From an uncultured Pontibacter sp. (GTDB lineage Bacteria > Bacteroidota > Bacteroidia > Cytophagales > Hymenobacteraceae), in contig NZ_CANLZM010000017.1 of NCBI RefSeq assembly GCF_947495565.1, positions 1 through 64,000 of the forward strand: DNA of 64,000 nt. Direction: 5' to 3'. Positions 1 through 64,000 of the stretch are shown here, piece by piece. Within the stretch, counting starts at the first letter, position 1, and each line of letters starts with the position of its first letter. The notes under the pieces were generated by a model. The model had not been told where the DNA came from, made no database searches, and was given only the letters and a program-made list of their open reading frames with translations. A program made the position numbers and the translations under genes.

Positions 1-7
1 AAACATC

Positions 8-71
8 GCTAAATTAGACCTAGGACCTGAAGAGTTAGGCTTCACAATGGCCTGAGAAATAAACGTTAGTC
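8..71 (+). repeat. Candidate attC-like recombination site (upstream, weak)
   Basis: The 10-mer TAAACGTTAG at 60-69 is identical to the right end of the clearer site at 446-512, exactly 441 bp downstream, and marks the left boundary of cassette 1 at G65/TT. GCTAA at 8-12 could pair with TTAG at the right end, and AGGACC/GGCCT could form an inner stem. The stem is poor, and the same bases are open as the C-terminal end of an ORF (frame 2, stop at 53-55), so the left half may be fortuitous. Confidence 0.35.
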
Positions 72-88
72 AGGATTTGAGTTAAGAA

Positions 89-412
89 ATGGAACACCCA
101 GAAGAGTATGAATTAATGGCTGTTTTTGAGAGTGAGCCTGATACGCTTGATTCTGTAGCCGATGTTCCGTTTTATTATAACCAATCAACTTATAAGTATA
201 GCAATCCCGAAAACGAAGTAATTGCTTTCTCTATGACACCGTCTTATAATGAAGTTTCATTTAAAGTTTCAAAGGGCAACTTTGAGATTGCTAACATGAA
301 TCTGCAAAACATTTCTTCCTTGAGTGTGCTTAGTGACAATAAAGCAGAAAAAAGAATAATGTTAACAGGCAGAAATTATATACTCAAAGTACAGTTGAAA
401 CCAAGGTTTTAA
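89..412 (+). CDS. Hypothetical protein, cassette 1
   Basis: This 107-residue soluble acidic protein matches no family I recognise. It has no signal peptide, membrane segment or obvious catalytic motif. The N-terminus is rich in Glu, and the remainder alternates polar and hydrophobic residues as in a beta-rich fold. The start follows GAGTTAAGAA with little Shine-Dalgarno character, as usual in this phylum. The gene begins 23 bp after the putative cassette boundary and ends 34 bp before the attC-like hairpin, which is the packing of an integron cassette gene. The local base composition is AT-richer than that of the downstream housekeeping genes. Confidence 0.6.
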   Translation: MEHPEEYELMAVFESEPDTLDSVADVPFYYNQSTYKYSNPENEVIAFSMTPSYNEVSFKVSKGNFEIANMNLQNISSLSVLSDNKAEKRIMLTGRNYILKVQLKPRF

Positions 413-445
413 ATTGAATTTACGGAGGATATAGTATAAAAAACA

Positions 446-512
446 GGCTAAAACACGGCACAGGCTGCATGTTCGGCTGACGCCTCCACATAGCCTGTAC
501 TAAACGTTAGCT
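446..512 (+). repeat. attC-like site A
   Basis: This is a 67-nt imperfect palindrome. ACAGGCT (460-466) pairs with AGCCTGT (492-498), then ATGT with ACAT, leaving a two-base GC bulge that resembles the extrahelical bases of attC. The outer boxes GGCTAA (446-451) and TTAGC (507-511) can pair. The loop contains CGGCTGACGC, which recurs exactly in site B, as does CCACAT. Overall order and length fit the attC R''-L''-loop-L'-R' pattern. The core GTTAGCT departs from GTTRRRY at one base. Confidence 0.6.
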
Positions 513-570
513 GGTAATAAAATTTTAGAAGCTCCAAATAAAGAATTAGAAAAAGTAGGTACTAAACAAG

Positions 571-906
571 ATGAACAAAATGCCCCAAGTACTGAGAGAG
601 AAAACAAATTGGCTACACATGACATTAGCCTTAGTTTTAACTCTTGCTTTTCTGATTGGGTTATGGTTCATGTATTTCATTTTAGCTTGGGGCCACTTCG
701 GAGAAGGAGCAAACAGCAAATTTTACTCCCAATGGACAGGGAAAGGTATAATTACAGCAGCATCTATGTCAATGGAGTTAATCCTATGTCTTTTTTATAA
801 AAACAGTATAAATGCTAACAGTCAGAGTGAAGCAAAATCTTACTTGATAAGCGGCATAACTGTGTTTGTAGTCTTTGTTATTGCAATAATTTTCCTTGGA
901 CATTAA
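571..906 (+). CDS. Small three-helix membrane protein, cassette 2
   Basis: This 111-residue protein of unknown function has three predicted membrane helices (about residues 18-40, 60-77 and 90-109) joined by short polar loops. No family is recognised. It lies inside putative cassette 2 and stops 13 bp before attC-like site B. The region upstream of the ATG is also open in frame 3 from 507 to 800 and encodes a plausible hydrophilic peptide, so a different start or a frameshift cannot be excluded. After about residue 15 the hydrophobic pattern clearly supports this frame. Confidence 0.6.
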   Translation: MNKMPQVLREKTNWLHMTLALVLTLAFLIGLWFMYFILAWGHFGEGANSKFYSQWTGKGIITAASMSMELILCLFYKNSINANSQSEAKSYLISGITVFVVFVIAIIFLGH

Positions 907-919
907 GAAGAATACCCAC

Positions 920-986
920 AGCTAACAAAGCACATGAGCAAAGCTGCGGCTGACGCTTTGCCCACATTATGCACGAGACGTCAGCA
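920..986 (+). repeat. attC-like site B
   Basis: This imperfect palindrome of about 65 nt has a perfect inner stem, GCAAAGC (938-944) with GCTTTGC (955-961), flanking a loop that contains the same CGGCTGACGC as site A. The left box AGCTAAC (920-926) is the exact complement of GTTAGCT at the right end of site A. The right core GTCAGCA has diverged from GTTRRRY. It lies 13 bp after the stop codon of the cassette 2 ORF and appears to end the array. Confidence 0.6.
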
Positions 987-1054
987 ACTTTACATTAACC
1001 CAACCTAAAACCTCTAAACTGCTACGGCAATTTCTTATCCTCATACTTTAAATC

Positions 1055-2491
1055 ATGAGCCTTTCACTAGTGCAGACGCAGCTTACTAAAGAGGTGGCGC
1101 AGCTTGCTTATCAACATTTCGCTGCTTACAAAGAGCCGGCGCTGCAACAAAGGCGGTTTAAGCACCGTGATATTTTGCCGCTCCTGGAACGGCTCCGCCA
1201 CAACCCGCTTTTTGATGTACGGGTTGTTGGCAAATCCGTCGAGCAGCGCGATATATACCTGATAAAAGCGGGTACCGGAAAAACAAAGATCTTGCTTTGG
1301 TCGCAGATGCACGGTGATGAGCCTACGGCTACCATGGCCCTGTTCGACCTGTTTAACTTCCTGCAGCTGTCCGACGCCCAAGACACAGTGCGGCAGCAAA
1401 TCCTGCAACAGCTTACGCTTTACATCGTGCCCATGCTGAACCCCGACGGGGCAGAAAGGTATACCCGCCATAATGCCCTGGAAATAGACCTGAACCGCGA
1501 TGCCCTTCGGCTGCAAAGCCCGGAGGCACGCCTGCTCAAGCACCTGCGAGACACCCTGAACCCGGAGTTTGGCTTTAACCTGCACGACCAGAGCCGTTAT
1601 TATACTGTGGGCAGCACGCCAAAGCCAGCCACCATATCTTTTCTGGCTCCAGCCTTCGACCACAACCAAACCGTAAACCCTGTACGCGAACGCGCCATGC
1701 GTACTATTGTGGGTATGAACGAGGCGCTGCAGCAGCTGATTCCGGGGCACGTAGCCAAGTTTTCAGATGAGTATGAGCCAAGGGCGTTCGGCGACAATAT
1801 TCAAAAGTGGGGCACCAGCGTTATCCTGATTGAGTCTGGCGGATACCCCGAAGATCCAGAGAAACAGTATATACGCCAACTCAACTTCGCCTCCATTGTA
1901 TCGGCCCTGCACCTGATTTCGGGCAACCACTATAGCGTTTATCCATTAGAAGATTACTATAAAATACCGGAGAACAAGCGCAACCTCTACGACCTGCTGC
2001 TCCGAAACGTGCGCTATTCAAGGTATGGCCATGAAGTACTGGTGGATGTAGGAATATTCAGGGAAGAGGTAGATGCACCTCACGGCAAGGGCTTTTACCA
2101 CAACAGCCAGATAGACCAGATCGGCGACCTGAGTATCTTTCACGGGTATGAGGAGGTGGATGCAACCGGCCTTACCCTGGTGCCTGGCAAAGTGTACCAA
2201 AAGCTCTTTACAAGTATAAACGACCTTGAACCTCTAGAAATAAAGGGTCTGCTGGCACAAGGCTACACCACCGTGCAGGTAGAAAAGCTTCCGGAAAGTA
2301 TAAACCCGTTGGAGCTTCCGCTTAATATCATCAGCGCAACGAGCAGGGTAAACCATACTTTAACACTAGCCTCCGGAGCCAATTTTATGCTGCAGGATGG
2401 CACCGGAAAGTTCTGTTATGCTATTGTAAACGGCTTTGTATACGACATGCGCTCCGACTTGCCCGAGCTGTTTCATGGCTTGGTGCTATAG
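1055..2491 (+). CDS. M14 family zinc carboxypeptidase-like protein
   Basis: This is a predicted zinc metallopeptidase of the M14 (carboxypeptidase A-like) family, 478 aa. The zinc site is visible as HGDE (His86, Glu89) and His177 in NLHDQ. An Arg/Asn substrate-binding segment, NPDGAERYTR, lies at about 129-138, and a candidate general-base Glu260 sits in LIESGG. No signal peptide is seen, so a cytoplasmic role in processing peptides or amide-linked amino acids is inferred. The last 150 residues form an extra C-terminal domain of unknown role. It stands alone: the upstream neighbours are cassette ORFs and a terminator-like hairpin follows. Confidence 0.85.
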   Translation: MSLSLVQTQLTKEVAQLAYQHFAAYKEPALQQRRFKHRDILPLLERLRHNPLFDVRVVGKSVEQRDIYLIKAGTGKTKILLWSQMHGDEPTATMALFDLFNFLQLSDAQDTVRQQILQQLTLYIVPMLNPDGAERYTRHNALEIDLNRDALRLQSPEARLLKHLRDTLNPEFGFNLHDQSRYYTVGSTPKPATISFLAPAFDHNQTVNPVRERAMRTIVGMNEALQQLIPGHVAKFSDEYEPRAFGDNIQKWGTSVILIESGGYPEDPEKQYIRQLNFASIVSALHLISGNHYSVYPLEDYYKIPENKRNLYDLLLRNVRYSRYGHEVLVDVGIFREEVDAPHGKGFYHNSQIDQIGDLSIFHGYEEVDATGLTLVPGKVYQKLFTSINDLEPLEIKGLLAQGYTTVQVEKLPESINPLELPLNIISATSRVNHTLTLASGANFMLQDGTGKFCYAIVNGFVYDMRSDLPELFHGLVL

Positions 2492-2522
2492 CCTATTTAT
2501 ACTTATATATAAATTCTTATGC

Positions 2523-2558
2523 AAAACCATTGGTTCCGCACCGGCGCTAATGGTTTTT
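2523..2558 (+). terminator. Probable rho-independent terminator
   Basis: AAAACCATT (2523-2531) pairs with AATGGTTTTT (2549-2558) and is followed by T-rich sequence. It lies 32 bp after the M14 peptidase stop codon. Confidence 0.6.
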
Positions 2559-2615
2559 CTTATAGCGGCTTTGTAACTTACAGGCTAAATCTGAACCCAT
2601 CCAACCTTTTTACCA

Positions 2616-3848
2616 ATGGTTTTAAACTACCTGTGGGCAATCTTCTTCCTGGTTGCCTTTGTTATTGCGCTGTTTCAACTTATCTTTTTTAACGATACAG
2701 AAATATTCCAGAAACTTGTAGCCAGCACCTTCGATAATGCCAAGTTGGGCTTCGAGATTTCCTTGGGCCTTACCGGCGTCATGACGCTATGGCTGGGTCT
2801 TATGAAAGTAGGCGAAAAAGGTGGTGTGGTAGCCATACTTGCCCGACTGGTGGGGCCGTTTTTTCACCGCCTGTTTCCGGAGCTGCCCAACAACCACCCG
2901 GTTTTCGGCTCCATTCTGATGAACTTTTCGGCCAATATGCTGGGGCTGGATAATGCGGCTACTCCGCTTGGGCTTAAAGCCATGAAGGAGATGCAGGAAC
3001 TCAACCCAGATAAGGAAACCGCCTCTAATGCCCAGATCATGTTCCTGGTGCTCAACACCTCCGGCCTTACCATCATCCCGATCAGCATCATGGTGTTCCG
3101 GGCGCAGTTGGGCGCCGCAGACCCTTCTGATATCTTCATTCCTATACTTCTGGCTACCTTTTTTGCCACTGTAGTGGGCTTAATTGCAGTGGCCCTGTAC
3201 CAGCGTATCAACCTGTTCGACAAAGTTATTATGGCTTACCTGGGCTCGCTGCTACTGCTCATCGGCGGCTTAATGTACTATTTCTCCATCATCCCGCAGG
3301 AGCAGGTAAGCGTTATCTCTACGGTAGCCAGCAACGTTATACTTTTCTCCATCATCATCTCTTTTATTGGCTTGGCGCTGCTACGGAAAGTAAATGTTTA
3401 CGAGGCGTTTATAGAAGGTGCCAAAGAAGGATTCACAGTAGCCATCACCATCATTCCTTACCTGGTAGCCATATTGGTGGCTATCGGCGTGTTCAGAACC
3501 TCCGGCGCGTTAGATATGCTGGTAAACGGCATTGCCTACGCAATCAGCCTGACAGGTATGAATACAGATTTTGTGCCGGCGCTGCCTGTTGCCTTTATGA
3601 AACCCCTGAGCGGAAGCGGTGCCAGAGGCCTGATGGTAGAGGCGATGACAAACTACGGAGCAGATTCTTTTGTAGGGCGAATGGCTTCGGTTTTTCAGGG
3701 CTCCACCGAAACAACCTTTTACATACTGGCAGTATACTTTGGCTCTGTTGGAGTGCGCAAATCCAGGTACGCCCTTACCTGCGGCCTGCTGGCGGATTTT
3801 GCAGGTGTGATAGCCGCTATCTTTATCGCTTACATGTTCTTCCATTAA
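2616..3848 (+). CDS. SpmA/SpmB-like membrane protein with nucleoside-recognition (Gate) domains
   Basis: This is a 410-residue polytopic membrane protein with about 9-10 hydrophobic segments. The first half matches the SpmA-type and the second half the SpmB-type nucleoside-recognition (Gate) domain, so it looks like the fused form found in non-sporulating Bacteroidota. Typical segments are NFSANMLGLDNAATPLG at about 107 and the GSGARG / GSTETTFY region near 335-370. The transported substrate of this family is not established. It is a single-gene unit between two hairpin terminators. Confidence 0.85.
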   Translation: MVLNYLWAIFFLVAFVIALFQLIFFNDTEIFQKLVASTFDNAKLGFEISLGLTGVMTLWLGLMKVGEKGGVVAILARLVGPFFHRLFPELPNNHPVFGSILMNFSANMLGLDNAATPLGLKAMKEMQELNPDKETASNAQIMFLVLNTSGLTIIPISIMVFRAQLGAADPSDIFIPILLATFFATVVGLIAVALYQRINLFDKVIMAYLGSLLLLIGGLMYYFSIIPQEQVSVISTVASNVILFSIIISFIGLALLRKVNVYEAFIEGAKEGFTVAITIIPYLVAILVAIGVFRTSGALDMLVNGIAYAISLTGMNTDFVPALPVAFMKPLSGSGARGLMVEAMTNYGADSFVGRMASVFQGSTETTFYILAVYFGSVGVRKSRYALTCGLLADFAGVIAAIFIAYMFFH

Positions 3849-3902
3849 AATAGTAAGCTTTTAAAAAGCTACGTTTATGGCCAAAATAGTGTGGAAAATG
3901 CA

Positions 3903-3931
3903 AAAAGCCGCTGGTAACACCAGCGGCTTTT
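3903..3931 (+). terminator. Bidirectional terminator between convergent genes
   Basis: AAAAGCCGCTGG and CCAGCGGCTTTT form a perfect 12-bp stem around a TAACA loop, with A- and T-runs on the two sides. It lies between the SpmAB-like gene and the convergent minus-strand small gene and can serve both. Confidence 0.85.
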
Positions 3932-4020
3932 CTGTTAATTTATACAAGTATGCGCCTCTTCTTTTTGGACTTCAGCTCCTGTAGTTTTTATGCTTTTATG
4001 GTTCTCTTGATAGTGGCTAC

Positions 4021-4395
4021 TTAGTTTCTTCTGCCGCTGCGCTTGCTCTGGGTACGCTTGCCTGCTTCAGAGTCTTTGATTATCTGCAAGTTCTCTTCTC
4101 CTACCAAGGCCTGCAGCTTTTCATCCCTGGTTTTCATAATTTCCTGCATCTTGCTTCTGTCGGGTTTATCAGAGCTTGTGCTTCTTAAACTGTCCATACT
4201 CTTGTAGTAGTCTGTGTAGATTTCGTTCACCTGCCCCCACTGCGCTTCCGAAAGAGTGACTTTGTCTTTTAAGTTAGCGGTAGTCCTTTCAACGCGTTGC
4301 TCTACTGTTGCTTTCTCCTGGTTTGGCCTGCCCTGTGCAAAGGTTCCTACTGAGGTAAAGAATGCCAACATTGTTACTAAAATTGCTCTTTTCAT
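4021..4395 (-). CDS. Small secreted protein, Spy/DUF4890-like
   Basis: The start is placed at the internal Met (residue 26 of the track ORF) because it opens a clear signal peptide, MKRAILVTMLAFFTSVGTFAQ, cleaved near AQG. The mature protein of about 100 aa is highly charged and helical, with an LSEAQWGQVNEIYTDYY segment and a Lys/Arg-rich C-terminus. This resembles small periplasmic LTxxQ/Spy-like proteins, which respond to envelope stress. It lies 135 bp downstream of the TonB-type gene on the same strand and could be co-transcribed. Confidence 0.7.
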   Translation of the reverse strand: MKRAILVTMLAFFTSVGTFAQGRPNQEKATVEQRVERTTANLKDKVTLSEAQWGQVNEIYTDYYKSMDSLRSTSSDKPDRSKMQEIMKTRDEKLQALVGEENLQIIKDSEAGKRTQSKRSGRRN

Positions 4396-4530
4396 ACTTC
4401 TTATTTTTAATTGATTATACTTGATTTTTGAAATTGACCAGGCGCACAAAGCACCTCTTTTATCTAACAAATAATTGATTTTATAGCGCTTAATCTACTA
4501 ACTCTGCGGTAAGCCGCTTCCCGAAAAACG

Positions 4531-7308
4531 TCAATTTTGCGGCCTTGACGATTTGCGCTCCTGCTGAGAATCCTGCCCCCCGCTGAAGTTGCGCAGATTA
4601 TAAGTGAAAGTAAGCATAAAGTAGCGCTGCAAAGCACTTGACTGCACATCCTCCACGTACTGCGCGGCCAGGTTGCGCTGCAAGCTCACGTTCTGCTGCA
4701 GCAGGTCGTTTACGCTCAGGCTTAGCTCGCCCTGCTGGTTTTTAAACAGCTTTTTGCTGATGCTCATGTTCCAGAGCAGGTAGTTGTTATCATACCCTTC
4801 GGATAAGCCTGCATAAGCCTGGTGGTTCAGCTCTGTTCTATAAACCAGCCCTTTCCAGAATATTAGGTTAAGCTTCAGGTTGGTGTTCTGGTTAAAGTAG
4901 TTGTTATCCAGCGCCGGCTGCAGCGAATTCTTGACTATGTTGTAAGTGGCGTTGCTGGAGATGGTAAAGTCCACTTTCTCGCTGATGTTGCTGCTCAGCA
5001 TCAGGCCTGCGCTAAAGTTAGGCGACGATACATAACTAAGCTCCCCGTTTGCCAAGCCCGGCGTTCGGGTATAGCCTATACTGCCGTTTAACCCAAAGTT
5101 GGAGCTCAGGAAATTTACCGGCAGGCCATAGTGAAAGACAGAACGCACGTTCCAGTAACCATCCAGGTTTACAGGTTGCGACAGCTGCTGCCCCGGCTCC
5201 AGCACCAGTCCGTTTTCCAGTTTTACCGGCTCCCCTTCCGCCCTAACCAGGCTGCTACCGATGTAGTTATGGCTAATGCTGCCGAACAAGCCAACAAAGA
5301 ACATCTGGTTCGTTTCGCGGTTAAAGTCGCGCAAACCGGCTCTAAAAGTATGTTGGTAGCTAGGCTCTAAGGCTGCGTTACCCTGCGTTAACTGAAGCGG
5401 GTTGCTGGTATCCACCACTTGCTGCAGCTGCTCTACATTGGGCGCATTAACACTGGTGCTATAGTTAAAATCCAAGTTGCGGGTATCGGAGAACTTATAC
5501 TTCAGCTGCGCATCCGGCAGCACATTTACAAAAGTTCTGCTCAGGGTATTCTCCTCCGGAAACTGCTGCTCGCTTTCTAGTTCGGCCACCTGGTAGGCAG
5601 CCCCTACCCGCACCCTCAAACTGTTTTTGTTGTACTGATACCCTGTGCCGAAACGCTGTGTCAGGTAATCGCTGCTATACTTGCTGCTCAGCGTAGTGTC
5701 TAAATAAGTATACTGCTGCTCCTCAGCCTGAAGCGTATAAGTGCGCCTATCGGAGTTGTTTAGTTGGTTGCCAATTGTGTACTGCGCCTGCAGCTGCCCG
5801 TTCTCGCCCACAGGCTCCGTATAGGTCACGTCACCCGACCAGGTAAAGCCGTTACGGTCCAGGCTTACCTGCTGGTCCTGCGCTAAATTGGTGTTGTTCC
5901 CCCTGTAGTATACCGTGTTGGCCATTAAAGCATTACTCGCATCGGTGCCACTTATACTTGTGTTCAGGCTGGCGGCAACGGTGCGACCCGGCGTGCCGAA
6001 TTTATGGCTGAAGTACAGGTTGTTTTTTAAAGTATAACTGATGTTATCTGAAGCCGTGTTGTTTTGTGTTTCGTTTATGGCACCGTTATTATTTACCGTT
6101 GAGGCGCTTATACTTTCGTTAGTATCCACCTGCTTCAAAGTAAGGCTGGGCGTAAAGAGCAGGCGGTTGTTCTCGTTAATATCATAGTCCAGGCGTAGGT
6201 TAAACTGATGGTCTGTGGTGCGGGTGCTGCTCAGGTTGTTTTCGGTATACACACGCCCTGAGTCTGCCGCCAAAATGTACTGCTGCACCCGGTACTGATC
6301 ATTCTGAATATCGCGATCTGTAAATTTGTAATTCCCCGTAACCTCCACTTTATCGCTCCACATGTCGCTGTAGTTCAGGCCAAAGGTGTTGGTGGAGATT
6401 AACCCGGAGGTATTACCGCCGCCAGACGGGGAGCGGCGCCCCCTCATGCCACCACCAGGCGTCTCGCCCACTGAGAAATCTAACATGTTGATGTTGTTGG
6501 AAAGTCCGGTAAAGGTTATCCTCCTGTCGCCGTCGAAAAAGTTAAGGCTGGCGCCAATCATATAGCGGTTGTCGGTGCCGTAGCCGGCGGAGGCTTTGCC
6601 AAACACACCGTTCCGGCGGTCTGGCTTGGTTACGATGTTGATGGTTTTCGCCTCGTTGCCGTCATCCACTCCGGTCAGTTCTGCCTTGTCGCTTTTCTTA
6701 TCAAATATTTCGATGCTGGCGATAACGTCGGCAGGCAGGTTGCGCAGCGCAGCGCTCGGGTCATCTCCGAAAAAGCGCTTGCCGTCTACCAGCACCTGCT
6801 TCACGTCCTGGCCCTGCGCCTGTATAGTGCCGTTAACTACCGTAATACCCGGCATTTTCTGCACCAGGTCCTCAGCGCTGGCATCGGGAGCAGTTTTAAA
6901 AGCGCCTGCGTTAAACGAGGTGGTATCGCCTTTTTGGTCGCCAAGCGGCACACGCCCCACCACCTGCACTTCTTTTATGGTAGTGGCGGCTTCCTCCAGT
7001 TCCAACTTGCCCAGGTTCACCATTCCTTCCTGTACCTGCACACTTTTTGTAAGGGGCTTAAAGCCAAGGTAACTCACCTCCAACGTATACATGCCGGCCT
7101 GTACATTGCCAAATTTGAAAACCCCAGCCGTATCTGTTGCAGTGCCTGATTTTGTATCATAGGTCACGCGTGTAAGCACAACGCTTGCACCTGGCAAAGC
7201 AGATTGGTCTGTGGCGCTGCGCACAGAGCCGTACACGGTAACGCCCTGGGCAGAAGCCTGCAGCACGGCGAAAAAAGCAAGTATAAAAAAGAGTAATCTT
7301 TGCATCAC
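4531..7308 (-). CDS. TonB-dependent-receptor-like outer membrane protein
   Basis: This 925-aa outer-membrane beta-barrel protein has a signal peptide (about 1-20, ending ASAQG), a carboxypeptidase-regulatory-like domain (about 22-105), a plug-like region (about 125-240, with QVLVDGKRFFGDDP) and a long barrel. It fits the Bacteroidota outer-membrane beta-barrel family related to TonB-dependent receptors rather than SusC. The ligand is unknown. The LytTR regulator and kinase genes lie directly upstream on the same strand, and a 21-bp-spaced direct repeat lies about 83 bp before the start codon, suggesting control by that system. There is a spare Met one codon downstream. Confidence 0.85.
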   Translation of the reverse strand: MMQRLLFFILAFFAVLQASAQGVTVYGSVRSATDQSALPGASVVLTRVTYDTKSGTATDTAGVFKFGNVQAGMYTLEVSYLGFKPLTKSVQVQEGMVNLGKLELEEAATTIKEVQVVGRVPLGDQKGDTTSFNAGAFKTAPDASAEDLVQKMPGITVVNGTIQAQGQDVKQVLVDGKRFFGDDPSAALRNLPADVIASIEIFDKKSDKAELTGVDDGNEAKTINIVTKPDRRNGVFGKASAGYGTDNRYMIGASLNFFDGDRRITFTGLSNNINMLDFSVGETPGGGMRGRRSPSGGGNTSGLISTNTFGLNYSDMWSDKVEVTGNYKFTDRDIQNDQYRVQQYILAADSGRVYTENNLSSTRTTDHQFNLRLDYDINENNRLLFTPSLTLKQVDTNESISASTVNNNGAINETQNNTASDNISYTLKNNLYFSHKFGTPGRTVAASLNTSISGTDASNALMANTVYYRGNNTNLAQDQQVSLDRNGFTWSGDVTYTEPVGENGQLQAQYTIGNQLNNSDRRTYTLQAEEQQYTYLDTTLSSKYSSDYLTQRFGTGYQYNKNSLRVRVGAAYQVAELESEQQFPEENTLSRTFVNVLPDAQLKYKFSDTRNLDFNYSTSVNAPNVEQLQQVVDTSNPLQLTQGNAALEPSYQHTFRAGLRDFNRETNQMFFVGLFGSISHNYIGSSLVRAEGEPVKLENGLVLEPGQQLSQPVNLDGYWNVRSVFHYGLPVNFLSSNFGLNGSIGYTRTPGLANGELSYVSSPNFSAGLMLSSNISEKVDFTISSNATYNIVKNSLQPALDNNYFNQNTNLKLNLIFWKGLVYRTELNHQAYAGLSEGYDNNYLLWNMSISKKLFKNQQGELSLSVNDLLQQNVSLQRNLAAQYVEDVQSSALQRYFMLTFTYNLRNFSGGQDSQQERKSSRPQN

Positions 7309-7390
7309 AATAAAATTAAATGCCCTACAGGCAGCTTGTGAAACAAAGATCAGCTATCTATCAAAAGGATGTAACAGAAAGGAATGTGAG

Positions 7391-7418
7391 CCGGACAAAG
7401 TGGGGAATGAAGCGGACA
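7391..7418 (-). promoter_or_regulatory. Candidate LytTR binding site 1 (direct repeat)
   Basis: CCGGACA (7391-7397) and GCGGACA (7412-7418) are direct repeats whose starts are 21 bp apart, in the promoter region of the TonB-type gene. The same pair with the same spacing occurs at 11625-11652. LytTR-family regulators typically bind two direct repeats about two helical turns apart, and a LytTR gene lies 60 bp away. Confidence 0.55.
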
Positions 7419-7479
7419 ATCTTCAAATTAAATTACGGTAACAAACGAGGTATCAGCAGCCTGGGCCTGGCAAGTATAC

Positions 7480-8241
7480 TTACTGGCTGGTAAGCCACTC
7501 CAGAAACTTGGAGCTCTTTGCCTTGCTCACGATAACATCCTCCTGAAACGGAATGGTGAGCGCTACATGCAGCTTTCGCCCAAAATAATGAGACGCTTCT
7601 TTTACGGCAGCATGGTTGACAAGAAACTGCCGGTTAGCCCTGAAAAAATGAGGTGCAAGTATACTTTCCAGCTCATCTAAAGTATGGTTCACGTTGTGGG
7701 TTTTACCGTCAAAGCATATTACCCGCGTCAGCTGGTTTTCTACATACGCAAGGGCTATTTCAGCAACGGGCAACGGCAGTATTTTATCGCGCTGGTACAC
7801 AAGTATGGAACTGCGCTTCTGCGTAAGCCGGTTCTCAAAAAGGCTTAGCAGGTTATGAATGGAGGCGTCTTGCTTGGCAAGGTTTTGCTGCAGCTTTTTA
7901 TACTTTTGCAAGGCTTCTTTAATCAATTCTCTGGAAAAGGGCTTCAGCACGTAGTCGATGCCATTGGCTTTGAAGGCATCCAGTGCGTAGGCATCGTAGG
8001 CGGTGCAGAAGATAACAGGCGTGGCGGTAGCAACAGCCCTGAAAATTTCAAAACTAAGGCCATCACCCAACTGAATGTCTGAGAAGATCAGGTCAGGAAA
8101 TTCGTTTTCCTGAAAGTAGGCAACAGCGCTTTTAACAGAGGCTAAAACTGCTTCTATTCCTACCGTGTTATCTACCTGGCGGAGCGTATCTGCCAGGTCT
8201 TCGGCCATGAGCGGCTCATCTTCTATAATTACGATTTTCAC
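7480..8241 (-). CDS. LytTR-family response regulator
   Basis: This 253-aa transcriptional regulator has an N-terminal receiver domain (about 1-120) with acidic residues EDE at 7-9, phospho-acceptor Asp55 in FSDIQLGDG, Thr near FCTAYDAYALDAF and Lys in VLKPFS. A C-terminal LytTR DNA-binding domain (about 145-250) contains ENQLTRVICFDG and FFRANRQFLVN. Its start overlaps the end of the kinase gene by 4 bp, so the two are co-translated as a two-component pair. Predicted targets are the adjacent TonB-type gene and the gene at 10820-11452, from shared direct repeats. Confidence 0.93.
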   Translation of the reverse strand: MKIVIIEDEPLMAEDLADTLRQVDNTVGIEAVLASVKSAVAYFQENEFPDLIFSDIQLGDGLSFEIFRAVATATPVIFCTAYDAYALDAFKANGIDYVLKPFSRELIKEALQKYKKLQQNLAKQDASIHNLLSLFENRLTQKRSSILVYQRDKILPLPVAEIALAYVENQLTRVICFDGKTHNVNHTLDELESILAPHFFRANRQFLVNHAAVKEASHYFGRKLHVALTIPFQEDVIVSKAKSSKFLEWLTSQ

Positions 8242-9338
8242 TTGCTTAGAATTGGGAGTTGCACCGAAAAATAATCTTCTGCATCTGTTACGCTTACCTG
8301 CTTATCCGACAGCACCTGGTACCGCTCTTTCAGGTTTTTAAGACCGATACCGGATGATGGTTCACTAATAAGTTTCTGTTTTTTGTTGTTGCGCACCTTC
8401 AGGTAGCCGCTGCCTTGGTAGCTGATGAGAATGTGCAGCGGCTCCTCATTTGTAAAACCGTTGTGCTTGATGGCATTCTCTACGAGGAGCTGCAGGGAGA
8501 AAACAGGTAAAAAAGCCGTGTCCATCCATTCATCCGGAATCTCCACCTCATAATTAAACGCGTTTTTAAAGCGTACTTTCTGCATCTCCAGGTAATCTGT
8601 ACAGAGTTTCAGCTCATCCCGCAGGGCCACTATATCTTTGTTGTCAGCAGTGAGGGAAGCCCGCAGAAACTCGGACAGCCGCACCAGGTAATCTTCAGCC
8701 TCCAGCGGGTGGCGCTTGATGAGCGTTTTGAGTGTGTTAAGCGAGTTGAAAAGGAAATGCGGCTGTAACTGGTGCTTCAGGTGCTGGTGCTGCGCCTGTA
8801 TGCTGCTCATTTTTAGCTGCGCGTTTTCCAGCTCCACCTGCGCCTTTTTCCGTTGCAGCACCACCAGGTCAAGTATAATAATGACAATGGTGTTGTTGGT
8901 AAGCCCGGCAATAAAAGGCACAAAAAGCGCTCTGCCGTACCCATGCCTGATGGAGAGCTGGCCGAGCGTAAAATAGTATAAGGAAATAAGGCCAAACATC
9001 AGCGCATAGCTTAAGCAGTAGCGCACAATGTTCTTCACCCGCTCTTTACCTTCCAGCGCCTGAAGCCGGGCGTAAAGTATAATATTCATCAGCCACAGCG
9101 TCAGCATCAGAAGCGTTGTAACTAGTATGTTAACAGAGAAGCCTCTCATGGGCCTGTCCCGTACTCCCCTCAGAACCCGTTCGGCAACTTCGGGGTTGCG
9201 CGGCGGAGAAGGCTGAAAGTTAAACGGACTGCCGGATGTTAGCAGCATGGGCAGCACACTGAATATGCCAAAGAAAACCGACGTAATCAGGGCCACCACC
9301 AAAAGCTCTTTTATAATATTGTTAGGTTTTTGAATCAT
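8238..9338 (-). CDS. LytS/YehU-type sensor histidine kinase
   Basis: This 366-aa membrane histidine kinase has four hydrophobic segments (about 13-35, 70-90, 106-127 and 137-162). A coiled coil follows, then a His_kinase domain with phospho-acceptor His194 in LQPHFLFNSLN, and an ATPase domain with the N-box VENAIKHN and G-box SGIGLKNLKERY. The architecture is that of kinases paired with LytTR regulators, and the 4-bp overlap with the regulator gene confirms the pairing. No extracytoplasmic sensor domain of note is present, only a Pro/Arg-rich loop of about 35 residues between the first two helices. Confidence 0.93.
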   Translation of the reverse strand: MIQKPNNIIKELLVVALITSVFFGIFSVLPMLLTSGSPFNFQPSPPRNPEVAERVLRGVRDRPMRGFSVNILVTTLLMLTLWLMNIILYARLQALEGKERVKNIVRYCLSYALMFGLISLYYFTLGQLSIRHGYGRALFVPFIAGLTNNTIVIIILDLVVLQRKKAQVELENAQLKMSSIQAQHQHLKHQLQPHFLFNSLNTLKTLIKRHPLEAEDYLVRLSEFLRASLTADNKDIVALRDELKLCTDYLEMQKVRFKNAFNYEVEIPDEWMDTAFLPVFSLQLLVENAIKHNGFTNEEPLHILISYQGSGYLKVRNNKKQKLISEPSSGIGLKNLKERYQVLSDKQVSVTDAEDYFSVQLPILSK

Positions 9339-9481
9339 ACTTTTAGAGCCTGCTGCCGGGCAAACTGTGCCGTGTTTTTAAGCGAATCAGCTTTCTATGA
9401 ATATAAATGCACTCAACTCCTAGCAAGGTATAAAAACGGCACATAAGCCGCCACCTCCGCTCCTGCCCTGGTATAAAGAAA

Positions 9482-9502
9482 AGCCTAACCACAGGTCAGG
9501 CT
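9482..9502 (-). terminator. Terminator of the Kelch gene
   Basis: Read on the minus strand, AGCCTGACC/GGTTAGGCT forms a hairpin with one mismatch followed by TTTTCTTT. It lies about 75 bp after the Kelch gene stop codon and before the kinase gene, so the Kelch gene is probably transcribed separately from the two-component pair. Confidence 0.6.
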
Positions 9503-9577
9503 CCTCAGTATAAACAGTAATCTATGAAAAACAAGTATTCGTTCGGGCTTCTTTCCAGATGTTACCTCTAGAAATCT

Positions 9578-10594
9578 TTAATCTTCGGCTACAATGGAAG
9601 GGTCCACTTGCCATAGGTCATCAAAACGGTACGTGGAGCTTTGGCCTGTTGTAATGTATCCGTAGTTTCCGATGGCAAAGCCAACAGCCCCTTCCCTGGC
9701 GCTGCCCTCAAACGCAGAACGCTCCACCCACAGGTCGCTGGCAGCTTCATACTCCCACACATCCGAAAGTACGCCACCGTTGGAGCCGGTAACTAGAAAA
9801 ACCCTGTTGCTGAGTACAAACGTAACGGCAGATGTTCTTGGGGTCGGATAGGTTTCGCCTTCCCGGTCATCCTCGCTAAGCCCTTTCAATTTTCTCCAGG
9901 AATCGTTTGCAGGGTCATACTCCAGGAAGTCAGTTTGGTACAGCCCATTGTTGATACCGCCACCAATATAGCCCTTGCCGTTGTAGGTGAAGCTGAAAGC
10001 GTTTAATCTTTTGGCGCCGCCCAGGCCTACGCGCTCCTGCCACTGCCCGGTGCTGGGGTCATACTGCCAGAAGTCTTTCTGATAATTACCGTCATAGCCA
10101 GCTCCCACGTAGCCTTTCTCCTCTAATGACATGGCAACTGCGCCGTAGCGTGCCGAACCCGGAAAATCAGCAATTTGGGTCCAGGTGTTTGCCTGCGGAT
10201 CATACTCCCAGAAGTCGCGGAGAAAGTTTGTGCCATCATACCCGGTGCCTACGTAGCCTTTGCCGTTTGCCGTAAAGCTTACCGCCATATTTCTGCCCAC
10301 TCCCGGAAAAGAAGCTTTCCTGATCCAGGATCCTTTGGACGGGTCGTATTGCCAGAAGTCCTGCAGCCTGCTGTTCCCGTCAAAACCGGTACCTACATAC
10401 GCCACATCGTCGATGGTAAAGGAAACAGCCCCGCTCCGCGATACGCCGGCAAAATCAGACACTTTCTGCCAATCCCCCAGCAGGTCTGTCGTGTCATCAT
10501 CGCTGTCGCAGGAGGAAACAAAGCCTAGCACCAGCACCAGGATTAAGCTTTTTAAGAGTCTAAGTGGCTGTTGATTTTTGTAAATTCTCATCAT
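9578..10594 (-). CDS. Kelch-repeat lipoprotein
   Basis: This is a 338-aa predicted surface or periplasmic lipoprotein. The N-terminus is a hydrophobic signal with lipobox GFVSSC (Cys29), followed by Asp-rich sequence. The rest is six Kelch-like repeats of about 50 residues, each with a glycine pair (GYVGTGYDG), a DFWQYDP block and a W, consistent with a six-bladed beta-propeller. Family members act mostly as binding scaffolds; no galactose-oxidase copper site is apparent. A hairpin terminator follows and the next gene downstream is the sensor kinase. Confidence 0.88.
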   Translation of the reverse strand: MMRIYKNQQPLRLLKSLILVLVLGFVSSCDSDDDTTDLLGDWQKVSDFAGVSRSGAVSFTIDDVAYVGTGFDGNSRLQDFWQYDPSKGSWIRKASFPGVGRNMAVSFTANGKGYVGTGYDGTNFLRDFWEYDPQANTWTQIADFPGSARYGAVAMSLEEKGYVGAGYDGNYQKDFWQYDPSTGQWQERVGLGGAKRLNAFSFTYNGKGYIGGGINNGLYQTDFLEYDPANDSWRKLKGLSEDDREGETYPTPRTSAVTFVLSNRVFLVTGSNGGVLSDVWEYEAASDLWVERSAFEGSAREGAVGFAIGNYGYITTGQSSTYRFDDLWQVDPSIVAED

Positions 10595-10819
10595 TAAAAT
10601 TTATTAAGGCACTACTATTTGTAAATGGTTATGAACTCACTCTAAAAGCGGCTACTGGATACAGGAAGCATGTTTACCAGCCCAAATTTTAGCTTGAAGC
10701 GCTGCAGCCGCTTTCTTGTTTCAGGTTCAAAATTCTACTCCTGCGCTAGCTTTCTCAAGGTAAAAAATGCCGAAGCAGGCAATTAGCCACCTGAACTGAC
10801 CATGTTTTGCCTGAGCTGC

Positions 10820-11452
10820 TTATTGCTCATACCCTTCGTTATTCAGAAAGAAGCTGTTATACTTTTGCTGCTCCTGGCGTGCCTGTTCCTGCCGCTGCTT
10901 TGCCTCAAACTCCTCCAGCTTTTGCAGTTCCTTGGCCTCTTTAGAGAAAACATTGTAGAGCATACTTACCGGAGAACCTATCGTAATTTTGCCTTCGGGC
11001 ACGGCTGCATTTTCAGGGCTGGGCCTGAAAGCCGGGTTTTTCACCTGGCTTTGATCTGCCGGCTTTCTCCCATAGTTTCGCTTGAGTTGCTCTAAAGAGG
11101 GCAAGCTTGTAATTTCCACCTCCTGTAGCGTAACGCTTTCTTCCTGCAGCAAAAAGTCTATCGCTTTTCCTGTCAAATCAGCCGCTGTTACCTGGTAAAC
11201 CACAGACTTAAACCCTATCGAGCGCACCAGCACCGAGTCGCCGGGAGAGGCTTTTAGCAGGAACATGCCGTTTCGGTCTGCTATGGTGCCCAACTGCGTA
11301 TTTATGTTGATGATACTGGCCCCTTCAGCGGGAGCAAGCGAGTCTGACCGCACCACTTTTCCTATCACGTGGCTGCGGCTATCCTGCCCAAACGCAGAAA
11401 CAACCACCAAGGACAACAGCAGGATAAGAGCAACACAAACTACAGGCTTCAT
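10820..11452 (-). CDS. Secreted protein with carboxypeptidase-regulatory-like domain
   Basis: This 210-aa protein has a signal peptide (about 1-22, ending SAFGQ) and one CarboxypepD_reg-like beta-sandwich (about 27-112, with the typical GTIADRNGMFLL and SIGF segments). A charged Gln/Glu-rich helical tail follows. The domain is the same type that precedes TonB-dependent barrels, but here it stands alone, as in Bacteroidota periplasmic or surface proteins of unknown role. A CCGGACA-n14-GCGGACA direct repeat 173 bp upstream matches the one before the TonB-type gene, suggesting shared control. Confidence 0.8.
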   Translation of the reverse strand: MKPVVCVALILLLSLVVVSAFGQDSRSHVIGKVVRSDSLAPAEGASIININTQLGTIADRNGMFLLKASPGDSVLVRSIGFKSVVYQVTAADLTGKAIDFLLQEESVTLQEVEITSLPSLEQLKRNYGRKPADQSQVKNPAFRPSPENAAVPEGKITIGSPVSMLYNVFSKEAKELQKLEEFEAKQRQEQARQEQQKYNSFFLNNEGYEQ

Positions 11453-11624
11453 TTAGGTTTATCTTTTCGGTTGCTCTCCAGAAGTATCGCTGGCTCAAGC
11501 GCCTTGTGCTTCGCCTCTGGCTGAGGCTACTCTCGTTGTTTTCAACTAATAAAATCCGGGGCGAGCATCAGGTAGGCACAAAGGTGGCAGCTGCCCCGGA
11601 GATTTCACCGTAAATTATCCTGAA

Positions 11625-11652
11625 CCGGACAAAATAGAGGCTGAGGCGGACA
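11625..11652 (-). promoter_or_regulatory. Candidate LytTR binding site 2 (direct repeat)
   Basis: CCGGACA (11625-11631) and GCGGACA (11646-11652) are 21 bp apart start to start, identical in sequence and spacing to the pair at 7391-7418. The site lies 173 bp before the start codon at 11452. Confidence 0.5.
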
Positions 11653-11790
11653 TACTTTGCTCAGACTAAAAGCGGCAGCCAACTTTACAAACCACATTGC
11701 ATACTTAAGCGCAGGCAGTTCACTGGGTATTTTATACTTTGCCCTGTGCATCAAGCCCAGCAAAAGATGGGAAACCAGCCGGCTTTAGAG

Positions 11791-11798
11791 TACCTTTG
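11791..11798 (+). promoter_or_regulatory. Candidate -7 promoter box TACCTTTG
   Basis: TACCTTTG matches the Bacteroidota -7 consensus TAnnTTTG. It would start a transcript near 11805 and give a leader of about 125 nt before the ABC ATPase start at 11932. I did not find a convincing -33 TTG. Confidence 0.4.
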
Positions 11799-11931
11799 CA
11801 CAGGTTCTGAACCAGCGATTGCCATTTTAGGAGATGTTAGAGAATTGAAACCTTTCTACCGCAAAGCAGGCACTAAAGCGGAAGAGCCTAAGTACAGAAA
11901 ACATTCTACAAATTACCTCTTTCAAGTATAC

Positions 11932-12915
11932 ATGAGTTTTTTAGAAGTAGCCGAGATCAGGGTGGAGGAAGGCGGCAAAACCGTGCTGCACGACATCAGC
12001 TTTAGCCAGCAGGAATTCCAGAAGATAGCTATTGCAGGCGAGACCGGCTCAGGAAAAAGCACCTTGCTCAAAACTATTGCCGGGCTGGTGCAGCCAACCT
12101 CAGGGCAGGTGCAGTTTGAAAGGGAAGAGGTGATCGGTCCGGCTGAAAAGCTGGTGCCGGGGCATCCGGGTATCGCTTACCTCTCGCAGCATTTCGAGTT
12201 GCCCCATTCCCTGCGTGTGGAGCAGGTGCTGCGGTATGCCAATGCCCTGCCTGGTGAGGAGGCTGCTTTGCTGTATGCTATCTGCCGTGTAAGCCACCTT
12301 TTGCCGCGCAAAACAAATCAACTGTCGGGGGGCGAGCGGCAACGCATTGCCCTGGCCCGTATGCTTAGCACTGCTCCGCGCCTGCTGCTGCTCGATGAGC
12401 CTTACTCTAACCTCGACACAGCTCATAAAAATATCCTGAAGGAAGTGATCCGCGACATCAGCGACGAACTGGATATCACCTGCACCCTCATCTCCCACGA
12501 CCCGCACGACACCCTCTCTTGGGCCGACGAGATCCTGGTGCTGAGAGACGGACAGCTGCAGCAAAAAGGCACACCAAGGCAAATTTACAGGCAGCCCGTA
12601 AACGAGTATACTGCCGCTTTGTTTGGCAGCTACAACCGCCTAAGCGATGCCGGCACAAAAGCTTTCTCCGATTTGCAAGGTCTCCACACAGATGGCAAAA
12701 CCATGCTGGTACGCCCCGAGAGCTTTAAGTTGGTGGCAGACGGAAACATGGCACTTGCCGGTAAAGTAAACACAATTGGCTACTTCGGGAGCTTTTATGA
12801 AATAGAGGTGCAGCTGCCGGATGATCTGGTAAAAATAAAAACCACAGAAAGCGGCTACCGCAAAGGCGACAGCGTATTTGTTACCCTCTCGGAGGAAGAT
12901 GCCTGGCAGGTTTAA
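11932..12915 (+). CDS. ABC transporter ATP-binding protein (PotA/FbpC-like), orphan
   Basis: The start is placed at the internal ATG (residue 63 of the track ORF), where the ABC domain begins; this gives 327 aa. Walker A GETGSGKST, signature LSGGERQR, Walker B LLLLDEP and the H-loop ISHD are all present. A C-terminal TOBE-like segment (about 255-325) suggests the importer subclass for iron, polyamines or similar substrates. No permease or binding protein gene lies nearby. The acyl-CoA ligase starts 12 bp after the stop codon, so the two are probably one operon. Confidence 0.85.
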   Translation: MSFLEVAEIRVEEGGKTVLHDISFSQQEFQKIAIAGETGSGKSTLLKTIAGLVQPTSGQVQFEREEVIGPAEKLVPGHPGIAYLSQHFELPHSLRVEQVLRYANALPGEEAALLYAICRVSHLLPRKTNQLSGGERQRIALARMLSTAPRLLLLDEPYSNLDTAHKNILKEVIRDISDELDITCTLISHDPHDTLSWADEILVLRDGQLQQKGTPRQIYRQPVNEYTAALFGSYNRLSDAGTKAFSDLQGLHTDGKTMLVRPESFKLVADGNMALAGKVNTIGYFGSFYEIEVQLPDDLVKIKTTESGYRKGDSVFVTLSEEDAWQV

Positions 12916-12927
12916 GTATAGCGACTA

Positions 12928-14661
12928 ATGCAGAATAAGAATTTAATGCAGGCAGAGGAGCCAAAGCGGCTGTTCGACTGCCTTACATATCAGTTAAAAA
13001 ATTTCCCGCTGGAGGACATGCTCAGCGCCAAAGAAAACGGCGTGTGGCGCAAGTATAGCACCCAGGAAGTTAGCCATAAGGTTGATCAGCTAACTGCAGC
13101 CCTGTTGGCCCTTGGCATATCCCGTGGCGACGGCACCACCGAAGGCCGGGATAAGATAGCCATTATCAGCCACAACTGTCCGGAATGGATGCTGGTGGAT
13201 ATGGCCATTCAGCAGACAGGGGCTGTGTCTGTGCCTGTTTACCCGAACATCAACAACAGCGAACTGCAGTTTATACTTCAGGATGCCAGCGTAAAAATAG
13301 TTTTTGTGGGCGATGCGGCTTTGTACGAAAAACTGCAAAGTATAAGCAGCGGCCTCCCCGCCTTAAAGGATATGTATACTTTCGAGCCTGTTCCGGAAGC
13401 CAAAAACTGGCAGGAGCTGCTCGTGGAGCCAACGCCTGCCGCAGCGCAGCAGGTGCAGCAGCGCCGCGCTGCTGTAAACGAAACCGACCTGGCCACCATA
13501 CTTTATACTTCCGGCACCACCGGAACGCCCAAAGGGGTCATGCTCTCGCATCGTAATGTTGTGAGCAATGTGTTCGGCAGCGCTAAAGTTATACAGGAGG
13601 TTGGCGTGCGCGGGAAAAAGGCGCTGAGTTTTCTGCCGCTCAACCACGCTTTTGAGCGCATGGCCACGTACTGCTTTTTCTACAGTGGCGTGTCGGTATA
13701 CTATGCCGAGGGAATGGAGAAAATCGGCGAGAACCTGCGGGAAGTAAAGCCTACGCTGTTTACCACGGTGCCCCGCCTGCTCGAGAAAGTATATGAAGGC
13801 ATCGTGGCCAAAGGAAATGCGCTGAAGGGCACCAAAAAGAAGCTGTTTTTTTGGGCTCTGAAACTGGCAGAGCAATTCGAGATTAACCAGCCGCAAAGTA
13901 TAAATTACCGCCTGCAACTGGCCTTAGCCGATAAGCTTATCTTTAGCAAGTGGCGCGAGGCACTGGGCGGAGAACTGAAGGCCGTGATTACCGGCGCGGC
14001 AGCCTGCCAGGTGCGCCTGCTCAAAGTATTTACCGCCGCCGGCATTGTGATACAGGAAGGTTACGGCCTGACAGAAGCCTCCCCTATTATCAGCGGCAAC
14101 CGCTACAGCGAAAAAAACCGCATGTTCGGCACGGTGGGGCCGCTGCTGGAGAATGTGGAAGTGAAAATTGCCCCCGATGGCGAGATTCTCTGCAAAGGCC
14201 ATAACGTGATGATGGGCTACTACAAACGCCCCGACCTGACAGCCGAAGTAATAGAGGGCGAGTGGCTGCACACCGGCGACATCGGCACAATGGTAGAAGG
14301 CAAATTCCTGAAGATTACAGACCGCAAGAAAGAGCTCTTTAAAACCAGCGGCGGCAAGTATGTGGCACCTCAGCCCATCGAAAACCGCATGGTGGAAAGT
14401 AACTGGATCGAGCAGATTATGGTGGTTGGCGAGTTACAGAAATTCGTTGGCGCACTGATTGTCCCGGCTTTCCATACGCTAAAGGAGTGGTACGCGCAGC
14501 AAGGCTTGCCTTACCCCGGCGACGCTGCCGCAGTGGCTGACAAAGAGGTACGAGCGCTGTTCAGAGAGGCCATTGACCATTACAACCAATTCTTTAACCC
14601 GGTAGAGCAGGTAAAGAAATTTGTGCTGATGCCGCACCAATGGACTATCGGAGGAGGCTAA
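12928..14661 (+). CDS. AMP-dependent long-chain acyl-CoA synthetase, prematurely stopped
   Basis: This ANL-superfamily ligase is expected to activate fatty acids as acyl-AMP and load them on CoA. The P-loop-like motif ILYTSGTTGTPKG (191-203), GYGLTEASP and the HTGDIG / ITDRKKELFKTSGGKYV segments are intact. The frame ends at TAA (14659-14661) just after WTIGGG. The same frame then continues without another stop through LTPTLKLKRRVIVGKYEDL to a TAA at 14740-14742. LTPTLKLKR is the expected family C-terminus (motif A10) and carries the candidate catalytic lysine, so a single GAA-to-TAA change would explain the truncation. Without readthrough the product probably lacks adenylation activity. Confidence 0.88.
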   Translation: MQNKNLMQAEEPKRLFDCLTYQLKNFPLEDMLSAKENGVWRKYSTQEVSHKVDQLTAALLALGISRGDGTTEGRDKIAIISHNCPEWMLVDMAIQQTGAVSVPVYPNINNSELQFILQDASVKIVFVGDAALYEKLQSISSGLPALKDMYTFEPVPEAKNWQELLVEPTPAAAQQVQQRRAAVNETDLATILYTSGTTGTPKGVMLSHRNVVSNVFGSAKVIQEVGVRGKKALSFLPLNHAFERMATYCFFYSGVSVYYAEGMEKIGENLREVKPTLFTTVPRLLEKVYEGIVAKGNALKGTKKKLFFWALKLAEQFEINQPQSINYRLQLALADKLIFSKWREALGGELKAVITGAAACQVRLLKVFTAAGIVIQEGYGLTEASPIISGNRYSEKNRMFGTVGPLLENVEVKIAPDGEILCKGHNVMMGYYKRPDLTAEVIEGEWLHTGDIGTMVEGKFLKITDRKKELFKTSGGKYVAPQPIENRMVESNWIEQIMVVGELQKFVGALIVPAFHTLKEWYAQQGLPYPGDAAAVADKEVRALFREAIDHYNQFFNPVEQVKKFVLMPHQWTIGGG

Positions 14662-14742
14662 CTAACGCCAACGCTCAAACTGAAGCGCAGAGTTATTGTT
14701 GGCAAGTATGAAGACCTGATTAGCTCAATGTATGCCAGGTAA
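14659..14742 (+). pseudogene. In-frame TAA and orphaned C-terminal tail of the acyl-CoA ligase
   Basis: The codons after the TAA at 14659-14661 stay in the ligase frame and encode 26 residues ending KYEDLISSMYAR. This matches the normal end of long-chain acyl-CoA synthetases. The stop replaces the Glu expected in the usual GGELTPT stretch. A sequencing error, a true null allele or stop readthrough (next codon CTA) are all possible. Confidence 0.75.
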
Positions 14743-14866
14743 AACGGCAGGATCTTATATCATCCTCTATTTTTAATTTACTAATTTTTCATGAAAGCCG
14801 CCTTAAGTATAGCTGCATTTGTACACGCTACGCTTTCTCAGAAACAATTGCGAACTTTGAGGATAC

Positions 14867-17413
14867 ATGGCAACCACCAACATACTTTCCGGCTTACCGG
14901 ATTTACCAGTTAAAGAAGCGCTTCCTAGATTATTGGAAGCGCTTAACAGCCACAACCGCGCGGTGCTGGAAGCGCCTCCGGGAGCCGGTAAAACAACACT
15001 GGTGCCACTGGCGCTGCTGGAGGCCAACTGGCGCAACGAGGGCAAAATACTTGTGCTGGAGCCACGCAGGTTAGCAACCAGAGCCGCTGCCGAGCGCATG
15101 GCCGACCTGATGGGCGAGCCTGTGGGGCAAACGGTGGGCTATTGGGTACGGATGGACCACAAGGTATCAGCCAGAACCAAAGTAGAAGTCGTTACGGAAG
15201 GTATTCTCACCCGCCTTATCCAAGACGACCCTACGCTGGAAGGCATAGACGCCATCATTTTTGATGAATACCACGAGCGCAACCTGCAGGCAGATTTAGG
15301 ACTGGCGCTGGCGCTGGATGCACAAGCCGTACTGCGCCCGGACCTGCGCATACTTGTTATGAGCGCCACCTTAGATGCAACAGGCATTGGCAACTGGCTA
15401 AAAGCATCTGTGGTACGAAGCCAAGGCCGCATGTACCCCGTGGAGACGCACTACCTCTCTCCTGCCGAAGTGGTTGCTGCCGGCAACTACCCAACTCAAC
15501 GCCTCACCAACCTGGTACCTGCAGCAATCCGAAATGCATTAAAACAGGAACCCGAGGGAGACATACTTACTTTTCTGCCGGGCATGGGCGAGATGCGGAA
15601 AGTGGCGCAACAACTGGAGGGAAAACTCGCTGCCGATGTTGAGCTGCACCTGCTGCACGGTGATCTGCCGCTTTCCAAGCAGGTAGCCGCCATTCAGCCA
15701 TCTCCTCAGAAAAAGCGCAAAATAGTACTGGCCACCAGCATTGCCGAAACCAGCTTAACTATAGAGGGGATCCGGATTGTGATTGACGGCGGCTTTGCCC
15801 GTGTCCCGAAATTTGTTCCCAGAACAGGGCTCACGACTTTAGATACTGTATCCGTATCAAAGGCCGGAGCAGACCAACGACGCGGAAGGGCCGGACGACT
15901 TGGCCCCGGCGTGTGCTACCGCCTTTGGTCTACCGCAGATCAGCTGCAGCTGCCCGAACGTCAGGCACCGGAAATATTCGATGCGGATCTTTCGGGGTTG
16001 ATGCTAGAACTGGCGCTGTGGGGTGTAAAAGATGCCGCAGAACTCAACTGGCTGGATACACCACCCGCTGCCGCCTTATCCCTGGCTCAAGACCTCCTGC
16101 TGCGCCTGCAGGCTATTGATGGTGCCGGGAACCCTACGCCACACGGCAAGGCCCTTGCCGCGCTGGGCATGCACCCACGCCTGGGCCACCTGGTGATGCG
16201 CGGGCATGAGCTCGGTTATACTTCTACGGCCTGTGCCCTGGCAGCCATACTTTCGGAGCGTGACTTGCTGAAGCCGCTCCAGCTTTCGTGGGGACAAGGA
16301 CTGCCGGACCTGCATCTGCGCCTGGAGCTATTGGCTGGCAAAAGACCGCACACACCCGGTTTTGTACTGGATGAGAACGCCCTGCGGCGGGTAAAAGAGC
16401 AGGCTCAGAACCTGCGGCAACGGCTCCGTGAAACAGAAGCAAGTATAAACCCAGAGCTGGCAGGTATACTTACAGCCTTAGCATACCCTGACCGGATCGC
16501 ACAGCGCGAATCGTCCGGCCGGGTGCGCCTGGTGACCGGCCACAGGGCCAACCTGCCCACTGAAATTTTTGGCGAAGCGGCTTTCTACGCCATAGCTCAC
16601 CTGGACCTGGGGAAACAGCCACGGGTGCTTTTGGCAGCGCCGCTCACTAAACCGGATTTACTGGAGCACTTTTCTGAGCAACTGGAAACACGCCAGCAAG
16701 TACGCTGGGTGGAAGCTACCGCACAAGTAGTAGCCCGAAAAATAACCACCTTGGGAGCCCTTACTTTAGAAGAGTCTGTCATTTCCAAACCGAACCCAGA
16801 CCAGGTAGCTGAAGCGCTGCTGCAGGCACTACAGGAGAAAGGCACAGACAGACTGCCCTGGTCCAAAGAAGCCACCGGTACAAGGCAAAGGCTTGCATTC
16901 CTGTATGCCTTGGAGCCGGAGAAATGGCCGGATGTGTCAGACGCGGCTTTGGCGGAAAGTATGGAAGTATGGCTGGCGCCGCACCTTTACGGTCTGCGCT
17001 CGCTAGACCAGGTGGCCCGGCTGGATTTAGGCGAAATACTACTGGCTGACCTGAGCTGGGAGCAGCGGCAGAAAATGGACCACCTGGCCCCCTCACACCT
17101 GCAGGTGCCCAGCGGATCCCGCATCGCGCTGGACTATACGGATGTAGCTACACCTGTGCTGGCGGTGCGCCTGCAGGAGGTGTTCGGTTTGCTGGATACG
17201 CCGCGTATCGGGGGCGGCAGAGTACCGCTGCTGTTGCACCTGCTCTCTCCTGCCTCGCGCCCTGTGCAGGTTACCCGCGACCTCCGCAGCTTTTGGAGCA
17301 ACGGCTACTTTGATGTGCGCAAAGACATGCGCGGCCGCTACCCTAAACACCATTGGCCCGATGATCCGCTTTCCGCTCCGCCAACCAGAGGCACAAAGAA
17401 AAGGCCGGGGTAA
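14867..17413 (+). CDS. hrpB: ATP-dependent helicase HrpB (copy 1)
   Basis: This 848-aa DEAH-box RNA helicase of the HrpB family has Walker A APPGAGKTT (36-44), a DEYH motif II (133-136), SAT motif III (MSATLD), motif V ATSIAETSLTI and motif VI QRRGRAGR. The HrpB C-terminal domain runs to a basic end. HrpB is a processive RNA helicase of uncertain cellular role. A TGCATTTG sequence at about 14817 may be its -7 promoter box. A second, diverged HrpB (20745-23210) lies 3.3 kb downstream in opposite orientation. Only about half of each protein appears alike, so this is an old paralogy or separate acquisition. Confidence 0.92.
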   Translation: MATTNILSGLPDLPVKEALPRLLEALNSHNRAVLEAPPGAGKTTLVPLALLEANWRNEGKILVLEPRRLATRAAAERMADLMGEPVGQTVGYWVRMDHKVSARTKVEVVTEGILTRLIQDDPTLEGIDAIIFDEYHERNLQADLGLALALDAQAVLRPDLRILVMSATLDATGIGNWLKASVVRSQGRMYPVETHYLSPAEVVAAGNYPTQRLTNLVPAAIRNALKQEPEGDILTFLPGMGEMRKVAQQLEGKLAADVELHLLHGDLPLSKQVAAIQPSPQKKRKIVLATSIAETSLTIEGIRIVIDGGFARVPKFVPRTGLTTLDTVSVSKAGADQRRGRAGRLGPGVCYRLWSTADQLQLPERQAPEIFDADLSGLMLELALWGVKDAAELNWLDTPPAAALSLAQDLLLRLQAIDGAGNPTPHGKALAALGMHPRLGHLVMRGHELGYTSTACALAAILSERDLLKPLQLSWGQGLPDLHLRLELLAGKRPHTPGFVLDENALRRVKEQAQNLRQRLRETEASINPELAGILTALAYPDRIAQRESSGRVRLVTGHRANLPTEIFGEAAFYAIAHLDLGKQPRVLLAAPLTKPDLLEHFSEQLETRQQVRWVEATAQVVARKITTLGALTLEESVISKPNPDQVAEALLQALQEKGTDRLPWSKEATGTRQRLAFLYALEPEKWPDVSDAALAESMEVWLAPHLYGLRSLDQVARLDLGEILLADLSWEQRQKMDHLAPSHLQVPSGSRIALDYTDVATPVLAVRLQEVFGLLDTPRIGGGRVPLLLHLLSPASRPVQVTRDLRSFWSNGYFDVRKDMRGRYPKHHWPDDPLSAPPTRGTKKRPG

Positions 17414-17477
17414 TGCACTAAAAACCTGAAGGTAGTCGAGAAGATTTTCAATCTCGCGGAAGCATTATGCTGAAGCT

Positions 17478-17622
17478 GTTTAGAGTTTTTAGTTATAGGG
17501 CCCTACACCCGCCATTGTTGGTGTTTTCACTAACAATCAAAATGCAGATGCTGTTAATCTTGCTGGCGAAAACACGCAGCAAGGGCAGGCAATGTAGTAT
17601 TAATAAACCCTAAATATGCTCG
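17478..17622. repeat. Palindromic dispersed repeat, copy 1
   Basis: This roughly 145-bp element shares long blocks with copies at 31707-31853 and 55372-55525, for example AATGCAGATGCTGT, GCAGCAAGGGCAGGC and TAGTATTAATAA. Internally CCATTGTTGGTGTTTTCAC is an imperfect inverted repeat of CTTGCTGGCGAAAACACGC, so the transcript could fold into a long hairpin. The ends (GTTTAGAGTTTTT and AAACCCTAAATATG) are weak terminal inverted repeats. It fills most of the 401-bp gap between hrpB and the symporter gene. Confidence 0.75.
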
Positions 17623-17750
17623 GCTGCTGATATAAAACCAGTCATCCTAAACCATATTCTTACACCAGACTATTTAAGTTTTTCCTGCTCCTACAGCAGC
17701 TTTCACAGCATTTCTGATAAAATTCATTTAATTTAAGCCTGCGAATCTTT

Positions 17751-17766
17751 GTTCCTGATCAGGAAC
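17751..17766. promoter_or_regulatory. Perfect 16-bp palindrome upstream of the symporter gene
   Basis: GTTCCTGATCAGGAAC is a perfect palindrome 49 bp before the symporter start and overlaps the likely promoter. It is a candidate operator for a dimeric regulator, but no cognate regulator is identifiable in the window. Confidence 0.4.
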
Positions 17767-17814
17767 AGGTGCGACAAAAGGAATTTTAAATGCTTTCATC
17801 CCTGCTGAACCCAC

Positions 17815-19269
17815 ATGGAAAACATCATCAATGCTATTAACGATATTGTCTGGAGCAATGCCCTTATTATACTTTGCCTTGGGGCAGGGGTGTACTTTTC
17901 GGTTATAACCAAATTCCTGCAGGTGCGCTACCTGCGCGAAATGCTTCACCTGCTTTTTAACGGACAGTCTTCCCAAAAAGGAATCAGCTCTTTTCAGGCA
18001 TTTACAGTGGCTATAGCTGGCCGCGTTGGTACCGGAAATATTGCCGGTGTAGCTACAGCCATTGCCATGGGCGGTCCGGGCGCTGTGTTTTGGATGTGGG
18101 TAATTGCCTTCCTCGGTAGCGCTTCCGCTTTTATAGAGGCAACCCTGGGCCAGATATACAAGCAGGTGAAGGACGGAGAATACAGAGGCGGGCCGGCCTA
18201 TTACATCGAAAAAGGGCTTGGTATTAAATGGTATGCCGTCGTATTTGCCGTAGCCACTATCATGAGTATGGCCTTGTTCCTGCCAGGTGTGCAGAGCAAC
18301 AGCATCGCCTCCAGTGTCAACAATGCCTTTGATATACCGGTGGCTATAACGGGTGGTGCCGTTACTTTACTGCTTGCCCTGATTGTGTTCGGGGGCGTAA
18401 AGCGCATTGGCAAGGTGGCGCAGGTGGCAGTGCCTTTTATGGCAGGCGCTTATATCCTCATGACCATCGTCATCATCTTCATGAATTTGTCGGAAGTGCC
18501 GGCTATGCTTAGCCTGATCGTTAGTTCAGCTTTTGACCTGGAGCCAGCCTTTGCGGGCGTGTTCGGTATGGCTATATCGTGGGGTGTAAAGCGTGGCATC
18601 TATTCTAACGAGGCCGGACAAGGCACAGCGCCACACGCGGCAGCGGCTGCAGAGGTGAGCCACCCGGCCAAGCAAGGCTTGGTACAGGCTTTCTCGGTGT
18701 ACGTGGATACGCTCTTTGTTTGCACCGCTACGGCTTTCATGATCCTGTTTACCGGGCAGTATAATGTGGTGAACCCTGAAGGAGGATTCATTGTAGAGAA
18801 CCTGCCAGGCGTGGCGTTCGGGCCAGAGTATACCCAATATGCGGTTAACACCCATTTCCCGACGTTGGGAAGCGGCTTTGTAGCTATCTCGCTGCTGTTC
18901 TTTGCCTTTACCACCATTATGGCTTATTACTATATTGCCGAGACAAACCTGAGCTACCTGAATGCCAAAGGCAGCAAATGGATGCTTTGGGGGCTGCGTG
19001 CCCTGATCTTGGGCTCTACTTTTTATGGCTCTATAAAAACGGCTGAGTCGGCGTGGGTATTAGGAGATATCGGTGTAGGCATTATGGCTTGGTTTAACGT
19101 AGTGGCCATCATCCTGCTTCGCAAGCCCGCTATTCGTGCTTTAAAAGACTACCAGGCGCAGCGCAAGGCCGGTTTAGACCCTGTTTTCAGGCCAGCAGAG
19201 ATTGGCATTAAAAACGCTGAATTGTGGGACAAGCAGGCACAGGAAGACAAAGCACTGCAGACAGTTTAA
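17815..19269 (+). CDS. Sodium:alanine symporter (AGCS family)
   Basis: This 484-aa inner-membrane carrier has about 10-11 helices and the AGCS signature: RVGTGNIAGVATAIAMGGPG near 63-82, and GVKRGIYSNEAGQGTAPHAAA near 258-278. It is expected to import alanine or glycine with Na+. It appears monocistronic. The start codon ATG AAA-less context has no Shine-Dalgarno, and a perfect palindrome lies just upstream. Confidence 0.93.
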   Translation: MENIINAINDIVWSNALIILCLGAGVYFSVITKFLQVRYLREMLHLLFNGQSSQKGISSFQAFTVAIAGRVGTGNIAGVATAIAMGGPGAVFWMWVIAFLGSASAFIEATLGQIYKQVKDGEYRGGPAYYIEKGLGIKWYAVVFAVATIMSMALFLPGVQSNSIASSVNNAFDIPVAITGGAVTLLLALIVFGGVKRIGKVAQVAVPFMAGAYILMTIVIIFMNLSEVPAMLSLIVSSAFDLEPAFAGVFGMAISWGVKRGIYSNEAGQGTAPHAAAAAEVSHPAKQGLVQAFSVYVDTLFVCTATAFMILFTGQYNVVNPEGGFIVENLPGVAFGPEYTQYAVNTHFPTLGSGFVAISLLFFAFTTIMAYYYIAETNLSYLNAKGSKWMLWGLRALILGSTFYGSIKTAESAWVLGDIGVGIMAWFNVVAIILLRKPAIRALKDYQAQRKAGLDPVFRPAEIGIKNAELWDKQAQEDKALQTV

Positions 19270-19919
19270 GCTTAAAACAATAAGTATAATATTGATATCA
19301 CAAACCTAACTTTAAGTATAGAATGGCCCTGCTCCTCTTAAAAAAAGAGTTTCTGCTTGATTGAAATAAGGAGGCATGCGGACTTTTTAAACGTTATAGG
19401 TAAAAATTCAATACAGAAGGCACGGACAGTTTTGTTCGTGTTTTTTTTTATAGATTTAAAATATGGCTGCTCACCTCTGTTCTTTTACAGCATTTATACT
19501 TGCACGCTCCTGTTTTACTCACTAAACAGGAAAATCAGCTGTAAATCAACCACTTCGGCACCAAAACAAGTTCTATAGATAGTGCAATTATATTATTTGT
19601 GGCAGCCGTATACTAGGGAAAGCAGCTGCAGTTTTTGTTTGCAAGGCCCAACGCGGCGGCTCGTTGTATTAGCGGGTTAGCTAAAGATTTAAGGATCGGA
19701 TTTTAATTTGCTTTTTAATTGAAATAAGCTTTGGAATAAGTATAAATCTGCGGAGGTTTGCAGCTTCAAACAAACAGTGACTGAATCTTTATCCTTTGGC
19801 CCCTGTTAGGAAATTGTAGCAACACCGATAGACCGATTTGTGTGGTAAATTTGCCACACAGACATTTAGTTGGGTATCAACCGATACAATTTGCAGGCTT
19901 TGTTATTTATAAATACTTT
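19270..19919. other. Gene-poor stretch after the symporter
   Basis: These 650 AT-rich bp hold several TATACTT/AAGTATA words and one terminator-like hairpin at 19421-19449. The 73-residue ORF at 19357 has low-complexity composition, a run of Phe/Leu from the terminator T-tract and no recognisable family, so I do not call it a gene. Confidence 0.5.
19421..19449 (+). terminator. Terminator-like hairpin
   Basis: CACGGACA and TGTTCGTG pair (one G-T) around GTTT and are followed by nine T residues. It is 150 bp after the symporter stop codon, so it may end that transcript or a short RNA starting in between. Confidence 0.6.
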
Positions 19920-20384
19920 ATGCTGGAAACGCTTATCCATACTTTCTTACTAAGTCTTTCACCTTTTGGGGAAGCACGTGCCGGTATTCCCTACGCTTTG
20001 CTTAACAATGTTAATTTTATCTGGGCAGTTCTGATCGGAACAATTGCCAATTCCCTTGTTTTCCCGCTCCTAATGTGGCTGATCGACACGTTTAGCAAGC
20101 GCTTTTGGCCATTTCGGGCGTATAAAAGAGGCGTTGTTTTCGTGTCTAAAAGAGCTAAAAAGATTGTAGGCGGCAATGTGCAGAAGCATGGTTTCTGGGG
20201 TTTGATGGTATTTGTGATGATCCCGCTGCCGGGCACCGGAGCCTACATGGGCACTATTGCGGCGAATATTTTCAAAATAGAGCGTAAAAGAGCATTCCTG
20301 GCAATTACCCTTGGCGTGATTATCTCCTCCGTTTTTGTAGGAGCCGGCTCTTACCTCGGCCTTCTAGGTTGGCAAAAGCTCTAA
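19920..20384 (+). CDS. Small multidrug-export-like membrane protein (COG2426/Sm_multidrug_ex)
   Basis: The start is moved to the internal Met (track residue 27), since the family begins with a hydrophobic helix: MLETLIHTFLLSLSPFGEAR. The 154-aa product has four or more helices and the family segments SPFGEARAGIPYAL and PLPGTGAYMGTIAA. The family name implies drug export, but transport function is unproven. It stands alone before a 360-bp gap with convergent hrpB copy 2. Confidence 0.8.
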   Translation: MLETLIHTFLLSLSPFGEARAGIPYALLNNVNFIWAVLIGTIANSLVFPLLMWLIDTFSKRFWPFRAYKRGVVFVSKRAKKIVGGNVQKHGFWGLMVFVMIPLPGTGAYMGTIAANIFKIERKRAFLAITLGVIISSVFVGAGSYLGLLGWQKL

Positions 20385-20744
20385 GCCACTGAAGCCGCTA
20401 GCCAGTTCACTCCATACTTAAAATTTCCAGATTCCCCCTACCCCCATCCTGCCGCAAGATTTTATCATGTGGCTTATCATGAGGCAAGCTTTCAGTTTGG
20501 GTTAACCAACAGGTATACTTTCGCAAGCTGAAAGCTTGCTGCCAAGCAAAACCGCGAGTTGAAAACTTGTGGGAGGTGGAAGAACTGACCGATTAAGTAG
20601 CGTTTGTTAACTGAGGTTTTGGGTTAGATCTGCTACTGAAACCTAAGTATAATTTGGAGGTATGATCAGCAACCCTCATCATCCCCCTGACCCTCGATAA
20701 GGGCAGGGGGATGACAATCGTGCATGAGCAATCCTGTCAATCTT
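20385..20744. other. Gap between convergent genes
   Basis: These 360 bp hold a REP-like hairpin (20679-20714) that may act as the shared transcript end, plus scattered TATACTT words. No ORF of note. Confidence 0.5.
20679..20714. repeat. REP-like palindrome
   Basis: TCATCCCCCTG and CAGGGGGATGA form a perfect 11-bp outer stem. CCCT/AGGG continues it after a single bulged A, around a CGATA loop. The same arms recur at 30205-30215 and 30508-30518, where they are separated by other sequence. Confidence 0.8.
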
Positions 20745-23210
20745 TCAACCCTGCAAATCCTGACCCCGCTCCCAAGTCACTTCCGGAAACACCACTTCCA
20801 GCTGCCGCTTGATCACGCGGTAATTCCCTTTCCAGAAACTAGCCAGATCCGAAACAGTGGTGATTGATTTCAAATCCGGCGTTAACAGGGCCAGCTCTAC
20901 CGTCATTTCGCCTTCATCCACTTTCGGGCTACTCTCCCACGCCAGCACATCCTGCAGACGTATATCCAGCTTGGGCTGAGCACCATCGGGTTTATACTCC
21001 AGCTCTATACTTGACCCATCGGGCAACGTCAAAAAAGCAGGAGCCAGCACGTCTAGCCTTGCCCGCTGCTCATCGTCCAGGTACTTCTTTTCCAGGATCG
21101 GCAGCAACTCCAGCTCCATCAGCTCATCGGGGTGCTCGATGTCAAACAGGTATGGCTGCAGCCAATCCCAGTTCGTCATGAGCAGGGTGCTGGTGCTCAC
21201 GTCGGGCCAGAACTCGGAGGGGCGCCATTTGCGCAGGCTCAGCACGCGGTTTTGCCATTGCGTTAGCTCGTGGTTGAAATCCAGCAGGTGCTCGCCTTCA
21301 ACTTTTATAGCCTCCGACATAGCCGGTACGCGGTGCTTCTCGTCGGGTGCTGGCAGCGGTTTGCTTTGCAGCACGATGCTCCCGATGCGCGTGTCCAGCG
21401 AGGCGGTGAGTTCGCCGTCGTTCACGTCCCAGTGGTATACCTCCTGCTGCTTTAACAGCGGAGCCAGGTCGCGGGGGTTGAGCGGCGAAGCCAGGAAAAT
21501 GCGACCCGGGTTATCGCCGGTGCCTGCGTGCAGGTGCGCAATGGCTAGCCAGGGTTCGTGCGCCAGATCATCTCTATGACCGGCAGAAGCATATTGGCCG
21601 CTGGCCAGCTGGAACTGTGCGTTGTTGCCGGGGCGGGCATAGGCGATGCGCTCCGGATAGCAATGCGCAAGCAGCACACCGGCTTCATACTCGTCAAAGG
21701 TGCCGTTCTCGGGCTCCACTTCAAACAGCTGGCGGTATGAGCGGGCGATCTTCTCTATCTTACTGAAACGCTTGCCCTGCCCTTGCTCTTTTCTATACCT
21801 TCTAAGGGCTTCTACTCTTAAATTGATGTCAATGCCGGCGTTGCGGTCCAGCGGGTCGCGTTCTTCCAGGACGGCAGCAATATCACTTGCCAGCGCCACC
21901 TGGTCGGTCTCTTCGGCTTTGAGCAGCATGTGCGCAATACGTGGGTGGCAAGGCAGCGTGTGCATGCGTTTGCCGTGCTCAGTGATGCGGCCGTTCTCCA
22001 GCGCCTGCAGTTGGTGCAGCATTTCGGTGGCATATTGCAAGGCAGCGCGTGGTGGCGGGTTCAGCCAGGTAAGGCCACGGATATCGGTAATGCCCCACTG
22101 CGCCATGTCCAGCACCAGGTTCGCCAGGTCTGCTTCCATGATCTCTGGGGTGCGGTGCGGGGCCATACGCTCCTGCGTGGTTTTGCTCCACATGCGGTAG
22201 GCGGTGCCGGGGCCCAAACGGCCGGCGCGACCGGCACGCTGGTCGGCGGCGTCTTTGGAGATGCGCACTGTTTCAAGGCGCGACAAACCGGACTTCGGAT
22301 CGAAGCGGGAGGTTTTCCCGAAGCCCGTATCCACCACCACCGAAATGCCTTCTATGGTTAAGCTGGTCTCGGCTATACTTGTCGCCAGCACTACTTTGCG
22401 CCTGCCCTGGCGGTCGGGCATAATGGCAGCATATTGCTTGCCGAAGGGCAGCATCCCGAACAGCGGGTGTATTTGCACGCCACGCATTTGCTTGCGAAGT
22501 ATGGTTTCAACCTTTCGTATGTCGTTTTCGCCAGGCAGAAACACGAGGATATCCCCCTCCTGCTCCTTTGCTGCCTGCTGCACTACTTTGGCTGTCATTT
22601 CGGGCAACATGCGGTCGTCGGCGTCGCCGGTGTAAAAGGTTTCGATGGGGTATTGCCGCCCCATACTTTGCGCCACCGGAGCTTTGAGCAAACTCGTGAG
22701 CTGGGGCATATCCAGGGTAGCCGACATCACCATAATGCGCAAGTCTGGGCGTAGCGTGTGCTGCGCCTCCCGGCTCAGGGCCATGGCCACATCGGCATGG
22801 ATGCTGCGCTCATGAAACTCGTCGAAGATCACGATACCGATGCCCGTCAGCGAGCGGTCGCTGTGGATCATGCGGGTGAGGATGCCTTCGGTTACGACCT
22901 CGATGCGGGTGCGCTCGGAAATGCGCGTCTCGAAACGGATACGGTAGCCGACGGTCTGGCCTACCTCCTCGCCCAGCAACTGCGCCAGGCGCTCGGCAAT
23001 GGTTTTAGCCGCCAAGCGCCGGGGCTCCAGCATAATGATCTTCTGATCTTTCAGCCAGGCCTCGTCCAGCAACGCCAGCGGCAGCAAGGTGCTTTTACCG
23101 GCTCCAGGAGGAGCGTTTACGATCAGCGTGTTCTGCGCCGCCAGGTGCTCCCTAACGGCAGGTATAATTTCCCGAACGGGTAAGTCTATGGTAAATGGGT
23201 TGAAGGACAA
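20745..23210 (-). CDS. hrpB: ATP-dependent helicase HrpB (copy 2)
   Basis: This 821-aa HrpB-family helicase has Walker A APPGAGKST (33-41), motif II DEFH (130-133), MSATLD, ATSIAETSLTI and QRAGRAGR, followed by the family C-terminal domain. It shares these blocks with copy 1 (14867-17413) but differs in motif II (DEFH instead of DEYH) and over much of the C-terminal half. Carrying two hrpB genes this close together is unusual. The start at 23210 leaves 209 bp to the divergent STAND gene. Confidence 0.92.
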   Translation of the reverse strand: MSFNPFTIDLPVREIIPAVREHLAAQNTLIVNAPPGAGKSTLLPLALLDEAWLKDQKIIMLEPRRLAAKTIAERLAQLLGEEVGQTVGYRIRFETRISERTRIEVVTEGILTRMIHSDRSLTGIGIVIFDEFHERSIHADVAMALSREAQHTLRPDLRIMVMSATLDMPQLTSLLKAPVAQSMGRQYPIETFYTGDADDRMLPEMTAKVVQQAAKEQEGDILVFLPGENDIRKVETILRKQMRGVQIHPLFGMLPFGKQYAAIMPDRQGRRKVVLATSIAETSLTIEGISVVVDTGFGKTSRFDPKSGLSRLETVRISKDAADQRAGRAGRLGPGTAYRMWSKTTQERMAPHRTPEIMEADLANLVLDMAQWGITDIRGLTWLNPPPRAALQYATEMLHQLQALENGRITEHGKRMHTLPCHPRIAHMLLKAEETDQVALASDIAAVLEERDPLDRNAGIDINLRVEALRRYRKEQGQGKRFSKIEKIARSYRQLFEVEPENGTFDEYEAGVLLAHCYPERIAYARPGNNAQFQLASGQYASAGHRDDLAHEPWLAIAHLHAGTGDNPGRIFLASPLNPRDLAPLLKQQEVYHWDVNDGELTASLDTRIGSIVLQSKPLPAPDEKHRVPAMSEAIKVEGEHLLDFNHELTQWQNRVLSLRKWRPSEFWPDVSTSTLLMTNWDWLQPYLFDIEHPDELMELELLPILEKKYLDDEQRARLDVLAPAFLTLPDGSSIELEYKPDGAQPKLDIRLQDVLAWESSPKVDEGEMTVELALLTPDLKSITTVSDLASFWKGNYRVIKRQLEVVFPEVTWERGQDLQG

Positions 23211-23343
23211 GGGGACTTATTATAACTGAAATATTTATAAATTGATAAATCTCTGCACAAATTTACACATTGTGAGTTTACTAACAGGATGTCTTTTATC
23301 AGATATTGACATTTATAATTTCTCTACCAACATACTTCTTTAC

Positions 23344-23364
23344 CTTGCATAATATTGATGCAAG
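23344..23364. promoter_or_regulatory. Inverted repeat upstream of the STAND gene
   Basis: CTTGCAT and ATGCAAG are separated by 7 bp, about 55 bp before the start codon of the STAND gene. TTTACCTTG just upstream resembles a -7 box, so the repeat would cover the transcription start. Candidate operator only. Confidence 0.35.
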
Positions 23365-23419
23365 AAGGCATATCTGAGTTAAATTATTTTAATATATTTG
23401 GTTTAAAAACATAAATGCC

Positions 23420-26218
23420 ATGAAGTTTAATAGAAGGGATCTTGGTTACACTATTATATCAAGATTTGAAAGTTTATTTAGATCTTATATAGCAACAAAA
23501 CTTGAGTGTCTCGCGGAGAATTATACTAATAATGTACCAGAAGGGATACTTTCGAAAGCTAAAGATAGAAATTACGAAACTTCATACTTTGAGTCAACAA
23601 TAGACTTTTTAGATAACACAGATTTCCCTGACTTAATCGAAATCTGCTGCTTTAAAAACAACTTTTCTTCATACTTTTCCAAGTCCAAAAGAGAAGAAAT
23701 AGTAGCTAAAATGGCTATTTTATATAATTTACGATGTAAGATAGCCCACGTTAAAGGTTTTTTTACTAGCATAGATTTAGACAAACTCATCGAGCTTACT
23801 TCAGAGGTAAACTCTGCTTCTTCTAATGATGGTGAGTTTAGGAACTTTATTATAGACTTAGAGAGGTCACCGGAAAAATTCATCAGGGAGGTACCCATTG
23901 ATTTCAATATTGATTTTCTTGAGAACAATAACGTTCTAAATAACTTGCCTATTCCTGATTATGAATACGAGGGTGGTTTTGTAGGTAGAGAAGAGGATAT
24001 AAAGAAGATTATATCCTATTTGAACGGAGATAAATTTGCTGTTATAACAATAACTGGAGCAGGTGGTGTAGGTAAAACTTCGCTTGCACTCAAAGTTGTA
24101 CAAGAACTTTCTCAAAAGCCTGATTTCGATAAATTCGATGGTATAATTTGGCTGAGTGCAAAAGAAAATAAGTTAACCCATTTGGGTATTGAAGATATAG
24201 AACCTACTATCAAAAGTTATGAAGAACTTCTTGATACAATAATAGAAGTATTAAATTTTGATGTTGCTGATAGCGTTGAAAAAAAAGAGGACATAGTTAA
24301 TACTATTTTTGAGATATCTAAAGGCATATTGATTATAGTAGATAACCTTGAAACAATAACAGATGAGAGAATAATTAATTTTATTATTGATGCGCCTAAT
24401 AGCGCAAAGTTTCTAATTACAAGCAGGAAAGGACTTGGACAAGTTGAAAGAAGACATGAGTTAACACCACTAAAGGAAAAGGAAGCTATTTACCTTTTTA
24501 GGCAGACAGCAAAAGATAAGCAACTACTACCGTTATCAAGGCTGGATGATAAGTTAGTTAGAAAATACGTTCTGAAGGTTTCTTGTTTTCCATTAGCTAT
24601 TAAATGGGTTATTGGTTTAGTGGCAAGAGGAAAGGATATAAATAGAGTTATTGATTCTATAAATGATGCAACAGGCGATATATCAAAGTTTTGTTTTGAA
24701 CAAATCTTTTCTGATTTGAGCCAGAACTGCAAACATATATTGTATGCAATAAGCTGTTTTGATGATTCTCCAACTGCAGGAGTCTTACAATATGTTGTAA
24801 ATATTGAGCAAAATGCCTTTGAAGACGCAATTGAAGAATTAATTCTTGTTTCATTGATTATACCTGAGCAGTTCAAGAATGAGCAAGATGAAATAGCTGT
24901 AAAGTATTCAATAATTCCTTTGACTAGAGGCTTTATTCGCCAACAACTCAATAAAAAGTTAGAGTTAAAAGAAAAGATTGAATCAACTATTTCCAAGACT
25001 CAAAATGCTATAACGGATACAGAAAAAGCAAAGCGGGAGTACAGATACAGCTTAAACAATTTAGGTGCGGTTACTGAGGAAGAAAAAGTGGCGGCAGTTC
25101 TAGTGCAGTCTGCTTCACAAAACTACCAAGCCAACAGGTATGAAGATGCTGTTGAAAATTATAAGAGTGCTATAAGTATTGCCCCTAGATTCTCAACTAT
25201 CTATAGAAACTGGGCTGTAATGGAATCTATGGAAGGGCATTTGTCTGAAGCAGATTCATTGATGAGTAAAGCAAAAGAGCTAAACCCGAATGATCCCCAA
25301 ATATGGCTCCTTTGGGGTAATATTTATAAAAAGGCAAACAAATTTACCGAGGCTCACCAGAAATATGAACAAGCTTATATATTAGTACCAAGTGACCATA
25401 TAGTTCTTAATGCTTTAGCTCAAACAAAAAACAGACTAGGAGATTTCGAAACTGCCGACAACCTATACAAAAAAGCTTTAAGTATTGGTATAGAAACAAA
25501 CTCTAAAAAACACGAGATAATAAATCGATCAAGTCTTGCTGAAAACTTGATGTCTTGGACTGAGTTACTTTTAAAAGATAGAAATTATCCATTAGCAGAA
25601 GCTAAACTATTCGAAGCTGAAGAACAATGTAAGCGGTTAATTGAAATAGACGAATTTGATCCTACATCTAAAGCCTTACAAAGCCAATTTTATTTTCGAA
25701 CAGGTATTTATTTTAAGAAAGTAGGCAAAATCAATGAAGCTTTAACCTATTTCCAAAGATTGCTTTATATAAGCCCATTAAGCAATAAAGAGGACTATTA
25801 TATAGTGGGTGGAACTTTAGAATATATTCAGTTAGAAATTAATAAAGGAGAGTATAATTCTTTATTAGAACTTCTGCTGCCACTTAAACATAAATACTCT
25901 GCAGTATTCCAAAAAAAGACATATTACCTAGATAGGTACAATAACTTTTTAGAAGAACTGGAAAACACAAATCACCAGTCTAGGCATAATAAAAGTTTAA
26001 AATACAATGAGGATTATAAGATCGGTTTTATAAAAGAAGTTTTTGTAAGACGCAACTTTGTAATTATTGAAAGTGAAGGCAAGACATTTTTAGGTGGTGC
26101 CGAGAAATTTGACCCAATAGTTGATAATGTTGATAATAATCTGATTTCTAAAAAAGTAAGGTTCAAAACTTTTAAATCAGGAAATAAGGAGAAAGCACAA
26201 GAAATCATTTTAATATAA
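23420..26218 (+). CDS. HEPN-STAND NTPase-TPR protein with cold-shock-like C-terminus, candidate antiviral sensor
   Basis: The protein has 932 aa. The N-terminus (about 1-150) is all-helical with RCKIAH (Arg105-His110), the Rx4H pattern of HEPN ribonucleases. A STAND/NB-ARC-like NTPase follows: GFVGREEDI (186-194), Walker A GAGGVGKTS (213-221), Walker B GILIIVDNLE (302-311) and ITSR sensor (333-336). Tetratricopeptide-like repeats span about 565-800. The last 65 residues (IGFIKEVFVRRNFVII onward) resemble an OB/cold-shock domain. Effector-NTPase-repeat order is typical of antiphage STAND sensors, so defence is inferred. Codons are AT-rich, and the TATACTT word common elsewhere is absent, pointing to recent transfer. 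No partner gene is seen. Confidence 0.75.
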   Translation: MKFNRRDLGYTIISRFESLFRSYIATKLECLAENYTNNVPEGILSKAKDRNYETSYFESTIDFLDNTDFPDLIEICCFKNNFSSYFSKSKREEIVAKMAILYNLRCKIAHVKGFFTSIDLDKLIELTSEVNSASSNDGEFRNFIIDLERSPEKFIREVPIDFNIDFLENNNVLNNLPIPDYEYEGGFVGREEDIKKIISYLNGDKFAVITITGAGGVGKTSLALKVVQELSQKPDFDKFDGIIWLSAKENKLTHLGIEDIEPTIKSYEELLDTIIEVLNFDVADSVEKKEDIVNTIFEISKGILIIVDNLETITDERIINFIIDAPNSAKFLITSRKGLGQVERRHELTPLKEKEAIYLFRQTAKDKQLLPLSRLDDKLVRKYVLKVSCFPLAIKWVIGLVARGKDINRVIDSINDATGDISKFCFEQIFSDLSQNCKHILYAISCFDDSPTAGVLQYVVNIEQNAFEDAIEELILVSLIIPEQFKNEQDEIAVKYSIIPLTRGFIRQQLNKKLELKEKIESTISKTQNAITDTEKAKREYRYSLNNLGAVTEEEKVAAVLVQSASQNYQANRYEDAVENYKSAISIAPRFSTIYRNWAVMESMEGHLSEADSLMSKAKELNPNDPQIWLLWGNIYKKANKFTEAHQKYEQAYILVPSDHIVLNALAQTKNRLGDFETADNLYKKALSIGIETNSKKHEIINRSSLAENLMSWTELLLKDRNYPLAEAKLFEAEEQCKRLIEIDEFDPTSKALQSQFYFRTGIYFKKVGKINEALTYFQRLLYISPLSNKEDYYIVGGTLEYIQLEINKGEYNSLLELLLPLKHKYSAVFQKKTYYLDRYNNFLEELENTNHQSRHNKSLKYNEDYKIGFIKEVFVRRNFVIIESEGKTFLGGAEKFDPIVDNVDNNLISKKVRFKTFKSGNKEKAQEIILI

Positions 26219-26232
26219 ACCTATCCTTAATT

Positions 26233-26260
26233 GGCGCGAGCTTGCAGCTCGTGCCTTTTC
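26233..26260 (+). terminator. Terminator of the STAND gene
   Basis: GGCGCGAGC and GCTCGTGCC pair across TTGCA and are followed by TTTTC. It lies 14 bp after the stop codon. Similar GAGCTGCAAGCTC-like palindromes occur near 27140. Confidence 0.65.
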
Positions 26261-26404
26261 TTTCCACAGCTATACCTACAGCACAAGTAACAGTACGAGC
26301 TACAAACTTGCACTAGCAAGTCACCTGATCTCACCCAAAGGCACCTTATTGAATATAAGCTGGAATAACCCGTTGCTATGCCCTTTAAATGCGTACCTTA
26401 TAGT

Positions 26405-26581
26405 ATGATAGAAAATAAATTCCCCATTGGGTCCGAAGTGTTCGCAAAAGTGAATTCAGATCTGATATTAACCATCCGCCAATACCTGAAACGCATCTAT
26501 TACTGTACTGTAAAAAGTCAGCCTTCGCAGAAGGATCTGGTATACTACGAGCGGGAGTTAGTACCTGTACCGATAAAGTAA
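26405..26581 (+). CDS. Small conserved-looking hypothetical protein
   Basis: The start is taken at the second Met (26405) because the protein then opens with a compact soluble sequence. The 58-residue product is basic, with an IGSEVFAKV strand, a long helix and IYYCTVK. It appears to belong to a small hypothetical family of Bacteroidota that I recognise only by general resemblance; the function is unknown. A strong terminator follows at once, supporting a real single-gene transcript. Confidence 0.65.
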   Translation: MIENKFPIGSEVFAKVNSDLILTIRQYLKRIYYCTVKSQPSQKDLVYYERELVPVPIK

Positions 26582-26585
26582 AAAT

Positions 26586-26613
26586 AAAGCCCCTGCTAAA
26601 ACAGGGGCTTTTT
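26586..26613 (+). terminator. Rho-independent terminator
   Basis: AAAGCCCCTG and CAGGGGCTTT form a 10-bp stem around a short A-rich loop and are followed by T residues. It lies directly after the 58-aa ORF and can also end the convergent gene at 26641. Confidence 0.85.
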
Positions 26614-26640
26614 AATGTCAAACAAACCGTTATTGTTAAG

Positions 26641-27012
26641 CTAATCTTCGAAGCCTTCCCGTAGTTCTTTTGACTGGGCGTAACATACGGGGCTGCTGTT
26701 TTCCTTCCGCTCCGTTTTTTCCTTTACCAGTTCATCGTAATTGTCTGGGGTAGCTAAGATCCTGCACTTCGGGTAAAGCACTACACCCCGCCGGACGATC
26801 TTACTGTTTGTTTCTATTTCGTGCGCGTTTACCCCTTCCGCTCCATACACATGAATCGTGAAGAAATGGTAGTTCGTTTTCTTCGCATATCCTTCTGCCG
26901 TTATCCTGCCGGTTATCGTCCTTTCCCCGATAAAGTCTGATGTCTCTCCTTCTGTATAAGGCGTGTACACCGACTCCGTCCACTCTACTTTACAACCTAC
27001 TGTCAGATTCAT
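26641..27012 (-). CDS. Hypothetical protein
   Basis: This is a 123-aa soluble protein if started at the internal Met (track residue 16), which begins a beta-rich sequence with no signal peptide. The segment ERTITGRITAEGYAKKTNYHFFTIHVYG alternates strands and turns, and the C-terminus is charged. Family and function are not recognised. It is transcribed toward the terminator at 26586-26613. Confidence 0.6.
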   Translation of the reverse strand: MNLTVGCKVEWTESVYTPYTEGETSDFIGERTITGRITAEGYAKKTNYHFFTIHVYGAEGVNAHEIETNSKIVRRGVVLYPKCRILATPDNYDELVKEKTERKENSSPVCYAQSKELREGFED

Positions 27013-27306
27013 ACTTGTGTTTTGTGCTTTGTTTCCTATACGTTTGCCGTGTCGCAAACTATAAATTTCCTGGCTCCCATATCTGGGTATAGCCTAAACC
27101 GCCAGGTAACTTTACTTTCTGCACGAGTAACGGCACGAGCTGCAAGCTCGCAACAGCACACAGAATCAAGCTTGCCTTTTATACTAATCCTACCCTATTT
27201 TACCCCGCAACAGCACAATCCAACTCCGATCAGGATAATGTAACTCCTTCCGCAACTGCACTCCTGCCAGGAAGTATACATACTATAAGTAGCCTGCTTC
27301 TCCCCT

Positions 27307-28332
27307 ATGAGTAAAAAGATCCTGAAGCCATCCAGACCAGTTACTGGCTCTATATTGAAAGCTCCGTTTCTGTGGATGGAGTGGGGAATGAACTGGCTCT
27401 CCTACTGGTTTAGCCACCTGGCTGTTTTTACGCTGCTGAAGTATGTGGGTAAGCTGGCCATACTTGTTGCTATTATTGGCTGGTTTATGGAAGCACCTGC
27501 CCGCAGGCAAATATCTATCCGCGAGAACTGGGCTATACTTTACGAGAAAGGCGGAGGCCGCATGGAGGCTTTACTTTTCCTGCACCAGGAAGGCGTTGAT
27601 CTTCGGGGTTTGAACGGGGAATATGGCTTTTTTGAAGGGATTAACCTGCAAGGGGCAAATTTATACGGAGCCGACATGTCGAATGCGAAGCTGGCAAAGG
27701 CAAACCTGAGCAATACCACCCTTACCAATTCCGAACTGAACAAAGCGGTGCTGGACAGCGCCAATTTTACAGCTGCAAAACTAGCTAACTCAGACCTAGA
27801 GGGTGCCTGGCTACGAAACAGCAAACTAGACAGGGCCGACCTTACCTTCACCAATTTAAGCCGTGCGTTTGTAAACGGAGCCAGCCTGCGGAGAGCCAAC
27901 TTAAATGAAGCCAGGTTAAGCCATGCCTATTTTCCCGCAGCAGACCTGAGCGGTGCTTCCTTCCAGTTTGCCAAGTTAGACAGCACCGACCTGAAAGGGG
28001 CAAAGCTAAGAGACGCCGACCTGTCGCTGGCCGATATGCGGGGAGTGAAACTATTTGATGCCGACCTGACAAACGCTACCTTCACATTTGCCATTTTAGT
28101 AGGTGCAGACTTAAGCGGAGCTGTTCTACGCGGTGCCGACCTACAAAATACCATCCTGATAAACGCTAACTTAGAAGACGCTGTATTAGATAGTGCCGAC
28201 CTAAGAGGTGCCAACCTACGTGGCGTAAACCTGAAAAATGCCAGCCTGCGGGGCGCAGATCTGCGCAGCGTCCGCTTCCTGAACGACTCAGCTTTTGTAG
28301 ATGCGGATACAACGGGTATACGGCTGCGGTAG
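27307..28332 (+). CDS. Membrane-anchored pentapeptide-repeat protein
   Basis: This 341-aa protein has one or two N-terminal hydrophobic helices (about 34-60) and a linker. From residue 115 to the end it consists almost wholly of A(D/N)LXX pentapeptide repeats, which fold as a right-handed quadrilateral beta-helix. Such proteins can mimic DNA or act as scaffolds, but nothing here points to gyrase protection. A close paralogue at 35258-36285 keeps the same anchor and repeats but is broken by stops and a frameshift, so this copy is the functional one. Confidence 0.85.
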   Translation: MSKKILKPSRPVTGSILKAPFLWMEWGMNWLSYWFSHLAVFTLLKYVGKLAILVAIIGWFMEAPARRQISIRENWAILYEKGGGRMEALLFLHQEGVDLRGLNGEYGFFEGINLQGANLYGADMSNAKLAKANLSNTTLTNSELNKAVLDSANFTAAKLANSDLEGAWLRNSKLDRADLTFTNLSRAFVNGASLRRANLNEARLSHAYFPAADLSGASFQFAKLDSTDLKGAKLRDADLSLADMRGVKLFDADLTNATFTFAILVGADLSGAVLRGADLQNTILINANLEDAVLDSADLRGANLRGVNLKNASLRGADLRSVRFLNDSAFVDADTTGIRLR

Positions 28333-28482
28333 TGGGAGGAGTAAAATCCCTCAAACCACCTGATTCATCCTGTGTTAACAGTAGTCTTCCAGGTGTTGGT
28401 CTAATTTTTTTTTATGTGTAGGCGGAAATGAGCTTTTTGCCATTGTTAAGACTAATACATACGCATCCAACACCACAAAACT

Positions 28483-29250
28483 ATGCTCAAGAACAAAGAC
28501 CTTCTCTCGCTCCTGATCCGAATATTTTTAGGTTATATTTTTCTCTCTGCCGGTATATGCAAACTTACCGACGGCAATTTCGGACAGATAATCGGGCCGC
28601 CATGGCTGGAGGAACGGCTGGCTGAGTATGGTCTGGGCCTGTTTGCGCAGGTGGTAGCGGTGAGCCAAGTGGTATGTGGTGCGCTGCTGCTCTCGCAGCG
28701 GTTTAGTTTGCTTGGTGCTGTTATGTTGGTGCCCATGTGCATAGCCATACTTGCTGTAACGGTTTCGCAGCAATGGGCGGGCACACCATACATTAACGCT
28801 GTACTGCTGCTGCTAAACCTTTCGCTGTTAGCCATGGAGTACCCCAAATTCAGGTTTTTGCTGCAGGCTAACACAGCTTTCAAAATCAAGCCGACATCAA
28901 TAGATCGGATCGGGCATAATATGTTTAGTTGGCTGGGCCTGGGCTTTAGCTTCCTCGCGATGGCAGCTGCTTCTTATAACCTGGTGCTTACAAATGTGTT
29001 TGCTGTACTTGCCTTTGCCACCTTCGCCTTCACTATTATCAGTAAGGTTGTAGAGAATAAACTTGATGTGCTGCTGCTGACTTTGCCGTTTGTAACGATG
29101 ATAGTGCTGACGCTTGGAAGAATAATACCTTATGCCGAACCCCTTTTGGCTGTGCTCCTACTGGTTGAGGCTCTTTTATTAATTATCAGGCTTATCCTGG
29201 GGGCAAAAAGAAAGAGAGAAACTACACAGCCTGCAGCCGCTTTATCCTGA
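28483..29250 (+). CDS. DoxX/MauE-like membrane protein
   Basis: This 255-aa membrane protein has about seven helices. The first 125 residues match the DoxX-like four-helix unit, with LLIRIFLGYIFLSAGICKL at 9-27 and a Gly-rich second helix. The remaining part adds three further helices and a basic tail. DoxX-family proteins are linked to respiratory quinone chemistry or redox stress, but no function can be fixed here. No neighbour suggests a pathway. Confidence 0.7.
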   Translation: MLKNKDLLSLLIRIFLGYIFLSAGICKLTDGNFGQIIGPPWLEERLAEYGLGLFAQVVAVSQVVCGALLLSQRFSLLGAVMLVPMCIAILAVTVSQQWAGTPYINAVLLLLNLSLLAMEYPKFRFLLQANTAFKIKPTSIDRIGHNMFSWLGLGFSFLAMAAASYNLVLTNVFAVLAFATFAFTIISKVVENKLDVLLLTLPFVTMIVLTLGRIIPYAEPLLAVLLLVEALLLIIRLILGAKRKRETTQPAAALS

Positions 29251-29425
29251 CAGTAGGTCGCCCCCGTTGGCGTGAATTTGCAGCTGTGCTTTTTCTGCAG
29301 GGTTGATCATCCCCTACCCACTCCTGAAACAAGTCTGGGCCCTTCAAGCTCAAAGTAGGAACTTCAACTAAGCGGGATATACAAAAAAACCAATACCAAT
29401 CCCCAGATCAAGTAGTTAAAAAAAT

Positions 29426-29509
29426 ATGTAAAGCGTACTTGACTTTAAGAAAAGCAAACTATACCTTTATGTAAATAAAACTTTACATTATATCAATCGT
29501 TATTTACAT
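29426..29509. promoter_or_regulatory. Four ATGTAAA/TTTACAT boxes, candidate autoregulatory operator
   Basis: ATGTAAA occurs at 29426-29432 and 29469-29475, and TTTACAT at 29482-29488 and 29503-29509. The middle two form an inverted repeat with a 6-bp spacer. The last box abuts the start codon at 29510. The downstream operon encodes an HTH regulator, so autoregulation is inferred. Confidence 0.5.
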
Positions 29510-29917
29510 ATGGAAAATCAAAACTATAACACCCAGCTTCGGCGTAATACCTGGCAACTAGCTATCTGGACTTTTGCGTGGGTTGCCTCTATGGCCCTGG
29601 CAACCTTTGGGCCCAACTTAATCTGGCAGGAGAATATGCCCTTCACCATAGTTGCCATTGTACTAAATGCGGCTTTTGGCGCTGCAATGATCCTGGCAAA
29701 CATCCGGTATATCAAAAGCATGGACGAGATGCAGCGTAGAATTCAGCTGGAGGCTATGGGTATTGCCTTGGGCGTAGGCGTGGTTGGCGGCTTAAGCTAT
29801 TCGCTGCTTGATACGACCAATATTATTTCGGGAGATGCAGAGATCTCTTTCCTGGTCATCCTGATAGGGCTTACCTACCTGGCCGCTACTGTTATCGGGC
29901 AAATCCGCTACAGATGA
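29510..29917 (+). CDS. Four-helix membrane protein paired with HTH regulator
   Basis: This 135-aa protein has four predicted transmembrane helices (about 15-30, 40-63, 84-105 and 112-130) and a short charged loop containing KSMDEMQRRIQLEA. It has no catalytic motif. Its last 4 bp overlap the start of the HTH regulator gene, so the two are co-translated. This arrangement of a small membrane protein and a YozG-like regulator is common in bacteria. The membrane protein may sequester or sense for the regulator, but this is inference. Confidence 0.75.
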   Translation: MENQNYNTQLRRNTWQLAIWTFAWVASMALATFGPNLIWQENMPFTIVAIVLNAAFGAAMILANIRYIKSMDEMQRRIQLEAMGIALGVGVVGGLSYSLLDTTNIISGDAEISFLVILIGLTYLAATVIGQIRYR

Positions 29918-30114
29918 AAAATCGACTGAAGGTACTTAGAGCTGAGCGTGACTTAACGCAGGCAGACCTTGCCGATGCGCTGGCCGTTTCTAGGCAGACC
30001 GTAAATGCCATCGAGAAAGGCAAGTTTGACCCGAGTTTACCCCTGGCTTTTAAAATATCCCGGCTATTTAATCTGCCGATCGAAGCTATTTTTCAGGATG
30101 AAGAAGAAGTATAG
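29914..30114 (+). CDS. XRE-family HTH transcriptional regulator (YozG-like)
   Basis: This 66-aa single-domain Cro/CI-type helix-turn-helix protein contains the HTH core TQADLADALAVSRQTVNAIEKG (about 17-38) and an acidic C-terminal end. Its length is that of stand-alone XRE regulators, which bind DNA as dimers. It probably represses its own operon through the ATGTAAA boxes upstream of 29510. Confidence 0.9.
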   Translation: MKNRLKVLRAERDLTQADLADALAVSRQTVNAIEKGKFDPSLPLAFKISRLFNLPIEAIFQDEEEV

Positions 30115-30204
30115 GGTTACAGATTCTTAAGGATTGATTTTTAGTCTGTCAGGATTTTAGTAAAGCTATGATTGCTCAAAGTATTCATTGTTCGCAGGTG
30201 TAAA

Positions 30205-30518
30205 TCATCCCCCTGCCCCTTTTTTATCGAGGGCCCCTACCCCTAAATGCCGTCAACTTAAGCGTTTAAGTTTGCCGTTGTGCGTGTTCTCACCAACAAC
30301 TTGCTGGTCAGAAGACAGAGCAAGGGCGACTGCTTTACTGGAGGCAACCCGAGCTATTTCTTAAGTTGACGGCATTGCCCCTACCCCCAAGGGAGACTTT
30401 TTTGGCTATGGCTTTGCTATTGTATATAAAGCTTTGTAGGACTGGTAAATTTAAAGTCTAAATAGTAATCTATACTACTCGTGCTGAGTGTTCCCCTTCG
30501 AAGGGGGCAGGGGGATGA
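30205..30518. repeat. Split REP-like palindrome
   Basis: TCATCCCCCTG (30205-30215) and CAGGGGGATGA (30508-30518) are the same arms as the compact REP at 20679-20714, here about 290 bp apart. The MITE-like element at 30246-30376 lies between them. A second small palindrome, CCCCTTCGAAGGGG, sits next to the right arm. Confidence 0.55.
30246..30376. mobile_element. MITE-like element with 17-bp perfect terminal inverted repeats
   Basis: AATGCCGTCAACTTAAG (30246-30262) and its exact complement (30360-30376) bound a 131-bp non-coding element. GCCCCTACCCC occurs just outside on both sides, as expected for a target-site duplication of about 11 bp. The interior contains CGTGTTCTCACCAACAA and GAGCAAGGGC, related in inverted orientation to the palindromic repeats at 17.5, 31.7 and 55.4 kb. 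No transposase is present, so mobility would depend on one elsewhere. Confidence 0.7.
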
Positions 30519-30549
30519 CGATTGTCTGCGGAATTTACACGCACTAAAC

Positions 30550-30741
30550 TTATCGCTTCTCCTCAAACTTAAAAATATACTCAACTATCACCCGCTCCAC
30601 ATTTGGCAGGTCTTTCATTACCTCACCATCCGAAAACCGAAGCGTGGTGAAGCCAAACTTAGCCAAATCCTTATCGCGTTGCTGGTCTTCTTCGGTTTTG
30701 AAGTTGTGGGAGTAGCCGTATCCTTCGATGATCAGCTTTAG
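30550..30741 (-). pseudogene. 5'-truncated DUF559-type endonuclease-like remnant
   Basis: On the minus strand a 63-codon open frame reads LKLIIEGYGYSHNFKTEEDQ, RDKDLAKFGFTTLRF and VERVIVEYIFKFEEKR, then stops. This is the C-terminal half of a DUF559 (Vsr-like fold) protein, with the usual LIIExDGxxH and RD...L..G....RF blocks. The N-terminal half and a start codon are missing: the frame runs straight into the stop region of the gene at 30742. It is best read as a gene fragment. Confidence 0.65.
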
Positions 30742-31239
30742 TTACTGCTGCGTTTGCTCTTCCGGCATACGTTCGATGTGTATCGACACTAGTTGCCAGG
30801 CTGTATCTGCTTGGGGCTCCCAAACGAAGCTGTAGTTCCCGCGTTGTTGCGCTGCTGCCATGTTGGGTACTTCTCTGGTGAAGCTGTACGTGCCCAGTGC
30901 ATAGGCCATGTCTGGCCCCTCTCCTTTTGCTATCATGGTAGCCTCCAGATCCCGCGTCACATTTAAGTTAGGCCGCAGCCATTGTGCCACCACCTCTTCT
31001 TTGCCACTCAGGTTGTTTGGCCCCATCAGCATTTCTACGTCTTCCGCCATAATGGACATCAGGTAAGTGGAGTCTTGGGTATTCCAGGCGGATACAAATT
31101 TGTTGTTGAGCTCATCCATGTTGGCAGTGGCAACAGGCGCTGTTTCGGTGGTAGTGGTAGTTTCAATAACTCGCTCTTCAGTTTCGGCGCACGACACTAA
31201 CATCAAAGGCAAGACTGTAAGATATAGGAGCTTTTTCAT
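30742..31239 (-). CDS. Lipoprotein with SnoaL/DUF4440-like (NTF2 fold) domain
   Basis: The start is placed at the internal Met (track residue 25), which opens a lipoprotein signal, MKKLLYLTVLPLMLVSC. After a Thr/Glu-rich linker, residues 40-160 resemble SnoaL/DUF4440 proteins: a helix with MDELNNKFVSAWNTQDSTYLMS, then AEDVEML and strands ending DTAWQLVSIHIERM. The domain often carries small-molecule binding or isomerase folds, and the actual role is unknown. The first downstream element is a DUF559 fragment. Confidence 0.75.
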   Translation of the reverse strand: MKKLLYLTVLPLMLVSCAETEERVIETTTTTETAPVATANMDELNNKFVSAWNTQDSTYLMSIMAEDVEMLMGPNNLSGKEEVVAQWLRPNLNVTRDLEATMIAKGEGPDMAYALGTYSFTREVPNMAAAQQRGNYSFVWEPQADTAWQLVSIHIERMPEEQTQQ

Positions 31240-31871
31240 AGTATAGACATTAGACAGATTTATGAATCTAGAACAGGTGGGGTGAGGCCAGAGTGAAGGG
31301 TGCCGGATCACTTACTACAGCATTATTTATATAACGAATACAAAAAGTTACAGGTTTTATTTCACTTACTTACACTACCAGGTAGGTTAGAAAAGAAGCA
31401 TTGCCGCCAATCCACATATATTAAACTCAATTACAATACATTATAAAAAACCCACCACAATTAGTTTTCTATGTAGGTAGCAATTTATGATGCAGGTACT
31501 TTATTGCTTCTAATTGCTGCGCACTGTTAACCAAGCTTATACTTCAGAAGGCAGTAATTAATTCATTATCAAGCGGGTACATTCAATTTATATCCAAACA
31601 TGTAGCATTTACATTGCCCTAACCTGTCTTTACAAAATAATTAAACAATTAACATTTATAATTATAAAACAACAGTAGTTATAGTATGACACTAACTTAA
31701 AAACTGCTTAGAGCTTTTGGTTACAGGGCCTACACCCGCCATTGTTAGTGTTTTTCACCACAATCAAAATGCAGATGCTGTAAATCTTGCTGGTGAAAAC
31801 ATGCAGCAAGGGCAGGCAGTGTAGTATTAATAAGCCCTAATAAGGCTCTTAAGTAACAAACCCATACTATC
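31240..31871. other. AT-rich intergenic region
   Basis: These 632 bp between divergent genes hold palindromic repeat copy 2 (31707-31853), which ends 18 bp before the cytochrome gene. The rest is AT-rich without an ORF or clear promoter. Confidence 0.5.
31707..31853. repeat. Palindromic dispersed repeat, copy 2
   Basis: This is about 147 bp closely matching copy 1 at 17478-17622, from GCTTAGAGCTTTTGGTTA through ACACCCGCCATTGTTAGTG and GCAGCAAGGGCAGGC to AAGCCCTAATAAGGCTC. The ends CTTAGAGC and GCTCTTAAG form an imperfect terminal inverted repeat. It lies immediately upstream of the cytochrome c gene and so would be part of its leader or promoter. Confidence 0.75.
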
Positions 31872-32489
31872 ATGAGAAATTTCTATTTTGCCACTTCATT
31901 GCTTATTTTCTTAACAGCCGTAGTTCTGTCGTCGGATAGTCTGTTCCGCAGCGGCAGCCAGGCAACGCAGACTGCTGCCTCAGAAATGGTCTTTCAGCAA
32001 AACACTGAGCAGATAAAGCAGGGCGAGCACCTGGTGCTTATTATGGGTTGCCACGACTGTCACACACCCAAGAAAATGACGGCGGAGGGCCCTGTGCTGG
32101 ATAAATCACGGGCTTTGTCGGGGCACCCCAGCAACATGCCAGACCCTGACATTGATCGAAAAGAAATTGAGCAGAAAGGACTGGCTGTAACACAAACGCT
32201 CACCTCCTGGGTAGGACCTTGGGGCATTTCTTATGCCTCCAATTTAACGCCCCACCCGTCGGGAATCGGCAACTGGACCGAGAAAAACTTTATTACAGCC
32301 ATTCGGCACGGAAAGCATAGAGGCGTTGAAGGAGCGCGTATGTTGCTGCCCCCCATGCCCTGGGAAATGTACGCTAACATGACCGATAAGGAAACAAGAG
32401 CTATATTTGCCTACCTGAAGTCTCTGAAGCCGATAAACAATGTGGTGCCAGCGGCTAAACCCCCAGTTTTAGCATCAGAGAGTAAATAG
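31872..32489 (+). CDS. Single-haem cytochrome c
   Basis: This 205-aa exported cytochrome c has an N-terminal hydrophobic signal (about 1-22) and one haem-binding CHDCH motif (60-64, GCHDCHTPKK). It continues with GPVLDKSRALSGHP, NLTPHPSGIGNWTE and MLLPPMPWEMYANM, a pattern typical of periplasmic class I-like cytochromes of Bacteroidota. A Met in the last block is a likely sixth haem ligand. It may carry electrons to an oxidase or dehydrogenase, but no partner gene lies nearby. Confidence 0.88.
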   Translation: MRNFYFATSLLIFLTAVVLSSDSLFRSGSQATQTAASEMVFQQNTEQIKQGEHLVLIMGCHDCHTPKKMTAEGPVLDKSRALSGHPSNMPDPDIDRKEIEQKGLAVTQTLTSWVGPWGISYASNLTPHPSGIGNWTEKNFITAIRHGKHRGVEGARMLLPPMPWEMYANMTDKETRAIFAYLKSLKPINNVVPAAKPPVLASESK

Positions 32490-32662
32490 AAATGTATACT
32501 TTAAGCTGGTCAGGAAGTATAATTACGTAGCTATGCGTTTATTCCTGTCCAGTAGCTTCTCTGAACTGGCCATTTTAAGTATAAAAAACCTGCCCCTCCG
32601 AGTAGGGGAATTTCTAATTGATTTGAGGAGAGTTTATACATATTTCTCAGCTGATACTGGTA

Positions 32663-33013
32663 CTACTGTTTAGGCTCATGTCCCCAGTTTTTTAAAGAGT
32701 AGCGCCATGGGGTATCCTCTATGTTGCCAGAAGGCCGTTGGGCTGTGTGCCGGTGCACGTAACCAACTACTTTGCGCATGTGTGCATAGTCTGCATCAGT
32801 CAGATCTGCTTTCTTTGTGTGGAGGATCTTGATGATTTTCCTGCCCGATTCGTGCCCCACTGATTCATCAGCATCCTCCTCCTTGTAACCTACTTCTTTA
32901 GACTCATCTGTTTTTAGCCATTCCTCCAGTTCAGAAGGAGTCATGTTAACCGCCTCTTTAAAGTCTTGGTAAATCTGTTCGCGCTCTTCCTTGTCAAAAT
33001 CTGTATGTGCCAT
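32663..33013 (-). CDS. DUF3140 family protein
   Basis: This 116-aa soluble acidic protein matches the DUF3140 pattern well: VNMTPSELEEWLKTDESK near 23-40, SVGHESGRKI near 51-60, DLTDADYAHMRKVVGYVHRH near 71-90, and WRYSLKNWGH near the end. The family's function is unknown. The pattern of conserved His, Trp and Arg residues suggests nucleic-acid or ligand binding, but this is speculation. It is monocistronic, with a promoter region shared divergently with the cupin lipoprotein gene. Confidence 0.85.
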   Translation of the reverse strand: MAHTDFDKEEREQIYQDFKEAVNMTPSELEEWLKTDESKEVGYKEEDADESVGHESGRKIIKILHTKKADLTDADYAHMRKVVGYVHRHTAQRPSGNIEDTPWRYSLKNWGHEPKQ

Positions 33014-33257
33014 GTTATTTTCTCAGTTATCGGTTCAGAAATTTATACTTACCAGCAGCATAGTTGTTCGGGCAGCAAGGTATTTATTTGTTTTTTGGCT
33101 GATTAACTACAAACTTACCTATAATAAAATTTAATATTTCGTATAAAAGTATAGAGTATACCAACACTGCAATTCCTTTTAGCAGTATATAAAATTACAT
33201 AAAACACCTTCACAAAACAGAGGCATGCGCAATAATTATAAAACTCTTAAAAGATGA

Positions 33258-33794
33258 ATGATGAAAAATTTGAAATCAAGAAATTCAGTGGCCTTTATAC
33301 TGATACTCTTTTTGATAGCCTGTAACACTAACACAGCTGAAAACACCAACACAGTTACACGAGCAGAAGCATCGCCACCTGATACACAAGCAGATGGATT
33401 GAACAAGATTGGTTATACCCTGAATATTGAAGAGGCCACACTAGCAAACGAAGATTACAGAAGAGTGCTTTATACCGGAGAACACATGCAATTGGTGCTG
33501 ATGAGCTTAAAACCCAATGAGGAAATCGGCATGGAGATACACCAGGATAACGATCAGTTTTTTCGGTTTGAAAGCGGCAGCGGCAAAAGCATCATAAATG
33601 GCAAAGAGTATATAGTTGGTGACGGCGACATAATATTTGTGCCAGCAGGAGCCAACCATAACATTATTAACACAGATGCTACACAAGACTTAAAGCTTTA
33701 CAGTCTTTATGCCGCCCCTACTCATAAAGACGGTTTGGTAAATGCTACAAAAGCAGAAGCTGAAGTGCCATTTGATGGTCAGACGACTGAGTAA
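33258..33794 (+). CDS. Cupin-domain lipoprotein
   Basis: This 178-aa protein has a lipoprotein signal with lipobox FLIAC (Cys22) and an Asn/Thr-rich linker, then a single cupin barrel (about 65-160). Cupin motif 1 is seen as GMEIHQDNDQFFRFESG and motif 2 as GDIIFVPAGANHNI. His in EIHQD, Glu or Asp in the first motif and His in ANHNI could bind a metal. Cell-surface or periplasmic location is inferred from the signal. The substrate is unknown. Confidence 0.85.
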   Translation: MMKNLKSRNSVAFILILFLIACNTNTAENTNTVTRAEASPPDTQADGLNKIGYTLNIEEATLANEDYRRVLYTGEHMQLVLMSLKPNEEIGMEIHQDNDQFFRFESGSGKSIINGKEYIVGDGDIIFVPAGANHNIINTDATQDLKLYSLYAAPTHKDGLVNATKAEAEVPFDGQTTE

Positions 33795-33953
33795 ATACTT
33801 ATAGCCTTTCTTGATCTATAACAGCTGACGATAAGTTATACTTGCCATTTAACCAACTAGCGAAGTTACTGCAGTATGTTGTGTTGGGGATAACACTACA
33901 AATGCGGATTAGTAAAAGATCGGGTTTATTCTAAATATTCGCAAATTACGGCA

Positions 33954-34394
33954 TCAATTAGCTTTTGCTTTGTGGCCACGGTCTTTGAAGTAATAGATTA
34001 GTGCACCAAATGCTGCGGCTACCAATTTATCCAGAATGGAATATAAAAACGCACCGCTATAGGAGGCTTGCATAAATAGGTAAAAGGCTAGCTCCAAGAG
34101 TGCTCCGGCCACTAAAAATGCAATTATTTTACCTATTTTATTGTGCAGCAGCCGCTGTAGCAGCAGGTAGGTTGCCAGCACATACACAAAAAAGCCGATT
34201 ACCTGGAAAATAATAAAACCGGTCTGCCGCATGTACTGCTCCGTAAAAGCCACTACCTCGGCAGGACTTGTAGCTACGAAAAGCTCCACATAAATAAACT
34301 GCACCAATATCAGCACCAGCTCCAGCAGTAAACCATATAAGATCATCTGCCCTATGCTCCGGCCTTGGTCGGTAGTTGAAATATTCTGCGCCAT
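33954..34394 (-). CDS. Four-helix membrane protein, hypothetical
   Basis: This 146-aa protein has four hydrophobic segments (about 15-38, 58-80, 88-112 and 115-135) and a short basic tail ending KAKAN. It has no recognised family or catalytic residue. It is monocistronic and expressed toward the convergent cupin lipoprotein gene. The start at 34394 gives a short polar N-terminus. Confidence 0.6.
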   Translation of the reverse strand: MAQNISTTDQGRSIGQMILYGLLLELVLILVQFIYVELFVATSPAEVVAFTEQYMRQTGFIIFQVIGFFVYVLATYLLLQRLLHNKIGKIIAFLVAGALLELAFYLFMQASYSGAFLYSILDKLVAAAFGALIYYFKDRGHKAKAN

Positions 34395-34811
34395 CGTCAG
34401 GATGTTTGGTTTTGCTACTGTATACGATACCCCGTTAGCACACTAACATATAAGTACTTATAAATAAGTTTAACAACTAATGATCAGTGTGAAACGGCTA
34501 TACTATAAAGTTAGTCGGGCTGCTGTTGATTTACTTACATTACTATTTTGCTGGAACTGCTTCTGTCAATTTTATCTGGTAACTATACTTATATAGGTAG
34601 CTATACTTTTAAAACTTTTACTTTATACATTTCGGGGCTGAAGCAAAACTGTCAGCTATTCATCTAGATCAGGAACCGGCACATTATCGAATAAAACTAC
34701 CCTGTACATGAGTATTGCCATGCAAAAACCTACCGCTCGTGTGGTCGTAAGTTAATAAGAGACCTACAAGAGCTGTAGGCCAAACTCATGTACAATAATA
34801 AGTATAAAGCT
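34395..34811. other. AT-rich intergenic region
   Basis: These 417 bp contain two close TATACTT words at 34585-34610 and a small hairpin CCTACA-AGAGC-TGTAGG (about 34763-34781) just before the small hydrophilic protein gene. No ORF. Confidence 0.4.
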
Positions 34812-35075
34812 ATGGCAACTAACGATAAAAAGGATAAAACAGAACCAACCAAAAGAAACCTGGCCAGTAACGCAAACGAGCAGCCAAACCCGAAGGATTA
34901 TTCTAACAAGGCTAACATACAGGGTGGTGTAGACAGTGGCAAACATGGCACAAAGCCTACCGCTTCTCAACAGCACGGGCAAGGGGCCGAAAATAAGAAT
35001 ACCGATACCCGAACAGGCTCAGACAGTGGCAGCGGCCAGGGGGGTCAGGGCGGCGGCACTCCTACCGGCAAATAA
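34812..35075 (+). CDS. Small hydrophilic, probably disordered protein
   Basis: This 87-aa protein starts at the second Met of the track ORF (MATNDKKDK). It is composed nearly entirely of Gly, Asn, Lys, Thr, Ser and Gln with no hydrophobic core, and ends in a GGQGGGTPTGK run. Such composition is typical of stress-induced hydrophilins, but no family is assigned. A perfect 12-bp-stem terminator directly after the stop codon supports real transcription. Confidence 0.65.
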   Translation: MATNDKKDKTEPTKRNLASNANEQPNPKDYSNKANIQGGVDSGKHGTKPTASQQHGQGAENKNTDTRTGSDSGSGQGGQGGGTPTGK

Positions 35076-35097
35076 GCATTTCCGTTATTTTAATTAC

Positions 35098-35137
35098 AAA
35101 TCCCCTGAAGCTGCTGTTTCAGGGGATTTGTTTTTTT
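35098..35137 (+). terminator. Rho-independent terminator
   Basis: AAATCCCCTGAA and TTCAGGGGATTT form a perfect 12-bp stem and are followed by G then seven T residues. It ends the small hydrophilic protein gene. Confidence 0.9.
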
Positions 35138-35257
35138 AACTCTACCGGCTGCCCTGCATGTGTAAATTTTAACCGACGTCTCATATGAAATCGCTTCAAC
35201 TGAAACCGTGCTTATGCAACAAAGTATAAATTAAGTACTACAGCTGGCTTAATTTGC

Positions 35258-36285
35258 ATGAGTAAACAGGAAATCACAAAGCCCACTAAACCGGTCACTC
35301 GCTTTAAATTAGCAGCTCCTCTCCTCTGGATAGAATGGGCATTAAGCTGGCTATCTTACTAGTTTAGCCACCTGGCTGTTTTTGAGGTGCTGAAGTACTT
35401 TGGCAAGCTAGCCATTCTGGTAGCAATTATTGGTTGGTTTGTAGAAGCCCCTGCCCTCAAACGCGCCGACATTCGTGAGAACTGGTCTATACTTTTTGAG
35501 AGAGGGGGCGGACGCATGGAGGCTTTGCTATTTCTGCATCAGTAGGGCGTTGACTTGCGGGGTTTAAACGGCGAATACGGTTTTTTTGAAGGAATTGACC
35601 TGCAAAAGGCTAACCTGTATGGCACTGACCTGTCTAAGGCGAAACTCTCTAAAGCCAACCTGCGCCATACAAACCTGATGAACGCAGAACTGGACGAAGC
35701 CATTTTAGACAGCGCCGACTTAACAGCCATAAAACTAAACAACTCCCATTTAGCGGGCGCCAGGTTAAGGCATGCCAAACTAGACAGCGCCAATCTTACA
35801 TTTACCAATTTAAGCCGTGCTTTTGTAAATGGTGCCAGCCTGAAAGCAGCAGACTTAAGCGAGGCCAAATTGAGCGACGCCATTTTCCGATTCGCTGATT
35901 TATCTGGCGCTATTTTCCTTTTTGCTAAGCTAGATAGCGCTGATTTAAACTCGTCCATACTCCAAGGTGCTGACTTATCTTTAGCTGATGTGAGAGGTGT
36001 GCAGTTGTATGATGCCGATATTACAAATGCCAGGTTGACTTATGCTGTTTTAGTAGGCGCAGACTTAAGTGGGGCAGCCTAAGCGGTGCAAATCTTCAAA
36101 ATGCCATTCTGATAAACGCTAACTTAGAAGATGCTGTTTTAGAAAATGCCAATTTACGCGGCGCAAACCTGAGAGGCATCAACTTGAAAAATGCCAGCCT
36201 ACGGGGCGCAGACCTCAGGAACGTACGCTTCTTGAGCGACTCTTCCTTTAAAGATGCTGATACCACCGGCCTTGTGCTGCAATGA
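35258..36285 (+). pseudogene. Decayed paralogue of the pentapeptide-repeat gene
   Basis: Translation from ATG 35258 follows the intact gene at 27307 closely from end to end: anchor helix, linker, repeats and final ADTTGLVLQ. It is broken by TAG at 35360-35362 (in place of Trp), TAG at 35543-35545 (in place of Glu) and a frameshift near 36078, where the frame runs into TAA before the repeats resume. The remaining 175-codon track ORF is just the part between the second stop and the frameshift. Confidence 0.88.
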
Positions 36286-36526
36286 AAGTATGAGTTTACC
36301 TAGCCACGCCTGTTTGCCCATCTGACAATACAAACAACACCTGATTTACCACATTATGGGCCAGCTGGCATGCCCATGATGTACTTTTATTTATGTTAGC
36401 AAGCATCTAAAGTATACTTTACGCTACAGTGTCATACCTTTTTATATCGATAGAAACGTATAGCGCTTAGCTGCTTAAAAGGTGCCTGCGGCTGACCGGT
36501 TTTGTAAAAGGAGAAGTATAAATGGC

Positions 36527-37312
36527 ATGGCAACAGAAATTATGTACGATTATAACAGCATCCTGATTGTGGCAGTGTTATTTGTGCTGATACTGGCAGC
36601 CGGAGAAGCGGGCTATCAGGTTGGCAAGCACTACCAGCGCAAAACAGACCAGGACGTAAAAGCGCAAACCAACACCATACAGGCTGGTACGTTGGGTTTG
36701 TTGGCGCTTATACTTGGTTTTACTTTCAACATGGCCCTGCAGCGCTACAACAGCCGCAGCGAAGCAGTAATAAAGGAGGCAAACGCTATTGGCACAACAC
36801 TCATGCGCACGCACCTGCTCCCCGCCCCTTACGATTCGGTAACGCAGAACCTGCTGCAGCAATACATTAACCTAAGGCTGGCGGTCAGCAACACGTCTTA
36901 TGCTATGGTAACAGAACAAGAAGCGCTTTCTAACGAAACTAAAGCCCTGCAAAGCGACATTTGGGTAGAGGCCGTTAAGGCAGCCCACCTGGATCCCCGC
37001 CCCGTTACCACCGGATTTTTCATCACCTCCTTAAACGACATGATAGATGCGCAAAGCGAGCGGAACGCGCTGCTGGCGCTGCATGTACCGGAAGTAATTA
37101 TATTTCTGCTGTTTGTGGTGTTCATAATGTCGGGAGCCCTGATCGGGTATGCCAGCGGCTTGGGCCGCAAACGTACTTTTCTGCCTTTTGCGCTTTTGAG
37201 CCTTTTAATTTGCCTGGTCGTCTTCATCATCTTAGATCTTGACCGACCCAAGCGAGGCATCATAAAAATTAACCAAGCCAGCATGGAGCAGCTCAAAACA
37301 GGTGATAACTGA
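36527..37312 (+). CDS. Bestrophin-like/DUF4239 membrane protein
   Basis: This protein is 261 aa if started at the internal ATG 36527, which is preceded by AGGAG 15 bp upstream. It has two N-terminal helices (about 10-30 and 50-72), a soluble helical middle segment and two C-terminal helices (about 185-208 and 215-238). The segment GTLGLLALILGFTFNMALQRYNSR is characteristic of DUF4239, a family distantly related to bestrophin channels. Ion-channel activity is not demonstrated for it. Other starts (36482, 36542) are possible. Confidence 0.75.
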   Translation: MATEIMYDYNSILIVAVLFVLILAAGEAGYQVGKHYQRKTDQDVKAQTNTIQAGTLGLLALILGFTFNMALQRYNSRSEAVIKEANAIGTTLMRTHLLPAPYDSVTQNLLQQYINLRLAVSNTSYAMVTEQEALSNETKALQSDIWVEAVKAAHLDPRPVTTGFFITSLNDMIDAQSERNALLALHVPEVIIFLLFVVFIMSGALIGYASGLGRKRTFLPFALLSLLICLVVFIILDLDRPKRGIIKINQASMEQLKTGDN

Positions 37313-37619
37313 TTCTGGAACAAGAGATCAGCACAAAGATTTTTGCATCTGATTTATACTTGCAGCTCGTACTGCTTTCCCGCACCTGAAACGCAGTATT
37401 TCGGCTAAACATTAGCTTAACATTGAGTTTGCCGCATTACCCACTCTCTCTCATGGAGTTAAGCAGCAACTTTACTGTTTTGTTAAATTTCTAACAAACC
37501 CTACCTGCTGCGCCGCGTATTAGGTGAGCGCAAAAGTGAATCAGAAACCATCATAAACAGCACGCCTAAGGATAAACCTCTACAAACTTAATCCCTTTAT
37601 TTACTTTAATTGTATTTTA
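37313..37619. other. Intergenic region, nothing distinctive
   Basis: These 307 bp lie between two plus-strand genes. One TATACTT word is present; no ORF, hairpin or repeat was recognised. Confidence 0.4.
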
Positions 37620-38099
37620 ATGAAAAAGCTAATATTAATCCCTTTGTGCTTTTCCCTTCTTTTCACTGCCTGCAACGATGACGAGAGCGAAGCGGTTATT
37701 CCGGCGGTGTCCCAGATTGATGCTGACATGAGAGGCGACTGGACCAATACTTCTGTAAAAAGAGTGTATTATTCAGACACAGACACTGTTATGTTTGCTG
37801 ACTCTGTTGCACGCCAGGCATATTTCCAGTTTAATGGCCAGCGCATGACAGTTACGTTGCCAGGCAGCTCAGAAAAAGATGTTTGGAACTACAGCTTCCC
37901 GGATAAAAACGACTCTACCTACATCCAACTAAAACAAGACGCCGAGACAACTAACTATAAGGTTACTTCTTTATCTGACTCCGCAATGGTTTGGGTAGAA
38001 GAAAGAGCTTGGGCTGGTTTTCCGGAGGAAGTGCCGGACGAGGAAAAAACAACTTCTAAGCTTGGCGTTTATACCTGGAAGTTTGTTCGGAGAAAATAA
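37620..38099 (+). CDS. Hypothetical lipoprotein
   Basis: This 159-aa lipoprotein has signal MKKLILIPLCFSLLFTAC with the lipidated Cys18, followed by Asn/Asp/Glu residues that favour surface or periplasmic anchoring. The mature part (DADMRGDWTNTSVKRVYYSDTDTV onward) looks like a small lipocalin-like beta-barrel of the type seen in Bacteroidota stress or unknown lipoproteins. No catalytic residues are evident. A terminator follows. Confidence 0.75.
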   Translation: MKKLILIPLCFSLLFTACNDDESEAVIPAVSQIDADMRGDWTNTSVKRVYYSDTDTVMFADSVARQAYFQFNGQRMTVTLPGSSEKDVWNYSFPDKNDSTYIQLKQDAETTNYKVTSLSDSAMVWVEERAWAGFPEEVPDEEKTTSKLGVYTWKFVRRK

Positions 38100-38129
38100 C
38101 CTTAGCATTTACCTGTAATATGTTTAGAG

Positions 38130-38158
38130 AGCGCGGGCTTATAGTCCGTGCTTTTTTT
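38130..38158 (+). terminator. Rho-independent terminator
   Basis: AGCGCGGGCT and AGTCCGTGCT pair (two G-T) around a short TA-rich loop and are followed by a T run. It lies 31 bp after the lipoprotein stop codon. Confidence 0.75.
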
Positions 38159-38291
38159 ATGCTAAGTGCCAAGTATAAATTATGCAGTAGCCATACTTTG
38201 TACAGCCCTACATGCTGGCTTCCCTGCAGTTCATTCATCCAGTATGGTTTAACCTTCGTACCGATATAGAAAAAGTATAAAACCTATATCA

Positions 38292-38696
38292 ATGAAAGCA
38301 AAGCACATACAAAAAGCACTGGTCTCATTATTCTTAATTTCCTTCTTCTGTCTAACTGGCTGCCAAACAGGTAATGCACCAGCCAACACAGCGGTTAACA
38401 GAAACCTGCCGCCTGAAAGGGTGGATATAAGAGGGAGCATTTTTGCCAGCCGGTACAACGAAGGGCAAGTGGTGCTTGAAGTGGAAGGAACGCCAGGCCA
38501 GCTTAATACCCGCTACGACAGAGCCTATGTGCTGGTCTTGCCTACCGCGCAGCTTATCGGGCCGGAGGGTCGTGCAATAAGTGTTAGCGAGCTGCGCCAG
38601 GGGCAAAACGTATCTATACTGCTAAGAGGCGGCGGCCAGGGAAACCGGGTTGGCGTTGGTGTTGCCCGTAAACTATGGGTGCAGGATGCCTTTTAG
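38292..38696 (+). CDS. Small hypothetical lipoprotein
   Basis: This 134-aa protein has a lipoprotein signal and lipobox CLTGC (Cys24). The mature region is a single beta-rich domain (RVDIRGSIFASRYNEGQVVLEVEG to the end), perhaps an OB-like fold, with no known catalytic residues. Family unknown. It ends 16 bp before the end of the convergent ABC exporter gene. Confidence 0.7.
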   Translation: MKAKHIQKALVSLFLISFFCLTGCQTGNAPANTAVNRNLPPERVDIRGSIFASRYNEGQVVLEVEGTPGQLNTRYDRAYVLVLPTAQLIGPEGRAISVSELRQGQNVSILLRGGGQGNRVGVGVARKLWVQDAF

Positions 38697-38712
38697 AAAG
38701 TATGGCTGTACA

Positions 38713-40461
38713 TTAAATTCTGGCCTGATACGTATAAAGTTGGTAATACCTTCCCTGCTTTTCGAGGAGTTCGTCGTGCCTGCCTTGCTCAGCTATGCGG
38801 CCCTGCTCAATCACCAGAATCTGATCGGCCTGCCGGATGGTGCTGAGGCGGTGGGCAATAACAAACGTGGTGCGGCCCTTCATCAGGTTTTTCAAACTTT
38901 CCTGTATCAGGCTTTCGCTCTCGGTATCCAGATTGGAGGTAGCTTCGTCCAGAATCAGGATGCGCGGGTCTGCCAGCACGGCTCTGGCAATGGCAATACG
39001 CTGCCGCTGCCCTCCCGATAGTTTTACGCCACGCTCCCCGATCAGGGTATCCAGGCCATCTTCAAAACGGTTTGTAAACTCCTGCACATAAGCCGCTTCT
39101 ACGGCCTGCTGCAGCTGCGCCTCCGTGGCATTTGGTCTTGGGAAAAGTATGTTTTGCTTTATTGTGCCTTCAAACAGAAAATCGTCCTGCAGCACCACGC
39201 CTAAACGGCTTCTGTAGCTTTTCAAGCTGATTGTCTGCAGGTCGTGCCCGTCTACGGTGATAGTGCCGCTCTCCGGGTTCAGAAAAGACGCCGCCAGCCC
39301 GGCAATAGTGGTTTTCCCTGAGCCGGACGTACCCACTAACGCTGTAACGGAACCGGCCGGGGCATTAAAGCTGATACCTTTCACTACTTCTTTTCCGGCT
39401 TCATAGGCAAACGCAACATTATCGAATGTAATATTGCCGTGGATGTGGTCTAGCTGCAGGTTTCTGTGCCCGTTGGCATCTTCTAGTGGCGTGTTCAGAA
39501 TTTCCTGTGTGCGGTCGAGGCCGGCAAAGGCTTCTGTAAACTGGCTCCCGATGTTGCTCATCTGCAAGATAGGCGCAATCATAAAGCCCAGGTATAAAGT
39601 AAAGGCCAGGAAATCGCCAAAAGTTAGGGCGCCGCTCATAATCTGGTAGCCGCCAATTGCCATAATGCCCGCCGAAGCAAGGCCCAGCAGCAAAGTAGCC
39701 GCACTCGTTACAAAGCTGGTTGTCACCAGGCTCTTTTTCACGTTCAGGAACAGCCGCGTTACGCCATCTTCAAACGTTTTAATCTCCTGCTCCTCCGCAT
39801 TAAATCCTTTGATTACCCGAACGCCTCCTAAGGTCTCTGTCAGGCGGCCTGTTACTTCTGCGTTAATCACGCCGCGCTCCCTGAAAATCGGGCGTATTTT
39901 CCCGAAAGCTTTTAAGGAGATAACCCCGAAAATAGCCACCGGAAACAGCACGTATAGCGTCATAAGCGGACTGATAACAATCAGCAGCACCAGGCAGATG
40001 AGCGACGTCAGCACACCGCCTATCATTTGGGCAAACCCTGTGCCTACCAGGTTCCGAACCCCTTCCACATCCGTCATGATCCTGGAAACAAGCTCACCGG
40101 TTTTAGTATTATCAAAGAACCGGACAGGAAGCTGGATGATGTGTCGCTGCACCTTGGCCCGCAGTTGCGAGATCAAGTGCTGGGCCTCTACGCTCAGGAT
40201 CTGCGTCAGGGCAAAGGAGGTAACAGCCTGAATGACGATGGCTGCCGCCACAGCTATAATCAGCCATTTCAGCATACTCAGGTCGTTGTTCGGAATCACA
40301 TCATCAACTAGAAACTTACTGGCACCCGGCAACACCAAGCCTGCCAGGCGGCTGATGGTAATCAAGGCCAGGCCAACGGTAAGGTACTTTTTACGGGGCC
40401 AGATAATGGTTTTAAAAACCTGGGCAACAGTTACGTTGTGGAGTTTTTTTGATTTAGACAT
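38713..40461 (-). CDS. ABC exporter, fused permease-ATPase (MsbA-like)
   Basis: This 582-aa half-transporter has a six-helix permease (about 20-310) followed by an ATPase domain with Walker A VGTSGSGKTT, signature LSGGQRQR, Walker B ILILDEATSNLD and H-loop IAHRLST. It would act as a homodimer. The sequence fits lipid A or multidrug exporters such as MsbA/LmrA, but the substrate cannot be read from the sequence. It is monocistronic. Confidence 0.9.
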   Translation of the reverse strand: MSKSKKLHNVTVAQVFKTIIWPRKKYLTVGLALITISRLAGLVLPGASKFLVDDVIPNNDLSMLKWLIIAVAAAIVIQAVTSFALTQILSVEAQHLISQLRAKVQRHIIQLPVRFFDNTKTGELVSRIMTDVEGVRNLVGTGFAQMIGGVLTSLICLVLLIVISPLMTLYVLFPVAIFGVISLKAFGKIRPIFRERGVINAEVTGRLTETLGGVRVIKGFNAEEQEIKTFEDGVTRLFLNVKKSLVTTSFVTSAATLLLGLASAGIMAIGGYQIMSGALTFGDFLAFTLYLGFMIAPILQMSNIGSQFTEAFAGLDRTQEILNTPLEDANGHRNLQLDHIHGNITFDNVAFAYEAGKEVVKGISFNAPAGSVTALVGTSGSGKTTIAGLAASFLNPESGTITVDGHDLQTISLKSYRSRLGVVLQDDFLFEGTIKQNILFPRPNATEAQLQQAVEAAYVQEFTNRFEDGLDTLIGERGVKLSGGQRQRIAIARAVLADPRILILDEATSNLDTESESLIQESLKNLMKGRTTFVIAHRLSTIRQADQILVIEQGRIAEQGRHDELLEKQGRYYQLYTYQARI

Positions 40462-40736
40462 ATTGTGTGGTAGCAGTGCAGCGGTAAAGGTAGGTGTTTT
40501 TTGAGCCTTTCAGAAGCCGCAGCTTCAGGCAGGATTGGTTTAGCATGAGCAGGTTGTTACAGTATAAACCTGCTTTGCCACTGTTTATGGAGTTTCTTTT
40601 ATAAGCCGCTTTACTACTCTTCTGCAGACCTGCGCCTGTTGTTAAAGCGTAAAGCGCCTGTAATGTTTTTATACTTTATAAATAAAGATCATTATGATGC
40701 GTGCGGTTGCTATCTTGTAGTTTAATCCTCTACATT

Positions 40737-40744
40737 TATATTTG
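40737..40744 (+). promoter_or_regulatory. -7 box directly before truA
   Basis: TATATTTG matches the Bacteroidota -7 consensus TAnnTTTG, and its last base is only 5 bp before the GTG start codon at 40749. Transcription would begin at or near the start codon, giving a leaderless or nearly leaderless mRNA. Confidence 0.55.
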
Positions 40745-40748
40745 TACG

Positions 40749-41558
40749 GTGCGCTACTTTTTTCATATTGGTTACAATGGGGGCAGTTACAGCGGTTGGC
40801 AGCGGCACCCGTATGGGTTGGGCGTGCAGCAGGTAATAGAAGAAAGCTTGCAAAAGATTTTAAAAACACCCGTCGCCATTGTGGGGTGCGGCCGCACGGA
40901 TGCGCAGGTGCATGCCAGCCAGTTCTTTTTTCACCTGGATGTAAACCAGCCGTGGGAGTTTGACATGCTGTTCCGGCTAAACAAGGTATTGCCGCCAGAC
41001 ATTGCCGTGTTTGATATCATTCCGATGCAGGAGCTGGCGCACGCCCGGTTTGATGCCGTAAAGAGAAGCTACGACTATTTTATCCATACGTACAAAGATC
41101 CTTTCCTGAGCCAGATAAGTGCTTTGTACCTGCTCCGGAACCTGCACCTCGACAAGATAAAAACCGCCACGGCCCTACTCCCGCTTTACAGCGACTACCG
41201 CTCTTTATGCATTGCACCGGCCGAGCAAAACAGCACGATCTGCCATGTTACCGCCGCCCATTGGCTTACCGATGCAAACGGCGACAGGCTGCGCTTCCAG
41301 ATTTCGGCGAACAGGTACCTCAGCAGGATGATCCGCATTATTGTCGGGCAATTGCTCCGGATAGGCGCTGGCACGTTAAGTATAGATGAGTTTGAAAGTT
41401 ACCTGGCCACTGAAAAAACACCCAAGCACTTTGCGCCAGCTCACCCGCAGGGGCTTTATCTTTCTAAGGTTGATTACCCTTATCTAAACCTGGCACCGCG
41501 CAGCTCTTTTTCTGCCGCCGCACAGCTTCATACTTCTGATAGCTGGCAGCCTATTTAA
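40749..41558 (+). CDS. truA: tRNA pseudouridine synthase A
   Basis: TruA isomerises uridines 38-40 of tRNA anticodon arms. The start is moved to GTG 40749, since family members begin MRYFxxIxYNG; the track start would add 16 unrelated hydrophobic residues. The 269-aa product has the catalytic Asp51 in CGRTDAQVHA, YNGGSYSGWQRH near 9-20 and FDAVKRSYDYFI near 115-126. It lies divergent from the ABC exporter gene, and a TAnnTTTG -7 box abuts the start codon. Confidence 0.92.
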   Translation: MRYFFHIGYNGGSYSGWQRHPYGLGVQQVIEESLQKILKTPVAIVGCGRTDAQVHASQFFFHLDVNQPWEFDMLFRLNKVLPPDIAVFDIIPMQELAHARFDAVKRSYDYFIHTYKDPFLSQISALYLLRNLHLDKIKTATALLPLYSDYRSLCIAPAEQNSTICHVTAAHWLTDANGDRLRFQISANRYLSRMIRIIVGQLLRIGAGTLSIDEFESYLATEKTPKHFAPAHPQGLYLSKVDYPYLNLAPRSSFSAAAQLHTSDSWQPI

Positions 41559-41635
41559 TCATGAAAGTAAAAATCAGGGAATATTTGCAGCAGGCATTTA
41601 GCCTGTATTTCAAGTAATTATTTTTTAATTTGAGA

Positions 41636-41671
41636 TTCAGTTAGATAATGCCATTGCTGTATCTAACTGAA
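41636..41671. other. 12-bp perfect inverted repeat
   Basis: TTCAGTTAGATA (41636-41647) and TATCTAACTGAA (41660-41671) are separated by 12 bp, between truA and the YtfJ-like gene. There is no T run, so it may be an mRNA-stabilising or regulatory hairpin rather than a terminator. Confidence 0.5.
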
Positions 41672-41820
41672 CCATATGTTGGGTCGCATAAAAGTATATG
41701 GCTTTATAAAACAGGTCGCTGGCTAAATTATACTTTACTCAAAGCTAAAGGCAGCAGCCAGCAACCCTATTTAACCGTATATTGACCTTCAGCAACTTAC
41801 AAAGTATAAATTATCAGAAC

Positions 41821-42207
41821 ATGGAGCATAATACCTCAGAATCGAAATCTTTTGTGGAGCGAATAGCTGAAAACCTGGGTGGGGCTGCCAACGCTTCCCG
41901 CATTTATGGTGCGCCTGTAGAGCGTGATGGCGTAACGATTATACCTGTATCCAAGGCAAGTTATGGCTTTGGAGGCGGCAGCGGTAAAAAGTCCGGCGAA
42001 GAAGGCGCTGGAGGAGGCGGTGGAGTGATGCTAACTCCTGTCGGCTACATCGAAATGAAACAAGGAGAAACCCGTTTCCGCAGCCTCCGCGACCCGCAAG
42101 CAGCCGTGAAAATAGTAGCTATCAGCGGTCTGTTTACCTTTCTCACTGTAAAAACCGTTTTTAGTGCGCTGAACTTTAAAAAGAAGAAGAAGAAAAAAAA
42201 GAAGTAG
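41821..42207 (+). CDS. GerW/YtfJ-like sporulation-family protein with poly-Lys tail
   Basis: This protein has 128 aa starting at the internal Met, which fits the family better. Segments IAENLGGAANASRIYGAPVERDGVTIIPVSK and VMLTPVGYIEMK match the YtfJ/GerW domain. A Gly-rich insertion (about 45-65) and a hydrophobic segment (about 100-115) follow. It ends in nine consecutive lysines encoded by an AAG/AAA run. Non-sporulating homologues are of unknown role. The tail could bind membrane lipids or nucleic acid, and such a run is also prone to slippage. Confidence 0.75.
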   Translation: MEHNTSESKSFVERIAENLGGAANASRIYGAPVERDGVTIIPVSKASYGFGGGSGKKSGEEGAGGGGGVMLTPVGYIEMKQGETRFRSLRDPQAAVKIVAISGLFTFLTVKTVFSALNFKKKKKKKKK

Positions 42208-42272
42208 TCATCTTGCTGCAACGCGCTAAGGTTTGCCTGTTGTTGTAGATATCTTTAACCTCAGCCAAACAC

Positions 42273-42821
42273 TTACTTTTCTGTTGTCTTTACCCGCGAT
42301 GCAAGCATTTTGAAAAGGATGTACAGGAAGGCAAAAACAGCCATAGCCACCAGTGTCCAGAACTTCTTCCGGTTCATCTCCTGCCAGTAATCGCGCTCCA
42401 CTTCTGTCTCCGCTAGCTTTTGCCTTATGGCGCTTTTTGAAAGGCGTTCGGTGGCAAGCTCCCGGTGTAGCGAGTCCAGTTGCACCGTGTCCTTTAGATA
42501 GAGCGTTTTGGTGATGTAAGTGGTAGTGCATTCCGGGCAGCTTTTAGCTCCTCCTGCGTGTGAGGTGTGGCTCCAGGGCACCAGCATGGGGTTTGTCAGC
42601 AAGCGTTCAGGGTTCACCTTTGATTGCTGCGTTATACCTGGCGGGTAATATTTAGGCGAAAAATATTTTGCGGCGTAAGCCTTACCCTGCTTTAGAGTAT
42701 AAGTGTCATGTTCAGCTACAAACTCAGCCAGCTTATCCGGGTTCTCCTCAAAAAACTTTTCTGCCTGGCGTTGGGTAGCGCAGGAGCACAACAGCAGCAG
42801 CAGTAGTAATGTCCATCTCAT
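42273..42821 (-). CDS. Lipoprotein with C-terminal membrane helix, hypothetical
   Basis: This 182-aa protein, if started at the internal Met (track residue 13), has a lipoprotein signal and lipobox LLCSC. It continues with a charged helical region, a CPEC pair (possible metal or disulphide site), a coiled-coil-like stretch ending ERDYWQEMNRKKF, and a C-terminal transmembrane helix. The combination of lipidation and a C-terminal membrane helix is unusual and somewhat resembles phage spanin or tether proteins. No phage genes are nearby. Confidence 0.65.
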   Translation of the reverse strand: MRWTLLLLLLLCSCATQRQAEKFFEENPDKLAEFVAEHDTYTLKQGKAYAAKYFSPKYYPPGITQQSKVNPERLLTNPMLVPWSHTSHAGGAKSCPECTTTYITKTLYLKDTVQLDSLHRELATERLSKSAIRQKLAETEVERDYWQEMNRKKFWTLVAMAVFAFLYILFKMLASRVKTTEK

Positions 42822-43258
42822 TTTCACAATATGCCTGTCAGTTCTCTTGCCCCACATCGGTTTGCATACTCCATCTGCTGTTTTTTATACCTTCTGATTA
42901 TTAGCTAAAATTCATTGTAAGTCCGCGCGCACAGGCGTTGAAAGGTATACGTATACAAAAAACATTATACTTGGTAAGTATAGCCATGGTTTACACTGGC
43001 CTGCATTTAATATGCATTTTTATACTTATCTGTCTGCAAAGCTGTGCCGCTACAACAATATAGAAAGTGTACAGCTTTTTTATGCTTAACACGCCTCTCT
43101 GCTATAAAATTACCAGCTGCAGCGCCTCCTGCAAGCCATAATTTATCACCAGCAGCGCCTTGTTTTCCATCTCTCACAACATTAAAAACTCAGAAGCAGT
43201 TAAGATTATAAGTGTTAAAATAATTACCTAGAGCTTTAACTTTAAAACAAACTTGATT
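42822..43258. other. Divergent intergenic region, nothing distinctive
   Basis: These 437 AT-rich bp lie between divergent genes. TATACTT and AAGTATA words cluster at about 42965-43030. No ORF, repeat or terminator was recognised. Confidence 0.4.
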
Positions 43259-44095
43259 ATGCCATTTATCGAGACAGAAGACATTCAGAAAGGTGAAAAT
43301 GTATACCTAAACTATCAGGACTGCGGCGAAGGGCAGCCCGTGATTCTGATACATGGCTGGCCGCTGAGCCACCGTATGTGGGAGCACCAGATACAGGCTA
43401 TTGTGGATGCGGGATTCCGGTGCATCGCTTATGACCGGCGCGGCTTCGGGGATTCGGACCGGCCCTGGAGCAATTACGATTACAACTCTCTTGCGCTGGA
43501 CCTGCGCGCGCTGATAGAGCAGCTCGACCTGCGCCACTGCGTGCTGGTAGGTTTCTCGATGGGCGGCGGCGAGGTGGTGCGCTACCTTTCCATGTTCGGC
43601 GATGACCGCATAGACAAGGCCGTGCTTATCAGCTCCATTATTCCGATAGTAAAGCAAACGGACGACAACCCCGATGGCGTGCCGGAAGAAAAGCTAAACG
43701 AGATTATGGAAGCCCTGAAAACGAAACGTGTCACTTTTCTGGCGGAGTTCGGCAAAATGTTCTACAACCACAGCGAACAGAAAGATAAAGTAAGCGAACA
43801 GCAGCTGCAATACGATTGGGCTATCGCCTCCTCCGCTTCGCCGCGCGGCACCATCGAAACGGCCAAAGCTTGGGCCAACACAGATTTTAGGCAGGAGCTA
43901 AGAAACGTACGGGTGCCTACGCTCATTGTGCACGGAGATGCCGACCAGATTGTGCCTATAGAAACCAGCAGCGAGAAATCTTCTAAAGAGATTCGGGATA
44001 ACAAGTACGTGGTGATAAAAGACGGGCCGCATGGGCTGTTCCTGACACATAAAGAAGAGCTGAACAAGGCCTTACTTGACTTTCTTCGGCACTAG
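43259..44095 (+). CDS. Alpha/beta hydrolase (non-haem haloperoxidase-like)
   Basis: The start is ATG 43259; the track's earlier TTG is less likely. This 278-aa enzyme has the nucleophile Ser100 in GFSMGG, the oxyanion HGWP at 32-35, and candidate Asp229 (HGDADQ) and His258 (GPHGLF) completing the triad. It resembles cofactor-free haloperoxidase or esterase homologues. The physiological substrate is unknown. Transcription ends at a very strong hairpin. Confidence 0.88.
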   Translation: MPFIETEDIQKGENVYLNYQDCGEGQPVILIHGWPLSHRMWEHQIQAIVDAGFRCIAYDRRGFGDSDRPWSNYDYNSLALDLRALIEQLDLRHCVLVGFSMGGGEVVRYLSMFGDDRIDKAVLISSIIPIVKQTDDNPDGVPEEKLNEIMEALKTKRVTFLAEFGKMFYNHSEQKDKVSEQQLQYDWAIASSASPRGTIETAKAWANTDFRQELRNVRVPTLIVHGDADQIVPIETSSEKSSKEIRDNKYVVIKDGPHGLFLTHKEELNKALLDFLRH

Positions 44096-44109
44096 AACCG
44101 CCACTGCAT

Positions 44110-44168
44110 AAGTATAAAAGCAGCAAGGGCCTTTACAGACAGTAAAGGCCCTTGCTGCTTTTATACTT
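44110..44168. terminator. Bidirectional terminator with 27-bp perfect arms
   Basis: AAGTATAAAAGCAGCAAGGG (first part of the left arm, 44110-44136) is perfectly complementary to the right arm at 44142-44168 across an AGACA loop. The arms begin and end with the AAGTATA/TATACTT word common in this genome. It lies between convergent genes for the hydrolase and the cupin anti-sigma factor. Confidence 0.92.
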
Positions 44169-44199
44169 ATTTAAATATTTTTATACTTATTTAAATATT
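44160..44199. repeat. Two tandem copies of a 20-bp AT-rich unit
   Basis: TTTATACTTATTTAAATATT is repeated exactly, at 44160-44179 and 44180-44199 except for the last base. The second copy overlaps the stop codon end of the minus-strand anti-sigma gene. Confidence 0.7.
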
Positions 44200-44811
44200 A
44201 TCAATACTCAGGCGCTGCAGGATAGCTTTGCAAGGCCCCTGGGAGGTAACGTGCAGCTGATGCGGTGTATGCAGCGGGATAGGGAAATAATCACCGGCAG
44301 CCAGCATATGCTTTTCGCTGCCGGCGGTAATCTGGCAGGAGCCTTCCAGTATCAGGAATCGCTCATATTCATCGTGGTGCACCTCCTGCTCCGTTTTATC
44401 CTTTACCCACACAATGGCCGTTGAGGCTACAGGTGTGTACCCAATTATGCGGGCGTAAATATCGTCCGCATCGTCTGGCTGCACAGCCTCTTCGCTGCTA
44501 ACCCATTGTTCAAAGTCACGGATGCGCGTTTGGGGTGTCAGGATAGGCGGAGACGATGGAAGCTCCCCTTTTTTCATCCGCTCCAGGTAATCTATGGTGG
44601 CAAGCAGCATGGCTTTAACAGTGGCTCTTGGCTTTACGGCTTGTGATTGGGCGTACTGCTCCAGCGCAAGGCTGATTTGCTCGATTTCCTGCTTTACCTG
44701 CGGGTGGGCCGCTGCCATTTTTTCCACCTCCAGAATTTCTTCCGGACTGGCCGCCCCCATCACATACAGTTCTAAAACCCCGGATTCTATAAACTCTCTG
44801 ATAAGGCTCAT
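44191..44811 (-). CDS. ChrR-like anti-sigma factor with cupin domain
   Basis: This 206-aa cytoplasmic protein has an N-terminal helical domain (about 1-75: SGVLELYVMGAASPEEILEVE) homologous to the N-terminus of the anti-sigma factor at 51998. A C-terminal cupin (about 115-200) contains HHDEYERFLILEGSC and PLHTPHQL, candidate metal ligands. It lacks the HxxxCxxC zinc motif of classical ChrR. It would hold the adjacent ECF sigma factor and release it on ligand, metal or oxidant binding. The 4-bp overlap with the sigma gene supports the pairing. Confidence 0.82.
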   Translation of the reverse strand: MSLIREFIESGVLELYVMGAASPEEILEVEKMAAAHPQVKQEIEQISLALEQYAQSQAVKPRATVKAMLLATIDYLERMKKGELPSSPPILTPQTRIRDFEQWVSSEEAVQPDDADDIYARIIGYTPVASTAIVWVKDKTEQEVHHDEYERFLILEGSCQITAGSEKHMLAAGDYFPIPLHTPHQLHVTSQGPCKAILQRLSIDNI

Positions 44812-45359
44812 GCTGGTTTTCCTACCTTTAAATGGATGAATGCCTTTTTCAATACTGCAGTTAATTGCTCAACCGTCATGCTCATTTCTGCTGCTGTCTC
44901 CGCACAAGAGCGGCCTTTTAAATAAATCAACTCCAATGCCGTTCTCTCAATGGAGTCAAGCTTGCAAAGGTCGGGCGTTTTTTCTTTCCCTCTATCCGAA
45001 TTCTCAATTTTATTTAATTGGTCTTTTGGCTTGCTGCCGAGCTTTTTCTTAGCATGAAGTATACTTTCGTACCGGTCAGTCTTGATAGCCTCTAAGGCTA
45101 ACCCTCTCGCTATGGCCAACCCCCAGGTTAGCAGGCGGTGCTTAGACGTGTCGTAGGTGCCGATGCGGGTCCAGATGGCTACAAACGTTTCTTTTAGAAC
45201 CTCTTCCGCCACCTCTTGGTCTGCTACAATCCGGCTGATCACTCCCATCATAACCGGCGCATATGCATCGTAAAGCCTGTCCAGCGTCTTCTGCCTGCCT
45301 TGCCGGAGAGCGGCCACAATGCTCTGCTCCGTCTCTCCCTGGAAATTATTTTCTGACAT
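44808..45359 (-). CDS. ECF-type RNA polymerase sigma factor
   Basis: This 183-aa sigma-70 family group 4 factor has region 2 at about 20-90 (VAEEVLKETFVAIWTRIGTYD) and region 4 at about 125-180 (ERTALELIYLKGRSCAETAAEMSM). The linker is Lys-rich and longer than average. It is translationally coupled to its ChrR-like anti-sigma factor. Together they form a sensor unit similar to, but distinct from, the second sigma/anti-sigma pair at 51448-52831. Confidence 0.9.
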   Translation of the reverse strand: MSENNFQGETEQSIVAALRQGRQKTLDRLYDAYAPVMMGVISRIVADQEVAEEVLKETFVAIWTRIGTYDTSKHRLLTWGLAIARGLALEAIKTDRYESILHAKKKLGSKPKDQLNKIENSDRGKEKTPDLCKLDSIERTALELIYLKGRSCAETAAEMSMTVEQLTAVLKKAFIHLKVGKPA

Positions 45360-45676
45360 ATAATATGAATAATATTCAGCTAATATACTTGTCTCCTACT
45401 TAGAAACTCTCTTTCATAAGTATAATCTTAACTGGCAGGCGCATCTGTTAACTCCTGCCAGTTAATATACTTTTACCCTGCACTGTAATAATAAGACTAA
45501 CAAGCAAGGATGTATAACGTTCCGAAATATTTCATTGAGATTAACTGCAATAAACATTTTATTCCCTTAAACATAAATATAACCCACCAATTTTGCATCT
45601 ACCTTGCTGGTCATCTATAGTATACTCTTCAGAAAAATCAATATATTTGATATTAAACTTTCTATTGTTTAACCTG
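45360..45676. other. Divergent intergenic region
   Basis: These 317 AT-rich bp separate the sigma gene from the GAF protein gene. TACCTTGCTGG near 45600 could be a -7 box for the plus-strand gene. Otherwise nothing is seen. Confidence 0.4.
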
Positions 45677-46192
45677 ATGGAGTATCGGCATATTCATTAT
45701 TGGCAGTATGAGCCCGGCGAAGAGGAAGAGAAAATACTGGAAGCTGCACTGATACTAAGCAATAAGCCTCGGCACGAAAATTTTCTCACTGAAATCGCCT
45801 CGTTCATTTCTGAGCACACCGAGGCAAAGTATGTACTTATCGGTCAACTATCAGAAGATCAGCAAAACGTGCACACACTTGTGTTTTTAAAAGACCAGGA
45901 GGTATTAGAGAATTATACTTATGCCATAAAAGGCACTCCTTGCGAGGTATCTTTTCTCCAGCGCTTCTGTTATCACCCTTATGATGTAGCTCCTGCTTAC
46001 CCGGATGATAAGGAGCTACGGGACTTAGCCATTGAAAGCTACCTGGGCAGCATACTTTTATCTGACACAAACGAGCCAATCGGGTTAACAGCACTAATGG
46101 ACGAGAAACAGATAGAGAAGGCAGCCTTTGCCGAACACCTGATCATAGTTTTAAGCCCTGCGATAGAAGACGAGATAAAGAGGCTCTCTTAA
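45677..46192 (+). CDS. Stand-alone GAF-domain protein
   Basis: This 171-aa product starts at the internal Met (track residue 29) after an AT-rich leader. It contains a single GAF-type sensor domain (about 25-165), with LTEIASFISEHTEAKYVLIGQL and GSILLSDTNEPIGLTALMDEK as typical strands. No output domain is fused. The PAS histidine kinase 230 bp downstream might be a partner, but no direct link is evident. Confidence 0.72.
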   Translation: MEYRHIHYWQYEPGEEEEKILEAALILSNKPRHENFLTEIASFISEHTEAKYVLIGQLSEDQQNVHTLVFLKDQEVLENYTYAIKGTPCEVSFLQRFCYHPYDVAPAYPDDKELRDLAIESYLGSILLSDTNEPIGLTALMDEKQIEKAAFAEHLIIVLSPAIEDEIKRLS

Positions 46193-46420
46193 ATTATTAC
46201 CAGTTAACAAGGTATCAATAGCAACCTTTTAAGGGTTGCTACTCTAAAGGTTAAATTGGTAGTTTCAGCAAAAAATCGGATATTCACAGCAAAGGCTCCG
46301 GCTACTCTCTTTTGGAGATTTTGTAAATGCTGTTCGATACAACGTTAGTACATCTTAGTATACTTAAGACCATTGCTTTATTTTTAGCATTGGGCTCCGC
46401 TCCTATTAATACAACCCTGC

Positions 46421-49045
46421 ATGATTAACTCTGCCAGCCTTTCTACTGAAACGCTTCAAGTATTTGAATCAGTACCCGATTTGTACCTGATCATTTCTCC
46501 AGACTACACGATGCTTACAGCTAGTAAACCTTACTTAGAGGCAGCTCTGACTGAACTTGAAGGCATTAAGGGTAAGAATGTATTTGATGTATTTCCTGAC
46601 AATCCGGTTGTAGCCAATTCAAATGCTACAGCCAGCTTACGCCTCTCACTAGACTGGGTACTGGCAAACAAGCAGCCCCATAAAATGGAGACGCTTCGGT
46701 ATGATATACCTGTCCCAAACAACAAAGGTACTTTTGTAGAGAGATACTGGAATACTTTAAACTCGCCGGTGCTAAACCAAGCAGGAGAAGTTGCCTACAT
46801 CATACACAAGGTTGAAGATATAACGGACCCGGAGTTAGCTAAAAAACAGGATAAAGTCAATAAATCGCTGTTAAGCAAACTATACCAGGAACAGTCTATA
46901 ACAAAGCAGGAACTCACCACAGCACGTGCCGATGCCGAACTTGAAAGAAAAAAGCTGCATAACCTTTTAATGCAGGCACCTGCCATGATCTGCATTTTTG
47001 AAGGGCCGCAGCATGTTTTCAAACTTGTTAACCCTTCTTATCAGCAGTTAGTGGGCAGCCGTCCCATACTCGGTAAACCTATTGCCGAGGCCATGCCGGA
47101 ACTTGCAGGCCAACCAATCTTTGAAATGTTGGATAAGGTGTTTCAAACCGGCGAGACTCTTTACGCTTATGAAATGCAGGTGCAGCTGAACCATAACAAT
47201 GATGGTGAGCTAGGCCAAAACTATTACAACTTCGTCTACCAAGCCACAAAAAACCTGGAGGGTAAAATAGATGGCATAATGGTTTTTGCTTATGAAGTAT
47301 CCAGCCTTGTAAACGCACGGCAAGAAGTAGAGAAGCGGGAACACTCGCTGCAGGTACTGAACCTGCAACTAACTATGGCTAATGAAGAAATCAAAGCCGC
47401 GAACATTGAGTTATCAAATACACAACAGGCACTTCAGAAGCTCAACCAGGAGCTGGAGGAACGGATAACTACCAGAACCACAGAGCTGGAGCGCGCCAAA
47501 GCCGAAACAGAAACACAACGCAACCGCCTGCACCAGCTTTTTATGGATGCCCCGGCTGCCATCTGCATATTAGATGGGCCTGAGCTAGTGTATGAGCTGG
47601 TTAACCCAAGCTATTCAGCGTTATTTCCGGAGCGCCAGCTATTAGGGAAACCTATTTTAGAAGCCTTACCCGAAATTGAAAATAACGAAGTATACCGCAC
47701 TTTTCTGGAAGTATATAATACCGGTGTAACGCGTGTAGAAGAGGAAATGCTGATACCTTTTGTACGGCCTGAAGATGGTAAGCTGGAAAACAGGTACTTT
47801 AGGTATGTACAGCAACCACGCTTTGATGAGCATGATCAGGTAGACGGGATTGTAGCCTTTGCGCTTGAAATTACAGAGCAGGTGGAGGCCCGGCATGCAG
47901 CAGAACAAAGCGCAGAGCGGTTTAGATTAATAACAGATGCCTTGCCCGTGCTGATTGGCTACCTGGATAAAAATGAAAAATACCAGTTTGCCAATAAGGC
48001 GTATGAAACCTGGTTCCCGATAAAATCTGATGACTTGCTGGGCAGACCTGTACGTGATGTGGTTGGTGAAGCAGCTTATGCTGGCGTTAAACAATATATT
48101 GAACGCGCACTTGCCGGCGAGCAACTGGACTTCGATGCCAAAATGCCTTACCGGGAGAATTTTGTAAAGCATATCCGCACCAGTTATGTGCCTGATAAAA
48201 GAGAAGGCCAGGTACACGGATTTTATACTTTGGTGCATGATATTACCGAGCAGGCGGAGGCGCGCCTACAAGTTGAAGAGAGGGAAAAAGAAGCGCAGGC
48301 CCTCACCAGAAAATTAGCGGCCACTAACAAGGAGTTAACTAGTATAAACGAGCAGCTTGTCCGAACCAACGTAGACTTGGATAACTTCATCTATACGGCA
48401 TCTCACGACCTGAAGGCGCCTATCTATAATATAGAAGGGCTTGTAAAAGTATTGATTGACTCCATTACTGAGAAAGCCCTCACCGCACAGGAACTGAAGC
48501 GCGTAACAAGCATGATTGAGGACTCGATTGGGCGCTTTAAACGCACTATTGAGCACCTCACCGAAATTGTAAAACTGCAAAAGGAAAATAACCAAGAGGC
48601 TACCACTGTCGATATTGAGGAGGTAATCAATGATATCAGGCTGGACTTGGCGCCACAGTTGGCAGCAGCAGGTGCGCAATTAAAAGTACACTTGGATGGC
48701 TGCTCCGCCATACATTTCTCCCAGAAAAACCTCAGGTCAATCATATATAACCTGATATCAAACGCCATTAAATATAGCTCACCTAAACGTAAACCCGAAA
48801 TTCAGATTAACTGCCACGATGAGGCGGAATATGTGGTGCTAACCGTAAAAGACAACGGATTAGGCATAAGTAACACAGGCAAGCAGAAACTCTTTACGAT
48901 GTTCGGCCGCCTCCACGACCACGTGGAAGGTTCCGGTATTGGTTTATACATGGTCAAAAAGATTGTGGAGAACGCTTATGGTCATATTGAGGTTGAAAGT
49001 GAGGCAGAAGTAGGCTCTACTTTCAGGGTATACCTTAAAAAGTAA
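46421..49045 (+). CDS. PAS-domain sensor histidine kinase
   Basis: This 874-aa soluble kinase has four PAS-like domains (about 12-140, 170-300, 365-495 and 505-620) separated by coiled coils. A HisKA domain follows with phospho-acceptor His in YTASHDLKAPIYNIEGL (about 658-674), and an ATPase domain with N-box NAIKYSS, G1 DNGLGIS and G2 GSGIGLYMVKKI at the C-terminus. No transmembrane segment is seen, so it probably senses cytoplasmic redox or ligand signals. No response regulator is adjacent, so it is an orphan kinase. Confidence 0.9.
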   Translation: MINSASLSTETLQVFESVPDLYLIISPDYTMLTASKPYLEAALTELEGIKGKNVFDVFPDNPVVANSNATASLRLSLDWVLANKQPHKMETLRYDIPVPNNKGTFVERYWNTLNSPVLNQAGEVAYIIHKVEDITDPELAKKQDKVNKSLLSKLYQEQSITKQELTTARADAELERKKLHNLLMQAPAMICIFEGPQHVFKLVNPSYQQLVGSRPILGKPIAEAMPELAGQPIFEMLDKVFQTGETLYAYEMQVQLNHNNDGELGQNYYNFVYQATKNLEGKIDGIMVFAYEVSSLVNARQEVEKREHSLQVLNLQLTMANEEIKAANIELSNTQQALQKLNQELEERITTRTTELERAKAETETQRNRLHQLFMDAPAAICILDGPELVYELVNPSYSALFPERQLLGKPILEALPEIENNEVYRTFLEVYNTGVTRVEEEMLIPFVRPEDGKLENRYFRYVQQPRFDEHDQVDGIVAFALEITEQVEARHAAEQSAERFRLITDALPVLIGYLDKNEKYQFANKAYETWFPIKSDDLLGRPVRDVVGEAAYAGVKQYIERALAGEQLDFDAKMPYRENFVKHIRTSYVPDKREGQVHGFYTLVHDITEQAEARLQVEEREKEAQALTRKLAATNKELTSINEQLVRTNVDLDNFIYTASHDLKAPIYNIEGLVKVLIDSITEKALTAQELKRVTSMIEDSIGRFKRTIEHLTEIVKLQKENNQEATTVDIEEVINDIRLDLAPQLAAAGAQLKVHLDGCSAIHFSQKNLRSIIYNLISNAIKYSSPKRKPEIQINCHDEAEYVVLTVKDNGLGISNTGKQKLFTMFGRLHDHVEGSGIGLYMVKKIVENAYGHIEVESEAEVGSTFRVYLKK

Positions 49046-49620
49046 GGCAGCTGCGGCTATAATTTTATACTTTAAGCGCAGTCCGACTTTATACTATACT
49101 AAGTATGAACCTCAGTCTAAAGCTTTAACTGCTGTTGCGGAATGCAACCAAATTTTGTACTATGGGGTTCATGCGAAAACCTCTTTTGAAGTAGATTCGC
49201 TTAATTAAAGTGCAGCAAACTTATTCAGCAAAACATCAGGTAAACCTACGTATATTCCAACTCATACAGTAGCAGAGAAGTAAAACAGTTATCAATAAAA
49301 CAAAGTATAAAAATAGCCTCTGCTTAACTGTAGCGGCTATTTTTAATTTACTCTCTGCTGATTTTCATCTATATATCTCAGCAGACTTAGTTGTAAATTC
49401 AGCTGCTGTAATCTTATCTCCTTTCAAAGCCACTCCCCTGCTGCGCCAGCTTCTATAAAGCTATTTGCATTGCCTGTATTCACACACGCAATCTGCATGT
49501 TTTAAAAAATTTTAACAGATGGTGCAATCCAAAGCTACTCGCCTGCTCGTAGGTCTTGCACTACCATAGATTTCTAGAATAAAACTTTGGTAGGTAAAAC
49601 TTCATCAAATTTATAGAATT
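49046..49620. other. Intergenic region after the histidine kinase
   Basis: These 575 bp hold one terminator (49309-49344) and several TATACTT/AAGTATA words. No convincing ORF; the region 5' of the ferritin-like gene is AT-rich and probably carries its promoter. Confidence 0.5.
49309..49344 (+). terminator. Rho-independent terminator
   Basis: AAAAATAGCC and GGCTATTTTT form a perfect 10-bp stem with a 16-nt loop. It is about 260 bp downstream of the histidine-kinase stop codon and could also end a short transcript from the intergenic region. Confidence 0.75.
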
Positions 49621-50334
49621 ATGGAAAAACCAACACAGAAGCAAGAGCAACAGGAGGCCAAAAAAGGATCCGGAATAGTTGTTCCTCAGCGACGTATGTT
49701 CTTACGCTATGCCGGCGCCACAGCATTGGCAACTTCATTACTTCTTACCACAACATCCTGCGACGATGACGATGACGGAACCATGACACCTGACCCTGAC
49801 ACGGTTGATCTGGGTTCCGGAGATACAGGTATCTTAAACTATGCCTATGCGCTGGAACAGCTGGAGGCAGCTTTCTATACGCAGGTGGTAGCGCAGTCTT
49901 TAGGTATGTTCAGCCAGTCTGAGCAGCAGATCATGCAAGACCTGAAAGGCCATGAAAACATTCACAGAGATTTCTTGAAAGCAGCGCTTGGTAGCGCGGC
50001 CATTCCAGATTTAGAGGTAGATTTTTCGTCTGTCAACTTTAACGATAAGGCCAATATCCTGGCAACCGCTAAAACGTTTGAAGACCTTGGCGTTGCTGCC
50101 TACAATGGTGCAGGCCAATACTTAGAGGATGCAGGTTTCTTAACGCTAGCAGGCAAAATTGTTTCTGTGGAGGCACGACACGCTGCAGTAATACGCGACC
50201 TGATTTCTAATGGCACCTTCTCTGACTCTGCCGACAATAAAGGCTTAGACCCTGCCATGATGCCGGCTGACGTGCTTCAGGCTGCAGCACCATTTATTGT
50301 CACAAAAATATCTGCCAACAATTTACCTAAGTAA
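49621..50334 (+). CDS. Tat-exported ferritin-like lipoprotein
   Basis: This 237-aa protein has an N-terminal twin-arginine motif (QRRMFLRYAG), a hydrophobic stretch and a lipobox ending TTTSC, followed by poly-Asp. It would be exported folded by Tat and lipidated. The mature part is a four-helix ferritin-like domain (Ferritin_2 type) with LEQLEAAFYTQV, KGHENIHRDFLKAAL and VEARHAAVIRDLI, whose Glu and His residues could form a di-iron site. It is followed after 13 bp by a second ferritin-like gene, so the two are co-expressed. Confidence 0.8.
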   Translation: MEKPTQKQEQQEAKKGSGIVVPQRRMFLRYAGATALATSLLLTTTSCDDDDDGTMTPDPDTVDLGSGDTGILNYAYALEQLEAAFYTQVVAQSLGMFSQSEQQIMQDLKGHENIHRDFLKAALGSAAIPDLEVDFSSVNFNDKANILATAKTFEDLGVAAYNGAGQYLEDAGFLTLAGKIVSVEARHAAVIRDLISNGTFSDSADNKGLDPAMMPADVLQAAAPFIVTKISANNLPK

Positions 50335-50347
50335 GGAGACCATAGCC

Positions 50348-51145
50348 ATGAATATATTTAATATAATAAAGGAGATTGAGAAGTTTGACCCGGAAGTGTA
50401 CGACCGCCTCGACTCAAGAAGAAGCGCCTTTAAAAACTTACGCAGCATAGGCAAAAAAACGGCGCTTGCTGCAGTGCCGCTTGCTTTAGGATCCGTTTTC
50501 CAGAAAGCTTACGGCCAGAGCAACAGCATGGTGCTGGAGGTGCTTAACTTTGCGCTAAAGCTAGAGTATTTAGAACGTAACTTCTACACACAAGGCCTAG
50601 CCGCATCAGGCCTGATTACAGACAGTGCTGCCAGAGGCGCATTCGAAAAGATCCGTTCTCACGAGGCCGCTCACGTAGATTTGTTGATCTCTACTATCCA
50701 AAGCCTGAACGGTACGCCAATCAGCGAACCAACCTTCAACTTCGGTAAAAACTTCCAGGACTGGAATACAAACTACCAAACCTTCCTGACGCTTGCGCAG
50801 GCATTTGAAGATACAGGCGTGAGAGCATACAAAGGACAGGCTGGTAACCTGATCAACAACGACACGGTGTTGACGGTTGCTCTGCAGATTCACTCGGTAG
50901 AAGCTCGCCATGCTGCCCACGTAAGACGTATGCGCGGCGTTAAAGGCTGGATAGAAGGTGCCGGAGCTAACAGCAATGTTCCTGATGGTGCACAGCCCGT
51001 TTATGCCGGAGAAGACAATGTAATGCAAGGAGGAGTGAATGTAACAACTGTAGGTTCGGGCTATTCAGCAGCCATTGCCACAGGAGCATTCGATGAACCG
51101 CTTACAAAAGAGCAGGTTGCTCAAATTGTATCTCTTTTTGAATAA
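50348..51145 (+). CDS. Second ferritin-like exported protein
   Basis: The start is ATG 50348, preceded by AAGGAGAC, one of the few good ribosome-binding sites here; the track start is inside the upstream gene. The 265-aa protein has an RR-containing N-terminus, a hydrophobic signal ending KAYGQ and a ferritin-like domain with LKLEYLERNFYTQGL, SHEAAHVDLL and HSVEARHAAHVRRM. It carries several His residues and an extra C-terminal extension of about 60 residues. Role by analogy: periplasmic iron or oxidative-stress protein. Confidence 0.8.
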   Translation: MNIFNIIKEIEKFDPEVYDRLDSRRSAFKNLRSIGKKTALAAVPLALGSVFQKAYGQSNSMVLEVLNFALKLEYLERNFYTQGLAASGLITDSAARGAFEKIRSHEAAHVDLLISTIQSLNGTPISEPTFNFGKNFQDWNTNYQTFLTLAQAFEDTGVRAYKGQAGNLINNDTVLTVALQIHSVEARHAAHVRRMRGVKGWIEGAGANSNVPDGAQPVYAGEDNVMQGGVNVTTVGSGYSAAIATGAFDEPLTKEQVAQIVSLFE

Positions 51146-51197
51146 AAATGATTATACTTTGCACGCTTTTAATAAAGCTAACCATCTAAACTTAGAG

Positions 51198-51226
51198 AAG
51201 AGCTGCAAGTGCAGCTCTTTTTTTAT
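51198..51226 (+). terminator. Rho-independent terminator
   Basis: AAGAGCTGC and GCAGCTCTT form a perfect 9-bp stem across an AAGT loop and are followed by a run of T. It ends the ferritin-like operon about 50 bp after the stop codon. Confidence 0.9.
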
Positions 51227-51447
51227 AGTTAAAGTATGAGCACAATTTGTTGAGGCTATCTATGTTGCAGCAAATTACTTATCGCTCTTATTTTTGACTA
51301 TAGTTATAGCAGAGGAATCAGCTGGTGGAATAATAGGATTGTTTTTAAAACTTTTTTTTCCAGAAGAAGTTAGTAAGTATGATTCTAAAATATTCTTAAT
51401 TTTGATAAACTCTAACACGGGGTTATTAATTAAACAGCTGCGTCTCC

Positions 51448-52005
51448 TTGCCTGATAACCTGACACAAAAGATAAGTGAAGAAGCCTTGGTGGCTCGATT
51501 ACGTGCTAAGGATAATTTAGCAGTTTCTTTGCTATATGATATGTACAGTGCCACCCTTTACGGTGTTATTCTGCAAATCGTAAAAACAGAGGAAATTGCT
51601 GAAGATGTGTTGCAGGAGGCTTTTTTAAAGATCTGGAAGTCTTTTGACCGGTATGATGAGGAAAAGGGCAGGCTGTTTACTTGGATGATAAACATCAGCA
51701 GGAATCTGGCAATCGATAAAATCCGCTCGAAAGAGTATCGCATGAGGGTATCCACAGATGCCATTGCACCAGGAGATTATCACAGTGATTTTGGCAGTAA
51801 CGCGTTTAACCCTGATCATATTGGTTTACGGGATGTGGTGGAAACCCTTAATCCTGACCAAAAAAAGATTATAGACCTAATGTACTTTAAGGGACTGACA
51901 CAAAGCGAGATTTCTGAAGAGTATAACATCCCGCTGGGTACCGTTAAAACCAGAGCACGAAGCGCTGTAAAGCTTTTATCAAAATTATTTAAGGGAAGTG
52001 TCTAA
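51448..52005 (+). CDS. ECF-type RNA polymerase sigma factor
   Basis: This 185-aa sigma factor starts at TTG; no ATG is available upstream in frame. Region 2 is at about 20-90 (AEDVLQEAFLKIWKSFDRYD) and region 4 at about 130-180 (GLTQSEISEEYNIPLGTVKTRARSAVKLL). It overlaps the anti-sigma gene by 8 bp, so the pair is coupled. It may control the ferritin-like pair upstream, which shares the strand, but no promoter match was tested. Confidence 0.92.
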   Translation: MPDNLTQKISEEALVARLRAKDNLAVSLLYDMYSATLYGVILQIVKTEEIAEDVLQEAFLKIWKSFDRYDEEKGRLFTWMINISRNLAIDKIRSKEYRMRVSTDAIAPGDYHSDFGSNAFNPDHIGLRDVVETLNPDQKKIIDLMYFKGLTQSEISEEYNIPLGTVKTRARSAVKLLSKLFKGSV

Positions 52006-52831
52006 CGAAGAATATTTGGCATCCGGAATCCTGGAACTTTATGCAGCCGGTGGTCTTTCTCAAGCAGAGCGTGAGGAAGTAGAACTGCGTGCCGCTAATT
52101 CCCCAGAGGTTCGTGCAGCACTGGACGAAGCCTGTGCCGCGATGGAGACTTACGCCCAACTTCATGCTGTAGCTCCAAGACCATACCTCAAAGATAAGAT
52201 AATGGCTCAAGTGCAGGAAACTAATCCTGTTGCTGCTACACCTGAGCAAAATTCTGAAGCTGCAGTTTATTCACTCCCCCCTGCCGAAGAGACATCTCCT
52301 TACAAATGGATGTTTGCCGCCAGTATTGCCTTATTCTTGATTTCAGGATTGCTTAGCTATCATTTCTACAATAAATGGCAGCAGACAGAAGATTTGCTGG
52401 CTACTGCGCGCGCATCAGAGCAGCTAATGGCTCAGAATGTGCAAACAACCTCGCTTAGATCTGAGCAGTTACAGGAAACACTTGCCATACTTCGTAACCC
52501 CGATTATCAGCCTGTAGAATTGGAAGGTGTGGAAACCCACCCTGACGCTAACATGCTGGTTTACTGGAACCCACAGAACCAGGAGGTTTATATTGATGAA
52601 CTAACTCTGCCAGCTCCCCCAACAGGCATGCAGTACCAACTTTGGGCCTTAGATAATGGCAACCCGGTAGACGCAGGCATGATTTCCCTTGCTGGCACTA
52701 CAACAGCTAAGCTTCAAAAAATGAAGCAGATTAGTTCTGCACAGGCGTTTGCAGTTACGCTGGAGCCGATGGGAGGCAGTGTTAACCCGACGCTGGAGCA
52801 GCTAATGGTAATGGGCAAGGTAAAGTCTTAA
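51998..52831 (+). CDS. Membrane-anchored anti-sigma factor (RskA-like)
   Basis: This 277-aa protein starts at GTG. The N-terminal cytoplasmic helical domain (about 1-75: SGILELYAAGGLSQAEREEVELRA) resembles that of the cupin anti-sigma factor at 44191. One transmembrane helix (about 106-122) follows, then a coiled coil and a C-terminal periplasmic RskA-type domain with MQYQLWALDNGNPVDAGMI. It would hold the upstream sigma factor until a periplasmic signal triggers proteolysis. Confidence 0.85.
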   Translation: MSNEEYLASGILELYAAGGLSQAEREEVELRAANSPEVRAALDEACAAMETYAQLHAVAPRPYLKDKIMAQVQETNPVAATPEQNSEAAVYSLPPAEETSPYKWMFAASIALFLISGLLSYHFYNKWQQTEDLLATARASEQLMAQNVQTTSLRSEQLQETLAILRNPDYQPVELEGVETHPDANMLVYWNPQNQEVYIDELTLPAPPTGMQYQLWALDNGNPVDAGMISLAGTTTAKLQKMKQISSAQAFAVTLEPMGGSVNPTLEQLMVMGKVKS

Positions 52832-52924
52832 GCGCTTATACTTACACTCTAATCTGTAGACCTAGCAACTCCTTTAGAAAACCCCGAATTTCAGAATAAC
52901 CTTTCTGATATTTTACTGCCGCTG

Positions 52925-53653
52925 ATGAACAAGTTTTTCCCAAAAGCACAATCCATTGAGCTACTACAGGCCATTCAGACTGCTGCCGTTAAAACTGCTT
53001 ATGACCACGAGAAGCACAGGCTGATTTTACTCTCGGATGATGCAGAACAGCAGCAGGTAATCTTTCGGTTGCCGCTTGTATTGCCTTATAATCTAGGGGA
53101 AGTACCGACTGCTAATGCACAGGTAAATTATGTTGTTCTGCTGATACAGTCAGGTAACTGCGCTTTGGGCTACTTTGAAAACGGTGTAAACCTGGATCAT
53201 AAAGTTTTCCGATCCTACATGGTCCGGAAAAAGCAGGGCAAGAGCCAGATCAAATACCTCAAAACAAAAGGCAAGTCGAGAGCTGGGTCGCGTGTGCGGC
53301 TTGGTGAAACCGTGGAATTCTTTGAGAATATCAACCAACGGCTAAAGTCATACTTTGAGGAGCACCAAATCCATCGGGTTGCCATTAGCTGCTCTAAAAC
53401 GCTTATCCCCTATCTCTACAACTCCAAAATAGCCACTCCTTTCGATAAGCACGACCCGCGCCTCTATAAAATCCCCAAGCACATCCATACACCCATTTAT
53501 GAGGTGATGCTGGATGCAAACCGCTTTCTACAACGCGGTGAACTGATTTACGAAGAAGCGCAACAGGATTTTGTGCAGGAACTGCTGACTAAAATTGACT
53601 TGCCAGATTCTGATTATAACGAGGAGGAGGATATGTATGATATCTGGGATTGA
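52925..53653 (+). CDS. VLRF1 (Vms1/ANKZF1-like release factor) domain protein
   Basis: This 242-aa soluble protein has a central segment, YMVRKKQGKSQIKYLKTKGK, SRAGSRVRLGETVEFFENI and a following IHRVAISCSKTLIPYLY, which closely follows the VLRF1 pattern. In eukaryotic Vms1/ANKZF1 this domain cleaves peptidyl-tRNA on stalled 60S subunits. The KQG...SRAGSRVR stretch corresponds to the conserved catalytic region. A role in rescuing stalled ribosomes is inferred from the family only. The C-terminus is acidic. Confidence 0.6.
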   Translation: MNKFFPKAQSIELLQAIQTAAVKTAYDHEKHRLILLSDDAEQQQVIFRLPLVLPYNLGEVPTANAQVNYVVLLIQSGNCALGYFENGVNLDHKVFRSYMVRKKQGKSQIKYLKTKGKSRAGSRVRLGETVEFFENINQRLKSYFEEHQIHRVAISCSKTLIPYLYNSKIATPFDKHDPRLYKIPKHIHTPIYEVMLDANRFLQRGELIYEEAQQDFVQELLTKIDLPDSDYNEEEDMYDIWD

Positions 53654-53749
53654 AGTCTTTCAATCTTTTGGAGGCTTATCAGTTGCAATTCTCAAAGTAT
53701 AAACTCCCTCCGCAGAAGTTGAATAATTTATACTTTTAGCAGTCCATTC

Positions 53750-55126
53750 TTACTTTTCAGTCTCTGCCATTACGCGCTTTTTCCAGGGCCAGCCGTCTGC
53801 TTCAGGTCGAGGTGTTACCCAACTTTTGGCTCCCCAAGTATAAGGCACTGAAGTCAAATCAACTTCCGGGTCCACAATGGGGTGGCGCGGGTAACCATTT
53901 AGGCTGAGGCTGGAGACAGCGTATACTTCCGGGGCTACCATTCCCTGCTTTTTATACTCCCGCTCAAGAAACTGGGCAAACTGCCAGATCATGTCAGGGT
54001 GTTTGGGAATCTCCCTTAGCTGCTCCCGCGCCAGGTATTTCTGCAGCCTGACTCTTTCCTGACGCTGCGTGGCCGGATCTTTGACAATATAATAGACAGT
54101 GCCGCGCTTGGTACGCAGCATCATTCGCCACGAAAACCGATGGCCTTCCTCAGTCCAGTTCACATCGCCCGGAATAAAAAAATGCCGCAGCGGAAACAGC
54201 AGTTGCCAACCCAGGTAAAGTATAAAAAACTGCACGCCCAGCCGCTGTTGCCAGCCTGGCTGCTTCAGTGGCTCACGCTGCAAAGCTATCAGGTTTAGCT
54301 CTTTTCTGAAAAACCAACGGGCAATCTGCTCCGGACTGAAAAAAAGCACGTTGGCCGCAATCATAAAGTATGGAAACACCCCAACATGAAACACGGCCGA
54401 GTTAAAGATATGAAAAACGAAAGCTACCCAAAAAGCAGCCATCCGCGTACGGGGCCACAACAAGGCAAAGCCGATCAAGAAGTCAAATACAATGCCGCCC
54501 CAAACCACCAGCTCTATCATAAAAGGCGTGTTGAGGTATGGGCCGATGACATAAAAGTGGGTTTTATTGGCCATCCAGATGCTCATGGACTTTGCCGCCA
54601 GCCAGTCTGGCTGCAACTTTGCCACGCCAGCATAAAAGTATACAAACAGCAGCTGCACCCTGAACAGCCAAAGCGTCCACTGAGGTGCTACGTCACTCTC
54701 CAGCTCCGGTTTCCGCCGCACATCCATCGACAGTTTACGGTGTGCCGGCAGCAGCACCATTAAGCCGCTGATCAGGAAGATAAGGTAATGGTGGTTGAGG
54801 TAATGTGTTTTTTCAGAGAAGAAGCCGTAGCCGAACAGCAGGAAGAAAAGAAACGCTGAGATTTTATAGCGCCAGCCAACCATTATCAGGAAACCCAGCA
54901 GCGCCATCAGCAAGAATACGTACACCATGCCGTAGCCAGGTAAGGGCTTTATCCACTCCAGCCCAATGTAACCGAAATGGTAGGTGGGCTCCACATAATG
55001 CTCCTGCACCCAGTTGATGAGCACCGCCCCCACTCCCTCGCAAAACATAAGCAAGCCGAACAGAATCCGGAAATAAACCAGCGGATAGATGCCTATCGGC
55101 TTCAGGAGCTTTTGATATAATTTCAT
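53750..55126 (-). CDS. HTTM / vitamin K-dependent gamma-carboxylase-like membrane protein
   Basis: This 458-aa membrane protein has about eight N-terminal helices followed by a soluble C-terminal domain of about 160 aa. The segment FFSEKTHYLNHHYLIFLISGLMVL (about 102-125) is the hallmark of the HTTM/VKGC family, whose animal member carboxylates Glu using vitamin K hydroquinone. Bacterial members have no proven substrate, and catalysis here is uncertain. It is monocistronic. Confidence 0.8.
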   Translation of the reverse strand: MKLYQKLLKPIGIYPLVYFRILFGLLMFCEGVGAVLINWVQEHYVEPTYHFGYIGLEWIKPLPGYGMVYVFLLMALLGFLIMVGWRYKISAFLFFLLFGYGFFSEKTHYLNHHYLIFLISGLMVLLPAHRKLSMDVRRKPELESDVAPQWTLWLFRVQLLFVYFYAGVAKLQPDWLAAKSMSIWMANKTHFYVIGPYLNTPFMIELVVWGGIVFDFLIGFALLWPRTRMAAFWVAFVFHIFNSAVFHVGVFPYFMIAANVLFFSPEQIARWFFRKELNLIALQREPLKQPGWQQRLGVQFFILYLGWQLLFPLRHFFIPGDVNWTEEGHRFSWRMMLRTKRGTVYYIVKDPATQRQERVRLQKYLAREQLREIPKHPDMIWQFAQFLEREYKKQGMVAPEVYAVSSLSLNGYPRHPIVDPEVDLTSVPYTWGAKSWVTPRPEADGWPWKKRVMAETEK

Positions 55127-55371
55127 AGGCTGCAGTGGCTACATAATGAGGGCTTTGGGTTCAGTACGGAGATAAATCTGGTACCGTTAATGCAAATTAA
55201 GCAGATATTCCAATCTATGGTTATCTGTTTATACCATTACTTAATGAGCGCCTGCAATTTATAGTTTGTTACAGTGAGAAGTACAGGCAAACAAATATAT
55301 ACTACACTGTTAAACAACCACTTAACTAACATTACAACTTTAATTATAATGAAGCTTACAGCTAAGTTTAA

Positions 55372-55525
55372 CAATTTCTTAAACCGTTTTTCCCGCCATT
55401 GGTGGTGTTTTTCACCAACAACCAACATGCAGATGCTGTAAATCTTGCTGGTGAGAACACGCAGCAAGGGCAGGCAGTTTAGTATTAATAAACTCTAAAC
55501 AGGCTCAATTTCTTAAACCGTTTTT
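55372..55525. repeat. Palindromic dispersed repeat, copy 3, with 20-bp direct repeats
   Basis: The core (about 55391-55500) matches copies 1 and 2 from CCCGCCATTG to TAGTATTAATAAACTCTAAAC. It is bounded by the perfect 20-mer CAATTTCTTAAACCGTTTTT at 55372-55391 and 55506-55525. The left terminal inverted repeat seen in copies 1 and 2 is missing here. The 20-mers could be a long target duplication or mark a local duplication. Confidence 0.7.
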
Positions 55526-55602
55526 TTTTAGCACTAAAGTATTAAGAATGATAATAGAAGCTATTCTTCGGCAGCAATTACCTTAAAGCCGATTAAAATG
55601 AA

Positions 55603-55649
55603 AGAGCCTCCTGCCACGGTAATCTTATGTCACCGAGGCGGGAGGTTCT
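55603..55649 (-). terminator. Terminator of the anmK-susC-susD operon
   Basis: Read on the minus strand, AGAACCTCCCGCC pairs with GGCAGGAGGCTCT and an inner CGGT/ACCG stem, followed by TTTCATTTTAA. It lies 45 bp after the susD stop codon. Confidence 0.75.
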
Positions 55650-55693
55650 ATTCTAATTTTAATCCTATTTTGGATAAATAACTGCCCCTTATC

Positions 55694-57016
55694 TTATATT
55701 GCTGGGTCTGCAGGTGTATTTGGGTTATTCAATCGTTCCTGATCTGGGTAAGGATAAAAATTCCTGTTACGTTCAGACGTATTTTCAGGCGGGCCCGGAC
55801 GGTTAAAGCGTCGGCTGTCTTCCCACTTCTGGCCTGTTAAGTATAACTCGGCAGAACGCTGTTTGTACACTTCCAGCAAAAGTGCTTCTCTAGTAACAGG
55901 GCCAGTATAGGCTGGCAAACCCGCATTTACCCCAACAGGATCTCCGGACGTTTGCGTTCTAACTGCATTGATCAGTGCTAATGCCTCTTCCAAAGAACCG
56001 TCGCTGCGAAGTATAGCCTCTGCTTTAATCAACTTCATCTCATCCGGAATGTAAATGGGAATAAAAGAAGTCTGCGAATTAAAGAATCCCGCCAGGTCGC
56101 GAACCGGATCTCCGTTCACCAGCACTGCAGGGCCTGTTAAATAAAAATTCCCACGTGCATCTCCTTCTTCAAAAAGCGCTGCTGGCAACCCGAAATTATC
56201 ACGCGGCTTAAAATAGTTAAGGCCGTTGATATTTGTGGCGTTGTAAATTGGGTTGATGCTTAATGTACTATACTCATAAGACGATACACTGGCCAGATTG
56301 ACAAGATTGGCGTTTGCAATGGCTGCCGCATAGTTGCCTGCATACAAGTTATACCTGGCATTCATGGCATAGAGCGTGTTTTTCAGGTCTAATGATGACC
56401 CTCCCACCAATCTTCTAAACTCATCAGAAGCAGGGTTCGCATCCAGCAATGCAATTCCCTGGTTAAGGTGTGAGATTGCCTCCTCAAGCACCTCCGTTCT
56501 TGGCCTGAATTCAGGCTTCATGGTTGTGCTGGTTTCGGTGTTCGCCTGCTCAAAAGCGGTTGCCAAAGTACCTAGTGCCATAGCCCGGAATAAGTGCGCT
56601 TGTGCCAGAATACCGCTTAGCGTACCGCCCGTAAGAGTTGTAATATTTGGCGCGTTTTCGAGAATCTGATCACTCATTAGCATGGTGCGCTGCATTCTGG
56701 ACCATATGCCCAGCACGTTTCCGTTAAAAGTTGGCAATGCAGTGCCACCGGCTTCCAGTTCCAGAACGTTTGTGAACGTGGCAACGCCTTTCAACTCACG
56801 GCCGGTCACGCCAGGGTACAGGTAAGCCGCCTCTATGCCGGAGGTAGAGTAATACTGTCTCAGGCCTACACTTAAAGCAACAATGCCCTCACGGGTTGAT
56901 AGCACCTCCAGGTCGCTGGCCGCATTTGGGTTTGGAATATCAAGGTCGCACCCGCTTGTTAGCAGAAGGCAACTTGATAGCACCCCGATTTTGAAGTATG
57001 AAGTTATATTTTTCAT
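55694..57016 (-). CDS. SusD/RagB-like nutrient-binding lipoprotein
   Basis: This 440-aa lipoprotein has lipobox LLLTSGC (Cys23). Its sequence fits SusD-type tetratricopeptide-rich binding proteins, with GSSLDLKNTLYAMNARYNLYAGNYAAAIANANL in the middle and ALALINAVRTQTSG, YKQRSAELYLTGQKWEDSRR near the end. It forms the extracellular lid of a SusC channel. It lies 27 bp downstream of the SusC gene and is the last gene of an operon that begins with anmK, so an amino-sugar or muropeptide ligand is inferred. Confidence 0.9.
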   Translation of the reverse strand: MKNITSYFKIGVLSSCLLLTSGCDLDIPNPNAASDLEVLSTREGIVALSVGLRQYYSTSGIEAAYLYPGVTGRELKGVATFTNVLELEAGGTALPTFNGNVLGIWSRMQRTMLMSDQILENAPNITTLTGGTLSGILAQAHLFRAMALGTLATAFEQANTETSTTMKPEFRPRTEVLEEAISHLNQGIALLDANPASDEFRRLVGGSSLDLKNTLYAMNARYNLYAGNYAAAIANANLVNLASVSSYEYSTLSINPIYNATNINGLNYFKPRDNFGLPAALFEEGDARGNFYLTGPAVLVNGDPVRDLAGFFNSQTSFIPIYIPDEMKLIKAEAILRSDGSLEEALALINAVRTQTSGDPVGVNAGLPAYTGPVTREALLLEVYKQRSAELYLTGQKWEDSRRFNRPGPPENTSERNRNFYPYPDQERLNNPNTPADPAI

Positions 57017-57043
57017 ATGAATTTCTAGTTGAAGTTAAGAGGA

Positions 57044-60000
57044 TTAGAAGGACACCTGAACACCTAAAGCGTAGGTTCTTGGTATCGGAACCTCCACAAA
57101 GTCAAAACCTCTAACGGCGTTTGTCTGCCCAGCTGCGTTAACTTCAGGATCATAGCCACTGTAGTCATCAATAGAAAACAGGTTGCGGCCGGCAAGCGTT
57201 AAACGCAGGTTGTTGTTACCCAAGAAGGCAGGTTGAAAGACATAAGCCAGCGAAACCTCTCTTAGCTTAATGTAGGAACCGTCTTCGATGTAATTTTCGA
57301 AAATACTGAACAAAGCCGCTGAAGTACCCTTTGGCACCTCACCTCTAAGCTCTGGCTCGTAGCCGGCAAGGCCTCCATACAAATCACGCTCACCAACACG
57401 GCGTGTAAAGTTGAAGACATCAAACCCGTAAGCGGCATCAAACTGGGTACGGAAAGAGAAGTTTTTCCCGAAAGAAAGTTCGTTTACCCATGATCCCGTC
57501 CAGTCCGGATTAGGATCTCCTATCACTTTCGGTACTGTGGCACCTGCTGGCTGACCGGTTTCAGGGTTTCGCCCTACACGTTCCGGCTGTGGTAAGCCTG
57601 CAGCATTCAGCAACAGCGACCCATCTGGGTTGCGGGCAAAGTATGTGCTGTAAAATGCACCGATCGGATAACCGTCTACAGCGGCAACCTGCCCAAAGCC
57701 ACCCGGGAAGGTAAGTACGCCTCCAGGTATGTTGTTTACTTCGTTTCTGTTTCTGGAATAGATGATGGTAGAGGTCCATTTTACATTCTCCTGCTGCACA
57801 GGTGCACCAGTCAGCATCAGTTCAAATCCTTTGTTGGTCATGGTACCTACGTTTGCATACTGGTTCAGGAAACCGGAAGAGGGATTCAGGTTAACAAACA
57901 ACAGCAGGTCTTCAACATCCTTGTTGTAGTAAGAAAACTCCAGGCCAAGTCTGCCGTCTAGCAGGCTCATGTCCAGACCAAGCTCAGTCTCAACCTGTCT
58001 TTCCGGTTTTATACTTGTGTTGCCAAGCAGTGAAGGTGACACAACACCAGGCAAACCAGGCAAGGCTACAGGAGTATAGTTTGTGTAACGGTCAAAAGCA
58101 CGGATGGCTGTAAGGTTACCCGCCTGACCATAAGAGGCTCTAAGCTTCAGGATAGGAATAACACTGGATAAGTTCTGCCAGAATTTTTCGTTGGAAATGA
58201 GGTAACTACCACTGACTTTAGGGTAAAACTGCCATCTGTTCTCCTCTCCGAATACGGAAGACACATCATAGCGGCCAGCTCCTGTAATAAACAGGCGATC
58301 TCCTATACCAAAGGTCTGCTGCGCAAAAAAGCCTAGTATGTTTATCTCACTACGCTCTTCCCCGGAAACAATTCTTGCACCGGTTGTGATGCGTGTAATC
58401 GGGCCAAGCTGTGTAGCAGTTGTTCCGGTGCCATAGTATTTCTCTACCTGTGCGGTTGCCCCCACACCAGTCGTAGACTCCAACCAGTCTGCCAGCATAG
58501 TTCTGTAAGATACATTCAGGTCGTTGTTGAGCAGGTAGGAAGTCCGATCGGCGCGGCGTGAGTAGCCCGTTTCGTAGGAAGGAGTAGTGTTACCCACCGG
58601 AATAAAACCAGTGGCGATCTGTGTTGCGTTATCGTAACCTAAAACGTAATTTATGTTCAGGTTTTCGATGGGCGTAAGCATTACCTGAAAATCACCGATA
58701 AAACGGTTCGTTCGCTGTTCAAAATCGAACCGGTTAATTGCCTCTAGCGGGTTTGTTCGTCTAAGTATAGCCGTTGGTGCTGTAGATGGGTAAACACCTG
58801 TTACAGGGTCCGGGTCGGGGTTGATAAAGTTATTGCTGAAGATAAACCCTGTTAGCGCTCCGTAAGCCTCGCTCAAACCTCCGTTCGGTATCTCTTCGCT
58901 GGTGCTTAAAGTATAGTTCGCGCCCATCGAAATAGATATCCAGTTGTTCAGTGTCTGGTCAATACGCAGGCGGGCACCTCCCCTGTTAAAGTTCGTGTTA
59001 TCTATTATACCTTGGTTCTTCAGGTAGTTTCCGCTCAGAAAATACTGTGTGTTAGCGCTACCTCCTGAAACTGAAATATTGTTTTCTGTGCCGAAAGCAG
59101 TCCGGAAAATTTTGTCCTGATAATCATAACGCTGCACCGGCTCCTGTGTTTGGTCCGCACGGTCTGTATTCACAAAGCGGAAAGGATAATCGTTGTAATC
59201 TAAAGTTTTGCGCACTTCGCTTACTCTAAGCTGTGTGGAGGCAACTACTTTAGGCTTTCCCTCTTTGCCACGTTTGGTAAATATCTGCACAACACCATTG
59301 CTGGCCCTCGACCCGTAGATAGCTGCAGCCGCCGCACCTTTTATAATCTCAATCCGGTCAATATCATTTGGGTTAATATCCACTAAACGGTTTTGCGCAT
59401 ACCCTCCCAAGTCAATCAGTTCCGGTGAGCTGTTGTTGATGATGACACCGTCTACAATATAAAGAGGATCTCCGGAGCCTACTACCGTACTTGTACCTCG
59501 TAAGCGCACACTGATGCCGCCTGCAGGGTTACCGGAGTTCTGAGAGATTTGGGCACCTGCCACTTTCCCGGCCAATGCCTGATCCACGGAAGTAGCCACA
59601 CTATTCTCCAGCGCAGCTGCAGACACGGTAGAAATAGCATTGCCTAACTGCTTCTTGCTGGTAGCTACGGAAGTACCGGTAACAACCACCTCATCCAAAC
59701 CCACAATGTCTTCGCTTAGCTGCACATCAACCGACGCGCTTTCGGCGGCTCCCAATGCCACAGACCTTTTTTCAGGCTTAAAACCCAAAAAAGAAAACGT
59801 TAGCTGATAAGTACCTGCCGGCAGGTTAGCAACTAAGCTATACTTACCTGCGCCATCAGTGGCTGTGGCGTTGTTACTGTTTTGAAACTTAACCACCACA
59901 CCCGGAAGCGGGCTTTTTGTTCGGGCGTCAGTTACTGTACCCGTAACAGTGTAGCGTGTGCTCTGCGCAAATACCCATTGGCTGGTAAGGGCCAGCAGGA

Positions 60001-60058
60001 GCATACACAGCAAGGCGGACTTGATACAAGCCCTCCCTCTAAAGTAAATTTTCCCCAT
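57044..60058 (-). CDS. SusC/RagA-like TonB-dependent outer-membrane channel
   Basis: This 1004-aa protein has a signal peptide (about 1-31, ending VFAQ), a carboxypeptidase-regulatory-like domain (about 36-118), a TonB-like box region, and a plug with AAALENSVATSVDQALAGKV and SGDPLYIVDGVIINNSS (about 150-270). A 22-stranded barrel ends VPIPRTYALGVQVSF. It pairs with the SusD homologue. The anmK gene 52 bp upstream suggests the imported substrate is anhydro-MurNAc-containing material. Confidence 0.92.
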   Translation of the reverse strand: MGKIYFRGRACIKSALLCMLLLALTSQWVFAQSTRYTVTGTVTDARTKSPLPGVVVKFQNSNNATATDGAGKYSLVANLPAGTYQLTFSFLGFKPEKRSVALGAAESASVDVQLSEDIVGLDEVVVTGTSVATSKKQLGNAISTVSAAALENSVATSVDQALAGKVAGAQISQNSGNPAGGISVRLRGTSTVVGSGDPLYIVDGVIINNSSPELIDLGGYAQNRLVDINPNDIDRIEIIKGAAAAAIYGSRASNGVVQIFTKRGKEGKPKVVASTQLRVSEVRKTLDYNDYPFRFVNTDRADQTQEPVQRYDYQDKIFRTAFGTENNISVSGGSANTQYFLSGNYLKNQGIIDNTNFNRGGARLRIDQTLNNWISISMGANYTLSTSEEIPNGGLSEAYGALTGFIFSNNFINPDPDPVTGVYPSTAPTAILRRTNPLEAINRFDFEQRTNRFIGDFQVMLTPIENLNINYVLGYDNATQIATGFIPVGNTTPSYETGYSRRADRTSYLLNNDLNVSYRTMLADWLESTTGVGATAQVEKYYGTGTTATQLGPITRITTGARIVSGEERSEINILGFFAQQTFGIGDRLFITGAGRYDVSSVFGEENRWQFYPKVSGSYLISNEKFWQNLSSVIPILKLRASYGQAGNLTAIRAFDRYTNYTPVALPGLPGVVSPSLLGNTSIKPERQVETELGLDMSLLDGRLGLEFSYYNKDVEDLLLFVNLNPSSGFLNQYANVGTMTNKGFELMLTGAPVQQENVKWTSTIIYSRNRNEVNNIPGGVLTFPGGFGQVAAVDGYPIGAFYSTYFARNPDGSLLLNAAGLPQPERVGRNPETGQPAGATVPKVIGDPNPDWTGSWVNELSFGKNFSFRTQFDAAYGFDVFNFTRRVGERDLYGGLAGYEPELRGEVPKGTSAALFSIFENYIEDGSYIKLREVSLAYVFQPAFLGNNNLRLTLAGRNLFSIDDYSGYDPEVNAAGQTNAVRGFDFVEVPIPRTYALGVQVSF

Positions 60059-60110
60059 AGCAATCTTGATTAGAACTGTTTATATAAATTTAAAAAGACT
60101 CTCTGTTCTG

Positions 60111-61310
60111 CTACTCCGGCAAGCTGATTTTACCCATATGCACAGACGGTACACGATCCTGGCCTGCCCCAAAATTCGTTTGCTCTCCTACCAGGCACTC
60201 ATTTGCTAATGTGGCAAAAAGTACGGCTTCTTTGGCATCCGGAGAAACGCCAAGTTCAGCTGTATTCCTGACAGTAACATGTTCAATCATCTCATTTATA
60301 TTCTGAATCAGCAGAGGATTGTGCATGCCTCCACCGCTTAAGAAAATCTCAAACTGCCCGCCTTTAATTGACCTGGAAATAGCCTCGCAGATAGCAACAG
60401 CAGAAAAGCGGTTTAAAGTGGCCATGACATCCTCAGGAGACAAGTGTGCTGTGTCAGATTTTTGCATGGCTCTTTGCAGATAATCCAGGTTAAACAACTC
60501 AGGACCTGTTGTTTTCGGAAAGCCGTAATCAAAAAACGGATCGTCCAGTAAGGCGTCCAGTAAGGCGGGGTTGTAGTCTCCTTTTAGCGCCACCTCAGAA
60601 TCTGCATCGTACTGCTTTCCTGGAAACACAGATTGTATATAAGCATCCATCAATGTGTTACCTGGGCCAACATCTGTGGAAAAAATACGACTGGTGTTTA
60701 AGTCTCCTGGCAGGAAAGTGAAGTTGGCTATACCTCCTATGTTAAGCATAATCCGGTTTTGCCCTTTTTCAGAAAAAAGCAGGAAGTCGCCGTACACAGC
60801 CAATGGAGCACCTTCGCCACCGGCGGCAATATGCTTTTGCCTGAAATCGCTGAGGGTGATAATTCCGGTTTTCACGGCAATATGATCTCCGTCTCCTATC
60901 TGTAAGGTGGCATTGGGCATTCCCTCAGTTTTGTGCAGCGAGGCTGGTGCATGGTAAATTGTTTGCCCATGGCTGGCAATAACATCAACCTCTGACGCTT
61001 TTACGTGCCATTTTAGCAGGCAGGCGTTGATTAGCTCCGCATGAAAACTGCCAATGTAAGCATTCATCAGGCACACTTTTTCCAAATCTACCTGTCTTTT
61101 AGAGAAAATGGCTTTCACCTCTTGCTTAAAAGAAGCTTCATAAGGCATGGTGGCAAATTCGCGGACATTTATCTGAGTTTGCGTGCCATGTCCGGTAAAC
61201 TCGCAAAGCGCAATATCAAGCCCATCCAAAGAAGTACCTGACATTAAACCAATAATTACTCTTTTATCCTTCTTTACTACTTCAAACAGACGGTTTAAAC
61301 CTTTATTCAT
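60111..61310 (-). CDS. anmK: Anhydro-N-acetylmuramic acid kinase
   Basis: This 399-aa AnmK phosphorylates and opens 1,6-anhydro-MurNAc to MurNAc-6-phosphate in peptidoglycan recycling. The ATP-binding motif MSGTSLDGLD is at 23-32, LNIGGIAN near 191-198 and a catalytic Asp region in FSTDVGPGNTLMD near 213-225. It is the first gene of an operon with susC and susD, so recycling is probably coupled to uptake of external muropeptide sugars. MurQ etherase and nagZ are not in the window. Confidence 0.93.
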   Translation of the reverse strand: MNKGLNRLFEVVKKDKRVIIGLMSGTSLDGLDIALCEFTGHGTQTQINVREFATMPYEASFKQEVKAIFSKRQVDLEKVCLMNAYIGSFHAELINACLLKWHVKASEVDVIASHGQTIYHAPASLHKTEGMPNATLQIGDGDHIAVKTGIITLSDFRQKHIAAGGEGAPLAVYGDFLLFSEKGQNRIMLNIGGIANFTFLPGDLNTSRIFSTDVGPGNTLMDAYIQSVFPGKQYDADSEVALKGDYNPALLDALLDDPFFDYGFPKTTGPELFNLDYLQRAMQKSDTAHLSPEDVMATLNRFSAVAICEAISRSIKGGQFEIFLSGGGMHNPLLIQNINEMIEHVTVRNTAELGVSPDAKEAVLFATLANECLVGEQTNFGAGQDRVPSVHMGKISLPE

Positions 61311-61797
61311 AAGAGTTTTGCTGTAAAACAGACTCAGCTGTATTAAGATGATTACAAGCCATAGGAGTTAACTATGGCAATTTTGAGTTGAAGCTATACA
61401 AATTCAAAAAGACTTAATATATATACAGGCTAATTTATTTAACAATTTTCTGTGGCACTTCTCTACTGCTTTTACTACATCAAACTTGTAATGGATTATG
61501 TCAACCGAAAATCTATATACGTGTATTAATTCAGATAAAGTATGAAATAAAAAAACTGCCTCTTTCTATAGCTGATTAGCAGCATAAAATGCTTTTTAGC
61601 AGCCATAATTTTAACTCAAAAGCTGTAGAAAAGCGATAAACTATACTTCTATACTTTTAAACCGGAACCGGTAAAACTAAGTACATGGCATGTATCGGCA
61701 GCTGCTTAAATACCTCATCACAACTTAATTACAGCTTGGAGCCAGGGCATTCCGTAAGAGAATAAAGTTCATTAATAAAGCTTGTTAACCTACTAGC
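61311..61797. other. Divergent promoter region
   Basis: These 487 AT-rich bp separate anmK and the P-type ATPase gene, both transcribed outwards. TATACTT words occur near 61640-61660. No ORF or clear operator was recognised. Confidence 0.4.
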
Positions 61798-64000
61798 ATG
61801 CGTGAAAATCAAGAAATAATTGCCTCAGAACCTTTAAATCTGGATAACCCCAAAGCCTGGCACAGTCTGCAGGCATCTCAGGTTTTGGAGATACTTCAGG
61901 TTTCTTCGGAGAAGGGTTTGAGTGATGAGGAAGTGGCAAAGCGAAGAGAGCAATTCGGCCGCAACATTATGACGCCCAAAAAGCAGCAGAGTGCTTTTAT
62001 CCGGTTCCTGCTGCAGTTTCATCAGCCACTGATCTATATCTTACTCGCTGCCACCATAGTTACAGTTCTTTTAGAGGAGTATATCGATGCCATTGTAATA
62101 TTTGCTGTCGTGTTTATCAACGCTATTATCGGTTATGTGCAAGAGTCTAAAGCGTTAGAAGCCATTGATGCGTTGGCTAAAAGTATGACCGCCAGAGCGC
62201 AGGTGATCCGTAACGGCAAAAAACAGCAGCTAGATGCGCGCGATCTTGTGCCGGGCGATGTGATACTGGTTCAGTCGGGTGATAAATTCCCGGCTGATGT
62301 ACGCCTGGTGCACATACGGGATCTGAAGGTAGATGAGTCGGCCTTAACCGGGGAGTCAGTGGCGGTAGAAAAGGAAAACGCTCCGGTAGCAGCCGACGAC
62401 GTGTTAGGCGACCGTGTCGGTATGGGCTTTTCGTCCACGGTGGTAACCTATGGCCAGGGCAAAGGTGTTGTTACCGCCACCGGCGACCATACGGAAGTCG
62501 GCAAAATACAACAGTCTATTGCAGGTGCGCAGGACCTGGAGACACCGCTCACCATAAAGATCAAAGAATTTAGCCGCCTTCTGCTGTGGGTAATTCTTGG
62601 TCTATCAGCCGTTGTGTTCGTTGTGGAGTATTTGCGCGGCGCTGGGATAGGCGAAACTTTTATGGTGGCTGTGGCCTTGGCTGTGGGTGCCATACCAGAA
62701 GGGTTACCTGTGGCGGTTACAATCATGTTGGCACTGGGCGTTTCTAAAATGGCAAAACGGAGGGCTATCATCCGCAAATTGGTAGCAGTTGAGACACTGG
62801 GCAGCACCAATGTTATCTGCTCCGACAAAACCGGCACACTCACCGAAAACCAGATGACGGTGCAGCAGATTGTGGCTGGCGGCATAAAGTATACTGTATC
62901 AGGTATAGGATATCGCCCGGCTGGAGAAATTTTAGAATATGAGCAGCAGGTTGACATTACTACCAATACAGCTTTAGAGCAATGCCTGACAGCCGGTATA
63001 CTTTGCAACGACAGCACTTTAAAAGAGAAAGATGAACAGTGGACTATAGAAGGTGACCCTACAGAGGGCGCCTTGATAGTGGCAGCTCAAAAAGGTAAAC
63101 TTAAAGCTCAGAAGCTAGATCAGGACTTACCTCGTAAAGATGTCATCCCTTTTGAGTCGGAATACCAGTACATGGCCACGCTGCACGGCGGCCAACAGCC
63201 TGTGATTTACTTAAAAGGTTCGGTAGAGGCTATTCTGGAGCGCAGCAGTAAAGCAATGCTGCCAAGCGGCGATATGGAAGAGCTGAACCGCGAAGAGATT
63301 AACCAGCAAGTAGAGCAGATGGCCAGTGAGGGGCTACGTATTTTAGCTTTTGCCAGGGCCGAAGTATCAGATGGCACAACCACTATCGACCATACCCATA
63401 CAAATTCGGGTATGGTGTTTTTAGGGCTGCAGGGCATGATAGACCCACCTCGCCAGGAAGCAGTAGAGGCTGTAAAACTCTGCCAGCGCGCAGGGATAGA
63501 TGTAAAAATGATTACCGGCGACCATGCTATCACCGCTGCGGCCATTGCCAGTCAAATCGGTTTAAAGGGCCGCCTGGAGAAGGGTAAATTAGTAGCCATT
63601 ACCGGCAAAGAACTGCAGCAGATTGAAGACGAGAGTTTAAAAGATGTCGCTGAGAGCATTTCCGTATTCGCCCGTGTTGCCCCGGACCAAAAACTACGTC
63701 TGGTAAAGGCGTTGCAGGCCCGCAACCACATAGTAGCCATGACCGGAGACGGTGTGAATGACGGCCCTGCCCTGAAACAGGCAAACATCGGAATAGCCAT
63801 GGGAATTACCGGCACAGACGTAGCCAAAGATGCTTCCGATATGGTACTGACTGATGATAATTTCTCTTCCATAGAAGGAGCTGTGGAGGAAGGCAGAAGT
63901 GTTTTTGATAACCTGACCAAATTTATCGTCTGGACTCTGCCTACCAACCTGGGAGAAGGACTGGTTATACTTGCCGCAGTTATACTTGGGTCAAAGCTGC
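61798..64000 (+). CDS. Type II P-type cation ATPase, partial at right edge
   Basis: This open frame from ATG 61798 to the end (734 codons, no stop) is missing from the ORF track because it runs off the window. Seen in order: an N-terminal cation-ATPase domain, two membrane helices, an actuator domain with DESALTGES, PEGLP in membrane helix 4, the phosphorylated Asp343 in SDKTGTLTENQMT, KGSVE in the nucleotide-binding domain, MITGDH, TGDGVND and the first part of helix 5. PEGLP plus this layout fits Ca2+- or Na+-type pumps. The last transmembrane helices are outside. Confidence 0.9.
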   Translation, partial: MRENQEIIASEPLNLDNPKAWHSLQASQVLEILQVSSEKGLSDEEVAKRREQFGRNIMTPKKQQSAFIRFLLQFHQPLIYILLAATIVTVLLEEYIDAIVIFAVVFINAIIGYVQESKALEAIDALAKSMTARAQVIRNGKKQQLDARDLVPGDVILVQSGDKFPADVRLVHIRDLKVDESALTGESVAVEKENAPVAADDVLGDRVGMGFSSTVVTYGQGKGVVTATGDHTEVGKIQQSIAGAQDLETPLTIKIKEFSRLLLWVILGLSAVVFVVEYLRGAGIGETFMVAVALAVGAIPEGLPVAVTIMLALGVSKMAKRRAIIRKLVAVETLGSTNVICSDKTGTLTENQMTVQQIVAGGIKYTVSGIGYRPAGEILEYEQQVDITTNTALEQCLTAGILCNDSTLKEKDEQWTIEGDPTEGALIVAAQKGKLKAQKLDQDLPRKDVIPFESEYQYMATLHGGQQPVIYLKGSVEAILERSSKAMLPSGDMEELNREEINQQVEQMASEGLRILAFARAEVSDGTTTIDHTHTNSGMVFLGLQGMIDPPRQEAVEAVKLCQRAGIDVKMITGDHAITAAAIASQIGLKGRLEKGKLVAITGKELQQIEDESLKDVAESISVFARVAPDQKLRLVKALQARNHIVAMTGDGVNDGPALKQANIGIAMGITGTDVAKDASDMVLTDDNFSSIEGAVEEGRSVFDNLTKFIVWTLPTNLGEGLVILAAVILGSKL

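Follow-up and report, generated by a model that had tools for sequence, protein, structure and literature searches.

The closest described systems are the integrons that use the integrase IntI, such as class 1 integrons and the chromosomal integron of Vibrio cholerae. They have an attI site beside a tyrosine recombinase gene and arrays of promoter-poor, single-ORF cassettes. Their attC sites contain RYYYAAC and GTTRRRY boxes, an unpaired spacer and an apical stem; insertion takes place at G|TT, and the start of the circular cassette is complementary to its own attC. The system described here, found in an uncultured Pontibacter sp., has all these characters in common with them. It differs in the recombinase, which lacks the block of about 41 residues that contains I2/patch III, scores below the TIGR02249 cut-off and falls outside the IntI clade. 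This recombinase is also often extended at its N-terminus and is co-oriented with the array, with a divergent zinc-finger gene alongside.

According to the accessible part of PMC8138268, the insertion is essential for integron function, and the insertless members of the 'integron-like' tyrosine recombinases treated there are not tied to attC arrays. Earlier surveys list few integrons in Bacteroidetes (PMC9024848), and in the literature on Pontibacter and Hymenobacter integrons, of which our coverage was partial and included few subscription papers or preprints, we found nothing on a system with an insertless recombinase. We regard the system reported here as a genuine integron-type system. It is very likely, taking the explanation as a whole, that it is an integron-type array whose cassettes, carrying folded attC sites, are joined at attI by a recombinase devoid of the insert.

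The distal end of a chromosomal cassette array

The window, i.e., the whole stretch of DNA that was analysed (64,000 nucleotides), corresponds to bases 1-64000 of contig C17 (74,968 bases) in a draft genome of 4.52 Mb and 44 contigs. Base 1 of the contig is also base 1 of the window. The array is truncated at this point, where the assembly was probably broken because the IS110 element found there is repeated. The window opens with the distal end of a chromosomal array of integron-type cassettes and contains the following features:

1..74, + strand: right end of an IS110-family element; window 1-77 is 87% identical to the end of the IS110 transposase element of P. kalidii pls1
1-54, + strand: C-terminus of the IS110 transposase (..NIAKLDLGPEELGFTMA-stop), followed by the terminal bases ...AAATAAACGTTAGTCAGG
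75..505, + strand: cassette 1, its 5' end lost to IS110; 86% identical to L291 and 95% to the L293 stub
89..412, + strand: ORF1, 107 aa, no assigned function; in 4/201 family genomes
445..513, + strand: attC site 1; R'' GGCTAAAAC at 446-454, R' GTTAGCT at 506-512; R3 50.2 bits, E 7e-13
506..980, + strand: cassette 2, from G506|TT to G980; 89% identical DNA in L287 from exactly 506
571..906, + strand: ORF2, 111 aa, small membrane protein as predicted by eye; patchy, in 3/201 family genomes
919..987, + strand: attC site 2, the last of the array; R'' AGCTAAC at 920-926, degenerate R' GTCAGC at 980-985; R3 41.0 bits, E 5.5e-10
1055..2491, + strand: gene of an M14-type zinc carboxypeptidase (Pfam 4e-14), the chromosomal right flank

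The M14 gene is present in 32 of the 50 genomes of the genus and is a conserved chromosomal flank, not a cassette. Among 29 other loci, an attC hit was found near this gene only at L260, where it is weaker and lies on the opposite strand.

The original prediction had described two same-strand ORFs (89-412 and 571-906), each followed by a hairpin of the attC type, and both ORFs and hairpins are found at the positions that it gave. The core shared by the hairpins, CGGCTGACGC followed by CCACA within 10 nt, occurs at these two places only in the 4.5-Mb genome. A covariance-model search was made with R3. This model was trained on 24 sites taken from other loci, the two window sites being excluded; in each training site the left box reads as the reverse complement of the bases that open the first cassette of its own array. 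The only matches of R3 in the 64 kb were the two hairpins (445-513 and 919-987). The right cores had been called GTTRRRY-like, and this holds for site 1 (GTTAGCT) but not for the last site (GTCAGC). No Rfam family matches the hairpin sites of the window. A hand-written scan for AAC...GTT hairpins proved much too permissive, and covariance models were used instead.

A related model that includes both window sites (R2) was used for the genome-wide count and yielded 39 attC-type sites in this genome: 16 on contig C24, 8 on C31 and the others on C3, C13, C17 and C30. They run in one direction within each array contig (C24, C31). In the attC alignment, which includes the two window sites, the inner helix is 94.5% paired, both partners have changed in 6 of its 7 pairs, and pairing extends to the R boxes. 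The covariation score is 0.415 compared with 0.186 for shuffled alignments, and none of the 500 shuffles scored as high. Folded as single-stranded DNA, typical sites form an R stem, an unpaired spacer, a mismatched L stem and an apical stem. The bottom strand of site 1 folds with a z of -2.9; site 2 is the poorest folder, with a minimum-energy fold (z -1.3) no better than those of shuffles.

Cassette boundaries and cassette movement

The left end of cassette 2 behaves as a circularised cassette requires, since TTAGCT (507-512) is exactly complementary to AGCTAAC (920-926), as had been claimed. The comparison of strains at G506, also suggested beforehand, gave an 89%-identical copy in a genome of another genus (G024) that starts exactly at this base. 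The match of that locus (L287) to window 506-977 opens at GTTAGCTGG, and the sequence upstream of the copy, ...TATATCCAGTA, is an attI-like core and not an attC.

These observations bear on the possibility that we are dealing with fixed genes followed by transcription terminators or by repeats. The hairpins do come after ORFs, as that reading supposes, but no T run follows them, cassette 2 stands after attI in another genus with its boundary at G506, and the M14 flank of relatives lacks both the ORFs and the hairpins. Fixation of the ORFs in related genomes had been named in advance as the result that would speak against cassettes; the opposite was found, with ORF1 in only 4 and ORF2 in only 3 of 201 family genomes. 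A set of terminators behind fixed genes is thus already contradicted by the cassette comparisons, and we give it a negligible probability.

The other predicted boundary, G65, is no cassette boundary; it belongs to the right end of an IS110 element by which cassette 1 is interrupted. A transposase element of the IS110 family on plasmid pls1 of Pontibacter kalidii has a 3' end that matches window 1-77, the bases ...AAATAAACGTTAGTCAGG among them. In pls1 the same IS110 end, including GTTAGTCAGG, adjoins a cassette unrelated to cassette 1, whose start, GTTGTATGG, lies across the IS110 element and matches its own left box CCATACAAC. Homology to cassette 1 begins at base 75, and in the homologues L291 and L293 it is preceded, just upstream, by GTTGTAGC; these homologues start with GTTGTAGC and have a matching left box, GCTACAAC. 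The left box of the window, GGCTAAAAC, differs by one base from GGCTACAAC, so that the pairing of TTAGTC with GGCTAA through one G-T pair, formerly read as a second case of complementary ends, is a coincidence.

The IS1111-attC group consists of IS110 elements that insert at attC. The two arrays in which IS110-family elements stand beside attC right boxes, the window (1-74) and pls1 (L294, 4443-6074), resemble this group in having such an element in or beside attC, and they differ in that the element sits in a non-IntI system. The elements look as if they target the right boxes of attC.

Complementarity between a cassette's start and its own left box extends well beyond the window. At all four variable bases (4/4), the left box matches the start of its own cassette in 49 of 70 cassettes and the start of the next one in 6 of 70, which is what circular cassettes require. 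Across the family, the own-start test succeeded at 28 of 47 loci, with 3.6 expected; roughly half of the loci escape it, in part owing to contigs that stop early or to a longer or altered site in the first cassette.

Movement of cassettes can be followed between loci. L074 and L075 encode recombinases 99.9% identical, and their attI regions are identical for 149 bases. In one of them 4.26 kb of extra cassettes separate attI from GTTAGCAAAG, which in the other comes directly after attI; the insertion ends exactly at this sequence, and beyond it a 12-kb array, 96% identical, is common to both. L054 and L066 share a single cassette (1019 bp, identity 100%) that is located after an attC in one species and after attI in the other, and cassettes 91% identical are found at different places in L068 and L081 with GTT boundaries. 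Genome G074 has the same 3.7 kb of cassettes twice, once in each orientation (L055 and L070), which suggests that segments of its array have been duplicated and inverted.

A linked recombinase without the integron insert

The original prediction found no integrase. This is correct for the window, which starts at a contig end, but not for the genome, which encodes three related tyrosine recombinases of about 484 aa; those on C3 and C30 are intact, and that on C19 is frameshifted. Having at least two attC sites and no nearby integrase, the window taken by itself would pass for a CALIN, but its array is truncated where the contig begins. The recombinases on C3 and C30 are both candidates for the head of the C17 array.

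Downstream of each recombinase gene, on the same strand, there is a short conserved region that ends in TAGTT, after which the cassettes begin. In 47 non-identical family sequences this region, attI, is conserved up to TAGTT and then diverges immediately. The arrangement of recombinase, attI and cassettes was found at about 47 loci of Hymenobacteraceae, the named neighbours (Pontibacter, Rufibacter and Adhaeribacter) all belonging to this family. Recombinase and attC occur together in 65 of the 201 family genomes; 2 contain only the recombinase, 12 contain attC sites without a full recombinase, and 122 contain neither (Fisher p 1e-37, a value that overstates the evidence, as relatedness is ignored and genera without both dominate the negatives). 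A divergent gene of about 125 aa encoding a zinc-finger-like (treble-clef-like) protein lies by the recombinase gene at 53 of 56 family loci (e.g., L003, 78-455) and at 29 of 94 distant ones.

Some further features of these platforms were observed. On C19 (L021, 1571-3032) the frameshifted recombinase gene retains an attI-like core and cassettes, one of them with an ORF for a beta-lactamase-like serine hydrolase. One and the same DUF6252-like, lipoprotein-type cassette is the first after attI in three different platforms (L019, L020 and L075). A sequence without a clear ORF, GTTGGCCGTGATTGGG...TTTCAG..., recurs after attI or attC in L020 (1-136, on C30), L024, L034, L044, L069 and L083, often at contig ends.

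The linked recombinase had been expected to carry the integron-specific insertion, and it does not. None of the 40 family members compared has the insert with I2/patch III (about 41 residues), and all 21 IntI proteins have it; the recombinase has 24 residues where IntI4 (2a3v) has 67. The Phage_integrase domain is present, with the catalytic R, K, H, R, H and Y conserved, and the C-terminal SPLD motif of IntI1 is also found in the family recombinase. Scores fall below the curated cut-offs both with TIGR02249, the IntI model (206 and 202 bits against 265), and with NF040815 (XerA), the best NCBIfam model (210 and 214 bits against 220). In the tree, IntI is monophyletic (100/99) with the recombinase family outside that clade, and both lie apart from XerC/XerD, the family being split from the host XerC/XerD at 99/98. 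Judged by its sequence, the linked recombinase is an insertless relative of IntI and not itself an IntI.

The predicted fold is confident (mean pLDDT 89), and its core is closest to XerA and to the structure of IntI4. N-terminal to the core there are two similar beta-beta-alpha-beta-beta-alpha-beta repeats, of a kind present in many family members, which appear weakly HARP-like: HARP (PF07443) was hit in 6 of 43 members with a best score of 21 bits (E 2.5e-4; gathering score, 25 bits), and Foldseek gave no significant match for the N-terminal half, the SMARCAL1 HARP structure 4o66 reaching a probability of 0.63 and an E of 0.15.

Could the arrays have been built by an ordinary integron, with a canonical IntI acting in trans or since lost, and the neighbouring recombinase be unrelated to them? 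CALINs, groups of attC sites that lack an IntI, are a common finding (PMC9024848, PMC9668308), and other classes of the phylum often carry a canonical IntI (105/396 genomes). However, it occurs in only 2 of the 201 family genomes and in none of the genus, while attI adjoins the insertless recombinase at about 47 family loci and at most distant ones. Moreover, 65 of the 67 recombinase-bearing genomes have attC, and the insertion that distinguishes L074 from L075 took place at an attI beside an insertless recombinase. We consider an ordinary integron unlikely.

It appears less probable still that the cassettes are recombined by XerC and XerD of the host, in the manner of mobile elements that use Xer, and that the linked gene is a passenger. 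Both proteins are encoded in the genome, and the family core resembles XerA and XerD, with which it aligns without an integron insert. Nevertheless, the family differs from XerA/XerD in scoring below the cut-offs, in its linkage to attI and cassettes, and in its separation from the host XerC/XerD in the tree. Recombination falls at G|TT in a box of the RYYYAAC/GTTRRRY type, and no dif-like core came to light in an unsystematic look at the attI and attC boundaries. Many genomes have the linked recombinase in a conserved and intact form. We therefore favour the insertless recombinase, whose linkage to attI and cassettes points to it as the probable catalyst.

In the mechanism that we propose, the 3' end of each cassette carries an attC hairpin with the order RYYYAAC - L box - apical stem - L box - GTTRRRY. 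Once circularised, the cassette would fold on one strand, its own first bases pairing with the left box, and this folded single strand would be the form used by the recombinase. The cassette would then join attI at G|TT, about 150 nt downstream of the gene for the recombinase of about 484 aa and co-oriented with it, so that the last cassette to arrive would be placed first in the array. Without the I2 helix the recombinase presumably reads the folded attC otherwise, perhaps by its N-terminal HARP-like repeats, and the zinc-finger partner may also have a role.

Distribution in the phylum and meaning for the Bacteroidia

Of 396 genomes sampled from the phylum, 109 contain relatives of the recombinase according to a profile search, and relatives were also found in named Flavobacteriia, Bacteroidales, Cytophagales and others; some relatives without the N-terminal repeats may be transposon-linked (Simplicispira), so this is a count of relatives and not of integrons. 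Members elsewhere have about 370-550 aa, or about 280 aa when they lack the extension. When plasmids from outside Bacteroidota matched the recombinase, the protein was in most cases IntI1 or a recombinase linked to IS91, and these matches were set aside. At distant loci a GTT core follows the recombinase gene, and the own-start test succeeded at 34 of 62 distant Bacteroidia loci (5.5 expected). The attC sites there are longer, about 115 nt, and are supported by this test without a model.

The remark that integrons are rarely described in this phylum needs some qualification. In the phylum as a whole, IntI above the curated cut-off occurs in 105 of 396 sampled genomes, but only 1 of these belongs to Bacteroidia, and in the family there are 2 in 201. 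No IntI above the cut-off was found in this genome or in any other of the genus. The only carriers in the family are G014 and G029; the latter contains attC-type sites, and the insertless recombinase is absent from it at the threshold used.

As to origin, we lean slightly towards a class of integrons of the Bacteroidia whose recombinase never had I2 and in which another module, e.g., the tandem HARP-like repeats, would read the hairpin, either as an independent invention or as the ancestral state of IntI. Natural attC hairpins that are widespread together with a recombinase without I2 make the question of what I2 does testable. They would also give the Bacteroidia, which are nearly without IntI in our sample, a cassette reservoir of their own. 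Platforms were also observed on plasmids, namely the mobilizable plasmid 1 of Rufibacter tibetensis (L235) and P. kalidii pls1, which has tra genes (L294), and such plasmid-borne copies would be missed by searches based on IntI or reported only as CALINs.
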